NCBI GenBank assembly: GCA_009693175.1
Contig: SHXT01000001.1
Location: 46,518-110,517, forward strand
Direction of reading: 5' to 3'
DNA length: 64,000 nt
From: Candidatus Methylopumilus sp.
GTDB lineage: Bacteria > Pseudomonadota > Gammaproteobacteria > Burkholderiales > Methylophilaceae
Part shown: positions 1 through 64,000 of the stretch, piece after piece
Layout: every line of letters starts with the position of its first letter
Numbering within the stretch: position 1 is the stretch's first letter
The notes under the pieces: generated by a model
Told to the model about the DNA's origin: nothing
Database searches by the model: none
The model's input: the letters and a program-made list of their open reading frames with translations, nothing else
Translations under genes and position numbers: made by a program

Positions 1-596
1 CTAAAGCAACTGAAATTGCAGCTTCAGATTCTAAGTATGTATTGCTTCAACAATTTAATAATCCATCAAATCCCGCGATTCATGAAAAAACAACAGGCCC
101 TGAAATATGGAATGATACAAATGGCAACATTGATGTATTTGTGTCTGGTGTAGGTACGGGAGGTACGATCACAGGTGTCACACGTTACTTAAAGCATACA
201 AAGAAAAAAGCTATTGAATCTGTTGCGGTCGAGCCTTCATTAAGCCCTGTGATCACACAGAAACTAAGTGGTGAAGAAATTAAACCTTCGCCGCATAAAA
301 TTCAAGGTATTGGTGCAGGATTTATTCCAGGAAATTTAGATTTATCTTTAATTGATAAAGTTGAACAAATTAGCAATGAAGAGGCAATTGATTTTGCAAA
401 AAGATTAGCACGCGAGGAAGGAATTCTAGCGGGTATATCATGTGGCGCCGCCGCTGCAGTTGCAGTAAGACTTGCAAAGCTTCCTCAGTATGCAGGAAAA
501 ACTATTGTAGCCATTCTTCCTGACACCGCTGAACGTTATTTAAGTTCTGCACTTTTTGATGGTGTATTTGACGAAAAGGGTTTGGCTATTAATTAA
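1..596 (+). CDS. cysK: Cysteine synthase, C-terminal part (5' truncated by window edge)
   Basis: The frame is open from base 3 ([36 protein letters not shown]), so the listed TTG start at 42 is internal. [11 protein letters not shown] and [10 protein letters not shown] are PLP-dependent cysteine synthase motifs. Confidence 0.9.
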
Positions 597-597
597 T

Positions 598-1101
598 TTA
601 ACTGCCTAAAAAATCACTTTTACCTAAATTCACGCCTTGATTTCTCAATATATTATAAGCAGTTGTGATATGAAAAAAGAAATTTGGAATAATCCATTCA
701 GTTAAATATGCATCGCCTTTAAATTTAAATTTATGCTCTCGAATAGCAAATTGAATTTTTTTGTTTTCTGCTCCATCAAGATCTTTCGCTTTAATCGTCT
801 TTAAAAAACTAATTGTTTTTTTAATGCGCACCTGTAATTCAGAAAATGTCTTTTCATTATCTTCATAAGTAGGCCAGTCTTTTTCGGAAAGTCTGCCAGC
901 GCCTTTCTTTACCATGTCTGTAGCAATTTGAATTTGTCTATCAAGTGCATACATATCTGGGCTCAATCTAGCATTTACAAAAATCACTTTATCAATTTTT
1001 CTTTTTTCAGCGTAACGCTCAGCTTTTTTTAAAAAATCTCCTAAATTCGTTAACATTGAAATAAACATTGGTATAGAGGCTTGATACGTAGATAACGGCA
1101 T
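598..1101 (-). CDS. DUF1993-family protein
   Basis: 167 aa ORF; YAEKRKIDKVIFVNARLSPDMYALDRQIQIATD and FFHITTAYNILRNQGVNLGKSDFLG resemble DUF1993. Confidence 0.8.
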   Translation of the reverse strand: MPLSTYQASIPMFISMLTNLGDFLKKAERYAEKRKIDKVIFVNARLSPDMYALDRQIQIATDMVKKGAGRLSEKDWPTYEDNEKTFSELQVRIKKTISFLKTIKAKDLDGAENKKIQFAIREHKFKFKGDAYLTEWIIPNFFFHITTAYNILRNQGVNLGKSDFLGS

Positions 1102-1115
1102 AATAACTCCTAAAA

Positions 1116-1340
1116 TTATTTACATGAAATTTCTAAGCTATATGGAAGAATAAATGATTTATCTGCATAATTATAACCATTAGGACATAATTTATCTGCT
1201 TTTGTATAACAAGCATCCCAGAAAGCGCAATTAATAATATAAGTCTCAGTTGCATTCGACAATTTACCTTTATTGGTATAAGTCATCATGCTGCAACTCG
1301 AAACTAAGATAAGCAGAAATAAAAATGTAATATTTCTCAT
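1116..1340 (-). CDS. Small putative lipoprotein, unknown function
   Basis: Signal peptide with lipobox (LILVSSC) in a 74 aa ORF. Confidence 0.6.
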   Translation of the reverse strand: MRNITFLFLLILVSSCSMMTYTNKGKLSNATETYIINCAFWDACYTKADKLCPNGYNYADKSFILPYSLEISCK

Positions 1341-1450
1341 ATATATTTATACAGTGATTGATAATTCATTATAGTAAATATTTGCCGATTCTATAAAGGT
1401 TTATGTAACATGCTATAAAATTCAATCATGACTTACAAAGCATATACATT

Positions 1451-2062
1451 ATGTTAGAAAAATTAATCGGGTTAATCGCCCTTTGGATTATGAGTGTGAT
1501 ATCCACAATGGGATATACAGGCATTGTCTTACTCATGGCGATTGAATCCGCATGCATTCCCCTACCCTCTGAAATTATTATGCCTTTTGCAGGATTTCTA
1601 GTTTTTAAAGGTGAAATGGTGCTCTGGATAGTCGCATTGATGGGTGCATTAGGTTGTGTGCTTGGATCAATCCCTGCTTACTATATAGGTAAAACAGGCG
1701 GTAGAAAGCTTGCTGAAAAATATGGCCGCTTTGTGCTTATTTCAAAAAAAGATTTAAAGATGGCAGATAATTGGTTTAAAAATTATGGTGAGATCATTAT
1801 TTTTATAGGTCGCCTTCTTCCCGCAGTCAGAACTTTTATAGCGCTCCCTGCTGGCATCGCACATATGAATATGACTAAATTTATTATTTATACATTTGTG
1901 GGTTCATTTATTTGGTGTTGGGCATTAGCTTACGCCGGCATGGTTTTTGGTGAGCACTGGGATACATTAAAAGTTTATTTTCACGAATTTCATTACGTTA
2001 TTGCAGGTGGAGCAATCATTTTTACCATCTGGTATATCAGGCGTCACTTTAGAAATAACTAG
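1451..2062 (+). CDS. DedA family membrane protein
   Basis: ESACIPLPSEIIMPFAGFLV and FIGRLLPAVRTFIALPAGIAHM are DedA/SNARE-associated family motifs. Confidence 0.92.
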   Translation: MLEKLIGLIALWIMSVISTMGYTGIVLLMAIESACIPLPSEIIMPFAGFLVFKGEMVLWIVALMGALGCVLGSIPAYYIGKTGGRKLAEKYGRFVLISKKDLKMADNWFKNYGEIIIFIGRLLPAVRTFIALPAGIAHMNMTKFIIYTFVGSFIWCWALAYAGMVFGEHWDTLKVYFHEFHYVIAGGAIIFTIWYIRRHFRNN

Positions 2063-2965
2063 ATGACTTCTAAATATCACATTGGTATTGATTTAGGTGG
2101 TACCAAAATTGAAGTGGCGATATTGAATAGTCAAAATGAAATTCTTTTCCGCGAAAGACTTCTAACAGAAGCGCATTTGGGCGCTGAACATATTTTCAAT
2201 CAAATCCATGCGCTTTATGCAAAAGCACTTATATGCATTCAAAATAAAACACATACTTTAGGCTTAGGTACGCCTGGATCAATCTCTAATAAAACTCGTC
2301 TACTTAAAAATTCAAATACTTTATGCTTAAATGGGTTACCACTTCAATCGCTTCTTGAAGATAAATTAGTACATGACATTTTAATTGAAAATGATGCTAA
2401 CTGTTTTGCACTCGCGGAAGCGTTAATGGGTAGCGGTAAAGGATATCCTTTTGTGTTTGGTGTAATCATGGGTTCGGGTTGTGGCGGTGGCATTGTATTT
2501 GATGGAAAAATTAGACAAGGTCCACAAAATATTGCAGGTGAGTGGGGTCATATGGTTATTGACCCCCAGGGGGCTCATTGTTATTGCGGTGCTAATGGTT
2601 GCGTAGAAAGTTTTATCTCAGGCGGTGGGTTAGAAAAAAGAATTAAAGATAAAACTGGCAATACACTATCAGCTCAAAAATTTTTTAACAATAATTTAAA
2701 AGATCAAGCCTTAAAAGATATTAAACAAGATTTTTATGCGCGCTTTGGTCAGGCCTTAGCAAATCTTATTAATATTCTAGACCCTGATATTGTCGTTTTA
2801 GGTGGTGGTCTATCAAATGAAAAAAGTTTATATAAGAAAGGTATCGCTGAGGTGTACCAACGTATTTTTAATGACATACCCACTACGCCGATTGTGAAAA
2901 ATAAATTAGGTGATTCAGCAGGCGTGATTGGTGCCGCTTTAATTAGTCAAAAGCTTATTCAGTAA
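2063..2965 (+). CDS. ROK family sugar kinase (fructokinase / N-acetylhexosamine kinase-like)
   Basis: IGIDLGGTKIEVAIL, ENDANCFALAEA, GEWGHMVIDP and the zinc motif CYCGANGCVESFISG. Confidence 0.9.
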   Translation: MTSKYHIGIDLGGTKIEVAILNSQNEILFRERLLTEAHLGAEHIFNQIHALYAKALICIQNKTHTLGLGTPGSISNKTRLLKNSNTLCLNGLPLQSLLEDKLVHDILIENDANCFALAEALMGSGKGYPFVFGVIMGSGCGGGIVFDGKIRQGPQNIAGEWGHMVIDPQGAHCYCGANGCVESFISGGGLEKRIKDKTGNTLSAQKFFNNNLKDQALKDIKQDFYARFGQALANLINILDPDIVVLGGGLSNEKSLYKKGIAEVYQRIFNDIPTTPIVKNKLGDSAGVIGAALISQKLIQ

Positions 2966-3083
2966 TGCTTTTTTCTTTTTCGATCCTGTAGACACAATCG
3001 GGTAAATGATTTTCAAGTAACCTATTAATTTTAACGGTATCTTTTTTGCTAAAGTAGAGACACTTTTCATTTTAAAAAAAATA

Positions 3084-4349
3084 ATGACTAAAAACTCTAC
3101 CTGGCATATTCTTTTTGCAAGCCTTATCGGTACAACTGTTGAATTTTTTGATTTTTATATCTACGCAAATGCAGCTGTACTAGTCTTTCCTGCATTGTTT
3201 TTTCCAGCATCTAATCCAACTACGATTATGCTTCAATCACTTGCTACTTTTGCGGTAGCATTTTTTGCGCGACCTATAGGTTCAGCGATCTTTGGTCACT
3301 TTGGAGATCGTGTTGGAAGAAAAGCTACTTTAGTGGCAGCACTTCTGACTATGGGCATCTCAACTGTCATTATAGGTTTCTTACCTACCTATGAAAAAAT
3401 AGGTATCGTAGCGCCTCTGCTTTTAATCTTATGTCGTTTTGGTCAAGGCTTTGGCCTGGGTGGTGAATGGGGAGGGGCAGTATTACTTGCTGTTGAAAAT
3501 GCACCACCGCACAAAAGAGCCTGGTACGGCATGTTTCCGCAACTGGGAGCGCCTATCGGTCTCTTTCTTTCCGGTGGTATCTTCTTAATTCTTAGTGACA
3601 CACTCACGAACGAACAGTTTTTTGATTTTGGTTGGAGAATTCCTTTTATTGCAAGTTCGCTCCTTATCCTTGTAGGTCTTTATGTGAGACTAACGATCCA
3701 CGAGACTCCTATTTTCTTAGCCTCCATTAAAAATACAAAACATAAACATTTACCCTTTATTGCAGTTTTAAAAGAACACTCGCGAGAGCTTGTGCTAGGA
3801 ACTTTAATTGCAGTCGCTACTTTCGTTCTATTTTATTTAACCACTGTATTTACTTTGGGCTGGGCTACAAGTGAATTGGGATTAACCCGAAGAAGTTTTT
3901 TGCTTATGCAACTTTTTTCCGTAATCTTCTTCGCATTGTTTATTCCAATCTCAGCACTTCTGGCTGACCGGTTTAATCGACGCATTATTTTAATGTTGGC
4001 ATCTTTTTTTATAGCAATCTTCGGTTTAACGATGGCGCCAATGCTCAATACGCACAACCATATGATTATTCTTCTCTTTTTATCTATTGGTATGGCATTA
4101 ATGGGTATGACTTACGGGCCACTCGGAACGATGCTATCAGAATTATTTCCAACACATGTTCGTTATACGGGAGCATCTCTTACTTTTAATCTTGCGGGTA
4201 TCTTGGGAGCTTCGTTCGCTCCATTTATTGCACTTTGGATGGCAACACACTATGGCATACATTACGTGGGCTACTATCTTTCGATAGCAGCTTTAATTTC
4301 ACTTTTTTCATTGGGTCTTGCAGCTGACAAAAATCACACCTCTCTTTAA
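3084..4349 (+). CDS. MFS transporter, metabolite:H+ symporter (MHS)-like
   Basis: IGTTVEFFDFYIYANAAVLVFP, ARPIGSAIFGHFGDRVGRK and GQGFGLGGEWGGAVLL are typical of the ProP/ShiA/KgtP-type MFS. Confidence 0.9.
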   Translation: MTKNSTWHILFASLIGTTVEFFDFYIYANAAVLVFPALFFPASNPTTIMLQSLATFAVAFFARPIGSAIFGHFGDRVGRKATLVAALLTMGISTVIIGFLPTYEKIGIVAPLLLILCRFGQGFGLGGEWGGAVLLAVENAPPHKRAWYGMFPQLGAPIGLFLSGGIFLILSDTLTNEQFFDFGWRIPFIASSLLILVGLYVRLTIHETPIFLASIKNTKHKHLPFIAVLKEHSRELVLGTLIAVATFVLFYLTTVFTLGWATSELGLTRRSFLLMQLFSVIFFALFIPISALLADRFNRRIILMLASFFIAIFGLTMAPMLNTHNHMIILLFLSIGMALMGMTYGPLGTMLSELFPTHVRYTGASLTFNLAGILGASFAPFIALWMATHYGIHYVGYYLSIAALISLFSLGLAADKNHTSL

Positions 4350-4367
4350 ATCATAAAGAGGTGTGAT
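4333..4367. other. Hairpin over the stop codon of the MFS gene
   Basis: Inverted repeat ATCACACCTCT (4333-4343) / AGAGGTGTGAT (4357-4367), 11 bp arms; no clear T-tract follows. Confidence 0.5.
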
Positions 4368-4513
4368 AAGTGATGAGATAATTGAGCTTAAAAGAATAGT
4401 AATAGCAAAACGCAGCCACTTGGAACCGCACTGGCGCTTATTTAATTGCTACATCACAATTGCATAAATTACAATGCTGATGATAGTGATTATCACCATT
4501 TCTTCATTAAAGA

Positions 4514-4813
4514 CTATTCCCATTTATCTTTCTCTTTTGATTCTTCAATTGTTTGCCATTGCATATTTGATGGCTCATCTTTGCCACCTCGCTTCAAAGG
4601 AACAATATGATCAATAATATAGCCTGGGCATGCGCCATAAGGTTTTTCTGTCGAAGGACATGGATGTATTTTTTTAAATTTTTTCTTGGCTTCTAGGCTT
4701 CTTTTAATTTGTCCATGTGTATCACGCTCACAAGTCACACAATAATCTGAGTAAACTGCAAAAAGTGAACTACTAAAAAGAAATGCAATTAAAAAAAATA
4801 AAAATTTATGCAT
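4514..4813 (-). CDS. Secreted HNH endonuclease-like protein
   Basis: Signal peptide MHKFLFFLIAFLFSSSLFA followed by an HNH-type core (IDHIVPLKRGGKDEPSNMQWQT). Likely start is the Met at 4813 (ORF track: 4828). Confidence 0.75.
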   Translation of the reverse strand: MHKFLFFLIAFLFSSSLFAVYSDYCVTCERDTHGQIKRSLEAKKKFKKIHPCPSTEKPYGACPGYIIDHIVPLKRGGKDEPSNMQWQTIEESKEKDKWE

Positions 4814-4912
4814 AGGGAATGATCGCAATGTTTTAAGTATAATTTAAGAAAATGATACAACAATTCATAACAAACTCTTTAATATCTTAAGCAGGATTTA
4901 CCATACACATTT

Positions 4913-6109
4913 ATGCTCACTATCGAATGGCTTAACTCCGAATCACAAATCTCTCAAGATCTCTGGGATATTTGCTTTCCAGCACCTTATGAAGGTCAAT
5001 GGTGGTATAGATCACTTGAATGCTCACACCTAGAAAAACAATTTACCTTTACTTACGGCCTTGTATCTTTAAATGGCGCACCCATTGCGATAGCGCCTGC
5101 TTTTATCATGGATGTACCTATTGAGCTTGTGATTCCACCTCTCATACTCCCTATTGTCCTTATCATTGGTAAAGTGATTCCATCCTTTCTATATCAGCGC
5201 ACTTTTTTTATAGGGAGTGTTTGTTCTGATGAAGGGCGTATTGGTATCAATCCTAAAATATTAACTAACAATACAGTCACACAAGATGAAATATTTCTTT
5301 GTATTGAAGAGGCTGCTGAAAAACAAGCCGGTAAGTACAACGCCCCCATGTTGGTATGGAAAGATTCCCCTGACACATTTAATAAAACACTCACAAATCT
5401 TTCTAAAACTAAGGGTTTGTTTCCTCTGGTAAGTTTCCCATCTGCACTTGTAACGCTTCAAGGAAATAATTCTAACGATTACTTTAGCTCGCTAAAGACA
5501 TCGAGACGATATCAATTACGTAAAAAATTAAAAAAAGCTATCCTTGCTCCACTTGAAGTGAGTATTGTCCATTTGCCTGACAATCAAACAATTCATCATC
5601 TTTATCGATTATTCTTAAAAACTTACTTAAAAGGTAAAACTAAATTTGAGGAACTAACACCTGAATTCTTCGAATTTATTTCACGTGAAAAGGAAGCACA
5701 CTTTATTATTTTAAGACATCAAGCTTCTCTTGAGATTGTAGCCTTTGTGCTTTGTTTTAATTTAAAAGATCACGTGATCAACAAATTTATTGGTATTGAT
5801 TATGACGCACCTAGAGATTGGTTTTTATACTTTCGCTTATGGATTGAAATAGTTAATTGGTCTTATAAGATAGGTGCTAAAACAATACAAAGCGGTCAAA
5901 CAGCATATACTGCAAAAATTGAAACGGGGCATCAGTTAATACCCTTAACAAATTTCTGTAAACACCGAAATGGTCTTATGCATAAAATTTACAAAAAAGT
6001 AGCAAGCTTAGTCAATTGGGATACACTTGATCAAGACTTGGCGATTTATTTAAAAGCTTATCCTGAAGAAAAGCCAAACATTTATCTATCTAATGAACAG
6101 GAGTCATAA
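4913..6109 (+). CDS. GNAT/FemAB-like acyltransferase, uncharacterised
   Basis: 398 aa; SLKTSRRYQLRKKLKK... and ...YKIGAKTIQSGQTAYTAKIETGHQLIPLTNFCKHRN resemble Acetyltransf_6/FemAB-type folds. Confidence 0.6.
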   Translation: MLTIEWLNSESQISQDLWDICFPAPYEGQWWYRSLECSHLEKQFTFTYGLVSLNGAPIAIAPAFIMDVPIELVIPPLILPIVLIIGKVIPSFLYQRTFFIGSVCSDEGRIGINPKILTNNTVTQDEIFLCIEEAAEKQAGKYNAPMLVWKDSPDTFNKTLTNLSKTKGLFPLVSFPSALVTLQGNNSNDYFSSLKTSRRYQLRKKLKKAILAPLEVSIVHLPDNQTIHHLYRLFLKTYLKGKTKFEELTPEFFEFISREKEAHFIILRHQASLEIVAFVLCFNLKDHVINKFIGIDYDAPRDWFLYFRLWIEIVNWSYKIGAKTIQSGQTAYTAKIETGHQLIPLTNFCKHRNGLMHKIYKKVASLVNWDTLDQDLAIYLKAYPEEKPNIYLSNEQES

Positions 6110-6456
6110 TGTGGATTATATTTAAATTTCTTATAACTTCAGGCATGGTTGTTTTTATTTCTGAAATTGCTAAAAAAAGTGATCGTCTAGGCGGTCTAAT
6201 TGCAGCGCTTCCTCTGGTGACTGTTTTAACACTCATATGGCTTTTTATAGAAAAACAACCGGAAAGTAAAATTGCCAATCATGCTTGGTATACTTTTTGG
6301 TATGTAGTTCCAACACTTCCTATGTTTTTAGTATTTTCTTTTTTGCTTAAACGTTTTGGATTTTGGTTAACCTTGGGATTGTCGGTAATTATTACCTTAG
6401 TTACATTTTATCTTTTTGCAAAGTTAGTAAAGCCTTATGGTATTAATTTGCTATAA
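6109..6456 (+). CDS. DUF3147-like small membrane protein
   Basis: GMVVFISEIAKKSDRLGGLIAALPLVTVLTLIWLFIE; four predicted TM segments; overlaps the upstream stop. Confidence 0.75.
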   Translation: MWIIFKFLITSGMVVFISEIAKKSDRLGGLIAALPLVTVLTLIWLFIEKQPESKIANHAWYTFWYVVPTLPMFLVFSFLLKRFGFWLTLGLSVIITLVTFYLFAKLVKPYGINLL

Positions 6457-6481
6457 ACTATAGACCATAAAAACACAAACT

Positions 6482-7207
6482 ATGAATTTTAGTTTTAAAT
6501 TTATTTTAATAACATTTCATTTAGTTTTGGCGTTTTTCATTTGTACAACTGCAATTTTTTTTCCAAAGAAAATAGTTGGCCTATTAGTTCAGCATTGGGC
6601 AAAACGTCTTTTGCAGATCTTGAGAATTAAAATTACCCTAACTGGAAATCCTTTAGGGCTTTTAAACAAAGAAACATATCTTGTTGTATCAAACCATATT
6701 TCATGGCTTGATATTCCTGTAATCTTCTCTTTAAAGCCAATAACATTTGTATCCACTTCAGATATCAAAACTTGGCCTATTATTGGGATGCTTGCCAAAG
6801 TAACAGGCGCTATCTTTATAGATCGCAAACGTAAATCAACTTTACCTATCGTCATTCAAACCATGAATGAAAAATTTAAAGTCGACAAACAATCATTATG
6901 TATCTTTCCTGAAGGCTCTACGTCTAATGGATACGAAGTTCTTCCTTTTAAGAGTAATTTATTTCAATCTGCATTTCAATCTAACAAATTCATTTTGCCC
7001 TTATCTATTAAATATAAAGAAAATAATACGTTCACAAATCGAGCAAGCTTTCATGGCTCAACTACTTTATTTCAATCCTTTAAAAAAATTGCAGGGTCAA
7101 ACCAAATTGAAGTCATCATTAATATTGGGCATCCCGTAAAACCTGCTCAGTCACGTAAAGACTTGTCACTTAAAATGCAAAAGGCTATTGCTATCAAAAT
7201 TAAATGA
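6482..7207 (+). CDS. 1-acyl-sn-glycerol-3-phosphate acyltransferase (PlsC family)
   Basis: NHISWLD (HX4D) and FPEGSTSNG motifs, plus an N-terminal membrane segment. Confidence 0.88.
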   Translation: MNFSFKFILITFHLVLAFFICTTAIFFPKKIVGLLVQHWAKRLLQILRIKITLTGNPLGLLNKETYLVVSNHISWLDIPVIFSLKPITFVSTSDIKTWPIIGMLAKVTGAIFIDRKRKSTLPIVIQTMNEKFKVDKQSLCIFPEGSTSNGYEVLPFKSNLFQSAFQSNKFILPLSIKYKENNTFTNRASFHGSTTLFQSFKKIAGSNQIEVIINIGHPVKPAQSRKDLSLKMQKAIAIKIK

Positions 7208-7276
7208 TTCGTACATTTGTATGCACTACTCTCGATGTTATAATTCTTAAATCTTAGATCATTCACCGATATCACC

Positions 7277-7675
7277 ATGTTAAAACTTACCGCTATTTAC
7301 GCTGCTATTCTTACCTTTGTATATGTCAAACTCACGCTTAACGTTATCAGCTTAAGGCGACAACATACAATATCACTTGGTGATGGTGGTCGAGACGATC
7401 TTAGACAAGCTATTCGCTCGCACGCAAACTTTGCAGAGTATGTACCTATCGGCCTTATTCTTTTGGGTTGTCTTGAAGCGAATCATATTCATTGGACCAT
7501 CGTATTATTACTAGGTGGCATATTTACTATGGGTCGACTTTATTATGCAAAAGCATTTCTTGAAACAACTCCCAATATAGATCTTAGAGTAAAAGGAATG
7601 AAATATACACTTTGGGGTCTTCAAGCACTTGCTGCGACAAATGTTGTTATGATCATCATTCAAAAAATTCTTTAA
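7277..7675 (+). CDS. MAPEG family protein
   Basis: RRQHTISLGDGGRDDLRQAIRSHANFAEYVPIGLILL is a MAPEG signature. Confidence 0.9.
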   Translation: MLKLTAIYAAILTFVYVKLTLNVISLRRQHTISLGDGGRDDLRQAIRSHANFAEYVPIGLILLGCLEANHIHWTIVLLLGGIFTMGRLYYAKAFLETTPNIDLRVKGMKYTLWGLQALAATNVVMIIIQKIL

Positions 7676-7694
7676 TTTTTTTAAATTTATTACG

Positions 7695-8018
7695 ATGACT
7701 ACTTTTATTACAATTGATGCTTCAACTTTGAGCAGTATGCTCAAAAAAGAAAATATGTTGCTGATTGACGTGAGAAATGATGATGAGGTTGTAAAAGGCA
7801 TCATTAAAGGCGCAAAGCACATCCCCTTAGCAATTCTTCCACAAGAAATTAATAAGCTTCCTAAGAAATCAAGTATTGTTTTTTATTGCCATAGTGGAGT
7901 TCGCTCAGCACATGCAGCATCTTATCTTGCAGAACAAGATTACCATGATGTTTATAATTTAGCGGGTGGTGTAATTGCATGGGCGAATGCAGGATTTGTT
8001 TTTTCAACACTTAAATAA
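7695..8018 (+). CDS. Rhodanese-like domain protein
   Basis: LLIDVRNDDEVVKGIIKGAKHIPL and FYCHSGVRSAHAASYL active-site loop. Confidence 0.9.
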   Translation: MTTFITIDASTLSSMLKKENMLLIDVRNDDEVVKGIIKGAKHIPLAILPQEINKLPKKSSIVFYCHSGVRSAHAASYLAEQDYHDVYNLAGGVIAWANAGFVFSTLK

Positions 8019-8257
8019 TGATGCACTTTGATAGTGAAGTAGATGCAACAGGGCTTAAATGTCCGCTCCCTATTCTTAAGTGTAAAAAAAGCTTAAATGA
8101 AATTAAATCTAATCAAGTTCTCAAAATTATTGCAACAGACCCAGGAAGTAAAAAAGATTTTGAAGCCTTTTGTCGTCAGACAGGGCACACCCTTTTATCT
8201 ATGGAAGACAAGAATAATATCATTATTTTCTATATTAAGAAACGTGATCTAGACTAA
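8018..8257 (+). CDS. TusA-family sulfurtransferase
   Basis: [19 protein letters not shown], the CPxP motif of the TusA/SirA family. Confidence 0.9.
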
Positions 8258-11050
8258 TTTTTTAAGCTGAGCTTCAAGTTTTTCAAATGTCTCTGTAAAT
8301 TCTTTCAAACGTTTTTTTTCTTGCACTACAACAGCTTCGGGTGCACGGTCTACAAAACTTGCATTCTGCAATTTACCATTAGCTTTTTGAATTTCGATCT
8401 GAATACGATTAAGTTCTTTTGTAATTCTTTCCTTTTCTTCTTCCACATTCACTTCGACCTTAAGCATCAATTTAAAATCTTTTAGTAACATTACGGGGGC
8501 TTCCATTATTGGTAACTCATCTAAAACTTCAACATCAGTTAATTTTGCAAGTGCTTTAAGATAGGGCACATAAGATTTAAGTATTTGCTTATCACCCGCA
8601 ATGATGAGTGGAATTTTTTGTGCAGGTGAAATATTCATATCTCCACGAAGTTTACGACAGACGTCTGCCATCTCTTTTAAAAGAGACATCCAATGCATAC
8701 TTTCTTGATCTATTTTTTTGGAATCACTTTGAGGATAATCCTCGAGCATAATAGAAACACTTTCTTTGCCATTCATATGGCCTATAGTCTGCCAGATTTC
8801 TTCAGTAATAAAAGGCATTACAGGATGCAATAAACGTAAAATAGTTTCAAGCACGCGCAACAGTGTCCGCCGTGTTGCTCTTTGTTCAGCATCACTACCC
8901 AATTGTATTTGAACTTTAGCAACTTCAAGATACCAATCACAGAATTCATCCCACACAAGTTGATAAAGCTCTTGTGATAGCAAATCAAAACGATATTCTG
9001 CAAATGCTTTTTCGATCGCAATTTCTTTTTCTTGTAATAAACTTACAATCCAACGATCCGCTTTTGAAAATTCAAGATAACCATCCACGCAATCACCAAA
9101 ACCATTCTCCTTACCTTCGCAATTCATTAATACAAAGCGTGTAGCATTCCATAATTTATTGCAGAAATTTCGATATCCTTCGCAGCGCTGAAGATCAAAT
9201 TTAATATCACGTCCTGGGCTAGCTAAGCTTGCATATGTAAATCGCAATGCATCTGTACCAAAAGCAGAAATACCTTCTGGAAATTCCTTACGTGTTTTTT
9301 TACTAATTGATTCAGCTTGTTTTGGATTCATAAGACTGGTTGTTCTTTTTTCTATCAAAGCGTCTAATGAAATGCCATCAATCAAATCAATCGGGTCAAG
9401 TACATTACCTTTTGACTTACTCATTTTTTGACCTTCAGCATCACGAATGAGCCCATGCACATACACATGTTTAAATGGAGTCTTGCCGGTAATATGTTTT
9501 GTCATCATTACCATACGCGCTACCCAGAAAAAAATAATATCAAAACCTGTCACCAGTACTGTGGAAGGCAAATAAAGATCGAGTGCTGGATTTGATATCT
9601 TTGGATAATCAGGAGTCCAATCGAGTGTTGAAAAAGGCCAGAGGGCTGATGAATACCATGTATCTAACACATCAGGGTCGCGCTTAATTTCACCCTGATA
9701 ACCATCTTTTAAGGCTAAGGCTTTTGCTTCATCTTCATTACGTGCAACCCACATCTCTCCTTTGTTGCCATACCATGCTGGAATTTGATGTCCCCACCAA
9801 AGTTGTCTTGAGATACACCAGTCTTGAATATTATTTAACCACTGATTATAAGTATTCACCCAACTGTCTGGATAGAATTTAATCTCACCTTTAGCAACTA
9901 CATCGAGTGCTTTTTCTGTAATACTTTTTCCGTCATGTCCTTTTTTTGACATCGCGACAAACCATTGATCAGTCAACATTGGCTCAATTACAACATCAGT
10001 TCTGTCACCACGTGGAATTTTGAGTTTATGTTTTTCAGTCTTGACGAGATAACCTTGCGCATCTAAGTCTTCTATAATTTTTTTTCGCGCTTCGAAACGT
10101 TCTAAACCTTGATAAATTTTTGGTGCTAATTCATTAATGTGCCCATCTAAAGTAAGTACACTAATCATAGGTAACTTATGACGTATACCTACATCGTAAT
10201 CATTAAAGTCATGAGCAGGCGTCACTTTTACAACGCCTGTACCAAATGTTTGGTCTACATAATCATCTGCAATGATAGGAATATCACGATCACATAAAGG
10301 AAGTTTTATCATTTGACCTACAAGCGATTGATAACGCGTATCTTCTGGATGCACCATGATTGCAACATCTCCCAACATCGTTTCGGGTCTTGTCGTTGCA
10401 ACCGTTAAATGGCCTTTGCCTGAAGCGAGTGGATATTGAATGTGCCACAAGAATCCATCTTTCTCTTCTTGTACTACTTCTAAATCAGATACCGCGGTTT
10501 GTAATTGGATATCCCAATTTACTAAACGTTTACCACGATAAATGAGACCCTCTTTATATAAACTAACAAATGTTTCTGTCACCGTTTTCGATAAACCTTC
10601 ATCCATCGTGAAGCGCTCTCTTGACCAATCAAGTGAAGTGCCTAAGCGTCGCATTTGTTGCGTAATAGTTCCGCCAGAATAAGTTTTCCATTCCCAGACT
10701 TTTTCTAAAAACTTTTCTCGACCAAGATCGTGTTTTGTAACGCCCTCTTGATCAAGCTGCCTTTCAACTACAATTTGTGTCGCAATGCCTGCGTGATCGG
10801 TGCCTGGTTGCCATAAAGTATTATCACCTTTCATGCGGTGATAACGTATTAACGCATCCATTAATGTCTGATTAAATCCGTGCCCCATGTGCAAAGTACC
10901 TGTCACATTAGGTGGTGGCAATAAAATACAAAATGCATTTTTTTTGTGGTTATCTAGACCTGCTTGATAAAACCCTTTAGATTCCCAAAACTGATACCAA
11001 TGACTTTCAATATCTTTTGGGTTAAAAGGTTTAGAGAAATTATTTTCCAT
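8249..11050 (-). CDS. valS: Valyl-tRNA synthetase
   Basis: [21 protein letters not shown] (HIGH region), [18 protein letters not shown] (KMSKS) and a C-terminal coiled coil. Start set at [11 protein letters not shown]. Confidence 0.97.
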
Positions 11051-11142
11051 GAATAAAACACATAGCAGATTTGTCAAAAATTCATTTTAACATAGGGATG
11101 AAGTGATATCAGGGCTCATGGCAGGTTGATACCACAAAAAAA

Positions 11143-11898
11143 TCACTTAGAGCAAACAGGGCAGGCGAGATCTTTTTTAAGATTAATATTTTTCCATTGC
11201 ATTGATTTCACATCTAACAATAACAAACGACCTTCTAAAGACTGCCCAATGCCTAGGATAAGCTTCATTACTTCAGCAGCTTGTGCAGTTCCAATCATAC
11301 CAACGGTTCCTGAAAATACACCATTGTCAGCACAGCGCGTTTCATTGCGATCGCCTGTGTCAGGAAAAAGACAATGATAACAAGGGCTCGTATCATGCCG
11401 CATATCAAACACACTCACCTGTCCCTCAAACCCTACAGCAGCACCAGAGACTAAAGGTTTTTTAAGTTCAACTGCAATACGATTGATTGCGTAGCGTGTA
11501 GCAAAATTATCTGAGCCATCAATGATGACATCAACATTTTTTGCAATCTCTTTCATGCTTTTTTCTGTTTGTTTTTCGGTCACAGCAATCACTTCAACAT
11601 CTGGATTAAGTGAATCAACAAATTGTTTAGCAGAAGATGCTTTGTTAAGTCCTACTGATTGCGTGTCATGAATAATTTGTCTTTGAAGATTAGTTAAATC
11701 AACATTGTCAAAATCACAGATCGTGATTTTTCCGATACCAGCTGCTGCACAATAGATTGTAATAGGGGAGCCTAGTCCACCCGCACCTACAATGAGTATA
11801 TGACTTTTAAGAAGTTTTTCTTGTCCTTGATATTCAATATCAGGTAACAAAATATGACGGCTATATCGAAGAAGTTGCTGATCATCCATATCATGCAT
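11143..11898 (-). CDS. moeB: HesA/MoeB/ThiF family adenylyltransferase
   Basis: YSRHILLPDIEYQGQEKLLKSHILIVGAGGLGSP, CHCLFPD and CPVC zinc motifs. Confidence 0.9.
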   Translation of the reverse strand: MHDMDDQQLLRYSRHILLPDIEYQGQEKLLKSHILIVGAGGLGSPITIYCAAAGIGKITICDFDNVDLTNLQRQIIHDTQSVGLNKASSAKQFVDSLNPDVEVIAVTEKQTEKSMKEIAKNVDVIIDGSDNFATRYAINRIAVELKKPLVSGAAVGFEGQVSVFDMRHDTSPCYHCLFPDTGDRNETRCADNGVFSGTVGMIGTAQAAEVMKLILGIGQSLEGRLLLLDVKSMQWKNINLKKDLACPVCSK

Positions 11899-11964
11899 TA
11901 AACATAAATTGAAGTTGAAATGACTATATCGTCAATTAACCCTTGATTCAATGCATTTAAAAGT

Positions 11965-12041
11965 TGGGGTGGCTGATGGGGCTCGAACCCACGACAACAG
12001 GAATCACAATCCTGGACTCTACCAACTGAGCTACAGCCACC
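11965..12041 (-). tRNA. tRNA-His (GTG)
   Basis: Reverse complement GGTGGCTGTAGCTCAGTTGGTAGAGTCCAGGATTGTGATTCCTG...GGTTCGAGCCCCATCAGCCACCCCA; full cloverleaf, encoded CCA, anticodon GTG. Confidence 0.96.
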
Positions 12042-12056
12042 AATGAAACATGAAAT

Positions 12057-12133
12057 TGGCCTGCCCGACAGGAATTGAACCTGTAACCCCCAACTTAGAA
12101 GGTTGGTGCTCTATCCAGTTGAGCTACGGGCAG
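12057..12133 (-). tRNA. tRNA-Arg (TCT)
   Basis: Reverse complement CTGCCCGTAGCTCAACTGGATAGAGCACCAACCTTCTAAGTTGG...GGTTCAATTCCTGTCGGGCAGGCCA; anticodon TCT, encoded CCA. Confidence 0.96.
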
Positions 12134-12196
12134 CTTAACAACACAAAGCGCGTTACAGAAAATCCTTTTTTTCTATAGTAAATGAGATGCTAAATC

Positions 12197-12273
12197 TGGT
12201 CGGGGTGGAGAGATTCGAACTCCCGACATCCTGCTCCCAAAGCAGGCGCGCTACCAGGCTACGCTACACCCCG
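12197..12273 (-). tRNA. tRNA-Pro (TGG)
   Basis: Reverse complement CGGGGTGTAGCGTAGCCTGGTAGCGCGCCTGCTTTGGGAGCAGG...AGTTCGAATCTCTCCACCCCGACCA; anticodon TGG, encoded CCA. Confidence 0.96.
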
Positions 12274-12338
12274 AGGGCGAGAATATAGCCTAATTAAGGG
12301 TTTAGGTCAAATGAAACGACCCTTCTTAAGCCCTGTAA

Positions 12339-12668
12339 TTATGGCTTAACTGAAGATTTAATGGACTTTTTATGAGCATGCTTACCTTTTTTATCTTTAC
12401 ATGCATTTAACTCTTCTTTGGACATAGTGCCATCATGGTCCTTATCCATAAGAGCAAAATCTTTTTTGCAAATTGCCATTGCTTCATCGCGATCGAGCAT
12501 TCCATCGTGATCAATATCAGCCTCATCAAATGATTTTTTACTGTGCATTTTGCAATGTTCACCCTTGCCTTCGTGCGCTGAATACACGTTCGTATTTAAA
12601 CCAAATATTAATCCTAGTAAAATTAACCAAAATCTTTTTTTCATCATACTTCTCTTTTTCTGAATCAT
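12339..12668 (-). CDS. Exported EF-hand domain protein
   Basis: Signal peptide plus two EF-hand loops (DIDHDGMLDRDEA, DKDHDGTMSKEEL). Confidence 0.85.
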   Translation of the reverse strand: MIQKKRSMMKKRFWLILLGLIFGLNTNVYSAHEGKGEHCKMHSKKSFDEADIDHDGMLDRDEAMAICKKDFALMDKDHDGTMSKEELNACKDKKGKHAHKKSIKSSVKP

Positions 12669-12779
12669 TTAATATTTATCATACCCTGTGATCTCTTTTC
12701 TTACAAAAGATTCACCGGTATCAAATATGTATAAAAGATCAATATGTTAAAATGACTTCTTTTATCGATGGATAGACTG

Positions 12780-13634
12780 ATGTCAGCCACCATAATTGAC
12801 GGGAAAGCTGTTGCTGAAAATCTTCTTATAAAACTCAAAGAAGAAATTGATGCTAGATCAAGAGAGGGTAAACGCAATCCTAGTTTAGCGGTTATTCTTG
12901 TCGGCTCAAATCTAGCTTCTTCGATTTATGTTAGAAATAAGCGCTTAGCCTGTGAAAAAATTGGTGTGAAATCGATAGCCTACGACCTGCCAAGCGAAAC
13001 ATCTGAAAAAGAACTTATTCAGATTATTGAAAAATTAAATAATGACAATGAAGTAGATGGTATTTTAGTGCAATCGCCATTACCACCCCATATTAATAAT
13101 GATGTGATTTTCGAAACCATTGCTCCTCATAAAGATGTCGATGGATTTCATCCAAAAAATATTGGATTATTAGCAATAAGACAACCTAAATTACGATCAT
13201 GCACTCCCTATGGTGTAATTAAATTAATTGAAGCTACTAAGCTTTCAACGCGTGGTCTTGATGCTTTAGTTGTGGGAGCCTCAAATCATGTTGGGCGTCC
13301 AATGGGCTTAGAACTTCTTTTAGCGGGTTGTACAACTACAATATGTCACCGCTATACTCAACATCTTCAGCAAAAAGTCGAATTAGCAGACATTGTTATT
13401 GCAGCAGTCGGCAAACCAGGTTTTATCAAAGGGAATTGGATTAAACCGGGTGCAATTGTGATTGATATTGGGATTAATCGCCTTGATAATGGAAAGATTG
13501 TAGGTGATGTTGAATTTGATGTTGCTAAAGCAAGGGCTGGATTTATTACCCCGGTTCCTGGTGGTGTAGGGCCTATGACGGTTGCTACTTTAATGGAAAA
13601 TACCCTTTTCGCCCAAAAATTATCTAGTAAATAA
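12780..13634 (+). CDS. folD: Bifunctional methylenetetrahydrofolate dehydrogenase/cyclohydrolase
   Basis: [45 protein letters not shown] and [19 protein letters not shown]. Start at MSATIIDG. Confidence 0.97.
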
Positions 13635-13730
13635 ATAGCTTAAAAAATTCGTCAATAACATCTTGCTTTCATTCTCGATCGGAGTAAACTTTCGCGATTA
13701 TTTTCATTTCTTTTCACTTAGGATTAAAAA

Positions 13731-14483
13731 ATGGCAGTTAAAAAAGTAACTAAAAAAATGATAGCTAAGAAAAAAGCGCCTGTTAAAAAAGTTGTCGCTA
13801 AGAAAGTGATAGCTAAGAAAAAAGCGCCTGTTAAAAAAGTTGTCGCTAAGAAAGTGATAGCTAAGAAAAAAGCACCTGTTAAAAAAGTTGTCGCTAAGAA
13901 AGTGATAGCTAAGAAAAAAGCACCTGTTAAAAAAGTTGTCACTAAGAAAGTGATAGCTAAGAAAAAAGCACCTGTTAAAAAAGTTGTTGCTTCAAAGAAA
14001 CCAGTTGCTAAAAAACTAGTACCTGTAAAAGTTGTTCCGCTTAAATCTAAAGTATTTAGCTCATCTCAAAAAGGTTTAAAGCAATTTAGGGGTTATGAAG
14101 CTAAAAAAGGTGAAGCTTACATGAGTAAGAGTCAGCTTAATCATTTCCGTACTATCCTAAATGAATGGAAAACAGAGCTAAGCCAAGATATTGATCGCAC
14201 CGTTCATACAATGCAAGATGAGCTTACTTCATATGCAGATCCTAATGATCGAGCAAGCCAAGAATCTGATATGGCACTCGAACTTAGAAATCGTGATCGT
14301 GAACGTAAACTTATTAAAAAAATAGATGATACTTTGAGAAATATGGAAAGTCAGGACTATGGTTACTGTTCTGTTTGTGGGGAAGAAATTGGTCTTAAAC
14401 GTTTAGAAGCGCGTCCTACAGCAAAACTTTGTATTGATTGCAAAACGCTTGATGAGATCCGTGAAAAACAAATGGCTAGCTAA
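13731..14483 (+). CDS. dksA: DksA-family RNA polymerase-binding protein with a lysine-rich repetitive N-terminal extension
   Basis: C-terminal half is canonical DksA (DPNDRASQESD; CSVCGEEIGLKRLEARPTAKLCIDC). N-terminal ~100 aa consists of AKKKAPVKKVVAKKVI repeats. Confidence 0.95.
   Translation: MAVKKVTKKMIAKKKAPVKKVVAKKVIAKKKAPVKKVVAKKVIAKKKAPVKKVVAKKVIAKKKAPVKKVVTKKVIAKKKAPVKKVVASKKPVAKKLVPVKVVPLKSKVFSSSQKGLKQFRGYEAKKGEAYMSKSQLNHFRTILNEWKTELSQDIDRTVHTMQDELTSYADPNDRASQESDMALELRNRDRERKLIKKIDDTLRNMESQDYGYCSVCGEEIGLKRLEARPTAKLCIDCKTLDEIREKQMAS
13764..13991 (+). repeat. 48-bp in-frame tandem repeat, four full copies plus a partial fifth
   Basis: Copies of GCTAAGAAAAAAGC(G/A)CCTGTTAAAAAAGTTGTC(G/A)CTAAGAAAGTGATA begin at 13764, 13812, 13860, 13908 and 13956. 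Confidence 0.97.
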
Positions 14484-14501
14484 TTAATTTTAACTTGTAA
14501 T

Positions 14502-14530
14502 AAAAAACCCGGATATATCCGAGTTTTTTA
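14502..14530 (+). terminator. Rho-independent terminator after dksA
   Basis: AAAAAACCCGGATATATCCGAGTTTTTTA stem-loop with flanking A/T tracts. Confidence 0.8.
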
Positions 14531-14552
14531 TTTCTTCAAATTTCCTTAATAC

Positions 14553-16691
14553 TTAATCTTCTTTTTTTTCTTTTTTACCTTCTGATTTTTCTACAGCAGG
14601 TGGTGGTTCGATTAATGCCTTTGCACTCACACGCACTCGGCCTTTATCATCCACTTCAATAACTTTTACTTTTACTTTTTGACCTTCGGATAAGAAATCA
14701 GTTACTGCATTCACACGTTGATGAGCAATTTGTGAAATATGGAGTAATCCATCTTTACCAGGGAGTAGAGATACAATCGCGCCAAAATCTAACATCTTAA
14801 TCACGGTGCCTTCATAGATTTGACCAACTTCAATTTCCGCTGTGATTTCTAAAATACGACGCTTCGCTTCTTCTCCTTGAAGTCCGTCCACACATGCAAT
14901 CTTAATTGTGCCGTCATCTTCAATGTCGATCGTTGCACCAGTTTCCTCAGTCAATGCTTTAATCACTGAACCACCCTTACCAATCACTTCACGAATTTTA
15001 TCTGGATGAATTTTCACGGTAATAATTCTTGGTGCGAATGTTGATAGCTCTTTACGGCTACCTTTCATTTCTTTTTTCATAATTGCTAAAATATGTTCGC
15101 GACCTTCTTTAGCTTGACTCAATGCCACTTGCATAATTTCAGTCGTAATACCTGTAATCTTAATGTCCATTTGAAGAGCTGTAATGCCATCTTCAGTACC
15201 CGCTACTTTAAAATCCATATCGCCTAGATGATCTTCGTCACCCAAGATATCAGTTAATACCGCAACACGATTACCTTCTTTAATAAGCCCCATCGCAATA
15301 CCTGCCACGTGTGCTTTTAATGGTACACCTGCATCCATGAGTGCTAAACAACCACCACATACAGATGCCATGGAACTTGAACCATTAGATTCGGTAATTT
15401 CTGAAACAACACGAATGGTATAACTAAAATCTTCTTTAGAAGGTAGAACTGCAATCAATGCACGTTTAGCTAAACGGCCATGACCAATTTCACGACGTTT
15501 TGGTGTCCCGACGCGCCCTGTTTCGCCAGTTGCGTATGGAGGCATATTGTAATGAAGCATAAAACGATCTGAATATTCACCTTGCAGTGCATCGATCGAC
15601 TGTTCATCACGACCTGTACCTAATGTAGCTACCACAAGCGCTTGAGTTTCTCCGCGTGTAAAAAGTGATGAGCCATGAGTTCTTGGAAGAACACTCGTTC
15701 TAATTGCAATAGGTCTTACCGTACGTGTATCACGACCATCAATACGTGGTTCGCCATCAAGAATTTGTGTACGTACAGTTTTTGCTTCTAAATTAAAAAA
15801 TTCATTTTTAATTTTATTAGTTGCACAAGTATCAGTCTCTTCTGTAATGAGTTTAGCAAAAACCTTATTTTTAATTTCTTCTAATTTGGCTGATCGTTCG
15901 CATTTTGATTTAATTTGAAAAGCAGCATGCACTTCTTTAGCTGCCATATCATTAATTTTTTTAATGAGTGCTTTATCAGGTTTAGGCGCAACCCAGTCCC
16001 ATGGTTCTTTGCCCACTTCTTTTGCTAGCTCATTAATCATTTTAATAACTGCTTGCATTTCTTTGTGCCCATGAAGCACTGCTCCTAACATCACACTTTC
16101 AGGCAATTCTTTCGCTTCTGATTCAACCATCAATACAGCTGAGTCTGTACCTGCAACCACTAAATCAAGTTCGCTTTCTTTTAATTGTGAAGCTGTTGGA
16201 TTAGTTACATATTCTTCATTGATATAACCTACACGCACTGCACCAATCGGGCCAAAGAAAGGAATGCCTGAGATTGCTAATGCTGCGGAAGCACCAATAA
16301 TTGCTGGAATATCAGAATCAATTTCACTATCTGATGAAACAACCGTAGCTACGATTTGAATCTCGTTATAAAAACTTTCTGGGAATAACGGACGTAATGG
16401 ACGATCAATTAAACGTGAAGTAAGTGTTTCTTTTTCACTTGGACGACCTTCGCGCTTAAAAAAACCACCAGGAATTTTACCTGCGGCATATGTCTTTTCT
16501 TGATAGTCTACTGTAAGCGGGAAAAAATCTTGGCCTGCTTTTACATCGTGTTTACCTACTACTGCGACTAATACCACTGTATCACCATAACTTACTAACA
16601 CAGTACCGTCCGCTTGACGAGCTATCTCACCTGTTTCAAGTGTTAAGGTATGCGCACCAAATTGAATACTTTTCTTAATTGCTTTAAACAT
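14553..16691 (-). CDS. pnp: Polyribonucleotide nucleotidyltransferase (PNPase)
   Basis: [34 protein letters not shown]-terminal KH ([27 protein letters not shown]) and S1 domains. Confidence 0.98.
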
Positions 16692-16765
16692 AATTTACCC
16701 TTTTCTTTTTTCATTCGTTATTCACTTCTTAATAACGAATACATTAACTAACATTTAACATCCAA

Positions 16766-16812
16766 TAAAAAAGCCGACGCATCTTCCTATAAGAAGGATT
16801 GCAATCGGCTTC
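16766..16812 (-). terminator. Terminator between rpsO and pnp (minus strand)
   Basis: Minus strand GAAGCCGATTGCAATCCTTCTTATAGGAAGATGCGTCGGCTTTTTTATT: imperfect stem-loop followed by a T-run. Confidence 0.75.
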
Positions 16813-16867
16813 AAAACTTACGAATCAATAAATCTCTTAATCTAAATTAATTTAAATAGTTAAAAAA

Positions 16868-17137
16868 TTATTTACGCAAACCAAGACGTTCAATCAATGA
16901 CTGATAGCGTCCCAAACTTTTACCTTTAAGGTAATCCAATAATTTTCTGCGTTGACTTACAAGCGCTAAAAGTCCACGACGTGAGTGATGATCTTTTGCA
17001 TTGGTTTTAAAATGTTCTGCTAAATAACCAATACGGCTTGTGATAAGTGCAACTTGCACTTCTGGAGATCCTGTGTCGTTCTTTGCCTGTTGATATTCAC
17101 TTACAACTTTGGCTCTTTCTGTTGCTGTTGTTACCAT
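16868..17137 (-). CDS. rpsO: 30S ribosomal protein S15
   Basis: [16 protein letters not shown]...[30 protein letters not shown]. Confidence 0.98.
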
Positions 17138-17204
17138 TTAATCTTTTCTCCTTATTCAGAACCGCGTATTTTAATTGGATTCTATCGATTTAACAATATG
17201 TTTC

Positions 17205-18107
17205 TTATAATATATTTGCAATTAAGCGCTTAGGAAAGAGCCGTCCTTTAAGATCGGGTTGTCCGACTCCTACAAACTGCCCTGTGACACTATATAAACG
17301 TATATATTTATTATTTTTACTTATAAAATCAATAGGTTGCCCTTTTTTAATCGCTTCTGTTTCAGTCAAGCTAAGCGTCATTGATGACAGGCCCTCAACT
17401 AAACAATCAATCGCTAAAAGAATCTTTTCTCGAGAAGTCATGGTCATTGCCTCAAGTGTTGCAACCGTGAATGCATTACATAATTGAAAGGTCCCTGTTT
17501 GAGTGCGTTCTAAGCCTTTAAGATAGGCGCCACATCCAAGTGCGCTACCAATATCTTCGGCTAAAGTTCGAATATAAGTACCCTTGCTACAGCTTACTTC
17601 GATAGTCATCACGCTGCCTTCTGTTTTCATAAGGCGGATGTAATAAATAGTCACTTGGCGACCTTTACGCTCAATTTCAATACCTTGTCTTGCATATTCA
17701 TAAAGAGGGTTCCCTTCATGTTTTAAGGCTGAATACATAGGTGGTATTTGTGTAATCACGCCCTTAAATTGATGAAGCACTTTATTTAATTGATCCTCAT
17801 CCAACAACACATCCTTTTGTGTAATCACTTCTCCTTCTTGATCCCCTGTCGTTGTCGTAACACCTAATTGAATGATTGCAATATAAGTTTTATTTGCGTC
17901 AAGTAATTGATGTGAAAATTTAGTCGCTTCGCCTAAACAAATGGGTAATAAACCTGACGCCATAGGATCAAGTGTGCCGGTGTGTCCGGCTTTTTTTGCA
18001 TTGAATAACCACTGAATCTTTTTTAATACTTGATGTGAAGAAAATCCAAGTGGCTTATTAAGTAAAAAAACGCCATCAATCTCGCGTTTCAAAGACTTCG
18101 TTTGCAT
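17205..18107 (-). CDS. truB: tRNA pseudouridine(55) synthase
   Basis: GVFLLNKPLGFSSHQVL, AGHTGTLDPMASGLLPICLGEATKF. Confidence 0.97.
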   Translation of the reverse strand: MQTKSLKREIDGVFLLNKPLGFSSHQVLKKIQWLFNAKKAGHTGTLDPMASGLLPICLGEATKFSHQLLDANKTYIAIIQLGVTTTTGDQEGEVITQKDVLLDEDQLNKVLHQFKGVITQIPPMYSALKHEGNPLYEYARQGIEIERKGRQVTIYYIRLMKTEGSVMTIEVSCSKGTYIRTLAEDIGSALGCGAYLKGLERTQTGTFQLCNAFTVATLEAMTMTSREKILLAIDCLVEGLSSMTLSLTETEAIKKGQPIDFISKNNKYIRLYSVTGQFVGVGQPDLKGRLFPKRLIANIL

Positions 18108-18116
18108 AAAAATAAA

Positions 18117-18464
18117 TTACTGAGGAGGGAGTGCGTCTTTAATGAGTTGTGTAATTTTCATACCCTCATCAATCGACGTATCATAAACAAAGTGAAGTTG
18201 TGGAATGCCACGTGTTGCCATACGTTTTGATAACTGCACACGCAGATAGCCTGTTGAACGTTCTAAACCTTGAAGTATTAAAAGATCGTTTGTAGGGGAT
18301 GTAAAATAAATTTTAGCGTGGAGTAAATCAGGTGTCACTTGAACTTCGGTAATTGTCAACATAGCGACAGCCGGATCTTTAAGTTCTGATTGAATAAGTT
18401 CCGCGAGCTCTCTTTTAATTTGTTGTGAAATGCGATCGCTTCTCGCATATGATCGGTTCACCAT
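18117..18464 (-). CDS. rbfA: 30S ribosome-binding factor A
   Basis: SDRISQQIKRELAELIQSELKDPAVAMLTITEVQVTPDL; operon position between infB and truB. Confidence 0.96.
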   Translation of the reverse strand: MVNRSYARSDRISQQIKRELAELIQSELKDPAVAMLTITEVQVTPDLLHAKIYFTSPTNDLLILQGLERSTGYLRVQLSKRMATRGIPQLHFVYDTSIDEGMKITQLIKDALPPQ

Positions 18465-18466
18465 GA

Positions 18467-20965
18467 CTAAAGCTTACGCGCAACCTCAACCACTTCAAAT
18501 ACTTCAAGCATATCGCCCACTTCAATCTCATTAAAATTCTTAATTGAAAGTCCGCATTCGAAATTATTTTTAACTTCTTTAACGTCATCTTTAAAGCGTT
18601 TTAATGAATCAAGTTCGCCTGAATGAATCACAACGTTATCTCTTAATAATCGAACCATTGAACTTCTTCGGATGACGCCGTCTTGAACATAACAACCCGC
18701 GATTGATCCCAATTTTGAAATTTTAAATACTTCACGAATTTCAACCATGCCGATTACGCTTTCTCTTTGCTCAGGTGATAATAATCCACCAAGTGCTGCT
18801 TTCACTTGATCTACAGCTTCATAAATAATACTGTAGTAATGCACATCGACTTCAAGTGAGTCAATCAGTTTGCGAGCGCCTGCTTCGGCTCTCACATTAA
18901 ATGCAATGAGAATTGCTTTTGATGCACTCGCTAAGTTCACATCAGATTCTGTCACAGCACCAACTCCTGTGTGAATGACGTTCACTTTAACTTCATCCGT
19001 AGATAATTTTTGTAGCGATGTTGAAAGCGCTTCGTAAGAACCTTGCACATCAGATTTAATAATGAGTGGCAATACTTTAACATTACCTTCAGCCATTTGA
19101 TCAAAAATATTTTCAAGTTTTGCGGCTTGTTGTTTTGCTAACTTCACATCCCTAAATTTACCTTGACGGAATAAAGCAATTTCACGCGCTTTACGTTCAT
19201 CATTCAATACAATCACTTCTTCGCCTGCATTTGGTACATCCGCCAAACCTAGAACTTCAACAGGAATCGATGGTCCTGCCTCTTTAATTTCTTTGCCTGT
19301 TTCATCAAGCATCGCGCGGATACGTCCAAAAGCAGAGCCTGCTAAAAGTATGTCGCCGCGTTTTAATGTACCTGATTGAATAAGAATTGTAACAACTGGG
19401 CCCCTTCCTTTATCGAGACGACCTTCAATCACAAGTCCTTTTGCAGGTGTATTTTTTGGTGCTTTTAATTCGAGCACTTCTGCTTGGAGCAGAACTGCTT
19501 CAAGTAATTTATCAACCCCTTGTCCTGATTTTGCTGAGACTTCCACAAACATCGTGTCACCACCAAAGTCTTCTGGAACCACTTCTTGTGCAACAAGCTC
19601 CATCTTGACACGTTCTGCTGCTGCCTCAGGCTTATCAATCTTATTGATAGCAACCACTAAAGGCACGCTACCTGCTTTAGCATGATGAATCGCTTCAATC
19701 GTTTGTGGCATAACACCGTCATCTGCTGCAACAACTAAAATTACAATGTCAGTTGCTTTGGCGCCGCGTGCACGCATCGCTGTAAATGCTTCATGGCCGG
19801 GTGTATCTAAAAAAGTCACCATACCGCGTGGTGTTTCAACATGATAGGCACCAATATGTTGGGTAATACCACCAGCCTCACCTGAGGCAACACGTGTAGT
19901 ACGAATGTAATCGAGGAGTGATGTTTTTCCATGGTCAACGTGACCCATGACAGTCACAACTGGAGGTCGTGTTTCTAAAATTGCTTCAATAGTGGAATCT
20001 TGAACGATCAATGCTTCAGGATCGTTATCAAGTGCTGCAATCGGTGTATGTCCCATTTCACCTACCACAATCATGCCAGTATCTTGATCTAGAATTTGAT
20101 TGATCGTAACCATCATGCCCATGTTCATAAGTGTTTTAATTACTTCAGTAGCTTTAACAGACATCTTATGTGCTAAATCTGCAACTGAAATAGTTTCAGG
20201 TACATGAATCTCGCGAACGATCGGTTCAGTTGGTACTACAAATGTTGACTCTTCATTTTCATCACGTTGTTTTGTTTTTGTTTTAGGTGAACGCCATCCT
20301 GAGCTTGCACTCGAGTCTCCACGACCTTTAAGTGTGCGTTTTTTAAATTCACGATCGGACCAATCTTTTTCACTTTTATCAACTTGTTTTTCTTTGTGTT
20401 CAACTTTAACGCCTGCTTTCGAAGCTGGTCGATGTAGCGTGCCCTCACTTAATTTGGCAGCAGGTGTGGTACTTACTTTAACAACAGCCTCTTGTTTTTT
20501 TCTAGCATCTTCAGCTTGCGCCGCAGCTAAAGCTGCATGTCGCTTCGCCTCATCTTGACGCATTGATAATTCACCTTCACCTAAAACATGTTCTTTTGTT
20601 TTGAGTGTTAAAGAAGTTTCTACAGGCTTAGGTGCTTTAACAGGGGTGTCGATAGGCTCGCCATCTCCACGTCTCACGAGCACACGTTTTTTACGCACCT
20701 CAACTTGAATAGTGCGGGCGCGTCCTGTGCTATCTGTTTTTTTAATCTCTTTATTTTGCTTATGCCTTAAAGTGATTTTATTTTTTGGTACTTGAGACTG
20801 TCCATGTTCTTTGCGAAGATATTCGAGAAGTGCTGATTTATCTGCTTCGGTCAATGAATCTTCTGCTACTGATTTATTTACGCCAGCACTTTTGAGCTGT
20901 TCGATTAACAAATCAACAGGCAATCCTAATTCCACAGCAAATTTAGTGACGGTCGATTGTCCCAT
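18467..20965 (-). CDS. infB: Translation initiation factor IF-2
   Basis: [41 protein letters not shown]-domain motifs; IF2 N-terminal domains. Confidence 0.98.
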
Positions 20966-21005
20966 TTAACACTCCATAATATTCATCGTATGACTGAACG
21001 CTTTT

Positions 21006-22472
21006 TTAAACAAACCAAGGTGCTCTAGCAGTCATAATTAACTGTTTAGCACGTTCTTCATCCATCGAAGTCATTTCAACTAGTTCATCGACAGCAAGAT
21101 CTGCAAGGTCTTCCATCTTTGCAATACCTTTTGATGCAAGTAAGTTAGCCGTAGCGTCATCCATACCTTCCATCGTAAGTAAATCTTCTGCAGCCTCTTC
21201 TACCTTTTCTTCTCTCGCAATCGCTTCCGTAAGAATCGCAGCCCTTGCACGTGTACGTAATTCATTCACGGTATCTTCATCAAATGCTTCAATTTCTACC
21301 ATCTCTTTTAAGGGTACATAAGCAATTTCTTCTAATGTACTAAATCCTTCTTGTACAAGAATGTCAGCCACATCTTCATCCACATCAAGCTTTGCCATAA
21401 ATAACTGACTTGTGCTTGCATATTCTTCTTCGTTTTTTTTGGATGATTCTTCTTCTGTCAGAATATTAATATTCCAACCTGTAAGTTCAGATGCAAGACG
21501 AACGTTCTGACCGTTACGTCCAATTGCTTGCGCTAAATTTTCTTCATTCACGACAACATCCATGCTATGTTTTTCTTCGTCAACCACAATACTTGAAACT
21601 TCAGCAGGCGCCATTGCATTAATAACAAATTGTGCAGGTTCCATTGACCACAATACAATATCCACACGCTCACCGGCGAGCTCGCCTGTGACGGCTTGAA
21701 CTCTAGATCCTCTCATGCCTACGCATGTACCTACAGGATCAATTCTTTGATCATTAGACTTCACTGCAATTTTTGAACGCAATCCTGGATCGCGCGATGC
21801 TGATTTAATTTCTAATAAACCTTCTTCAATTTCAGGTACTTCAAGTTCAAATAAACGAACAAGAAATTCAGGAGCTGTTCTAGATAAAATAAGCTGTGGT
21901 CCGCGATGGCTTCTCTCAACGTTTGTCAAAAAAGCTCTTACACGGTCACCAATACGTAAATTTTCTTTAGGGATCATTTGATCGCGCGGAAGAACTGCTT
22001 CAATACGACCTACTTCAATAATACCGTTGCCACGATCCATACGCTTAATAACACCTGTCACTAATTTTTCATTACGCCCTAAAAAGTCTTCTAAGATTTG
22101 TTCTCTTTCGGCTTCGCGTACTTTTTGCAAAATTACTTGTTTTGCAGCTTGTGCACCAATTCGACCAAATTCAATCGATTCGAGTGGCATTTCGATTGTA
22201 TCGTTTTCAGCCTTACCTAACGCACGTGGATCAGTCAGAGAAATTTGTGCATCTTCATTCTCAATAAGATCATCATTCAAAATAGTCCAACGTCTAAAAG
22301 ATTGGTATTCACCCGTTTCACGATCAATTGCTATACGCACATCGATATCTTCTGTATTTTTTTTCTTTGTAGCTGAAGCTAATGCTGACTCAAGCGCTTC
22401 AAAGACAACGTCTTTGTTCACATTTTTTTCGTGAGCTAAAGCATCTACCAATAATAAAATCTCGCGACTCAT
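21006..22472 (-). CDS. nusA: Transcription termination/antitermination protein NusA
   Basis: [19 protein letters not shown]1 and KH domains ([24 protein letters not shown]); C-terminal acidic repeats. Confidence 0.97.
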
Positions 22473-22494
22473 TTCAATCTCCGCAACTCTTTTT

Positions 22495-22935
22495 CTAACG
22501 TTTAAATTCTGGGCTTAATCGTGCCTTATCAATATTAGATAAAGCAAAACGATAAAGCTCACCCTCGCAGATCAATAGAACATTATCTTTTTCTATTCCA
22601 TCAATCGTGCCTAAAAAATTTTTACGCGCATCCAAAGGGACTCTCAATTTTATTGAAGCTCGTTCACCTTTAAAACGCTCAAAATCAGTTAATTTCTTTA
22701 ACACTCGATCCATCCCAGGGGATGAAACCTCTAGTCGGTCGTAATCTAAATCCTGCTCCACAGTAAACACGTGGCCTAAATGATTGCTCACTAAAGTGCA
22801 GTCATCAATCGTCACTGAATCTGGCTTATCAATATAAATACGTAAAAGCTTTCCTCGATTTGAAATCTCTAAATCCACCAACTCATATCCGAGTTGTTCT
22901 AAGGTTTTTTCAATTAAAGTTTCAAGCTTTTCCAT
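22495..22935 (-). CDS. rimP: Ribosome maturation factor RimP
   Basis: [24 protein letters not shown]...[23 protein letters not shown]; adjacent to nusA. Confidence 0.96.
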
Positions 22936-22972
22936 CTAAAGTTGATTCCTTCATTCCCCAGGTTGCAGAAAC

Positions 22973-22995
22973 AAAAAATGGGCTTAAAGCCCATC
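22973..22995 (-). terminator. Terminator downstream of tyrS (minus strand)
   Basis: Minus strand GATGGGCTTTAAGCCCATTTTTTG: 7-bp stem followed by T6. Confidence 0.75.
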
Positions 22996-23076
22996 TATAT
23001 TTTCATGCAGAATTATATCAATAAATTCAAATAATTGAAATCAAATCTTCATTCAAAATCAATACCTTCCAGGACA

Positions 23077-24288
23077 TTAGCGAACCTTAATTTTTGCAAA
23101 TTTTCGCTTACCTACTTGCGCCACAAGCTCTGTATTTTTAAGAATCATTTTTTTACCATCATCCAAACGCTCGCCATCAATCTTGATTCCGCCACCCTTG
23201 ATTAAACGCATGACTTCTGATGTGCTCGCCACAAGTTCTACCTCCTTAAGAAGCTGTGCCACTTCGATAGACTCCTCTTTAATCGTCACCGTCATTGTTG
23301 GAACATTATCAGGAATGCCGCCTTTGGAGCGGGTTATAAAATTATCTAAGGCATCAATTGCGGCTTCTTTTGAATGAAAGCGCGTCACAATTTCTTGCGC
23401 AAAAATCACTTTAATATCACGGGGGTTTTGGCCTGCTTTAACACTAGACTTCCAGCTTGCAATCTCGTCGATAGATACAAAAGATAGGAGCTCAATATAA
23501 CGCCACATCAAATCATCTGAAATCGACATAATTTTAGCGAATATGACTTCAGGAGCTTCATTAATACCTATGTAATTTCCTAAAGATTTAGACATTTTTT
23601 GTATGCCATCTAAGCCTGCAAGGAGCGGCATCGTAATCACACATTGAGGTGACTGTCCAGATTGTTTTTGTAATTCACGCCCCATTAATAAATTAAATTT
23701 TTGATCTGTGCCGCCTAGCTCCACATCGGCTTTTAATGCTACAGAATCATACCCCTGAAGCAGTGGGTATAAAAACTCATGAATGGCAATTGGCTGATTG
23801 GCTTTATAACGTTTACTAAAATCATCGCGCTCTAACATCCTAGCTACTGTATGTGTTGATGCTAATTTGAGCATCCCCGCGGCACCTAATTCGTTAAGCC
23901 ATAATGAATTAAAAACCACTTCGGTTTGGTTACGCTTAAGTATTTTGAAAACTTGTGAGGCATAACTTTCAGCATTTTTTTTCACCTCATCTTGAGATAA
24001 AGGCGGGCGAGTAGCACTCTTGCCCGTGGGATCGCCAATCATGCCGGTAAAGTCGCCGATTAAAAATAAAACATGGTGGCCTAAATCTTGAAATTGTCTG
24101 AGTTTATTTAATAAAACCGTATGGCCTAAATGAAGGTCAGGCGCTGTAGGATCAAAGCCTGCTTTGATTCTTAAAGGCTTACTTTTTTTAAATTTTTCAA
24201 GAAGCTCTTCTTCTAGAAGAATTTCTTCTGCACCTCGTTTAATAAGCGCTAGTGCTTGGTCGATTTCAGTAGCCACAAATATTTCCAA
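23077..24288 (-). CDS. tyrS: Tyrosyl-tRNA synthetase
   Basis: [61 protein letters not shown]. Confidence 0.97.
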
Positions 24289-24384
24289 TAGGTTGGATTG
24301 AAATTAAATCATTGTCATCATTTTAGCCTAAATTATTTTATCAATATGGGAAATACAGGAAATAAACCATTTACAATCTCGTAC

Positions 24385-25485
24385 ATGAATCATCAATTTT
24401 TTATAGGTCTTATGTCTGGAACTAGCCTCGATGGCATGGACGCCGTACTCATTGATTTTGGCGAAGATTCAAAAAATATCAAAATTGTGAATCATAGTTA
24501 TGTCCCTTATGATGACGTGCTTAAAAAAAATCTTTTAGCGCTTCATACTCCTCGAATCAATGAGCTCGAAGAAAGTGCACTGATAGGTAATGAAATTACC
24601 TTGAAAGCACATGAAACTATTCAAGCTTTACTTAAAAAAACACAAATTGATATTAAAAAAATTAAAGCGGTTGGATTTCATGGTCAAACAATTCGACATC
24701 AGCCTAGCAAAGGCTACACTTTACAAATTGGAAACCCAGCACTTTTAGCAGAGCTCTCTGGTATTAATGTAGTAGGTAATTTTCGTAGTCGTGATGTCGC
24801 AGCAGGCGGTCAAGGAGCGCCTTTAGTGCCTGCTTTTCATAAAAAGATTTTTGACCATCCATCTATACATCGCGCTATCATTAATATTGGTGGTATTGCG
24901 AATATTACAAACCTACCGCCTAAGAAATCAGCATTAGGGTTTGACAGTGGGCCTGGTAATCTTTTATTGGATTACTGGGTTAAAACGCATCTTAATCAAT
25001 CATTCGACAATGATGGAGTGTGGGCTAAATCAGGTGAAATCATTCCGGCACTTCTGGATGAATTCATGAAGGACGCATATTTCAAAAAAACACCACCAAA
25101 AAGTACAGGTCGTGACCACTTCAATGAAGCTTGGTTAAATAAACATTTACAAAAGTCTTATTCATCTCAAGATGTCCAAAGAACGCTGTTAGAGTTCACT
25201 GCATTAAGTATTGCAAAAGCTATGGATGAATATGCAAAAGATGCGCTCGAAATTTATCTATGTGGTGGTGGTGCTTGTAATAGCTTTCTTGTTAAAAGAT
25301 TAGAGTCATTGATACCGAATGCCAACATTAAACTCACAGATGCACTTGGTGTTCCCTCACAATATTTAGAAGCTACAGCATTTGCGTGGCTCGCCAAACA
25401 AACAACTTTTTTAAAGCCAAGTAATTTACCTGAAGTTACTGGCGCTAAAGGCTTGCGTATTTTAGGTGCGGTCTACTACGCATAA
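24385..25485 (+). CDS. anmK: Anhydro-N-acetylmuramic acid kinase
   Basis: FIGLMSGTSLDGMDAVLIDF, GFHGQTIRH, GFDSGPGN, STGRDHFN. Likely start is MNHQFFIGLMSG at 24385 (ORF track: 24298). Confidence 0.95.
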   Translation: MNHQFFIGLMSGTSLDGMDAVLIDFGEDSKNIKIVNHSYVPYDDVLKKNLLALHTPRINELEESALIGNEITLKAHETIQALLKKTQIDIKKIKAVGFHGQTIRHQPSKGYTLQIGNPALLAELSGINVVGNFRSRDVAAGGQGAPLVPAFHKKIFDHPSIHRAIINIGGIANITNLPPKKSALGFDSGPGNLLLDYWVKTHLNQSFDNDGVWAKSGEIIPALLDEFMKDAYFKKTPPKSTGRDHFNEAWLNKHLQKSYSSQDVQRTLLEFTALSIAKAMDEYAKDALEIYLCGGGACNSFLVKRLESLIPNANIKLTDALGVPSQYLEATAFAWLAKQTTFLKPSNLPEVTGAKGLRILGAVYYA

Positions 25486-25552
25486 AGATAGCGCTAGCAA
25501 AAGTATTATGAAAAGTTATAATTCATTTAATGAATAATTTTATTTTTCAAAA

Positions 25553-26836
25553 ATGAAATCTACTAAAGTCACGTTAAGTTTTAATCAAGAAGAGTCTTCT
25601 ATTGAATTACCTTTGGTAAAAAGCACGATGGGTAATGATGCAATTGATATTCGTCAATTAAGTACACATAACGTATTTAGTTATGATCCTGGCTTTATAT
25701 CGACTGCTTCCTGCAGTTCTGAAATCACTTTTATTGATGGAGAAAAAGGTCTTCTTCTTTATCGTGGTTACCCCATAGAGCAACTTGCTGAACATTATAA
25801 TTTTTTAGATGTTGCTTATCTTTTAATGCATGGTGAGTTACCTAAGCCTAAAGAAAAAGAATTTTTCTCAACAACGATCAATCGTCACACCATGCTCCAT
25901 GATCAGCTGAATAATATTTTTCGAGGGTTTAGACGAGATGCACATCCTATGGCTGTGATGGTTGGCGTGGTGGGTTCAATGTCTGCATTCTATTTTGACA
26001 AAATGGATGTCATGAATCCTGAACATCGTCAAATTTCAGCGCATCAACTTCTCGCTAAAGTGCCTACAATTGCTGCATGGAGTTATAAATATAGTTTAGG
26101 TCAGCCTTTTGTTTATCCACAAAACCATTTAGGTTATGCAGAAAATTTTATGCGCATGATGTTTGCAACACCTTGTGAAGATTACAAGCCTAATCCTATG
26201 CTTGCTAAAGCATTCGAACGCATTTTAATACTTCATGCAGATCATGAGCAAAATGCGTCAACATCCACAGTGCGTTTAGCAGGCTCAAGTGGTGCTAATC
26301 CATTTGCATGTATTGCTGCTGGTATTGCCTCGCTTTGGGGTCCAGCACACGGTGGCGCTAATGAAGCTACCTTAAAAATGCTAGAGGAGATTGGTGATGA
26401 AAGTCGTATTGGAGCATTCATTAAACGTGCGAAAGATAAAGACGATTCATTCCGTATGATGGGTTTTGGTCATCGCATTTATCGCAACAAAGACCCCCGT
26501 GCGGAAATTATGCGCAAAACCTGCCATGAAGTTTTAAATGAATTGGGTTTAAAAGATGATCCGGTCTTCAAGCTTGCAATGAAGTTAGAACAAATTGCAT
26601 TAGAAGACGAATACTTTATTACAAAAAAACTTTACCCTAATGTCGACTTTTATTCAGGCATTGTTATGCGCGCAATAGGCATTCCTAATTCTATGTTCAC
26701 AGCCGTATTCGCACTTGCAAGAACCGCAGGTTGGGTTGCTCAATGGAATGAAATGTTAGAACAACCTGGAAATAAAATTGGTAGGCCTCGTCAAGTGTAC
26801 ACAGGTAAACCTAAGCGCGATGTTCCAAAAAAATAA
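25553..26836 (+). CDS. gltA: Citrate synthase
   Basis: [86 protein letters not shown]. Confidence 0.98.
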
Positions 26837-26848
26837 ATGGTTTTGGTT

Positions 26849-27214
26849 TTAAGCTGAGAAAGAAGAACCACAACCGCATGTGGTTTGTGCATTTGGATTC
26901 TTAATGACAAATTGCGAACCTTGGACACTGTCTTGATAATCAATTTCAGCCCCCATGAGATATTGCAAACTCATTGGATCAACTAAAAGTGTTACAGAAT
27001 CTTTAACCACTTGTGTGTCATCTTCATTAATAGATTCTTCAAACGTGAATCCATATTGAAATCCTGAACAGCCGCCGCCACTGACGAATACACGAAGTTT
27101 AAGCTCAGGCTGACCTTCTTCTTCGATAAGTTCTTTAACTTTTTTCACAGCATTATCTGTAAAAATAAGTGGGGTAGGCATCTCCATTTCTTTTGATTCA
27201 ACAATTTTATTCAT
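26849..27214 (-). CDS. erpA: Iron-sulfur cluster insertion protein
   Basis: [21 protein letters not shown] and [12 protein letters not shown]-type carrier cysteines. Confidence 0.94.
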
Positions 27215-27228
27215 ACATTAACTCCTAG

Positions 27229-27615
27229 TTATTTCTTTTTTGGAAGCTGATTTAAATCTTTAGCAATTTCTTTAAGCTGTCCATATACTTTAGCACCTGC
27301 GTGAATTTCTATCACCTTATATTTAATATCGCCAAATACTTTAGCATTAGCATGAAGCTCTAAATATTCAGCACATGTAATATTACCATCCACATTCCCA
27401 CCAATGATAGCATGATGTGCTGACACGTTGCCTTTGATGAGGCTTTTGTTACCCATAATCAGAGTGCCTGCGGTACCCGGAAGTTCAGTTAAATTACCTA
27501 TAATTGAACCATCAATACGCATACCACCCGAGTAAGTTACATTTCCTCGCACGGTAATGCCTTTATCAATCAATGTATCAATGGTGCGTGCTTTATTTTT
27601 CTTATTAAAAAACAT
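27229..27615 (-). CDS. Bactofilin (polymer-forming cytoskeletal protein)
   Basis: GITVRGNVTYSGGMRIDGSIIGNL...GNVSAHHAIIGGNVDGNITCAEYLELHANAKVFGDIKY beta-helix repeats. Confidence 0.93.
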   Translation of the reverse strand: MFFNKKNKARTIDTLIDKGITVRGNVTYSGGMRIDGSIIGNLTELPGTAGTLIMGNKSLIKGNVSAHHAIIGGNVDGNITCAEYLELHANAKVFGDIKYKVIEIHAGAKVYGQLKEIAKDLNQLPKKK

Positions 27616-27624
27616 ACGTATCCT

Positions 27625-27990
27625 TTATCGTTTCTTGCCCACAATTTTTTCGTAAAAGAGCACATCCTCTTTTAATTTATTGTTTTCTGCTTGAAGTTTT
27701 GTAATGTCCTCTGAAACCTTTTCACCTGAGATAGACTTCAATTGCAATTCAATCTTTTGTTGTAATAACTGTCCTTCAATCGATTGGTTCTCTCCTTCTA
27801 ACGCTTGAATTTTTAAAACAAATCCAATGACAGAGCCCCCATTTAATTCCCAATATGTAACCCCTGCACCCGTTAAAAATGATAAACATGTAACCATAAG
27901 ATAGGTATGCCATACATAACCTGTTTTAACACGCATACTTCGACGCGTCACGCCAAAATATTTTTTAAAAATACGTTTCACTTTTCTCAT
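27625..27990 (-). CDS. Single-pass membrane protein with coiled coil, unknown function (DUF6776-like)
   Basis: N-terminal TM followed by coiled coil IQALEGENQSIEGQLLQQKIELQL...KLQAENNKLKEDVLFYEKIVG; co-directional with the bactofilin gene. Confidence 0.65.
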   Translation of the reverse strand: MRKVKRIFKKYFGVTRRSMRVKTGYVWHTYLMVTCLSFLTGAGVTYWELNGGSVIGFVLKIQALEGENQSIEGQLLQQKIELQLKSISGEKVSEDITKLQAENNKLKEDVLFYEKIVGKKR

Positions 27991-28002
27991 AGAAACAACA
28001 CT

Positions 28003-29046
28003 CTATGGCATCAATGGCACAAGATCAAGCCCAGAAGTCTCTGAAAAATTAAACATAAGATTCATATTCTGCACAGCCTGTCCTGCAGCGCCTTTGACGA
28101 GATTATCAATCACCGATAAAACAACAATCTTGTGACTTCCTTGCGGCTGATGGATACTAATGCGGCATTGATTTGAGCCTCTTACAGATCTTGTCTCTGG
28201 ATGAGAGCCTTCTGGCATGATATCCACGAAAGGTTCATCCTTGTATCTTGCTTCAAAAGCCGCCTGCACATCTATTTTTTTAGTTGCTGTTGCATAAAGC
28301 GTCGCATGTATGCCTCTAATCATAGGTGTGAGATGTGGCACAAACGTTAAATGAACAGTTTGATTTGCCAAATTTGTAAGACCTTCAGTGATTTCAGGTA
28401 AATGCCTATGCCCTTGCACGTTATAGGCTTTAAAATTGTCAGACGTCTCAGCCATCAAAGCATTCACCTCGGCCTTTCTACCCGCCCCGGAGACCCCTGA
28501 TTTGGCATCTGCAATCAAATCATCAAGATCAATCACGCCCGATTCGATCAAAGGGATAAATCCTAATTGAATAGCAGTTGGGTAACAGCCAGGATTAGCT
28601 ACAAGAGATGCTTTTTTAATTTTTTCTCGATTAATCTCGGGCAAACCATAAACAGCGTCTTTAAGTAGATCGGCGCATAAATGCGGCATTTTATACCACT
28701 TTTCCCAGATTTTAGCGTCTTTTAACCTAAAATCAGCAGCTAAATCGATGACTTTTACCCCGGCCTTAAGAAGTGCTGGCGCTTCCTGCATTGCTGTACC
28801 ATTGGGCGTTGCAAAGAATACGAGATCACAATTCGTCAAATCGGCAGTTTTAGGATCTTCAAATTTAAGGTCAAATAAGCCTCTTAAGCTTGGAAATAAA
28901 GTTGCGATCGATAAACCTGCCTCTGTTCGAGAGGTAACAGCTTGAATAGTGACGCTAGGATGTTTCACTAAAATTCTTAATAGCTCAACGCCTGTATATC
29001 CGGTTGCACCTACAACGCCTACTTTAATTTTGGACGCATTACTCAT
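28003..29046 (-). CDS. argC: N-acetyl-gamma-glutamyl-phosphate reductase
   Basis: [42 protein letters not shown]. Confidence 0.97.
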
Positions 29047-29124
29047 AACAGTCGCACCTTATAATTTATGAAAAGTCTTATCCTTAAAAAATCATACTAA
29101 CAAAATTCTTAAGCTCTATATAAC

Positions 29125-29151
29125 AAAAAAGCCGCTGAAAGCGGCCTTTTT
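29125..29151 (-). terminator. Terminator downstream of rpsI
   Basis: AAAAAAGCCGCTGAAAGCGGCCTTTTTGC: GCCGC/GCGGC stem with A/T tracts on both sides. Confidence 0.85.
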
Positions 29152-29172
29152 GCTCTTTGGAACTTGAAACAA

Positions 29173-29565
29173 TTAACGTTTCGAGAATTGTTTACGTCTA
29201 CGAGCTTTTCGAAGACCCACTTTTTTACGTTCAACTTCACGCGCATCACGTGTTACAAAACCAGCTTGTGAGAGCGTACTTTTTAAATTTGTATCATAGT
29301 CGATCAATGCACGTGTGATGCCATGACGCACTGCACCAGCTTGACCAGACTCACCACCACCGATGACATTCACATGAATATCAAAATTACTTAACATATT
29401 TGTTAAATCAAGCGGTTGGCGAAAAATCATACGGGAGGTATAACGTGAAAAATATTCATCCGCAGGCTTGTCATTCACTGTAATCACGCCCTTACCTGGC
29501 TTCATGAATACACGAGCTACTGAGCTCTTTCTGCGACCTGTTCCGTAATTGTATTTACCTATCAT
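29173..29565 (-). CDS. rpsI: 30S ribosomal protein S9
   Basis: [22 protein letters not shown]...[14 protein letters not shown]. Confidence 0.98.
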
Positions 29566-29578
29566 AGTATTTCCTTAA

Positions 29579-30007
29579 CTATATGCTTAATGGTTGTGGT
29601 TGTTGAGCCACATGTTCATGAGTTGCGCCTGAATAGACTTTCATCTTTTTAATCATCGCATAACCCAAAGGTCCTTTTGGTAACATTCCCTTCACAGCTT
29701 TTTCTAAAGCGCGGCCTGGAAAACGGTCTTGCATCTTAGAAAAGTTCGTTGTTGAAATACCGCCTGGATAACCTGAATGGCGATGGTAAACCTTATCGTC
29801 ACCCTTATTACCCGTTACTGTAATCTTGTCTGCATTAATCACAACAATATAATCGCCAGTATCTACGTGTGGCGTATAAATCGCTTTATGTTTGCCACGT
29901 AATCGATGTGCAATCGCACTTGCTAATCTTCCCAGTACTGCGTCAGTTCCGTCTACAACAAACCAATCGCGTTTTACTTCATGGGATTTTGCTGAAAATG
30001 TCTTCAT
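29579..30007 (-). CDS. rplM: 50S ribosomal protein L13
   Basis: [41 protein letters not shown]...[21 protein letters not shown]. Confidence 0.98.
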
Positions 30008-30093
30008 TTTAATACCAACTTTTGCGCTATAAATTTAAAAAAAGAGATGAATTCTATGTCAATACTGCCTGTTTTGTCAATTTTATTAATGAT

Positions 30094-30942
30094 TTAGTTC
30101 ACGGAGAGATAGTGAAAAAATACGCCTAAAAAGACTAAACCGCCCAAATAATTGTTGCTTAAAAATGCATCAAAACAAGCTGTTGGATCGAGAGCCTTAA
30201 TTCGGCGATACAAAATACCAATAAAAAGAAGGCTGGCCCCCATAAATCCGTAAAAAGGCCAAGTAAATTTCTCTAGATATCCTACCCAAACCAAGCATCC
30301 CATCATACAGGTATAGCTCAACATAATGGCTTCTTTCACGTAAGCCCCAAACCAAATAGCTGATGAACGAATGCCAATTTTTAAATCATCATTTTTATCA
30401 GTCATAGCATAAAGCGTGTCGTAAGCAATTGCCCAAAAAATATTCGCGAAAAATAATAACCATGTTGTCAACCCCAAAGATACTTCATTGGCAGAAAAAG
30501 CTATCGGAATTCCCATGCCAAAACTTAATCCTAAATAGGCTTGCGGCATAACAAAAAATCGTTTTGTTAAAGGATAGGTAAGCGCTAAAAATAAAGCAAT
30601 CAAAGCAAAATAAAACGCTTTTACATTTAAAAATAAAACACATATCAAAGCACCCATCAATAAAGTGATGAGTAAGTAGAAAGCATTCTTAACTGACACA
30701 GATTGGTTAGCTAAAGGTCGCAACTTTGTGCGCGTCACAAAAGAATCAAATTTACGATCAAGAATATCATTAGCAACACAACCCGCTGAGCGCATCAAAA
30801 TCGTACCTAAGATAAAAATACTAAGAAGCTTAAAGCCTGGGAGCCCATGTGTAGCAGAATAAAGGGCCCACATTGTTGGCCATAACAATAAAAAAATGCC
30901 AATAGGTTTATCAAGACGCATGAGACGAATGTAGTAATGCAT
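30094..30942 (-). CDS. ubiA: 4-hydroxybenzoate octaprenyltransferase
   Basis: RLDKPIGIFLLLWPTMWALY, RSAGCVANDILDRKFDSFVTRTKLRPLA, YDTLYAMTDKNDDLKIGIRSSAI. Confidence 0.97.
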   Translation of the reverse strand: MHYYIRLMRLDKPIGIFLLLWPTMWALYSATHGLPGFKLLSIFILGTILMRSAGCVANDILDRKFDSFVTRTKLRPLANQSVSVKNAFYLLITLLMGALICVLFLNVKAFYFALIALFLALTYPLTKRFFVMPQAYLGLSFGMGIPIAFSANEVSLGLTTWLLFFANIFWAIAYDTLYAMTDKNDDLKIGIRSSAIWFGAYVKEAIMLSYTCMMGCLVWVGYLEKFTWPFYGFMGASLLFIGILYRRIKALDPTACFDAFLSNNYLGGLVFLGVFFHYLSVN

Positions 30943-30960
30943 CTTTAAAATTGATGCTAA

Positions 30961-31605
30961 CTATTCAAGCTTGAATGAAATGGGAACAAGCACATTAAAA
31001 TTTTTACCGCGAAGACTTTGGGGTGGCGATGGAAATGGCGAAGCTTTTTTAATCATTTCTAGTGCTTCGTTATCTAACACTTCATAGGTGCTACTTTTTT
31101 TAATTTTGACACTCATGACAGAACCTTTGCTATCGATTTCAAGGTCTACAATCACCATACCTTGCCAACCTCTCATTTGAGCTATTTTTGGATATTGTTT
31201 ATATTGTGCAATCGCATTTGCAAGAAGATTACTATAACTATCTAGGTGTGTATTTATTTGTTCTTGAGGAACTACATTGGGTATTTTTGAAGGCACTTCA
31301 GCAGGTGCTGGAGGGGCTAATTCTTTAGGAAGAGGTTGTGCAACAATGGTTGCATTTTTATCAATGATAGGCGTAACTTTTTTTTGTATCGGCTCACTCT
31401 TTTTAACAATAGGCTGCGGTGTCTCAACTTTTTCGACTGGCTTTTGAATGGGTGAGCTTTCAATAGTGACACTCATCACCTGAGGTACTGATACTGTTTT
31501 ATTAAATTGTGGAAACCCTATAATTAAAATGATATGAATCACCATTGAAATCATAATGGCTTTAGGCAAATCAAAAAGAAAAAGAAAGTCTCTCGACAAG
31601 TTCAC
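30961..31605 (-). CDS. TonB-family energy transducer
   Basis: N-terminal TM, Pro/Lys-rich linker (PIQKPVEKVETPQPIVKKSEPIQKKV), C-terminal TonB domain (GMVIVDLEIDSKGSVMSVKIKKSSTYEVLDNEALEMIKKASPFPSPP). Confidence 0.9.
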   Translation of the reverse strand: MNLSRDFLFLFDLPKAIMISMVIHIILIIGFPQFNKTVSVPQVMSVTIESSPIQKPVEKVETPQPIVKKSEPIQKKVTPIIDKNATIVAQPLPKELAPPAPAEVPSKIPNVVPQEQINTHLDSYSNLLANAIAQYKQYPKIAQMRGWQGMVIVDLEIDSKGSVMSVKIKKSSTYEVLDNEALEMIKKASPFPSPPQSLRGKNFNVLVPISFKLE

Positions 31606-31682
31606 GATTTTAAAAATAGCGTTTCAAAAAAATTAAAGGGAAATTATAGCCTAAATCAATATACCGTTATGAAATTTACTGC

Positions 31683-32159
31683 TCAATTAAAAAGATGTGG
31701 CAAAAAGACTTCTATTAAGGTCAGTGTCTTTCCGTCTTTTTCCCATTCGGATTGTCGTGTCCATATAACTTCTTCATGCACGAGCCCAAGTGACTTTAAA
31801 TAAATATGTAAGGGATCATTCAGTAAACATTCTCGATACAAAACAGAACGTTTAAATATATTTGGGTCTTTAAATAAAATATTGGCGAGCGATTGCTGAC
31901 CAAGTGTTTTTAAACAATGCCAAGCGCCATTCACATCTTCGTCTTTTAATAAAGTACGCGCAAAAATCATAGACTGATCATGACTTTTTAAAATAACTTC
32001 GCGTATGTAATCCGTTTTATTTTCTAAAGACTTGCCTTCATAAATTACATCGACTTTTACATCATTCAATTCTTTTTTTAAGCGCTCTGTTAAAGATCTG
32101 CCCTCCGTCAACCATGAAAATTGATTACCTTCAACTGTAGGGAATATTAACCAAGTCAT
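31683..32159 (-). CDS. ubiC: Chorismate lyase
   Basis: LTEGRSLTERLKKEL, REVILKSHDQSMIFARTLL, VLYRECLLNDP; adjacent to recG, near ubiA. Confidence 0.88.
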   Translation of the reverse strand: MTWLIFPTVEGNQFSWLTEGRSLTERLKKELNDVKVDVIYEGKSLENKTDYIREVILKSHDQSMIFARTLLKDEDVNGAWHCLKTLGQQSLANILFKDPNIFKRSVLYRECLLNDPLHIYLKSLGLVHEEVIWTRQSEWEKDGKTLTLIEVFLPHLFN

Positions 32160-32161
32160 CT

Positions 32162-34162
32162 TTATACCTTTACTCTTTCATTTGCATGAGCTGCCCAACG
32201 CTTAAGATGAAGATAAGAAGCCTCAGAATAACCTTCTAATAATTGATCTGCAATATTCCTAGCTTCCTCTAGCAATTTAAAATCACGATTAAGATTGGCC
32301 ACTCGCAACATAGCAACACCGCTTTGACGTATGCCTAAAAATTCTCCCGGGCCGCGTATATTTAAATCTTCTTGTGCAATGATAAAACCATCTGTATTTT
32401 CAAAAATAACTTTAAGCCTTTGTCTCGCAATGTCTGATAATTTTTTGTAAAATAAAATACATGTACTTTTTAAAGACCCTCTACCGACGCGACCGCGAAG
32501 CTGATGTAACTGAGATAAGCCCATACGTTCTGCATTTTCAATAACCATTAATGTTGCATTTGGCACATCAACCCCAACTTCAATCACGGTAGTAGCCACT
32601 AGCAATTGAATATCGCCACTCACAAAAGCCGACATTACTTTTTGTTTTTCTGATAACTTCATGCGTCCGTGAACTAAGCCGACTTTTAAATCTTTAAAAT
32701 TAGACTGCATATTTAAAAAAGTAGATTCAGCAGTTTGTAACTGCAACACTTCACTTTCTTCAATAAGAGGGCATACCCAGTAAACTTGCGCTCCTAAATG
32801 ACATACCTCATGCACTCTTTTTAATATTTCATCACGCCTATCCTCGGAAAAAAGTTTTGTCACAATCGCTTCGCGACCCTTAGGTAGTTCATCAATCACA
32901 GAGACATCAAGGTCTGCAAAATAACTCATAGAAAGCGTGCGTGGAATGGGTGTTGCACTCATCATGAGTTGATGTGGCTCTATCGCTTTATCTAATGCTC
33001 CTTTTTTTCTTAAAGCTAATCGTTGTTCAACACCAAAACGATGTTGCTCATCAATAATACTTAAACCTAATTTATTAAACACCACATGTTCTTGAAAAAG
33101 TGCATGCGTTCCGACCACGATAGGTGCCTCACCCGATTGAGCCATGTTTAGAGAAAATTCGCGATCTTTTTTAGATTGACTACCAGTAAGCCATGCTACT
33201 TTAATGTTAAGTGGTGACAACCAATGAAGTAATTTTCGATAATGTTGTTCTGCCAAAATTTCTGTGGGTGCCATGAAAGCTACTTGACTCCCATTTTCAA
33301 TAGCTTGCAAAGCTGCCATCGTTGCTACAACTGTTTTCCCACTACCTACATCACCTTGTAAAAGACGTTGCATTGGATAATTTTTTTCGAGATCTGTTCT
33401 AATTTCTTGATTTACTTTTTTCTGTGCCTCTGTTAATTCAAATTCAAGTAAATTTAAAAATTTTTGAGTTAATTTATTTTTTGCAATTAAAGGTATTGCA
33501 GTAAGTTTTCTTCTAATTAAATAATTAGAACGCAATGACAATTGCTGCGCTAAAAACTCATCGAAAATAATACGTCCATATGCCGCCGAAGTAAAAGCTT
33601 CGTGTGCCTTAACCTCTTTAAAATTTTTTGGATAATGAATTTGTTTCAAACTTTCATACAAATTTGGCAATCCTAATTTTTCATAAATCGTTTTGGGAAA
33701 TAAGTCTTTTAAATAACTTTTTAGATCATACTGATCAAATAATGTATGCATAGCATTCATAATAATTTTTTGCCCTACGCCTGCAACTAGATAATAGATG
33801 GGTGTAAGTGACTTAGGCAACACATCGTTTTCTTTTATTAATTTACATTGTGGATGAATCATCTCACATGCAAATAAATTATGCCGAGCCTCTCCTAAGA
33901 TGCGAATTCGATTTCCCACATCAAATGTTTTTATTTGACTTGGATAGAAATGAAGAAATCTAAGTTGCAATGTGCCCGACGCATCTTTCACTCGAACAAG
34001 TAGCATCTTTTTAGGCTTATACAAAACTTCAGCCCGAATGACTTCTGCTTCAACTTGAGAAAGGGTACCTATTTTAATATCACGAATGGGTATCACAACT
34101 GTTTCATCAATATAACGAATAGGAAGGTGCATCACCAAACTAAATGCATCCTCAATACCCAA
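32162..34162 (-). CDS. recG: ATP-dependent DNA helicase RecG (start uncertain; homology extends upstream)
   Basis: QRLLQGDVGSGKTVVATMAALQ, IDEQHRFGVEQR, MSATPIPRTLS, GRVGRGSLKSTCILFY. Confidence 0.96.
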   Translation of the reverse strand: MGIEDAFSLVMHLPIRYIDETVVIPIRDIKIGTLSQVEAEVIRAEVLYKPKKMLLVRVKDASGTLQLRFLHFYPSQIKTFDVGNRIRILGEARHNLFACEMIHPQCKLIKENDVLPKSLTPIYYLVAGVGQKIIMNAMHTLFDQYDLKSYLKDLFPKTIYEKLGLPNLYESLKQIHYPKNFKEVKAHEAFTSAAYGRIIFDEFLAQQLSLRSNYLIRRKLTAIPLIAKNKLTQKFLNLLEFELTEAQKKVNQEIRTDLEKNYPMQRLLQGDVGSGKTVVATMAALQAIENGSQVAFMAPTEILAEQHYRKLLHWLSPLNIKVAWLTGSQSKKDREFSLNMAQSGEAPIVVGTHALFQEHVVFNKLGLSIIDEQHRFGVEQRLALRKKGALDKAIEPHQLMMSATPIPRTLSMSYFADLDVSVIDELPKGREAIVTKLFSEDRRDEILKRVHEVCHLGAQVYWVCPLIEESEVLQLQTAESTFLNMQSNFKDLKVGLVHGRMKLSEKQKVMSAFVSGDIQLLVATTVIEVGVDVPNATLMVIENAERMGLSQLHQLRGRVGRGSLKSTCILFYKKLSDIARQRLKVIFENTDGFIIAQEDLNIRGPGEFLGIRQSGVAMLRVANLNRDFKLLEEARNIADQLLEGYSEASYLHLKRWAAHANERVKV

Positions 34163-34248
34163 TTTTTTGAGTTTATTTAATACAGAGGGTGAATAAAGCT
34201 TGAGTTCGGATAAAGAAGTCAGATTGAAATACTCTTAAAAAAAATAAT

Positions 34249-34626
34249 TTAGAACACTACAATGCCATCAGCTTCGATGAGTGCATTTCTTGGTAAGGAT
34301 GCAACGCCTACAGCAGCTCTTGCTGGATAGGGCTGAATGAAATACTCTCCCATAATGGTATTCACCATGGCAAAATGGGATAAATCTGTTAGGTAAATAT
34401 TAATTTTAACAACGTCTCTTAATGTTGCGCCAGAAGCTTCAACCACCGATTTTAAATTTTTAAATACTTGATGAATCTGTTTTTCAATGCCCTCAACTAA
34501 TTGCATCGACTCTGGCTCAAGCGCAATCTGACCTGATAAATAAATCGTTTTACCTACTTTAACAGCTTGAGAATATGAGCCAATTGCTTCAGGTGCATTT
34601 TTAGTTTGAATAATTTCTTTTGTCAT
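34249..34626 (-). CDS. ridA: RidA family reactive imine/enamine deaminase
   Basis: [29 protein letters not shown]...[24 protein letters not shown]. Confidence 0.95.
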
Positions 34627-34629
34627 CTT

Positions 34630-36840
34630 TTATCTTTCTTTAAAGTGTTTCATTTTTACACGACTGATTCTAGAAATATTAGTAATTTTTCTTAAATTTC
34701 TTATGAGATCTGCTAGATGAATACGATTATGCACTTGTACAATAAAATTAACATTTACAAAATGTCCACCATCAGACTCTTCTACATTGACATTATCAAT
34801 ATTTGAATCTGACTCCGCAATCACTGATGAGATTTTTGCTAACATGCCGCGCTCATTTAACACCATGATTTGTAAATTCACTTTAAATAAACGATCTGGG
34901 TTTGGATCCCACTCGACATCGAGCCATTTATCAGGGTCAAGTTTAAATTTACGAATAGCTAAACAATCGTGCGTATGTACAACAAGGCCTTTATCTTTAT
35001 TAATAAATCCTAAAATAGGATCGCCTGGTATTGGATGACAGCACTTTGCTAATTGAATAGCCATGCTCTCAGAACCTTTAATAGTAATGACATCAAGTTG
35101 CTTATTTTTTCCCTTAACTTCGCCAACACCAACTATAAAACTAGCTAACTGATGTGCCACCATAACATTCATGCGTTTACCTAAACCAATCTCAGCCAAG
35201 ATATCTTCTTTAGTCTTGGCATCATAATCACTAATTAATTTTTTCCAATGTGATGCTTTAATAGATGATGGCATTATATGAAGCGCTTTCAGTGCTTGAT
35301 TGAGCATGCCTTCACCAAGCCTTGAGGATTCTTCTGATTCTATTGATTTTAAATACTGTCGAATATGCGATCTTGCTTTGCCTGTGATCACAAAATTGAG
35401 CCAAGCAGGATTAGGTTTTGCTAAGAGGGCTGTAATGATTTCAATATGATCCCCATTATTCACTTCTGCACGAAGTGGGACAAGTTCTTGATTATATTTT
35501 GCAGCGACACAACAATTACCGACATCACTATGCACTGCATAAGCGAAATCAACTGCGGTTGAGCCCTTAGGTAACGCTAAGATTTTACCTTTAGGTGTGA
35601 ATACATAAACTTCATCGGGGAAGAGATCTACTTTTAAATGTTCTAGGAAATCAAGCGAATCTGAACTGTCCGATTGAACTTCTAAAAGACGCTTTAACCA
35701 TTGGTGCGTTTGTTGTTGAAGTGCAGTTAAATCTGCATCTTTAGTTTTATATAGCCAGTGAGCGGCAACACCTGCTTCAGCAAGTTTATGCATTTTTTCA
35801 CTGCGAATTTGTACCTCGATAGGCATGCCAAAAGGTCCGAATAAACTAGTGTGCAGTGATTGATAGCCATTGGCTTTAGGAATCGCGATGTAATCTTTAA
35901 ATTTACCTGGTAAGGGTTTATATAGTGCATGCAATGCACCTAGTGCTGAATAAGTGTCATGATTTTCTTTGACAATAATTCTGAATGCATAAATGTCATT
36001 AATCTGCGCAAATGACATCGTTTTTTCACTCATCTTCTTATAGATACTATAAATATTTTTTTCTCGTCCAGACACTTCAGCATCAATTTTTAATTCACTT
36101 AACTTTTGATGTATTGCTTCAGAAATTTTTTCAACCACTTCACGACGATTACCTCGAGAAGCTTTCATTGCTTTTTGAATTGCACGATAACGCGTAGGAT
36201 AAAGATGTTTAAAACTTAAATCCTCGAGTTCTTGATAAATCGTATTAAGCCCCAATCGATTAGCGATCGGAGCATAGATATCGTGTGTTTCCTGAGCAAT
36301 CCGTTTTTGTTTGTCAGATCTTAAAACATCCAGTGTTTGCATATTATGTAAACGATCTGCAAGTTTTACTAAGATGACGCGCACGTCATTCGACATAGCC
36401 AATAACATTTTTCTAAAATTTTCGGCTTGCGCTTCTGTGGCATCTCGAAATTCAATCCTATCGAGCTTGGATAATCCGTCTACCAAAATGGAAACTTGCT
36501 TACCAAATTTCTTTTCGATATCTTTACTTGTAATGGTGGTGTCTTCAACGACGTCATGAAGTAATGCAGCAAGAATCGTCGTGGCATCAAGATGAAGTCT
36601 AGCTAAAGTGCATGCTACAGAAACCGGATGCACAATATACGGTTCACCGCTTCTTCTGGATTGACCGTGATGTGCCTCTTCACTAAAACGATAAGCATCC
36701 CATATTTTTTGGATATCTTTCGACTTCAGGTAGATTTTAAGAAGATTAGTAAGTTCGGACTGGTCGTTATCGACGGGCAGTAAAGGAAACGGCGGTGATT
36801 TTTGAGCATCCGCTTTATCAAAATGAGCGGTACTAGCCAT
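34630..36840 (-). CDS. spoT: Bifunctional (p)ppGpp synthetase/hydrolase (RelA/SpoT)
   Basis: HHGQSRRSGEPYIVHPVSVACTLARL, HDVVEDT, YKPLPGKFKDYIAIPKANGYQSLHTSL, TGS and ACT domains. Confidence 0.97.
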   Translation of the reverse strand: MASTAHFDKADAQKSPPFPLLPVDNDQSELTNLLKIYLKSKDIQKIWDAYRFSEEAHHGQSRRSGEPYIVHPVSVACTLARLHLDATTILAALLHDVVEDTTITSKDIEKKFGKQVSILVDGLSKLDRIEFRDATEAQAENFRKMLLAMSNDVRVILVKLADRLHNMQTLDVLRSDKQKRIAQETHDIYAPIANRLGLNTIYQELEDLSFKHLYPTRYRAIQKAMKASRGNRREVVEKISEAIHQKLSELKIDAEVSGREKNIYSIYKKMSEKTMSFAQINDIYAFRIIVKENHDTYSALGALHALYKPLPGKFKDYIAIPKANGYQSLHTSLFGPFGMPIEVQIRSEKMHKLAEAGVAAHWLYKTKDADLTALQQQTHQWLKRLLEVQSDSSDSLDFLEHLKVDLFPDEVYVFTPKGKILALPKGSTAVDFAYAVHSDVGNCCVAAKYNQELVPLRAEVNNGDHIEIITALLAKPNPAWLNFVITGKARSHIRQYLKSIESEESSRLGEGMLNQALKALHIMPSSIKASHWKKLISDYDAKTKEDILAEIGLGKRMNVMVAHQLASFIVGVGEVKGKNKQLDVITIKGSESMAIQLAKCCHPIPGDPILGFINKDKGLVVHTHDCLAIRKFKLDPDKWLDVEWDPNPDRLFKVNLQIMVLNERGMLAKISSVIAESDSNIDNVNVEESDGGHFVNVNFIVQVHNRIHLADLIRNLRKITNISRISRVKMKHFKER

Positions 36841-36879
36841 GATCTTTGTCTTAATAAGGGCTTTAAGCCCTGTTAAAAA

Positions 36880-37095
36880 TTAATACGTTGTTTTTCTATT
36901 TAAGATATCAAGGCCAACTTTACCTGCTGCAATTTCTCTTAATGCTAATACCGTTGGCTTATCTCTTAAGCCATGTGTGCTCACTAATGCTTCAGCACCA
37001 TTTGCTAATTGTCTTGCGCGGTATGCGGCAGCTAAAGTGAGTTTAAAGCGATTAGGAATAATCTCTAAACAGTCATCTACTGTAATTCGTGCCAT
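36880..37095 (-). CDS. rpoZ: RNA polymerase omega subunit
   Basis: [33 protein letters not shown]...[16 protein letters not shown]. Confidence 0.97.
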
Positions 37096-37110
37096 GTTAT
37101 TTCTCCAAAT

Positions 37111-37722
37111 TTAAGTCAAGTTTTTAATTAAATGGCTGTGACGTGTCAACTGAATATGGCACATCAATCGGGTAGATCGAATAATGGCCATAAGATCGTG
37201 GAGCGCTACTTCAAAGTCATCGTTGATTGTAACATAATCAAACTCATCCACATGGCTCATCTCTTCTCGAGCGACTGCTAATCGCTTTGCAATGGTCTCG
37301 TCACTATCTTGTCCACGTATATTTAACCTTTCAGACAATGTATTAACTGAAGGTGGTAATACAAAAATAGAAACCGCTTCCTTAGATTGTGCCTTCAAAG
37401 CTTGAGCGCCTTGCCAATCAATTTCTAAAATTACGTCTTTTGGTAGATCTAGAATTTTTTGTACTGATTTTTTGCTCGTTCCGTACATGGCACCATGACA
37501 TTCGGCAGATTCTAAAAATTCACCTTTTTTCTTTAAATCTAAAAAGGTGGTCTCGTCCACAAAAAAATAATCCACGCCATTGACTTCCCCTGGCCGTGGT
37601 TTTCTAGTTGTATGCGAAACAGAAGCTTGCAGCTGCTTATCTTTATTCAATAATGCTTTCACTAATGTCGTCTTACCGGCACCGGAAGCTGCTGCAATAA
37701 TAAATAAATGGGCTTGACTCAT
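37111..37722 (-). CDS. gmk: Guanylate kinase
   Basis: LFIIAAASGAGKTTLVKALL, SHTTRKPRPGEVNGVDYFFVDE. Start chosen at MSQAHLF (37722), which removes the overlap with yicC. Confidence 0.96.
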   Translation of the reverse strand: MSQAHLFIIAAASGAGKTTLVKALLNKDKQLQASVSHTTRKPRPGEVNGVDYFFVDETTFLDLKKKGEFLESAECHGAMYGTSKKSVQKILDLPKDVILEIDWQGAQALKAQSKEAVSIFVLPPSVNTLSERLNIRGQDSDETIAKRLAVAREEMSHVDEFDYVTINDDFEVALHDLMAIIRSTRLMCHIQLTRHSHLIKNLT

Positions 37723-37741
37723 ATATGTTCTTAAATCTTTA

Positions 37742-38620
37742 TTATTCAATATTCTGAATTTGTTCGCGCATTTGCTCAATCAAAACTTTTAAATCAACCG
37801 ATATTTTTGAGGTTTTAGGTGAAATTGATTTTGAACCTAAAGTATTCGCCTCACGATTTAATTCTTGCATCATAAAATCTAATTTTTTACCTATCGCAGC
37901 TTCTGTTTTAAGTAAGCGCCTTATTTCATCTATATGAGATGTGATACGGTTTAGCTCTTCATCGATATCCATCTTCTGTATAAAAATTAAAAACTCTTGC
38001 TTTAATCGATCGTCATCAATAGCAATTAAAGCATCTTTAAATTTATTTTCAATTTTACTTTGGTAGTCTTTAATCAATGTTGGTAAGATTTTTTTAGCTT
38101 CTCCCACTAAAATTTCAATCTCTTTCAATTTATCTAACAAAATCTTTTGTAACTTATCGCCTTCACGCGCTTTAGAAGCTTGAATTTCCTGAATGGCTTC
38201 TTTAAGATTTTTTTTAAGATCTTGTTCAAGCAGATTCATGTCAAGTGACTGATCATGCATAATTTCGCTCGTTTTTAAAATATCGAGTGCATTTATTGGT
38301 TGCACATGAGGAAAATGTTTGCCGATCGCTTCAACTGATGCTGCTAATTGTTTTAACTTAATAGGATCTATATTTTTAACATCAAGTGCACTCATTTTAG
38401 ATTTAAAATAGATTCTACAATCGACCTTGCCTCTTTTAATTTCGAGCGATATGACATCTCGAATCATCGGCTCAAAAGACCTTAAGGTTTCATCTAACTT
38501 TACCTGGAGCTCAAGATATCGATTATTTAAAGACCGAAATTCAAGGAGCAAAATACCTTGTGTTGTATCTGCTTCTTTAAAAGAAAACCCGGTCATACTT
38601 AAAGCCATAAGATATTCCAT
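37742..38620 (-). CDS. yicC: YicC family endoribonuclease
   Basis: LSMTGFSFKEADTTQGILLLEFRSLNNRYLELQVKL...GKKLDFMMQELNREANTLGSKS. Confidence 0.95.
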   Translation of the reverse strand: MEYLMALSMTGFSFKEADTTQGILLLEFRSLNNRYLELQVKLDETLRSFEPMIRDVISLEIKRGKVDCRIYFKSKMSALDVKNIDPIKLKQLAASVEAIGKHFPHVQPINALDILKTSEIMHDQSLDMNLLEQDLKKNLKEAIQEIQASKAREGDKLQKILLDKLKEIEILVGEAKKILPTLIKDYQSKIENKFKDALIAIDDDRLKQEFLIFIQKMDIDEELNRITSHIDEIRRLLKTEAAIGKKLDFMMQELNREANTLGSKSISPKTSKISVDLKVLIEQMREQIQNIE

Positions 38621-38741
38621 TCAATGTTTAAGTGTCATTTTATCAATCTATAGTTGCATTTGCGACTAAAACCTTTAAATGGCAGGATATCAATCAATTA
38701 AAGCTAGCTTATAATGACGACTTCTATTGAGGAAGAATACT

Positions 38742-39455
38742 ATGAGATTAAATCAGCGCGCTCTCAATCAATTAAGGCCTGTCGAAATTATTCGACATTA
38801 CACAAAACATGCGGAAGGCTCTGTCTTAATTAAATTTGGTGATACGCATGTCTTATGCACTGCAAGCATTGACGAGAAAGTGCCATCTTTTTTAAAAGGA
38901 CAAAATCAAGGCTGGATTACAGCCGAATATGGCATGCTTCCAAGATCGACAGGCTCACGGATGGATCGCGAAGCTTCGCGTGGAAAACAATCAGGCCGTA
39001 CACAAGAAATTCAACGTCTTATTGGGCGAAGCTTAAGAGCAATTATTGATTTAAAAAAACTGGGTGAACGCACCATTCAAATTGATTGCGATGTTATTCA
39101 AGCTGACGGTGGCACACGCACGGCAAGCATTACAGGCGCTTACGTTGCAGTTCATGATGCGATCACCCATTTAATGAATCAAAAACTTATCAGCGAATCC
39201 CCTCTGATTGATTCCGTTGCAGCTGTTTCTGTAGGCCTTCATGACGGCAACTCACTTCTAGATTTAGATTACAATGAAGATTCAAGTTGTGACACGGACA
39301 TGAATATCATCATGACCGGTTCAGGTGGTTTTGTAGAAATTCAAGGAACTGCGGAAGGCTCGCCTTTTACGCGTGACATGATGGATCAAATGGCGGATCT
39401 TGCGGCAGACGGCATTAAACAACTCATTCAACTACAGAAAAACATCCTTAAGTAA
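38742..39455 (+). CDS. rph: Ribonuclease PH
   Basis: [41 protein letters not shown]...[43 protein letters not shown]. Start at ATG 38742. Confidence 0.97.
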
Positions 39456-39459
39456 TTTC

Positions 39460-40056
39460 ATGAAAGACAAAATAGTCATTGCAACAGGCAATGCCAAAAA
39501 ACTTATCGAGATTCAATCTATCTTAGAAGATATCAATGTGGAAGTATTACCACAGTCATATTTTAATATTGCGCCAACCGATGAACCTTTTCATACATTT
39601 ATTGAAAATGCTCTCATTAAAGCTAGACATGCCAGTCGATTATCTAAATTGCCCGCGATTGCAGATGATTCAGGTATTTCTGTAGATGCATTAGGAGGTC
39701 AACCGGGGGTGTTATCAGCAAGATTTGCAGGAGAGCCTTCATCGGATCAAAAAAATAATGAAAAGCTTTTAAAAATATTAGAAAATGAAGTAAATCGAAA
39801 AGCACACTACACTTGTGTCATTGTATTTGTAAGAAATGAAATGGATCCTGAGCCAATTATTGCTGAAGGCATATGGCATGGAGAAATTTTAAAAGTCCCG
39901 AGAGGAATAGGTGGATTTGGTTATGATTCTTTATTTTTAGATCACATGACTGAAAAAACTGTGGCAGAATTACCCTCAGAAATTAAAAATCGTATTAGTC
40001 ATCGCGGACAAGCTTTACATAAACTTAAATTAAAATTGAATCAGATTTATGGATAA
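39460..40056 (+). CDS. rdgB: dITP/XTP pyrophosphatase (RdgB/HAM1)
   Basis: IVIATGNAKKLIEIQSIL, ADDSGISVDALGGQPGVLSARFAGE, GIGGFGYDSLF. Start at ATG 39460. Confidence 0.96.
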   Translation: MKDKIVIATGNAKKLIEIQSILEDINVEVLPQSYFNIAPTDEPFHTFIENALIKARHASRLSKLPAIADDSGISVDALGGQPGVLSARFAGEPSSDQKNNEKLLKILENEVNRKAHYTCVIVFVRNEMDPEPIIAEGIWHGEILKVPRGIGGFGYDSLFLDHMTEKTVAELPSEIKNRISHRGQALHKLKLKLNQIYG

Positions 40057-40276
40057 ATCAAAAAATAAATGGCCTGTTTGGATACGTGACGATAAGTCAG
40101 TTGTCTCATGTACAGAAAAAATTAAAGTTATGAAAGAAAATTTTGATGAATTAAAACAGCTTTCACAAGACACTATTGAAGATGGCCTCTTAATGGAAGT
40201 GTCTGAAAAACAAATGAAAGAAGCACTTCGCCAAATGGTGGATGATCTTATTAATCCCTATTTAAAAAATAAATAA
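40049..40276 (+). CDS. Conserved hypothetical protein
   Basis: 75 aa ORF overlapping the rdgB end and preceding hemW in the same direction. Confidence 0.6.
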   Translation: MDKSKNKWPVWIRDDKSVVSCTEKIKVMKENFDELKQLSQDTIEDGLLMEVSEKQMKEALRQMVDDLINPYLKNK

Positions 40277-40282
40277 GTTTTT

Positions 40283-41452
40283 ATGAGTCAAACTTCAAGA
40301 CTCGCCATTCCTCCGCCTCTATCGCTTTATATCCATATTCCTTGGTGTGTTAAAAAATGTCCTTATTGTGATTTCAACTCGCATGAGTACAAGGACAGCA
40401 ATGGCTTTGCCGAAATAGAATCGCTTTATGTAGATGCATTAATCAAAGATCTTGAATACTCCCTGCCTAAAATTTGGGGCAGAAAAATTCATTCTATTTT
40501 TTTTGGTGGTGGCACACCAAGTCTTTTTAGCGGGAAAGCCATTCACAAAATCCTAAGCCAGGTAAGAGCCCTCACACCTATTATATACGGCGCCGAAATT
40601 ACACTTGAAGCTAATCCAGGAACAATTGATAGCGATCATTTTGAAGCTTACAAAGAAGCAGGGGTGACAAGAGTATCTTTAGGTATTCAGTCATTTAATG
40701 ACGGTCATCTTCAGTCATTGGGCCGTATTCATAATAGTAATGAAGCTAAAAAAGGTATTGAAATTGCGATGCGACATTTTGATGAAGTAAATTTAGATCT
40801 AATGTACGCACTGCCTAATCAAACGTTAAATGAAGCGATTGATGATGTTAAAACTGCAACATTATTTAATACACAACATTTATCTTTCTATCATTTAACG
40901 ATCGAACCTAATACATTCTTTTTTAAACATCCCCCTTCATTACCAATAGACGATGTAAGTGCCAATATGCAAGAAAAGATTGAAGATATCCTAACTCAAC
41001 ATAGTTATCAGCATTATGAAACAGCCGCTTTTGCAAAACCCAAATCTCAATGCCAACATAATCTTAATTATTGGCAATTCGGTGATTACCTAGGTATAGG
41101 TGCAGGTGCACATAGCAAACTGACATTTTATGACCAGATAACTCGAGAGAGTCGCTATAAAAATCCAAAACAATATATGGAAAAAGTAACCACACAACAC
41201 ATGATTGAATCAGAAACTATTATTCAAGCAAGTGATTTAGCTTTTGAATTCATGATGAATCATTTGCGTCTTATTGATGGATTTCTAATTAAAAGTTTCG
41301 AGGAAAAAACTAGTTTAAATATTTCAACGATTGATAAAGAACTTAAAACTGCATTAGATAAAAAACTTATTACAATAAATCATGAAATAATTAAGCCTAC
41401 AATTTTAGGTCAACGTTTTTTAAATGACCTATTAGGTATTTTTTTAAAGTAG
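40283..41452 (+). CDS. hemW: Radical SAM heme chaperone HemW
   Basis: SLYIHIPWCVKKCPYCDFNSHE, SIFFGGGTPSLFSG, EANPGTID, SLGIQSFND. Confidence 0.95.
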   Translation: MSQTSRLAIPPPLSLYIHIPWCVKKCPYCDFNSHEYKDSNGFAEIESLYVDALIKDLEYSLPKIWGRKIHSIFFGGGTPSLFSGKAIHKILSQVRALTPIIYGAEITLEANPGTIDSDHFEAYKEAGVTRVSLGIQSFNDGHLQSLGRIHNSNEAKKGIEIAMRHFDEVNLDLMYALPNQTLNEAIDDVKTATLFNTQHLSFYHLTIEPNTFFFKHPPSLPIDDVSANMQEKIEDILTQHSYQHYETAAFAKPKSQCQHNLNYWQFGDYLGIGAGAHSKLTFYDQITRESRYKNPKQYMEKVTTQHMIESETIIQASDLAFEFMMNHLRLIDGFLIKSFEEKTSLNISTIDKELKTALDKKLITINHEIIKPTILGQRFLNDLLGIFLK

Positions 41453-41461
41453 AATAAAACT

Positions 41462-41881
41462 ATGAAATTTGCAAAAATAAATAATGAAATTACGGTGTCT
41501 GATCAAATTACAATTGAGGACTTAAAAGAAATTCATGCTCAAGGATACAAAACTATTTTTTGTAATCGTCCTGATCTTGAATCTGAAGGTCAGCTTGATT
41601 TTTCAACCATTGAAAAAGAAGCACAAAAATTAAATATTAAAGCGATTCATCAACCCGTCATAGGCGGACAAATTTCGGATGATGCTATTGTGCAATTTGG
41701 ACGCTATTTTGAAGTCGCTCAAAAACCAGTTTTTGCTTATTGCCGCACGGGAACAAGATGTTCAACGCTCTGGGCGCTTTCACAAGCAAAATCCTTGTCC
41801 ATTGGTGAAATTTTAAGTGCTGCGCAAAATGCAGGCTATGACTTATCTCCATTACAAGATCGTCTCAATTCTCTCAAATAG
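41462..41881 (+). CDS. DUF442/TIGR01244-type phosphatase or sulfurtransferase-like protein
   Basis: GYKTIFCNRPDLESEGQ...VFAYCRTGTRCSTLWALSQA: CX5R-type active site. Confidence 0.85.
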   Translation: MKFAKINNEITVSDQITIEDLKEIHAQGYKTIFCNRPDLESEGQLDFSTIEKEAQKLNIKAIHQPVIGGQISDDAIVQFGRYFEVAQKPVFAYCRTGTRCSTLWALSQAKSLSIGEILSAAQNAGYDLSPLQDRLNSLK

Positions 41882-41889
41882 CAAAGATT

Positions 41890-42741
41890 ATGGGTGTTTC
41901 TAAACAATATCTTAGTATTCATGATCACAGCCGTGATCTAAGTGGCCTTAAATACATTTATTCAGTTATTTCTAGACGTGCCGGTGGTTTGTCTATCGGC
42001 GTTAACTTGAATGTTAATAATGCTTGTAATTGGCAATGTATTTATTGTGAAATTCCAAATCTCACTCGAGGTACACCCCCGCCTATTGAATTGGATGTTC
42101 TTGAGAATGAGCTTCGTTTTTTTCTTCATGAAATTATTCATGGTGATTACATGGAGAAAAATGTAGCCCTTGAAGATCGCCATCTAAAAGATATTGCTTT
42201 TTCAGGTAACGGAGAGCCCACTAGCGCTAAAGAATTTCCTCAAGTTATTTCAATAGTTGAAAAAGTACTCAAGGAATTTGATCTGCTTCATAAAATTAAA
42301 ATTCGTCTTATTACTAATGGAAGTTTAATACACAAACCATCTGTCCTTAAAAGTATTGCAATGCTTTCAAAAATAAATGGTGAAGTTTGGTTTAAAGTTG
42401 ATGCTGCCACAGAAGAAAGTATTAAAACAATTAATCAGATCAGTTTAAACCCCAAACAAATTTCTGAAAGACTTCAAGCGTGTGCATTGACATGTCCCAC
42501 GTTTATTCAAACATGTATCTTTACTATAGATGGTAAAGGGCTTGATGATAGCAATATTAATTCTTATGTTGATTTAATTAATGAAGCTCGAACAAAAATT
42601 AAAGGTGTCCATCTTTATGGATTGGCTAGACCATCATTACAGCCTCAAGCAAAACATTTAGGTCGCATTAATATAGAAGTGCTTGAGAGTATCTCAAAAA
42701 AATTAACCGCCCTCAATATACCTACCACTGTAAACTATTAA
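41890..42741 (+). CDS. Uncharacterised radical SAM protein
   Basis: NNACNWQCIYCEIPN (CX3CX2C cluster motif), AFSGNGEPTSAKEFPQVI. Confidence 0.88.
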   Translation: MGVSKQYLSIHDHSRDLSGLKYIYSVISRRAGGLSIGVNLNVNNACNWQCIYCEIPNLTRGTPPPIELDVLENELRFFLHEIIHGDYMEKNVALEDRHLKDIAFSGNGEPTSAKEFPQVISIVEKVLKEFDLLHKIKIRLITNGSLIHKPSVLKSIAMLSKINGEVWFKVDAATEESIKTINQISLNPKQISERLQACALTCPTFIQTCIFTIDGKGLDDSNINSYVDLINEARTKIKGVHLYGLARPSLQPQAKHLGRINIEVLESISKKLTALNIPTTVNY

Positions 42742-42767
42742 TCTAAGATAGTCTTAATATTTTAAAA

Positions 42768-44051
42768 ATGATAGCCATGCGTTACTTAAAATTACCAAAA
42801 ATTTTAAAGAAATTAGGTCCTGGCCTTATCACGGGTGCTGCAGATGATGACCCAAGTGGTATTGCGACTTATTCACAAGCAGGCGCTCATCATGGATTTG
42901 GTGTTTTGTGGACCATGTTTTTTACCTATCCACTTATGGTAGGTATCCAAATGGTCAGTGCACGCATTGGACTTGTCACGGGTCGGGGCCTTGCAGAAAA
43001 TATGCGTCGATTTTATCCAAAATATGTCACTTGGCCTTTGGTTATTCTTTTACTTATCGCCAATACCATTAATATTGCAGCGGATTTAGCAGCGATGGCC
43101 GATGCAGTAAAACTTGTAATAGGTGGTCCTCGACATCTTTATGCAGTAGCTTTTGGAATGTGCTGTCTTTTACTTCAAATTTTTATTCCTTATGAACGAT
43201 ATGTGCGCGTTTTAAAATGGCTAACTCTTTCGCTTTTTGCTTATGTTGGAACTGTTTTTGCATCAAACGTTGAATGGAATACAGTGATTAAAGCAACTAT
43301 TTTCCCTAATGCAATATTCACAAATCAATATGCACTTTTAATTGTAGGTATATTTGGTACGACGATTAGCCCTTATCTTTTCTTTTGGCAAGCGGGTCAA
43401 GAAGTTGAAGAAGTTCGAATCAAACATAACACAACATATTTAAAACACAACCCACAGCATTTAGGAGGTCATCTAAGAAGAATTCGAATTGATACAATGA
43501 TAGGTATGGGTTTTTCTAATTTAATCGCTTTTTTTATTATGCTCACTACAGCTGCTACACTTTTTAAAGCAGGCATACATGATATTGAAACATCTGCACA
43601 AGCTGCTGAGGCACTGCGGCCCATCGCAGGTGAGTTTACTTTTATTCTATTTGCTGCGGGTATTATTGGTACTGGTCTTTTAGCAGTGCCGGTCTTGGCA
43701 GGGTCTGCCGCTTATGCTGTTGCCGAACTATTAAAAAAACCTGCGAGCTTAAATTTAAGTTTTCATGCAGCTAAAGACTTTTATGCAGTGATTGCAATTG
43801 CTACTTTGCTTGGTGTTGTTTTAGATTTTAGTGGTATTGATCCAATTAAAGCATTGCTATGGAGCGCTGTCATCAATGGCATTGTGGCAGTTCCTTTAAT
43901 GATTGCACTTATGAATATGGCATCACGCCCAAAAGTAATGCGATCATTTACAATCGGCAAACATGTAAAGCATTTAGGATGGATGGCAACACTTGTCATG
44001 GGTATCGCGGTTGCTACACTTGCTTGGATGACTTTTTTGAAAATAAATTAA
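42768..44051 (+). CDS. NRAMP-family transporter, divergent subgroup
   Basis: KLGPGLITGAADDDPSGIATYSQAG...WPLVILLLIANTINIAADLAAMADAVKLV; multi-TM; the canonical DPGN/MPH motifs are altered. Confidence 0.88.
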   Translation: MIAMRYLKLPKILKKLGPGLITGAADDDPSGIATYSQAGAHHGFGVLWTMFFTYPLMVGIQMVSARIGLVTGRGLAENMRRFYPKYVTWPLVILLLIANTINIAADLAAMADAVKLVIGGPRHLYAVAFGMCCLLLQIFIPYERYVRVLKWLTLSLFAYVGTVFASNVEWNTVIKATIFPNAIFTNQYALLIVGIFGTTISPYLFFWQAGQEVEEVRIKHNTTYLKHNPQHLGGHLRRIRIDTMIGMGFSNLIAFFIMLTTAATLFKAGIHDIETSAQAAEALRPIAGEFTFILFAAGIIGTGLLAVPVLAGSAAYAVAELLKKPASLNLSFHAAKDFYAVIAIATLLGVVLDFSGIDPIKALLWSAVINGIVAVPLMIALMNMASRPKVMRSFTIGKHVKHLGWMATLVMGIAVATLAWMTFLKIN

Positions 44052-44061
44052 GGAAGATATT

Positions 44062-44676
44062 ATGATTGAATGGACCTTTATTATTAAAACTACCATCGCA
44101 CTCATTGCAATTGTCGATCCTGTGGGTTGTTTACCACTTTTTTTAAGTCTCACGGGTCAACATAAAAATATTAATAAAAAAAATGTAGTTAAGATGACAG
44201 CAATTACCGTATTTATCATACTCGTCACTTCACTTTTTTTAGGCGACAAAATTTTAAATATGTTTGGCATTTCAATGTCAAGCTTCCAAATTTGTGGTGG
44301 CATATTATTGCTTATTTTGGCTATCTCTATGATGTTAGGTAAACATCAAATTTTAGAAACTTCTAAAAATGGCAAAGCGGACAAAGAGCTGATTGCATTT
44401 GTACCTTTAAGCATTCCTTTGCTAGCAGGTCCGGGCGCTATGAGCAATATGATTATTGCAGCACATCAGGCGCCTAATATGATTAATCAAAGTTTTCTCA
44501 TCTTGCCTTGTTTGGCTGTGTCACTTTTAATTTGGCTGACATTAAGTTTTGCAGAAAATATTTCTAAGGTCATTGGTGCGATCGGCACAAAAATTATCAC
44601 GCGTGTGATGGGTTTGCTTTTGGGGTCTATGGCAATTGAATTTATCACTAGAGGCGTATTAGATATTATTGCGTAA
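44062..44676 (+). CDS. MarC family integral membrane protein
   Basis: ALIAIVDPVGCLPLFLSLTG and FVPLSIPLLAGPGAMSNMI. Confidence 0.92.
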   Translation: MIEWTFIIKTTIALIAIVDPVGCLPLFLSLTGQHKNINKKNVVKMTAITVFIILVTSLFLGDKILNMFGISMSSFQICGGILLLILAISMMLGKHQILETSKNGKADKELIAFVPLSIPLLAGPGAMSNMIIAAHQAPNMINQSFLILPCLAVSLLIWLTLSFAENISKVIGAIGTKIITRVMGLLLGSMAIEFITRGVLDIIA

Positions 44677-44684
44677 CACTTTTT

Positions 44685-44825
44685 ATGAAACAGATTCGAA
44701 AACTCAAATTACGTTCTCAAACACATTACACACTTTTCCGTGCCGACTTGCCTTTTAAACCTAAAGTTGAAAAAGATAAAACTAAATTCAAAAGGCAGCC
44801 CAAACATAAAGCTAAATTAGATTAA
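44685..44825 (+). CDS. Small basic hypothetical protein (46 aa)
   Basis: ATG-TAA ORF below the ORF-track cutoff: MKQIRKLKLRSQTHYTLFRADLPFKPKVEKDKTKFKRQPKHKAKLD. Confidence 0.4.
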   Translation: MKQIRKLKLRSQTHYTLFRADLPFKPKVEKDKTKFKRQPKHKAKLD

Positions 44826-45074
44826 TTATTTTTTCTTTTTGTTCTTTTTTCGACCGCATGAGATCCAGCAAACCATTTTGCCATCTTGAAAACTGTAACG
44901 ATCAATGATGAATAGAATTGTGGCTAAAAAAACTTGTTGAAATATAAAGATGGGTACATTAAAACTTGTGATGCCATCATAGACACAATGGTATTGAAAT
45001 GCAGCTGTAGGCACATAAGAAAAAGATAAAGCGAAAACTAATAAAGCCAACACATTGTAAGTACATTGTTTCAT
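44826..45074 (-). CDS. Small membrane protein, unknown function
   Basis: 82 aa with two hydrophobic segments and a C-terminal GRKKNKKKK; AAGGA-like ribosome binding site upstream on the minus strand. Confidence 0.55.
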   Translation of the reverse strand: MKQCTYNVLALLVFALSFSYVPTAAFQYHCVYDGITSFNVPIFIFQQVFLATILFIIDRYSFQDGKMVCWISCGRKKNKKKK

Positions 45075-45160
45075 TTTTTAAATCCTTATATATTTAAATT
45101 ACAAAATATAATATATAGTATTTTTAACTGCCATTAACATAAAAATTTAAATAAATATTC

Positions 45161-45865
45161 ATGTCAAACGACCATCATTCACATCACTCTGAAATACACT
45201 TTACCTCGACTGAAGTAGTCCGAGATATTGTGATTGGCATGTCCGATGGGCTCACAGTGCCTTTTGCACTTGCAGCAGGTTTATCTGCTGCTGTCGATTC
45301 ATCCGCAATTATTGTAACAGCTGGTTTGGCAGAAGTTGCTGCAGGTTCGATTGCCATGGGTCTTGGTGGATATCTTGCCGGTAAAACAGATATTGAACAT
45401 TATGACTCTGAATATGCGCGCGAAGATTATGAAATTAAGCACTTAAGAGATCGGGAAATACAAGAAGTCGAGGAAATACTTTCTGAATATGGATTAAAAG
45501 GAACAGCACTCAAAACTGTTGTTAAAGCAGTAACTGCTAATCGTGAGCGCTGGCTTAAATTCATGATGAAATTCGAATTGAATTTAGAAAGACCGGATCC
45601 TAAAAGAGCTTTAATCAGTGCTGCTACAATTTCAATCGCTTATATTGTGGGGGGATTGATCCCTTTGATGCCTTATATTTTTATATCTGATATTATTCCA
45701 GCTTTAAAAATCTCTGTGATTGCAACAGGTATTGCACTTGTACTTTTTGGCTGGATTAAAGGTCGTTTCACAGGTGTGAACCAAGGACGTTCAGCCATGC
45801 AAACACTTATCATTGGCGCATTAGCATCTTCTGCCGCTTTTGGTTTAGCACATTTATTTTCATAG
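45161..45865 (+). CDS. VIT1/CCC1 family Fe/Mn transporter
   Basis: VVRDIVIGMSDGLTVPFALAAGLS, AEVAAGSIAMGLGGYLAGKTDIEHYDSE. Confidence 0.92.
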   Translation: MSNDHHSHHSEIHFTSTEVVRDIVIGMSDGLTVPFALAAGLSAAVDSSAIIVTAGLAEVAAGSIAMGLGGYLAGKTDIEHYDSEYAREDYEIKHLRDREIQEVEEILSEYGLKGTALKTVVKAVTANRERWLKFMMKFELNLERPDPKRALISAATISIAYIVGGLIPLMPYIFISDIIPALKISVIATGIALVLFGWIKGRFTGVNQGRSAMQTLIIGALASSAAFGLAHLFS

Positions 45866-45994
45866 AAAGCGTCATATATTTAAATAGACGAAAACCGTCT
45901 TGTTACCTGATTTAATTGTAAAATACGCTAAGAGAAATACGCTCGTTTTACTACTTTATTTTTGAAATCGGGGCTTTATTTGCAACGTCATTTT

Positions 45995-47104
45995 ATGCCA
46001 TCTAGGTATATCCTACTCTTCGGTTTTTTATTCTTCACTTTAATAGGCTGTCATAAGTCTCAAGATCTAGGCGGCATTCCCCCTAATGCTCCATTGCCCG
46101 TATCTACTCTTGAAATGAGTCCTGTAACAGTTCCAACAACTGCTGAAGCCGTGGGTCAAACAGAGGGCGCTAAAGAAGTTGAGATTAGACCGCGTGTAGG
46201 TGGTATTTTATTAAAACGAAAATACAATGAAGGGTCAACGGTTAAAGCGGGTCAGTCTTTATTCATCATTGATCCCGAGCCTTATAAAATCAATTTAAGC
46301 CAGACACGTGCACAGTTCAAGCAAACTCTTGCGCGTGCAGAACAAGCTAAGCGAGAGAAAAAACGTTTAGAAAGTTTAGTGGAATCTCAATCTATAAGTC
46401 AGCGTGAATTTGACAATGCAGTATCTGATGAATCTATTAGTATGGCAGCACTCTCTCAAAGCCGCGCAAATGTGCGTCAAGCAGAACTTAATCTTTCTTA
46501 CACAAATGTCACTGCACCTGTCGATGGTATATCAGGTCGATTTCAATTTTCTGAAGGGGCGCTTGTCTCTGCAAACACAAGCTTACTTACAACATTAGTG
46601 CAAGTCACACCGATCTGGGTACGTTTTAGTTTTTCAGATAATGAACTCAAACAATTGGGCGGTGCGCTAAATGAAAAAAATGTTGAAGAGGTTGCTGTGA
46701 TTTTACCTGACGGTATTGAATATAAAACAAAGGGCAAAATTAATTTTGCAGCAAGTGAAATTAATCCTGCTCTGGGAACTCAAGAGCTTAGAGCAACCTT
46801 TGAAAATAATGAGCATCAAATTTTACCAGGCCAATTTGTGAGAGTGCGTGTTACCACAGGTAAAAAAGATGGTGTATTTTTAGTGCCTCAATTAGCTGTA
46901 CTCACGTCCGACCAAGGTAAATTTGTATTTGTTGTGAATGAAAAAAATCAAGCAATGCCTCAGCCTGTTTTTACAGGCGAATGGAAGGGAAAGGACTGGG
47001 TCATTTTAGGCGGTCTTAAAGGGGGTGATAAAGTCATTATCAATAACCTTATTAAAATACGTCCTGGCATGCCGGTTACTAACATGCCCAATTTCAAAAA
47101 ATAA
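45995..47104 (+). CDS. RND efflux periplasmic adaptor subunit (lipoprotein)
   Basis: Lipobox FTLIGC; VEIRPRVGGILLKRKYNEGSTVKAGQSLFIIDPEPYKINL. Probable start ATG 45995 (ORF track: TTG 45962). Confidence 0.93.
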   Translation: MPSRYILLFGFLFFTLIGCHKSQDLGGIPPNAPLPVSTLEMSPVTVPTTAEAVGQTEGAKEVEIRPRVGGILLKRKYNEGSTVKAGQSLFIIDPEPYKINLSQTRAQFKQTLARAEQAKREKKRLESLVESQSISQREFDNAVSDESISMAALSQSRANVRQAELNLSYTNVTAPVDGISGRFQFSEGALVSANTSLLTTLVQVTPIWVRFSFSDNELKQLGGALNEKNVEEVAVILPDGIEYKTKGKINFAASEINPALGTQELRATFENNEHQILPGQFVRVRVTTGKKDGVFLVPQLAVLTSDQGKFVFVVNEKNQAMPQPVFTGEWKGKDWVILGGLKGGDKVIINNLIKIRPGMPVTNMPNFKK

Positions 47105-50100
47105 TGAGTAAATTTTTTATTACACGGCCGATTTTTGCTGCGGTCATTTCAATTATTATTGTCTTGGCTGGTATCGCTGCTGCCCTAAAATTATCGATTG
47201 CTCAATACCCACAAATTGCACCACCTACTGTTGTCATTACAGCAAATTATCCCGGCGCAAGCGCTGAAACACTTTCAAAAACAGTAGCGGGTCCTATCGA
47301 AGAACAATTAAGCGGTGTAGAAGGACTGCTTTATTTTAATTCCACTACTGACTCAAGCGGCACACTCAATATCACAGCCACATTTGAAATTGGCACAAAC
47401 ATCGATCAAGCCACTTTCAATGTGAGTAATCGTGTCAATATTGCAGCGCCTCGCTTACCGGAAACTGTAAGACGCACAGGCGTCGTCGTTCAGAAAAAAT
47501 CGAATGATATTCTTTTGGTGGTTATGCTTACTTCAAAAAACAAACAATTTGATCCTCTCTATTTAAGTAACTACGCAACACTTAATGTATTAGATGAAAT
47601 TAAGCGCTTAAAAGGTGTTGGGGACGCAAATATTTTTGGTGCTCGTGATTATTCTATGCGTATTTGGCTTAAACCAGATCGTATGGCACAGCTTGGAGTC
47701 ACGACTTCTGATATCGCAGCCGCTATTCAAAGTCAAAATGCACAATATGCTGCAGGTAAGATTGGCCAGGAGCCTTCGTCTAATGATCAACAATTAGTCT
47801 ATACCGTCAACGCTAAGGGTCGGCTTCTAGATCCTAACCAATTTGGAAATATTATTATTCGCGCAGGTGGCCCAAATGGCATTCTCTATTTAAAAGATAT
47901 TGCGAGGATTGAGCTAGGCGCTCAGACATACGATATTAATACAACACTTAACGGTAAGCCAGGTGTAGGTATTCCTATTTTTCTTCAAACTGGTGCTAAC
48001 GCTCTTGATACAGCAAAAAGTATTAAAGAAAAAATGGCCGAACTTAAGGGACGTTTTCCAAAGGGCATGGATTTCGAAATTCCTTATGACACAAGCAGCT
48101 TTGTAAAAGCTTCAATGAAAGAAGTATTTAAAACGCTCGGTGAAGCAATGCTTCTTGTGGTAATTGTTGTATTTTTATTTTTACAAAATTGGCGTGCAAC
48201 TTTAATTCCTTTAGTCGCTGTGCCAATTTCACTGATTGGAACGTTTGCTGGTTTATTTCTTTTTGGTTTTTCAATTAATACACTCACACTATTTGCAATG
48301 GTTTTATCAATTGGCATTGTTGTTGATGATGCCATTGTTGTTTTGGAAAATATTGAACGCTTAATGATGGAAGAAAAGCTTTCTCCTATGAAAGCTGCGA
48401 TTAAATCCATGGAACAAGTTGCTGCTGCAGTTGTTGCGATTGTATTAGTGCTTTGTGCTGTATTTGTTCCAGTCGCATTTATGGGAGGTATTGCAGGTGA
48501 ACTCTATCGACAGTTCGCGGTCACCGTTGCTGTAGCTGTTGTCATCTCAGGTGTTGTGGCTTTAACATTAACGCCTGCTTTGTGTGCAATCATTTTAAAT
48601 CCAAACAATATTCAATCTAAATTTTTCACAAAATTCAATAATGGATTTTATCGTCTTACACGACTTTACATCGGCATAGTAAATAAAACATTGCATCATC
48701 GACTGATAGGTGGTTTATTTTTTATAGGCATTGTAATTGCATCTATATTTCTTTTTAAAATTACCCCTACAAGTTTCGTTCCTCCCGAAGATCAAGGTTA
48801 TGTCATTACCGCAGTGATGTTACCGGATGGAGCCACGATTGGTCGTACTTCTAATACAACAGAAGCTGTTCGATCTGCTATTGCTACTGATCCTGCTACG
48901 ACTTTTGAATTTGCAGTCAATGGATATGATCTGATTGGTGGTGGCAATAAATCAAGTGCGGCAACAATGTTTGTAAGATTAAAAGATTGGTCAGATCGTC
49001 AAACCTCTGCAGGCGATATTGTTAAAAAATTATTTGGCATAGGTATGATGCAACCCGACGGTCTTGCAATTGCTTTTAATCCACCATCTATTCGTGGACT
49101 CGGAAGTTCTGGCAGCATGGAAGTCTATATTCAAAGTCGAAATGATACAGACCCCTTACATTTATTCGGAGTAGTTAATTTATTTACTGATGCACTTAAA
49201 AAAGAACCTCGCCTTACTGGTGTGAATACATTTTTTAGACCCACTGTGCCACAGCTTTTTATTGAAGTGGATGAAGCCAAAGCTATGAGCCTCGGTATTC
49301 CCATATCAAGCATTTATGACACGCTGCAAAGTACGATGGGCTCTCTTTATGTAAATGACTTTAATAAATCAGGAAGAACATATCGAGTGCAACTTCAAGC
49401 TGAAGCACCTTATCGTATGAAGCCAGATGATTTAGGCAAAGTATATGTTCGTTCAAATGCAGGCGCTATGGTGCCGCTATCAGCTGTCAGTTCAATTAAT
49501 AACATTATAGGTGCAGAACAGCTTGAACGTTTTAATGGTCTTTTGTCTGCCAAAGTATTAGCTGGTGGAGCGCTGGGCGTAAGCTCAGGAGATGTTATCC
49601 AGCTTATTGAGAAAATTGCTAAAGAAAATTTACCTGATGGCTATCAACTCGCTTGGACAGGACAAGCTTTTCAAGAAAAACGTGCGGGCTCGGCAGCTAT
49701 TTTCGCATTTGGTTTTGCAATCATTATGGTATTTCTTATTCTTGCAGCTCAATTTGAAACATGGATTCTTCCGCTTGCAGTTATTATGGCCGTTCCTTTC
49801 GCGCTCACTGGTGCCCTCATTGCTGTCATGCTGCGCGGCATGCCTAATGATATTTATTTTCAAATTGGTTTAATTACATTAGTAGGATTAGCCGCTAAAA
49901 ATGCTATTTTAATCGTGGAGTTCGCAAGTCAAAAAATAGAAGAGGGTATGCCTGTGATGGAAGCGGCTATTGAAGCAGCGCGTTTACGGTTTAGGCCTAT
50001 TGTGATGACATCGATGGCATTTATTTTTGGCATTGTTCCTCTTGTTGTTGCAACGGGTGCAGGTGCTGCAGCGCGGCAATCTATGGGTACGGGTGTATTT

Positions 50101-50217
50101 GGCGGTATGATTTTGGCCACATTTATTGCAACTATTTTTATTCCACTCTTCTTTGTTTGGTTAAGTGGTCATCATGTCCGTCATCATGGTCATGTAGACA
50201 ATGATGATCAAAAATAA
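47104..50217 (+). CDS. RND multidrug efflux permease (HAE1 family, AcrB-like)
   Basis: MSKFFITRPIFAAVISIIIVLAGIAA, FAMVLSIGIVVDDAIVVLENIERLM, GLAAKNAILIVEFA; 1037 aa. Confidence 0.97.
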   Translation: MSKFFITRPIFAAVISIIIVLAGIAAALKLSIAQYPQIAPPTVVITANYPGASAETLSKTVAGPIEEQLSGVEGLLYFNSTTDSSGTLNITATFEIGTNIDQATFNVSNRVNIAAPRLPETVRRTGVVVQKKSNDILLVVMLTSKNKQFDPLYLSNYATLNVLDEIKRLKGVGDANIFGARDYSMRIWLKPDRMAQLGVTTSDIAAAIQSQNAQYAAGKIGQEPSSNDQQLVYTVNAKGRLLDPNQFGNIIIRAGGPNGILYLKDIARIELGAQTYDINTTLNGKPGVGIPIFLQTGANALDTAKSIKEKMAELKGRFPKGMDFEIPYDTSSFVKASMKEVFKTLGEAMLLVVIVVFLFLQNWRATLIPLVAVPISLIGTFAGLFLFGFSINTLTLFAMVLSIGIVVDDAIVVLENIERLMMEEKLSPMKAAIKSMEQVAAAVVAIVLVLCAVFVPVAFMGGIAGELYRQFAVTVAVAVVISGVVALTLTPALCAIILNPNNIQSKFFTKFNNGFYRLTRLYIGIVNKTLHHRLIGGLFFIGIVIASIFLFKITPTSFVPPEDQGYVITAVMLPDGATIGRTSNTTEAVRSAIATDPATTFEFAVNGYDLIGGGNKSSAATMFVRLKDWSDRQTSAGDIVKKLFGIGMMQPDGLAIAFNPPSIRGLGSSGSMEVYIQSRNDTDPLHLFGVVNLFTDALKKEPRLTGVNTFFRPTVPQLFIEVDEAKAMSLGIPISSIYDTLQSTMGSLYVNDFNKSGRTYRVQLQAEAPYRMKPDDLGKVYVRSNAGAMVPLSAVSSINNIIGAEQLERFNGLLSAKVLAGGALGVSSGDVIQLIEKIAKENLPDGYQLAWTGQAFQEKRAGSAAIFAFGFAIIMVFLILAAQFETWILPLAVIMAVPFALTGALIAVMLRGMPNDIYFQIGLITLVGLAAKNAILIVEFASQKIEEGMPVMEAAIEAARLRFRPIVMTSMAFIFGIVPLVVATGAGAAARQSMGTGVFGGMILATFIATIFIPLFFVWLSGHHVRHHGHVDNDDQK

Positions 50218-51610
50218 AATGCTGATACGTTTTATTATCTTAAATCTATTTTTAAGTTTGATAAGCTGTACGCTCGTCGGCCTCGATTACAAACGTCCTG
50301 ATATTGCTATACCCACTAGTTATCACCAAGAAGTGCAACAGAATAACGTCGCTAATAATTTAAATATGTGGTGGAAACTTTATGAGGATCCTATTCTTAA
50401 TGGGCTTATGGACAAAGCGTTAATTACAAATACAGATATCAATGCGGCCATTGCCCGTGTTGAAGAATCAGATGCTTATTTAAAAGAAGTAGGCGCTGCG
50501 TTACTTCCTGAAATCGATCTTAACTCGCAAGCGATAAGAAATAGAGTAACAACAAAAGGCTCGGTACCTTTTATTACAGGACTCAGAAAAGATTACCTTG
50601 TCAAATTAGGTACTTCTTTTGAGCTTGATTTCTGGGGTAAATTACGCCGCGCAAAAGAATCGGCACGTGCTGAATTTGTTGCATCACAGCATTCAAAAGA
50701 TACAGTTGAACTTACCTTACAAAGTTTATTAACAAGTAATTACCTATCACTACGTAGTATCGATTCACAAATTGTTGCCTCAAAAGAAAATGTTCAATAT
50801 CGCGAAGAGGCTTTAGCATTAACTAAAAAACGTTTAGAAAGCGGCCTTGTATCAGCACTTGATCTTCATCAAGCAGAAGCTGCTTTTAATAATCTATCGG
50901 CTCAATTAAGTGATCTTATTCGTCAAAGAGAAATTATCTTTAATCAACTTGTACTTCTTACCGGAGATATGCAGTTAACTATTCCTGAAAATACATTGGA
51001 CGCGCTCAATATGCCGCCCATACCGCCTGCGGGATTGCCTTCATCCCTTTTAGAATCTCGTCCTGATGTGAAAGAAGCTGAACAAATGATGATTGCTGCA
51101 AACGCCAATATTGGCATTGCTAAAGCAGCTCTCTTTCCAACTATTTCACTTACGGCCAACTTAGGCGTTGAAAGTGCAGCGCTTAGCAATTTAAATAAAT
51201 CAGGTTCTAGTATTTGGGCCGGTGGCCTTGGGTTGTCATTACCTATTTTTGATTCGGGTCGTACTCGCGCAAAAATTGATCAAACAACTGCAAAACAAAA
51301 ACAAGTACTCAGTTATTATCAATCTTCTATACAAAATGCTTTTAAAGAAGTAAATAACGCTCTTATTGCTTTAAGAGAATACTCTGAACAAGAAAATGAT
51401 TTAAAGCTTACACAAGAAGCTGCCAAAAAAGCGATGGACATCTCATCTAATCGATATAAAGCTGGTTATTCTGGCTACATTGAATATTTAGATGCTCAAC
51501 GTATATACAATGAAGCATCGATGACTTACATTCAAAAAAGACAATTAAGACTGATTGCAAGTGTTGAATTATTTAAATCACTAGGTGGTGGTTGGCAATC
51601 TCACGATTAA
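50201..51610 (+). CDS. RND efflux outer membrane lipoprotein (NodT/OprM family)
   Basis: LISCTLVGLDYKRPDIAIPTSY; SSLLESRPDVKEAEQMMIAANANIGIAKAALFPTISLTANLG. Confidence 0.95.
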   Translation: MMIKNKMLIRFIILNLFLSLISCTLVGLDYKRPDIAIPTSYHQEVQQNNVANNLNMWWKLYEDPILNGLMDKALITNTDINAAIARVEESDAYLKEVGAALLPEIDLNSQAIRNRVTTKGSVPFITGLRKDYLVKLGTSFELDFWGKLRRAKESARAEFVASQHSKDTVELTLQSLLTSNYLSLRSIDSQIVASKENVQYREEALALTKKRLESGLVSALDLHQAEAAFNNLSAQLSDLIRQREIIFNQLVLLTGDMQLTIPENTLDALNMPPIPPAGLPSSLLESRPDVKEAEQMMIAANANIGIAKAALFPTISLTANLGVESAALSNLNKSGSSIWAGGLGLSLPIFDSGRTRAKIDQTTAKQKQVLSYYQSSIQNAFKEVNNALIALREYSEQENDLKLTQEAAKKAMDISSNRYKAGYSGYIEYLDAQRIYNEASMTYIQKRQLRLIASVELFKSLGGGWQSHD

Positions 51611-51616
51611 TAGGCT

Positions 51617-52762
51617 ATGAATTTATTACATTACGAAGTTCCCCCTACAGCAGGTCTACCAATTTATATCCATGACTTTTTTTCTCAATCAGATTCCTTA
51701 GAAAAAAAATTAGCAGAATTTATTGGCGTTGATACCGTGCAGATTGAATGTTCAGGTACTGTAGCACTTGTGGTTGCACTGATGTCACTTAAAAAATTAA
51801 GTGGGCGTCAAAAGGTAATTATCAGCGCCTATACCTGCCCATGGGTTCCTGTTGCACTGATTCATTGTGGTCTGACACCTATAATCAGCGATGCTAAAAA
51901 AAATCATTTTGACTTTGATTTAAAAAAACTTAAAGCTTCTCTTGGTAAAGATGTGCTTGCAATTATTCCAACACATTTAGGAGGGAAAATTGCTGATGTA
52001 AAAAATATACTACCTATCGCAAAAAAATATAGAGTCTTTGTCATCGAAGATGGTGCTCAAGCGCTTGGTGCAAAAGAAAAAAAACAATCTGTCGGTTTAT
52101 TAGGTGATATAGGTGTGTTTAGTTTAGGTGTGGGCAAAGGCTTAAGTATTTTTGCAGGCGGTGTGATTGTAGCTCACAATAAAAAAATGTTTAGCGATAT
52201 TCAAAAAACAAGTCGAGATCTCATTCCAAATAATTACTTCATGGAATTAAAACGCCTTATTGAACTTATGTTTTACTATATTTTTTATCACCCAAGTCTT
52301 TTGCGTTTTGTATTTGGCATCTCTTTAAGACGTCATTTAAAAAAAGGTAATTTTATTAAAGCAGTAGGGGATGATTGTGCTTTTAAATTTCCGATACATC
52401 GTGTAGGTACCTATCGAAAAAGTATTGGCGCTAGTGCGCTTGATCGATTCAATACCTTTTTACATAAAAACCGTATTAAAGCTACTCAAAGATTAAACCA
52501 ATTAGCAGCGATTCAAAATTTAAAAGTATTGACAACAAATCGTCCTGATGAAACCTGGCCATTTATGATATTAATTTTGCTAAATGAAAAAATACGCAAT
52601 ACGATACTTGCGGATCTATGGCCAAAATCTTTAGGTGTTGGAAGACTTTTTATTAAAAGTATTGCTGATTATGATTATTTGAAACCGTATTTTAAAAAAA
52701 CAAACGCACTAAATGCAAAAGATTTTGCTGAAAGATCTATGATTGTTTCAAATAGCCCCTAG
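51617..52762 (+). CDS. DegT/DnrJ/EryC1/StrS family aminotransferase; likely C-terminally truncated by an in-frame TAG
   Basis: ECSGTVALVVALMSL, SAYTCPWVPVALIHCGLTPIISD, VIEDGAQALGAKEKKQSVGLLGDIGVFSLGVGKGLS (PLP lysine). The same frame stays open after the TAG to a TAA at 52823. Confidence 0.9.
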   Translation: MNLLHYEVPPTAGLPIYIHDFFSQSDSLEKKLAEFIGVDTVQIECSGTVALVVALMSLKKLSGRQKVIISAYTCPWVPVALIHCGLTPIISDAKKNHFDFDLKKLKASLGKDVLAIIPTHLGGKIADVKNILPIAKKYRVFVIEDGAQALGAKEKKQSVGLLGDIGVFSLGVGKGLSIFAGGVIVAHNKKMFSDIQKTSRDLIPNNYFMELKRLIELMFYYIFYHPSLLRFVFGISLRRHLKKGNFIKAVGDDCAFKFPIHRVGTYRKSIGASALDRFNTFLHKNRIKATQRLNQLAAIQNLKVLTTNRPDETWPFMILILLNEKIRNTILADLWPKSLGVGRLFIKSIADYDYLKPYFKKTNALNAKDFAERSMIVSNSP

Positions 52763-52826
52763 CTTGCCAATCAGCGTTTCAATGAAATTTATCGCGTTCT
52801 AGATAAGCACTTGTCAGAAACCTAAT

Positions 52827-54221
52827 TTATTTCTTTAGATTTTTTTTAGCTTTGTCGATAGATTTTTTAACTTGGTCAAATGATGTACCACCAATATGGT
52901 TTCTAGATTTAATCGAGCCTTCTAACGTCAGATGGCTATAAACATCACTTGAAATGACTTTACTAAATTTTTTCAGTTCATCTAATTTTAAATTTGATAA
53001 ATCACATTTCTTTTTAATGGCAGTATTCACCACTTTCGCCACAATCTCATGGGCATCTCTAAATGCAACCCCTTTAACAACAAGATAATCTGCGAGATCT
53101 GTTGCTGTTGCATACCCTTTTAAAGTTGCCTCTTTCATATTTTTTACATTCACTGTAATACCTTTTAACATATCAGCATAAATAGTCAGCACATCTAAAA
53201 TAGTATCAGCTGTATCAAAGAGTGGCTCTTTATCTTCTTGATTATCTTTATTGTAAGCGAGTGGCTGAGCCTTCATAAGCATGAGAAGCCCCATCAAATG
53301 ACCTGTCACTCTTCCTGTTTTGCCTCTCACCAACTCGGGCACATCTGGATTCTTTTTCTGCGGCATAATAGAAGAGCCCGTACAAAATCGATCTGCAATT
53401 TCTACAAATCCGAACATAGGGCTCGACCACATAATAAGTTCTTCAGAAAATCTTGATAGGTGCGTCATTAATAGAGATGCTACAAAAGTAAACTCAATAG
53501 CAAAATCTCTATCAGAGACTGCATCTAAAGAGTTTTCGCAAACACTATCAAATTTAAGTTTTTTAGCCACCTTATTTCTATCAATAGGGTAACTTGTACC
53601 TGCCAATGCAGCTGCGCCTAAAGGTAATTGATTCATTCTTTTTCTTGCATCTTCAAATCGACTAAGATCTCTTTGCAACATTTCATAATAAGCCATTAAA
53701 TGATGGCCAAATGTTATAGGCTGCGCCACTTGGAGATGAGTGAATCCAGGCATAACTGTTTTTTGGTGTTTTTCCGCCAAAGCTACAATTGATGACTGAA
53801 GTGCACTTATTTTTTGAATGATTTCGTCCGTCACAGACCTTAGCCAAAGCCTTAAATCAGTTGCGACCTGATCATTTCTTGATCTTCCTGTGTGTAATTT
53901 TTTACCAGCTTCGCCAATTTTATCAGTCAGTCTTCTTTCAATATTTAAATGCACGTCTTCTAAATCTAAAGACCACTTAAAAGTGCCTGCTAAAATTTCT
54001 TTTTGAATCCCTTGTAATCCATTTCGGATCGCTTTTAAATCTTTTTCCGTGATAATTTTTTGTGCGGCTAACATCTCGGCATGTGCCAAAGAACCTTCAA
54101 TATCAAAAAGACCTAGTTTTTGGTCAAACCCTATAGAAGCTGTAAATCTTTTGACGAGCGTCATCACAGGCTCGTTAAATCTGCCTGACCAATTCACTTT
54201 TTTTGTATTTTTTTTAGCCAT
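52827..54221 (-). CDS. argH: Argininosuccinate lyase
   Basis: [48 protein letters not shown]. Confidence 0.97.
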
Positions 54222-54310
54222 AAATGAAAGTATATGCTAAAGCTTATGATTTTCTAAATTTTCAACGGTCTGCCTTATGATAAAATGCCCCATTCATTTT
54301 CATTTCAACT

Positions 54311-55240
54311 ATGACTCAACCTACACATATAATCATCGCAACACGCAAAAGTCAGCTTGCGCTTTGGCAAGCTGACTTTATCAAAGAACAGCTCTTGTCT
54401 TTCTATCCGAGACTTGAGGTCTCAATTTTGGGTATGACCACGCAAGGCGATAAAACACTTAATAAATCACTTTCTAAAATTGGTGGCAAAGGTCTTTTTA
54501 TTAAAGAATTAGAAATAGCCTTACAAAATAAGGAAGCTGATATTGCGGTTCATTCACTGAAAGATTTACCAATGCATTTAAGTGATGAATTTATCATTGC
54601 TGCAATTGGAAAAAGAGAAGATGCAAGAGATGCATTCATTTCAAATGATTTTGGTGCACTTGAAATGTTACCTGCAGGCAGTGTTATTGGCACTTCAAGT
54701 TTACGTCGGCAAAGCCAATTACAACGTCGTTTCCCAGAGCTTACTTTTGAGCCCCTGCGTGGCAATCTACAAACTCGCTTAAGAAAACTCGATAAAAACC
54801 AATATCAAGGTATTATTTTGGCTGCAGCAGGTCTCATTCGGCTTAAATTAAAAACGCGTATCCGGCAATACATGTCTACTGAAAATTCAATCCCTGCTGC
54901 AGGTCAAGGTGCGCTTGCGATTGAAATATTAAAAGAACGTAGTGATCTTATTGAATTATTAAAACCACTTCACCATCCCGAATCAGCACAATGTGTATTA
55001 GCTGAAAGGGCTATGAGTCGGATTTTGAGTGGCAGTTGCAATACACCTTTAGGTGCTTATGCCATCATTGAAAATAAAGTACTTAAATTACAGGGTTTTG
55101 TAGCATCTATAGATGGCAAAGAAATGATCAAAGCTTCGATTGAAGGCTCTATTAAAGACGCGGAAAAATTAGGTGAAAAACTTGGCAAACAACTCCTTGA
55201 TCAAGGTGCGGATAAAATATTAGCGAGTCTTATTGCATGA
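54311..55240 (+). CDS. hemC: Hydroxymethylbilane synthase
   Basis: IATRKSQLALWQADFIKEQLL, AVHSLKDLP, GTSSLRRQSQL, RAMSRILSGSCNTPLGAYA. Confidence 0.97.
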   Translation: MTQPTHIIIATRKSQLALWQADFIKEQLLSFYPRLEVSILGMTTQGDKTLNKSLSKIGGKGLFIKELEIALQNKEADIAVHSLKDLPMHLSDEFIIAAIGKREDARDAFISNDFGALEMLPAGSVIGTSSLRRQSQLQRRFPELTFEPLRGNLQTRLRKLDKNQYQGIILAAAGLIRLKLKTRIRQYMSTENSIPAAGQGALAIEILKERSDLIELLKPLHHPESAQCVLAERAMSRILSGSCNTPLGAYAIIENKVLKLQGFVASIDGKEMIKASIEGSIKDAEKLGEKLGKQLLDQGADKILASLIA

Positions 55241-56010
55241 GTAAAAAAGAATTACATCAAACAGGTGTTGTCATTACAAGGCCTTCACATCAAACAAGCG
55301 AAATAAAAACTTTAGTGAATGAGCATCATGGTCACTCTATTGAATTTCCATTGCTTGAAATTCAATCAAAAAATTTAAACGAAAGATTTCAAAACATTGT
55401 TTTGAAATTAGATGATTATGACTGGGCTATTTTTATTAGCTCGAATGCAGTGCAATTTGGCATGCCCTCTGTTAAAAATGTTTTTAATGCATTACCCACT
55501 TCTATTAAATTGGCTGCCATTGGGCCTTCGACTCAGAAAGCATTGCAATTATTCGATGTACGTGATGTATTAATTCCAAATGAAAATTTTGATAGCGAGG
55601 GTTTACTCGCAACTGCTGAAATGAATAACATTCAAAATAAAAAAATTGTTATTTTTAGAGGTGAGGGTGGCCGAGAAACGCTTGCTGAAACTTTAAGAGC
55701 TCGAGGCGCTGAAGTTACTTATGCTGAATGTTATACGCGCACTTTTCCACAAAATAGTATAGATTTATTGAAAGCGTTCTCAGAAAAAATTCATATTTCA
55801 GCAATTTTAATTACCAGTTCTGAAGCATGCAAAGAATTTGTACGACTTAGTCGATTAAAAAATGCTGCCTTTCTAAAAGACGTTCTTTTTATTGTGAATC
55901 ATCCAAGAATGGTTAATCTTCTTGAACGTGAATCTTTCATGACTTTTGCTTCTGATGAACCTTCCGACCAATCGATGATGAAAAAACTTTTAGAAACCAT
56001 CGATCATTAA
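55237..56010 (+). CDS. hemD: Uroporphyrinogen-III synthase
   Basis: GVVITRPSHQTSEIKTLV, WAIFISSNAVQFGM, ILITSSEACKEFVRL; overlaps hemC by 4 nt. Confidence 0.93.
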   Translation: MSKKELHQTGVVITRPSHQTSEIKTLVNEHHGHSIEFPLLEIQSKNLNERFQNIVLKLDDYDWAIFISSNAVQFGMPSVKNVFNALPTSIKLAAIGPSTQKALQLFDVRDVLIPNENFDSEGLLATAEMNNIQNKKIVIFRGEGGRETLAETLRARGAEVTYAECYTRTFPQNSIDLLKAFSEKIHISAILITSSEACKEFVRLSRLKNAAFLKDVLFIVNHPRMVNLLERESFMTFASDEPSDQSMMKKLLETIDH

Positions 56011-57051
56011 TACATCTTTAAAAGTATCCTGTAGTGTTTTTATCGGGGCAAATGTAAACGCATCTGAATAAAACTCATCTTCAGGTAGGCCTTGAGCAAT
56101 AAAGGTTTGATGAGCAACCTCCACCATCTGAGGTGCGCCGCAACAATACAATTGATAATCTTTAAAATTTGCATAATCTTCTAACACAGCCTCATGCACC
56201 AAGCTCACCCGACCTTGCCACGCGTCTTTTTTATCAGGTTCGGACAATACTGGAATGTATTTAATATGCAAAAATTCATCCACCCACCTTTGACATATTT
56301 CATCCATATATAAATCTTCTAATACGCGTGCACCACGATATAGCTTGATTGGACGTTGCATACCTTTTTTAATGGATTCTTCGATCATGCCTTTAATTGG
56401 TGCAAACCCTGTGCCCCCTGCAACAAAAATCATAGGCTTTAAAGAATTTTCACGTAAAAAGAAATTTCCAAAAGGGCCTTCGACTCTCAAAATAGATTTC
56501 TCTTTCATTTCTTGAAATACGTATTTTGTAAATTCTCCCCCCGGAATTAAACGAAGATGAATTTCAAGTAAGGACGATTCATGTGAAGGGCTTGCAATTG
56601 AAAAAGCTCTCCTTTTGCCATCTTTAAGTAAAAACTCTAGATACTGCCCAGCTACAAATTGAAGTTTATCGGTGCTGGGTAACTTCAATTTCATAAGCAT
56701 GACATCGTGAGTAAGTTTTTCTAAGCTTTCAACACGTACGGGGAAAATTTTAGGCCGAATATTATTCGTAATATTTAATTCTTTAATTTCAATCGTAAGA
56801 TTTTCTAAAGGCATTGCTTTACAAAATAAGCTCATGCCATTTTTAATTTCATCTTCTGATATCACTGATGATTGGTAATCCTCAAATAACACTTTGCCTG
56901 CAATGATTTTGCCCTTACATGCGCCGCATGCGCCATTGCGACATCCATAAGGCAAATGAACGCCCTCATCAATGGCGGCCTCCACAATAGTTTGACTTCC
57001 TTTAGCTTGAAAAGTATGTCCGCTGGGCAAAAGTGTAATGGTATAACTCAT
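55990..57051 (-). CDS. 2Fe-2S ferredoxin-type NAD(P)H-flavin reductase (CDP-6-deoxy-delta-3,4-glucoseen reductase-like)
   Basis: LPYGCRNGACGACKGKI [2Fe-2S] motif, RAFSIASPSH, MIFVAGGTGFAPIKGMIE. Confidence 0.92.
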   Translation of the reverse strand: MSYTITLLPSGHTFQAKGSQTIVEAAIDEGVHLPYGCRNGACGACKGKIIAGKVLFEDYQSSVISEDEIKNGMSLFCKAMPLENLTIEIKELNITNNIRPKIFPVRVESLEKLTHDVMLMKLKLPSTDKLQFVAGQYLEFLLKDGKRRAFSIASPSHESSLLEIHLRLIPGGEFTKYVFQEMKEKSILRVEGPFGNFFLRENSLKPMIFVAGGTGFAPIKGMIEESIKKGMQRPIKLYRGARVLEDLYMDEICQRWVDEFLHIKYIPVLSEPDKKDAWQGRVSLVHEAVLEDYANFKDYQLYCCGAPQMVEVAHQTFIAQGLPEDEFYSDAFTFAPIKTLQDTFKDVLMIDGF

Positions 57052-57449
57052 TATTTTAAGAGTTCATCATCACGACGGTACTCGCCCTCGATCACATCAT
57101 CTTCTGTCGATGGTCTCATGCTTTCTGGAGAGCTGTCTTTAATAGGAATAAGTAGTAATATCACTGCAATGCTGTCGGTAATCACCCCGGGAATAATAAA
57201 CAAAATACCTGCAAATAAATTACGTGTGCTGCCGATCATCGCTTTAATTGGATTGCCACCTTGTCCCATAGTGTTTATTAATTTTGAAAATACTAATTGC
57301 TTTTCTTCTTTAATGAGGCACCAACCAAGATAAGTCACTAAGATCATGTAAAGAAAAAACCACCATCCATAAAGAACGCTTAATTTAAAAATACCCCATA
57401 TTTCAATGACGGGAAAGGCTAGTAAAAAAATAGTAAAAAGTAATCGCAT
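57051..57449 (-). CDS. FxsA family membrane protein
   Basis: LLFTIFLLAFPVIEIWGIFKLSVLYGWWFFLYMILVTYLGWCLIKEE; LFAGILFIIPGVITDSIAVILLL. Confidence 0.9.
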   Translation of the reverse strand: MRLLFTIFLLAFPVIEIWGIFKLSVLYGWWFFLYMILVTYLGWCLIKEEKQLVFSKLINTMGQGGNPIKAMIGSTRNLFAGILFIIPGVITDSIAVILLLIPIKDSSPESMRPSTEDDVIEGEYRRDDELLK

Positions 57450-57598
57450 TGGGTTATTCTATAATTTTAGTTAGAATTATATGTAATAAATGATCGTTGC
57501 GCTTAAGAGATTAAATAGTTTTTATTAAATACTTCTTAAGGAACGAATTTGCATGCACATTGCTCTAATCTGTATATTTCTTTAAAAGGTCTTTATTC

Positions 57599-59389
57599 AT
57601 GTTTAGCCGTATTTTTCCTTTGCCAAAAAAAATAATACTTTTAATAAGTGTATTTTTAATCGGCATAGGCATGCATCTAGCAAGCGCTAACGAATCTTTA
57701 TTCATCAAAGAAAAAACAGACTTTTTACAGCCAGATGAAGCATTTCAATTATCAATACAAAAAAATACACAATCAATTGATGCTATTTTCTTTATTGCTA
57801 AAGATTATTATCTTTACCGCAGTAAACTTAAAATTGAATTTGATCATGTTGTGCAAAATCAAATACTCCTTCCTGCAGGAGAAATGAAAACGGATACACA
57901 TTTTGGTAAAGTTGAAATTTATCATGATGCTATTAATGCATCAGTGCCTTATGACAACGCTCATCCCCCAAAAAAAATATCCATTAGCTATCAAGGTTGT
58001 AGTCAAAAAGGCCTTTGTTATTCGCCCATTAAAAAAGAATTTGTTTTCGACAACATTCAAAGTGTAAGCTCAAAAAGTGTAAGCGCTACTTCAGAAGTAA
58101 ATACGATGCAATTTTTATTACAGTCTCAACATATTGGCCTCATTTTATTGGGGTTTTTTATCGCTGGTCTTTTGCTTTCTTTAACACCATGTGTGCTACC
58201 AATGATTCCTATTTTATTAAGTATTATTTTTGCATCACATAAGCGCCCTTCACATCAAACACGTTTAAAAGATTTTTTTCTATCCTTAAGTTATGTAGGT
58301 GGAGTTTCTTTTACTTACACATTGCTTGGTATTTTTGCAGGTCTCTCAGGCAACTTAATTACAACAAGCATTCAAAGTCCAATGCTAATGATTATCCTTG
58401 GAGTAATTTTTATTTTATTAGCACTTTCGATGTTTGATTTATATGCGCTTAAATTACCTCATCGCATCGAACATATCATTGCAACATCCATCCTTCAAGT
58501 AGAAGGTGGTAAGCATCTTAACGTTTTTATTATTGGCACTATCTCATCACTGGTGCTCAGTCCATGTATTGCCCCCCCTTTAGCGGGTGCAATCATTTAT
58601 ATCAATCAATCACATGATTTTATTTTAGGTGGTTTAGCTTTATTTACTTTATCTATCGGTATGAGCATCCCGCTTCTTTTAATTGGTATCTTTTCTGATC
58701 AGTGGCTTCCGAAGCGCGGTCATTGGATGATCATCGTGAAAGAATTGATTGGCTTTATGTTAATTGGCATGGGTCTTTTTATTATGAGCCCACTATTTGC
58801 TGAATATATAGATCAAATTATTTATAGCGCTTTATTGCTTTCACTTTCTATTTATTTCTTTTTTACAAATCGTCGCTTCAAATATAAATTGATTTCATGG
58901 TTGCATATTGCAGCCTCTATAACATTGTTTTCATCGATACTACTTTTTGGCTTAACACTGCCAAAAATTAATTGGTCAAATAATAAAAATGTATCTAACA
59001 CAACGAAACTTAATCATGTTTCTGTGTTGCCATTTAAACAAATTCAAAGCCTTGAAGATTTGTCTCGCGAACTTAATCAACGAGATAATAAAGTAATCTT
59101 GCTCGATTTCTATGCAGATTGGTGTGTCTCTTGCAAAGAATATGAAAAACTTACTTTCAGCAATCCAAAAGTAAAAGAGCGCCTTGCTGAATATAAGTTA
59201 TTACAAGTGGATGTCACTCAAAATAATGCAAAACATCAGGCGCTATTAAAACATTTCAATCTTTATGGGCCGCCTGCTATTTTATTTTTTGATAGGCAAC
59301 ATAATGAGGCGCGTACTTTTAGAATCGTAGGATATAAAAATGCTTCACAAATGTTAGAACACCTTAAAACCCTAGAACATGAAAATTAA
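57599..59389 (+). CDS. dsbD: Thiol:disulfide interchange protein DsbD
   Basis: GLLLSLTPCVLPMIPILLSIIF; C-terminal thioredoxin domain DFYADWCVSCKEYEKLTF. Confidence 0.95.
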   Translation: MFSRIFPLPKKIILLISVFLIGIGMHLASANESLFIKEKTDFLQPDEAFQLSIQKNTQSIDAIFFIAKDYYLYRSKLKIEFDHVVQNQILLPAGEMKTDTHFGKVEIYHDAINASVPYDNAHPPKKISISYQGCSQKGLCYSPIKKEFVFDNIQSVSSKSVSATSEVNTMQFLLQSQHIGLILLGFFIAGLLLSLTPCVLPMIPILLSIIFASHKRPSHQTRLKDFFLSLSYVGGVSFTYTLLGIFAGLSGNLITTSIQSPMLMIILGVIFILLALSMFDLYALKLPHRIEHIIATSILQVEGGKHLNVFIIGTISSLVLSPCIAPPLAGAIIYINQSHDFILGGLALFTLSIGMSIPLLLIGIFSDQWLPKRGHWMIIVKELIGFMLIGMGLFIMSPLFAEYIDQIIYSALLLSLSIYFFFTNRRFKYKLISWLHIAASITLFSSILLFGLTLPKINWSNNKNVSNTTKLNHVSVLPFKQIQSLEDLSRELNQRDNKVILLDFYADWCVSCKEYEKLTFSNPKVKERLAEYKLLQVDVTQNNAKHQALLKHFNLYGPPAILFFDRQHNEARTFRIVGYKNASQMLEHLKTLEHEN

Positions 59390-59927
59390 TAAATCTGCAT
59401 TGAATGTGGCTATTTATGCAGTCGCTGTTATTTTTTTAGGATTTTCTATGTCTCGCATCTTTTTATCGCCCTCCGAAAAACTCTCTAATCCAACCACAAA
59501 ATTTTTTGAGTCCATCATGAATGATACTCAAGACAACCCTCAACCTCTAAAACAGTTCAAAAATAAATTCATTGTGCTTAATTTTTGGGCAACTTGGTGC
59601 GAGCCTTGCCGAGAAGAAATGCCAGAACTATCAAGCCTTTATAGTGAATATCAATCTAAAAACCTTGTGGTGATTGGTATTGCAATTGATGAAGCTCCTG
59701 CTGTTAAGGCATATCTCAAAAAAACCAAAGTTTCCTACCCCATTCTTGTCGGCGAAGATGAAGGGGCCGATTTAAGTAAAAAATTAGGAAACAGTGAGGG
59801 TGTTTTACCTTATACTGTAATTATCAACCCTCAAGGTATCATCCAAAAAACGATCCTAGGCCGTGTTCATAAAGGACAATTGGATGACACACTCAAGCCT
59901 TTATTGCAAGCCTCTAAAAGTCTTTAA
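59379..59927 (+). CDS. TlpA/ResA-like thioredoxin family protein
   Basis: FIVLNFWATWCEPCREEMPELSSLY; N-terminal TM anchor. Confidence 0.94.
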   Translation: MKINKSALNVAIYAVAVIFLGFSMSRIFLSPSEKLSNPTTKFFESIMNDTQDNPQPLKQFKNKFIVLNFWATWCEPCREEMPELSSLYSEYQSKNLVVIGIAIDEAPAVKAYLKKTKVSYPILVGEDEGADLSKKLGNSEGVLPYTVIINPQGIIQKTILGRVHKGQLDDTLKPLLQASKSL

Positions 59928-60013
59928 TTTTCCTTAATTTCGTCTAATTTGTAGACAAAAAACGGTATTTTCGGCAAAATTGCTATTCATAGATTCAAGA
60001 ACAAATGCAACTC

Positions 60014-60451
60014 ATGGCAATAAAATCAATCTTAGTCTTACATGGGCCCAACCTTAATCTTCTAGGTGAGCGCGAGCCTCAGCACTACGGCAAACAAACG
60101 CTTGAAGACATTGATCAAGCCTTAAAAAAACTTGCTGACTCAAAATCAATTAAGCTTGAAACCATGCAAAGCAATAGCGAAACTGATTTAGTGAACAAAA
60201 TACAATCCCTTCATCAAGACAAGTTTGATTTTCTCATTATCAATCCTGCGGCTTATACCCACACGTCAGTAGCCATGCGCGACGCACTCTCTGCTGTCAA
60301 GGTGCCGTTTATTGAAGTGCATTTATCTAATGTATATGCAAGAGAACCTTTTAGGCATCACTCTTATTTTTCTGACATCGCTGTTGCTGTAATCAGCGGG
60401 CTGGGCGCAGAAGGTTATATAGCAGCCCTGAATTTTGCAATTAACGCTTAA
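60014..60451 (+). CDS. aroQ: 3-dehydroquinate dehydratase, type II
   Basis: [59 protein letters not shown]. Confidence 0.97.
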
Positions 60452-60472
60452 ACGTTTTACAAAGAGGTCACT

Positions 60473-60880
60473 ATGGATTTACGAAAACTTAAAAAATTAA
60501 TCGACTTGGTTGAAGAATCTGGTATCGCCGAACTTGAGCTCACTGAAGGCGAAGAGAAAGTAAAAATCAGTCGACAACTTATGCAGCAATCGGCACCATC
60601 TGGAACTGCGGCATCGGATCACAAACCTGTTGCTGAAAAAGTAGATGGCCATGCAGTGAATTCACCTATGGTTGGAACGTTTTATCGCTCAGCTTCTCCT
60701 GAAGCTAAAGTATTTGTAGACTTGGGCTCCAAAGTCACTAAAGGGGATACGCTTTGCATTATTGAAGCAATGAAATTGCTTAATGAAATTGAAGCAGACG
60801 CTACAGGCATCATTACAAAAATCTTGGTTGAAAATGGCCAGCCTGTCGAATATGGCGAAACACTCTTTATTATTGGCTAA
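60473..60880 (+). CDS. accB: Acetyl-CoA carboxylase biotin carboxyl carrier protein
   Basis: [16 protein letters not shown]...[16 protein letters not shown] biotinylation motif. Confidence 0.97.
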
Positions 60881-60888
60881 TTTATTTT

Positions 60889-62238
60889 ATGTTTGAAAAA
60901 ATACTGATCGCCAATCGAGGCGAGATCGCATTAAGAATCTTGCGCGCATGCCGTGAGCTTGGTATTAAAACAGTTACCGTACATTCTGAGGCGGATCGAG
61001 ATGCAAAATACGTTAAGCTTTCTGATGAATCCGTGTGTATTGGCCCAGCACCTTCTACACTTAGTTATTTAAATATTCCGGCTGTCATTAGCGCTGCTGA
61101 GGTCACTGATGCCGAAGCTGTTCATCCAGGTTATGGGTTCTTATCTGAAAACGCAGACTTTGCAGAACGCGTTCAGCAAAGCGGTTTTACTTTTATTGGC
61201 CCTCGTCCAGAAACTATTCGCTTGATGGGGGATAAGGTCAGCGCAAAGAATGCTATGAAAGCAGCGGGTGTTCCTTGTGTGCCAGGTTCTGAAGGCGCGC
61301 TCCCTGAAGACCCTAAAGAAATAATCTCTATTGCAAAAAAAATTGGTTATCCGGTTATTATTAAAGCTGCTGCTGGTGGTGGTGGACGAGGTATGCGCGT
61401 CATCCATACTGAAGCTGCCTTAGTCACTTCAGTCAATATGACCAAACAAGAAGCACAAACAGCTTTTGGTAATCCTACGGTATACATGGAAAAGTTTTTA
61501 GAAAAGCCTCGCCATATTGAATTTCAAATATTATCTGATGAACATAAAAATGCAGTTTATCTTGGTGAGCGAGATTGCTCATTACAACGTCGCCATCAAA
61601 AAATTATTGAAGAAGCCCCCGCGCCCGGTTTATCACAAAAACTTCGTGAAAAAATTGGTGAGCGCTGTGCAGAAGCATGTCGCACAATTAATTATCGAGG
61701 TGCTGGTACTTTTGAATTTTTATATCAAAACAACGAATTTTATTTCATTGAAATGAATACGCGCTTACAGGTAGAACATCCTGTCACTGAATTTATAACG
61801 GGTATCGATATTGTTCAACAGCAAATTAAAATTGCAGCCGGAGAGAAGCTACCTTTTAAACAAAAAGATATTGTCTTTAAAGGGCATGCTATTGAATGTC
61901 GCATCAATGCAGAAGACCCTTATAACTTTATACCTTCACCGGGTAAAGTTACTACATTCCATATGCCGGGTGGTCCTGGTGTGCGCGTGGATACTCACAC
62001 TTACCAAGGCTACACAGTTCCCTCAAATTACGATTCAATGATTGGTAAACTTATCACTTACGGAGATACGCGCGATCAAGCAATTGCAAGAATGCGTGTG
62101 GCGCTTTCTGAAATAGTTGTTGAGGGTATTAAAACAAATATTCCATTACACAAAGATCTCATGGCCGACCTTGCGTTTAATAATGGTGGCGTCAGCATTC
62201 ATTACTTAGAAAAAAAACTCGGCATACAAAAAAAATAA
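60889..62238 (+). CDS. accC: Acetyl-CoA carboxylase biotin carboxylase subunit
   Basis: [57 protein letters not shown]. Confidence 0.98.
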
Positions 62239-63138
62239 ATGGCTGCTTGGATTAATCTTAAAATCCTAGCTACTGAAGCATACACACATTTAATAAGTGA
62301 TACTTTAATTGAACTCGGTGCACTTTCATCCTCCATCGCAGACTCTTATTTAAATAGCCCCAACGAAGAAGCGCTTTTTGGTAAACCAAACCATCCCGGA
62401 AATACAATTTGGCAAAACAATACCATTGAGTCACTTTTTGATGACTCTGTATCTATTGACACAATTATTCATGAGCTTAAAACTATTACAGGTTTATCGA
62501 AAATTCTTTATACGCTTGAAACTGTTGAAGAACAAAACTGGGTCGAGCTCACCCAATTGCAATTTGAACCCATTAATATTTTAGATAAGCTTTGGATTGT
62601 GCCAAGTTGGCATACAGCCCCCAATCCGAATGCAATGAATATTATTTTAGATCCTGGGTTAGCATTTGGCACAGGCAGACATCCCACCACGCACTTATGC
62701 TTAGAATGGTTGATCAAAGAAGTTTCTTCAAACGATCATATTTTAGATTACGGTTGTGGTTCAGGTATTTTATCAATTGCAGCAAAAAAATGTGGTGCAA
62801 AAGAAGTAGTAGGTGTCGATATTGATTCACAAGCAATTATTGTAAGCATACATAATGCAAAAGAAAATCATGTTGATATTCAATTTTATAATTCAGAATC
62901 TACTGTTACATATAAAGCAGATATTATTGTTGCAAATATCTTATCAAGCGCCCTCTCAGTCTTGGCGCCCATCATCGCAGAGGCATGTAAGCCGTATGGC
63001 AAAATTGCGTTATCTGGCATATTAAAAGAACAGGTTGAAATGCTCACTCAAATCTATAGTGAATGGTTTAATTTAAATACACCCATTCACAAAGAAGGCT
63101 GGATATTGATGTCAGGCGCCAAAAAAAGTATTACTTAA
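62239..63138 (+). CDS. prmA: Ribosomal protein L11 methyltransferase
   Basis: LDPGLAFGTGRHPTTHLCLEWL, ILDYGCGSGILSIAAKKCGAKEVVGVDID. Confidence 0.95.
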   Translation: MAAWINLKILATEAYTHLISDTLIELGALSSSIADSYLNSPNEEALFGKPNHPGNTIWQNNTIESLFDDSVSIDTIIHELKTITGLSKILYTLETVEEQNWVELTQLQFEPINILDKLWIVPSWHTAPNPNAMNIILDPGLAFGTGRHPTTHLCLEWLIKEVSSNDHILDYGCGSGILSIAAKKCGAKEVVGVDIDSQAIIVSIHNAKENHVDIQFYNSESTVTYKADIIVANILSSALSVLAPIIAEACKPYGKIALSGILKEQVEMLTQIYSEWFNLNTPIHKEGWILMSGAKKSIT

Positions 63139-63190
63139 AATTTTTAATTGGTTTATGATGCAAACTCCTCTTAATAAAAAGGATTAGTAA

Positions 63191-63493
63191 ATGAATAAAA
63201 ACGTTAAAGGTTTAGAAAAAACCGTTCGTATCGTAGCTGGTGCAGCTATTTTAGGGCAGGCCACAGGAATCTACTCACTAGGTTTTGACATCGGAATATT
63301 AGATGAAGCAGTTGGTGTTATATTATTAGGCACTGGTGTTATATCTTACTGCCCTATCAAATCTTTATTAGGTGGTCTTGGCTCTAAAAAAGCTCCTGCA
63401 CGATCAACTACTGCAAAAAAACCAGCTAAACGTAAAGCGGCTCGTAAAGCTACTGCAAAAAAACCAGCTAAACGTAAGCGGCTCCAGAAATAA
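63191..63493 (+). CDS. DUF2892-like (YgaP-type) small membrane protein with H1-like KKPAKRKA tail; C-terminus probably frameshifted
   Basis: MNKNVKGLEKTVRIVAGAAILGQATG...DEAVGVILLGTGVISYCPIKSLLG, then KKAPARSTTAKKPAKRKAARKATAKKPAKRK. Confidence 0.75.
   Translation: MNKNVKGLEKTVRIVAGAAILGQATGIYSLGFDIGILDEAVGVILLGTGVISYCPIKSLLGGLGSKKAPARSTTAKKPAKRKAARKATAKKPAKRKRLQK
63410..63477 (+). repeat. 42-bp in-frame direct repeat (one full copy plus a partial second)
   Basis: ACTGCAAAAAAACCAGCTAAACGTA starts at 63410 and again at 63452. Confidence 0.9.
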
Positions 63494-63522
63494 GACGCGC
63501 AGCTCGTTAATCATTTATCCAT

Positions 63523-63554
63523 ATTTAAGAAGCATTACGTAATGCTTCTTAAAT
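63523..63554. terminator. Perfect 32-bp palindrome at the convergent gene junction; probable bidirectional terminator
   Basis: ATTTAAGAAGCATTACGTAATGCTTCTTAAAT, perfectly self-complementary and overlapping the oxyR stop codon (63549-63551). Confidence 0.6.
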
Positions 63555-64000
63555 CATTTTAATCGTATCTGTTTTAATTAATTGTATCGCTTCTGAAACA
63601 GCCTCAATAGCTATCATCCGCACAAAACTTTTGCGGTAAGCAATCGCAATCGTTCTTGAAGGCACGGGTTTAATAAAAGGAATCACTTTTATTAAATGGT
63701 TTTGATAGCGATCCGATGTTGCACTTTTTGGTAAAACAGTAATACCTAAATTTGATGCCACCATATTGCGAATTGTTTCGAGTGAATTCCCTTGCAGTAC
63801 TTCACCTTTTTTAGACAAATCAGGACACGACTCCACCACCTGTAAACTAAAACAATGTCCGCTATTTAAAAGCAGCACTTTTTCATCACTTAAATCTTTT
63901 GGATTAATATATTTGCGTTCAACCCACGGATGACTGTTAGGCACTACCACAACAAATTCTTCTTGATACAATGGTAATACTTGAATACCTGGAATATTAA
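63549..64000 (-). CDS. oxyR: LysR-family hydrogen peroxide sensor/activator OxyR, C-terminal part (truncated by window edge)
   Basis: Frame is open to the window end (NIPGIQVLPLYQEEFVVVVPNSHPW); LLLNSGHCFSLQVVESCPD has the two OxyR redox cysteines; ETIRNMVASNLGITVLPKSA. Confidence 0.9.
   Translation of the reverse strand, partial: NIPGIQVLPLYQEEFVVVVPNSHPWVERKYINPKDLSDEKVLLLNSGHCFSLQVVESCPDLSKKGEVLQGNSLETIRNMVASNLGITVLPKSATSDRYQNHLIKVIPFIKPVPSRTIAIAYRKSFVRMIAIEAVSEAIQLIKTDTIKMI

Follow-up and report, generated by a model that had tools for sequence, protein, structure and literature searches.

A probable recent nonsense mutation in an accessory DegT/DnrJ/EryC1-family aminotransferase gene of a small Methylophilaceae genome

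An open reading frame for a DegT/DnrJ/EryC1-family aminotransferase is cut short by an in-frame TAG at a codon that specifies tryptophan in its homologues. The gene was probably once full-length and hit by one nonsense substitution, a real and recent decay step that is at least partly inactivating. The ancestral gene would have encoded an aminotransferase of about 402 aa; a single G-to-A substitution would have changed the conserved Trp codon 382 from TGG to TAG, translation would now terminate just before the terminal helix, and the lesion, in an accessory gene, would represent early gene decay. The window (the whole 64-kb stretch of DNA that was analysed) is from a draft genome of about 1.2 Mb in 35 contigs, which belongs to the family Methylophilaceae and is 97% complete.

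Locus and family assignment

The features of the locus are listed in Table 1. The 381 aa product has the C-terminus ...AERSMIVSNSP, followed directly by the TAG. The same frame then stays open up to a TAA at 52823-52825, and a single base (52826) lies between this codon and the argH stop codon. These coordinates, the product length and the in-frame tail are as given in the initial annotation. A frameshift in place of the stop is excluded, the frame being continuous up to the ancestral TAA.

Table 1. Features of the aminotransferase locus (positions in the window).
Feature	Position	Strand	Remarks
RND-efflux outer membrane factor, NodT family	50201..51610	+	6 bases upstream of the aminotransferase ORF
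Truncated DegT/DnrJ/EryC1-family aminotransferase ORF	51617..52762	+	381 codons + TAG; Pfam PF01041
Premature TAG replacing Trp codon	52760..52762	+	TGG in 27/27 homologues
Untranslated C-terminal helix remnant and ancestral TAA	52763..52825	+	20 codons, LANQRFNEIYRVLDKHLSET
argH, convergent, intact	52827..54221	-	stop codon 52827-52829

The PF01041 profile (DegT_DnrJ_EryC1) matches the product with E = 2.7e-37 and 129.3 bits, above the gathering score of 19.8; the protein is divergent and the match is limited to the N-terminal PLP half of the aminotransferase. The candidate lysine K174, in GVGKGL, is kept and is invariant across the alignment, and by analogy with the DegT family it would bind PLP. 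No NCBIfam equivalog for a named sugar aminotransferase (PseC, LegC, ArnB and others) reaches its cut-off, the best score being 93.9 vs 423.5 bits. A fold search with a weak structure model indicates no more than a sugar-aminotransferase fold class, and the structures superpose poorly. The nearest relatives form a divergent 'EVPPTAGLPL...' subfamily of DegT/DnrJ/EryC1/StrS (PF01041), found here in Methylophilaceae and Bartonella. The window protein has in common with this subfamily the PLP-domain match, the invariant GKGL lysine and a C-terminal S/T-N-S/C-x-W region, but it ends at the conserved Trp without the last residues, and it scores below every NCBIfam equivalog cut-off. The complete C-terminal domain with terminal helix of the close homologues is thus absent from the window ORF. 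The idea that a second copy serves as backup was rejected, since the genome has just one close copy and the other DegT-family matches are weak and distant.

Homologues across the stop and the untranslated tail

Full or partial sequences of 27 homologues were read across the TAG column. Five are from the same genus (66-70% identity to the window protein), 20 from other genera of the family (42-52%) and two from Bartonella (about 41-42%). Trp, encoded by TGG, occupies the column throughout. One residue separates it from an upstream SNS, TNS or TNC, and all chains run 17-30 residues beyond it. Their tails share an approximate consensus, W-[LM]-x-[DE]-x-x-F-x-x-I-x-x-[LI]. Because TGG is found in all homologues, the single G-to-A change (TGG to TAG) proposed in the initial annotation is the simplest explanation of the stop. 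The annotation's reading that the TAG removes the C-terminus of the enzyme is borne out as well: the alignment revealed neither a natural end at SNSP (0 of 27 homologues) nor a tail without similarity. The retention of the Trp and the following segment across genera and in Bartonella indicates constraint on this segment.

The suggested resemblance of the tail to DegT-family C-termini held when aligned. Its residues are identical to those of congener L003 at 11 of 18 positions, and in ungapped alignment with three congeners in turn none of 100,000 shuffles equalled its score; with Bartonella and distant members of the family the tail beats nearly all shuffles. Since its scores exceed those of the shuffles, the tail is, as judged from these alignments, not a chance open frame. 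Its similarity to the congeners is about that of the preceding stretch, if somewhat lower for one of the three (L004). The second codon position differs in only 3 of 18 tail codons. The tail therefore appears to have undergone little or no extra decay, and it has not clearly changed faster than the upstream body. At columns otherwise invariant in 10 sequences only four window-specific changes were counted, the stop included, which suggests little other decay in the remainder of the aminotransferase. Comparisons of congener with congener gave NG86 dN/dS values of about 0.13-0.25, with dS partly saturated, and show constraint. The nonsense change is probably recent because neither body nor tail is clearly decayed.

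The truncated product is probably inactivated or destabilised. In a structure model of the read-through product (mean pLDDT 62.9) the last strand spans 374-378 and the terminal helix 385-400, with the stop between them; this placement before the terminal helix is a hint, not proof. Activity may persist, as 381 of about 402 residues remain, the catalytic ones among them. A tolerated truncation, i.e. a real nonsense change with a 381 aa enzyme that folds and works without its last helix, is considered unlikely: the PLP domain is complete, the conserved C-terminal motifs are intact through SNS, the loss amounts to only about 5% of the chain and few other lineage-specific changes affect conserved sites, but the Trp and the segment after it are kept in every homologue, other genera and Bartonella included. 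A literature search on truncation effects in DegT enzymes returned nothing useful.

Stop usage and sequence quality

Stop usage and gene disruptions were checked within the 64-kb window. TAG ends 10 of about 55 conserved genes, at about the place expected from the homologues in the complete congener G004 (the alignment reaches the last residue of the homologue in nine of these genes and falls 6 residues short in one). RF1 is encoded in the genome, the tRNAs recovered from the 97% complete assembly include none with a CUA anticodon, and Trp tRNA has the anticodon CCA only. Termination at UAG is relatively leaky when a C follows. Together with a frame open to the ancestral stop and a tail that is not visibly degraded, this context speaks for programmed or leaky read-through, or for local recoding of TAG as an amino acid. 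Both are nevertheless highly improbable given RF1, the tRNA complement, the ten conserved genes terminating at TAG and the finding that none of the 27 homologues has a stop in the TAG column. Recoding or suppression of the TAG was rejected as unsupported, and the read-through option listed in the initial annotation likewise has no support. Very little credence is given to low-frequency read-through yielding short and long forms of the aminotransferase in a streamlined bacterium.

The main technical alternative is an assembly or consensus error, with a Trp codon and an intact gene in the organism itself. It would explain a single-base difference within an otherwise well-conserved gene of a 35-contig draft, and apparent errors are present in the related draft genomes G001 and G012. 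Against it, none of the about 55 conserved window genes has an internal stop when compared with the complete congener; the in-frame stops seen are confined to apparently spurious antisense frames and do not affect real genes. The base error rate therefore looks low, and an error at this codon is distinctly unlikely. Both assembly error and tolerated truncation are ranked below a real and recent nonsense mutation.

Irregularities in related assemblies were recorded separately. One contig of G001 (L099) has several internal deletions, with the NodT end fused to DegT residue 123 and the starts of argH and hemC missing, and resembles assembly collapse rather than biology. The argH gene of G012 (L195) has an in-frame TGA and TAA. 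What looks like a frameshift, at a six-G run around codon 151, divides the DegT orthologue of G124 (L187), a genome of a different genus in the family; this may be an independent second lesion or an error at the homopolymer.

Distribution in the genus and gene loss

The aminotransferase occupies the NodT-argH site in 6 of 16 genomes of the genus, the window's included. In the other 10 (G002, G004, G005, G007, G008, G009, G011, G012, G013 and G015) NodT directly abuts argH and the gene is absent. In a tree of argH DNA the window clusters with two gene-bearing genomes (support 99/97), the label 'gene absent' requires at least three changes, and the genome nearest to the window is only about 85% identical in argH DNA. 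As judged from these genomes the aminotransferase is accessory in the genus, patchily kept and dispensable, and with such patchy retention a nonsense mutation in it is unsurprising.

A FemAB-like gene adjoins DegT in Methylotenera (L033) and in another genome of the family (G019). In the window it lies apart, at 4916-6082, close to an acyltransferase gene (6482-7201). As a functional clue this partner was rejected: it is present in 15 of 16 congeners and so is not kept or lost together with DegT. Elsewhere in the window, an Nramp-family transporter gene (42768-44051) has no match in the compared stretch of G004, and a DksA/TraR-like protein (13730-14490, identified by sequence only) has a lysine/alanine-rich N-terminal repeat that differs from a congener's.

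Since the gene is accessory and absent in most congeners, the lesion is probably real, recent and at least partly inactivating; the change would be present in the living population and the product impaired. Among the options listed in the initial annotation a recent nonsense mutation is preferred, on the conserved Trp, the tail without clear decay and the accessory status of the gene. Gene loss has been described for streamlined Methylophilaceae, and few pseudogenes are reported from streamlined genomes (PMC6794327; PMC10872708). The scarcity of pseudogenes counts against decay as the explanation, yet gene loss combined with few pseudogenes fits a recent lesion.

The case is like an ordinary nonsense-mutation pseudogene of a reduced or streamlined genome in its one stop, premature relative to all homologues, its location in an accessory gene and the clean absence of that gene in congeners. 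It differs in that the remaining frame is intact, so that decay has at most reached an early pseudogene stage. Such an early pseudogene, or truncation, is an ordinary finding and leaves general understanding unchanged; annotators should mark the 381 aa product as truncated. Within one genus, the same site holds an intact gene, a freshly truncated gene or an empty junction in different species, which gives a clear and testable picture of gene loss as it proceeds in a streamlined, freshwater-type methylotroph lineage with a small genome.
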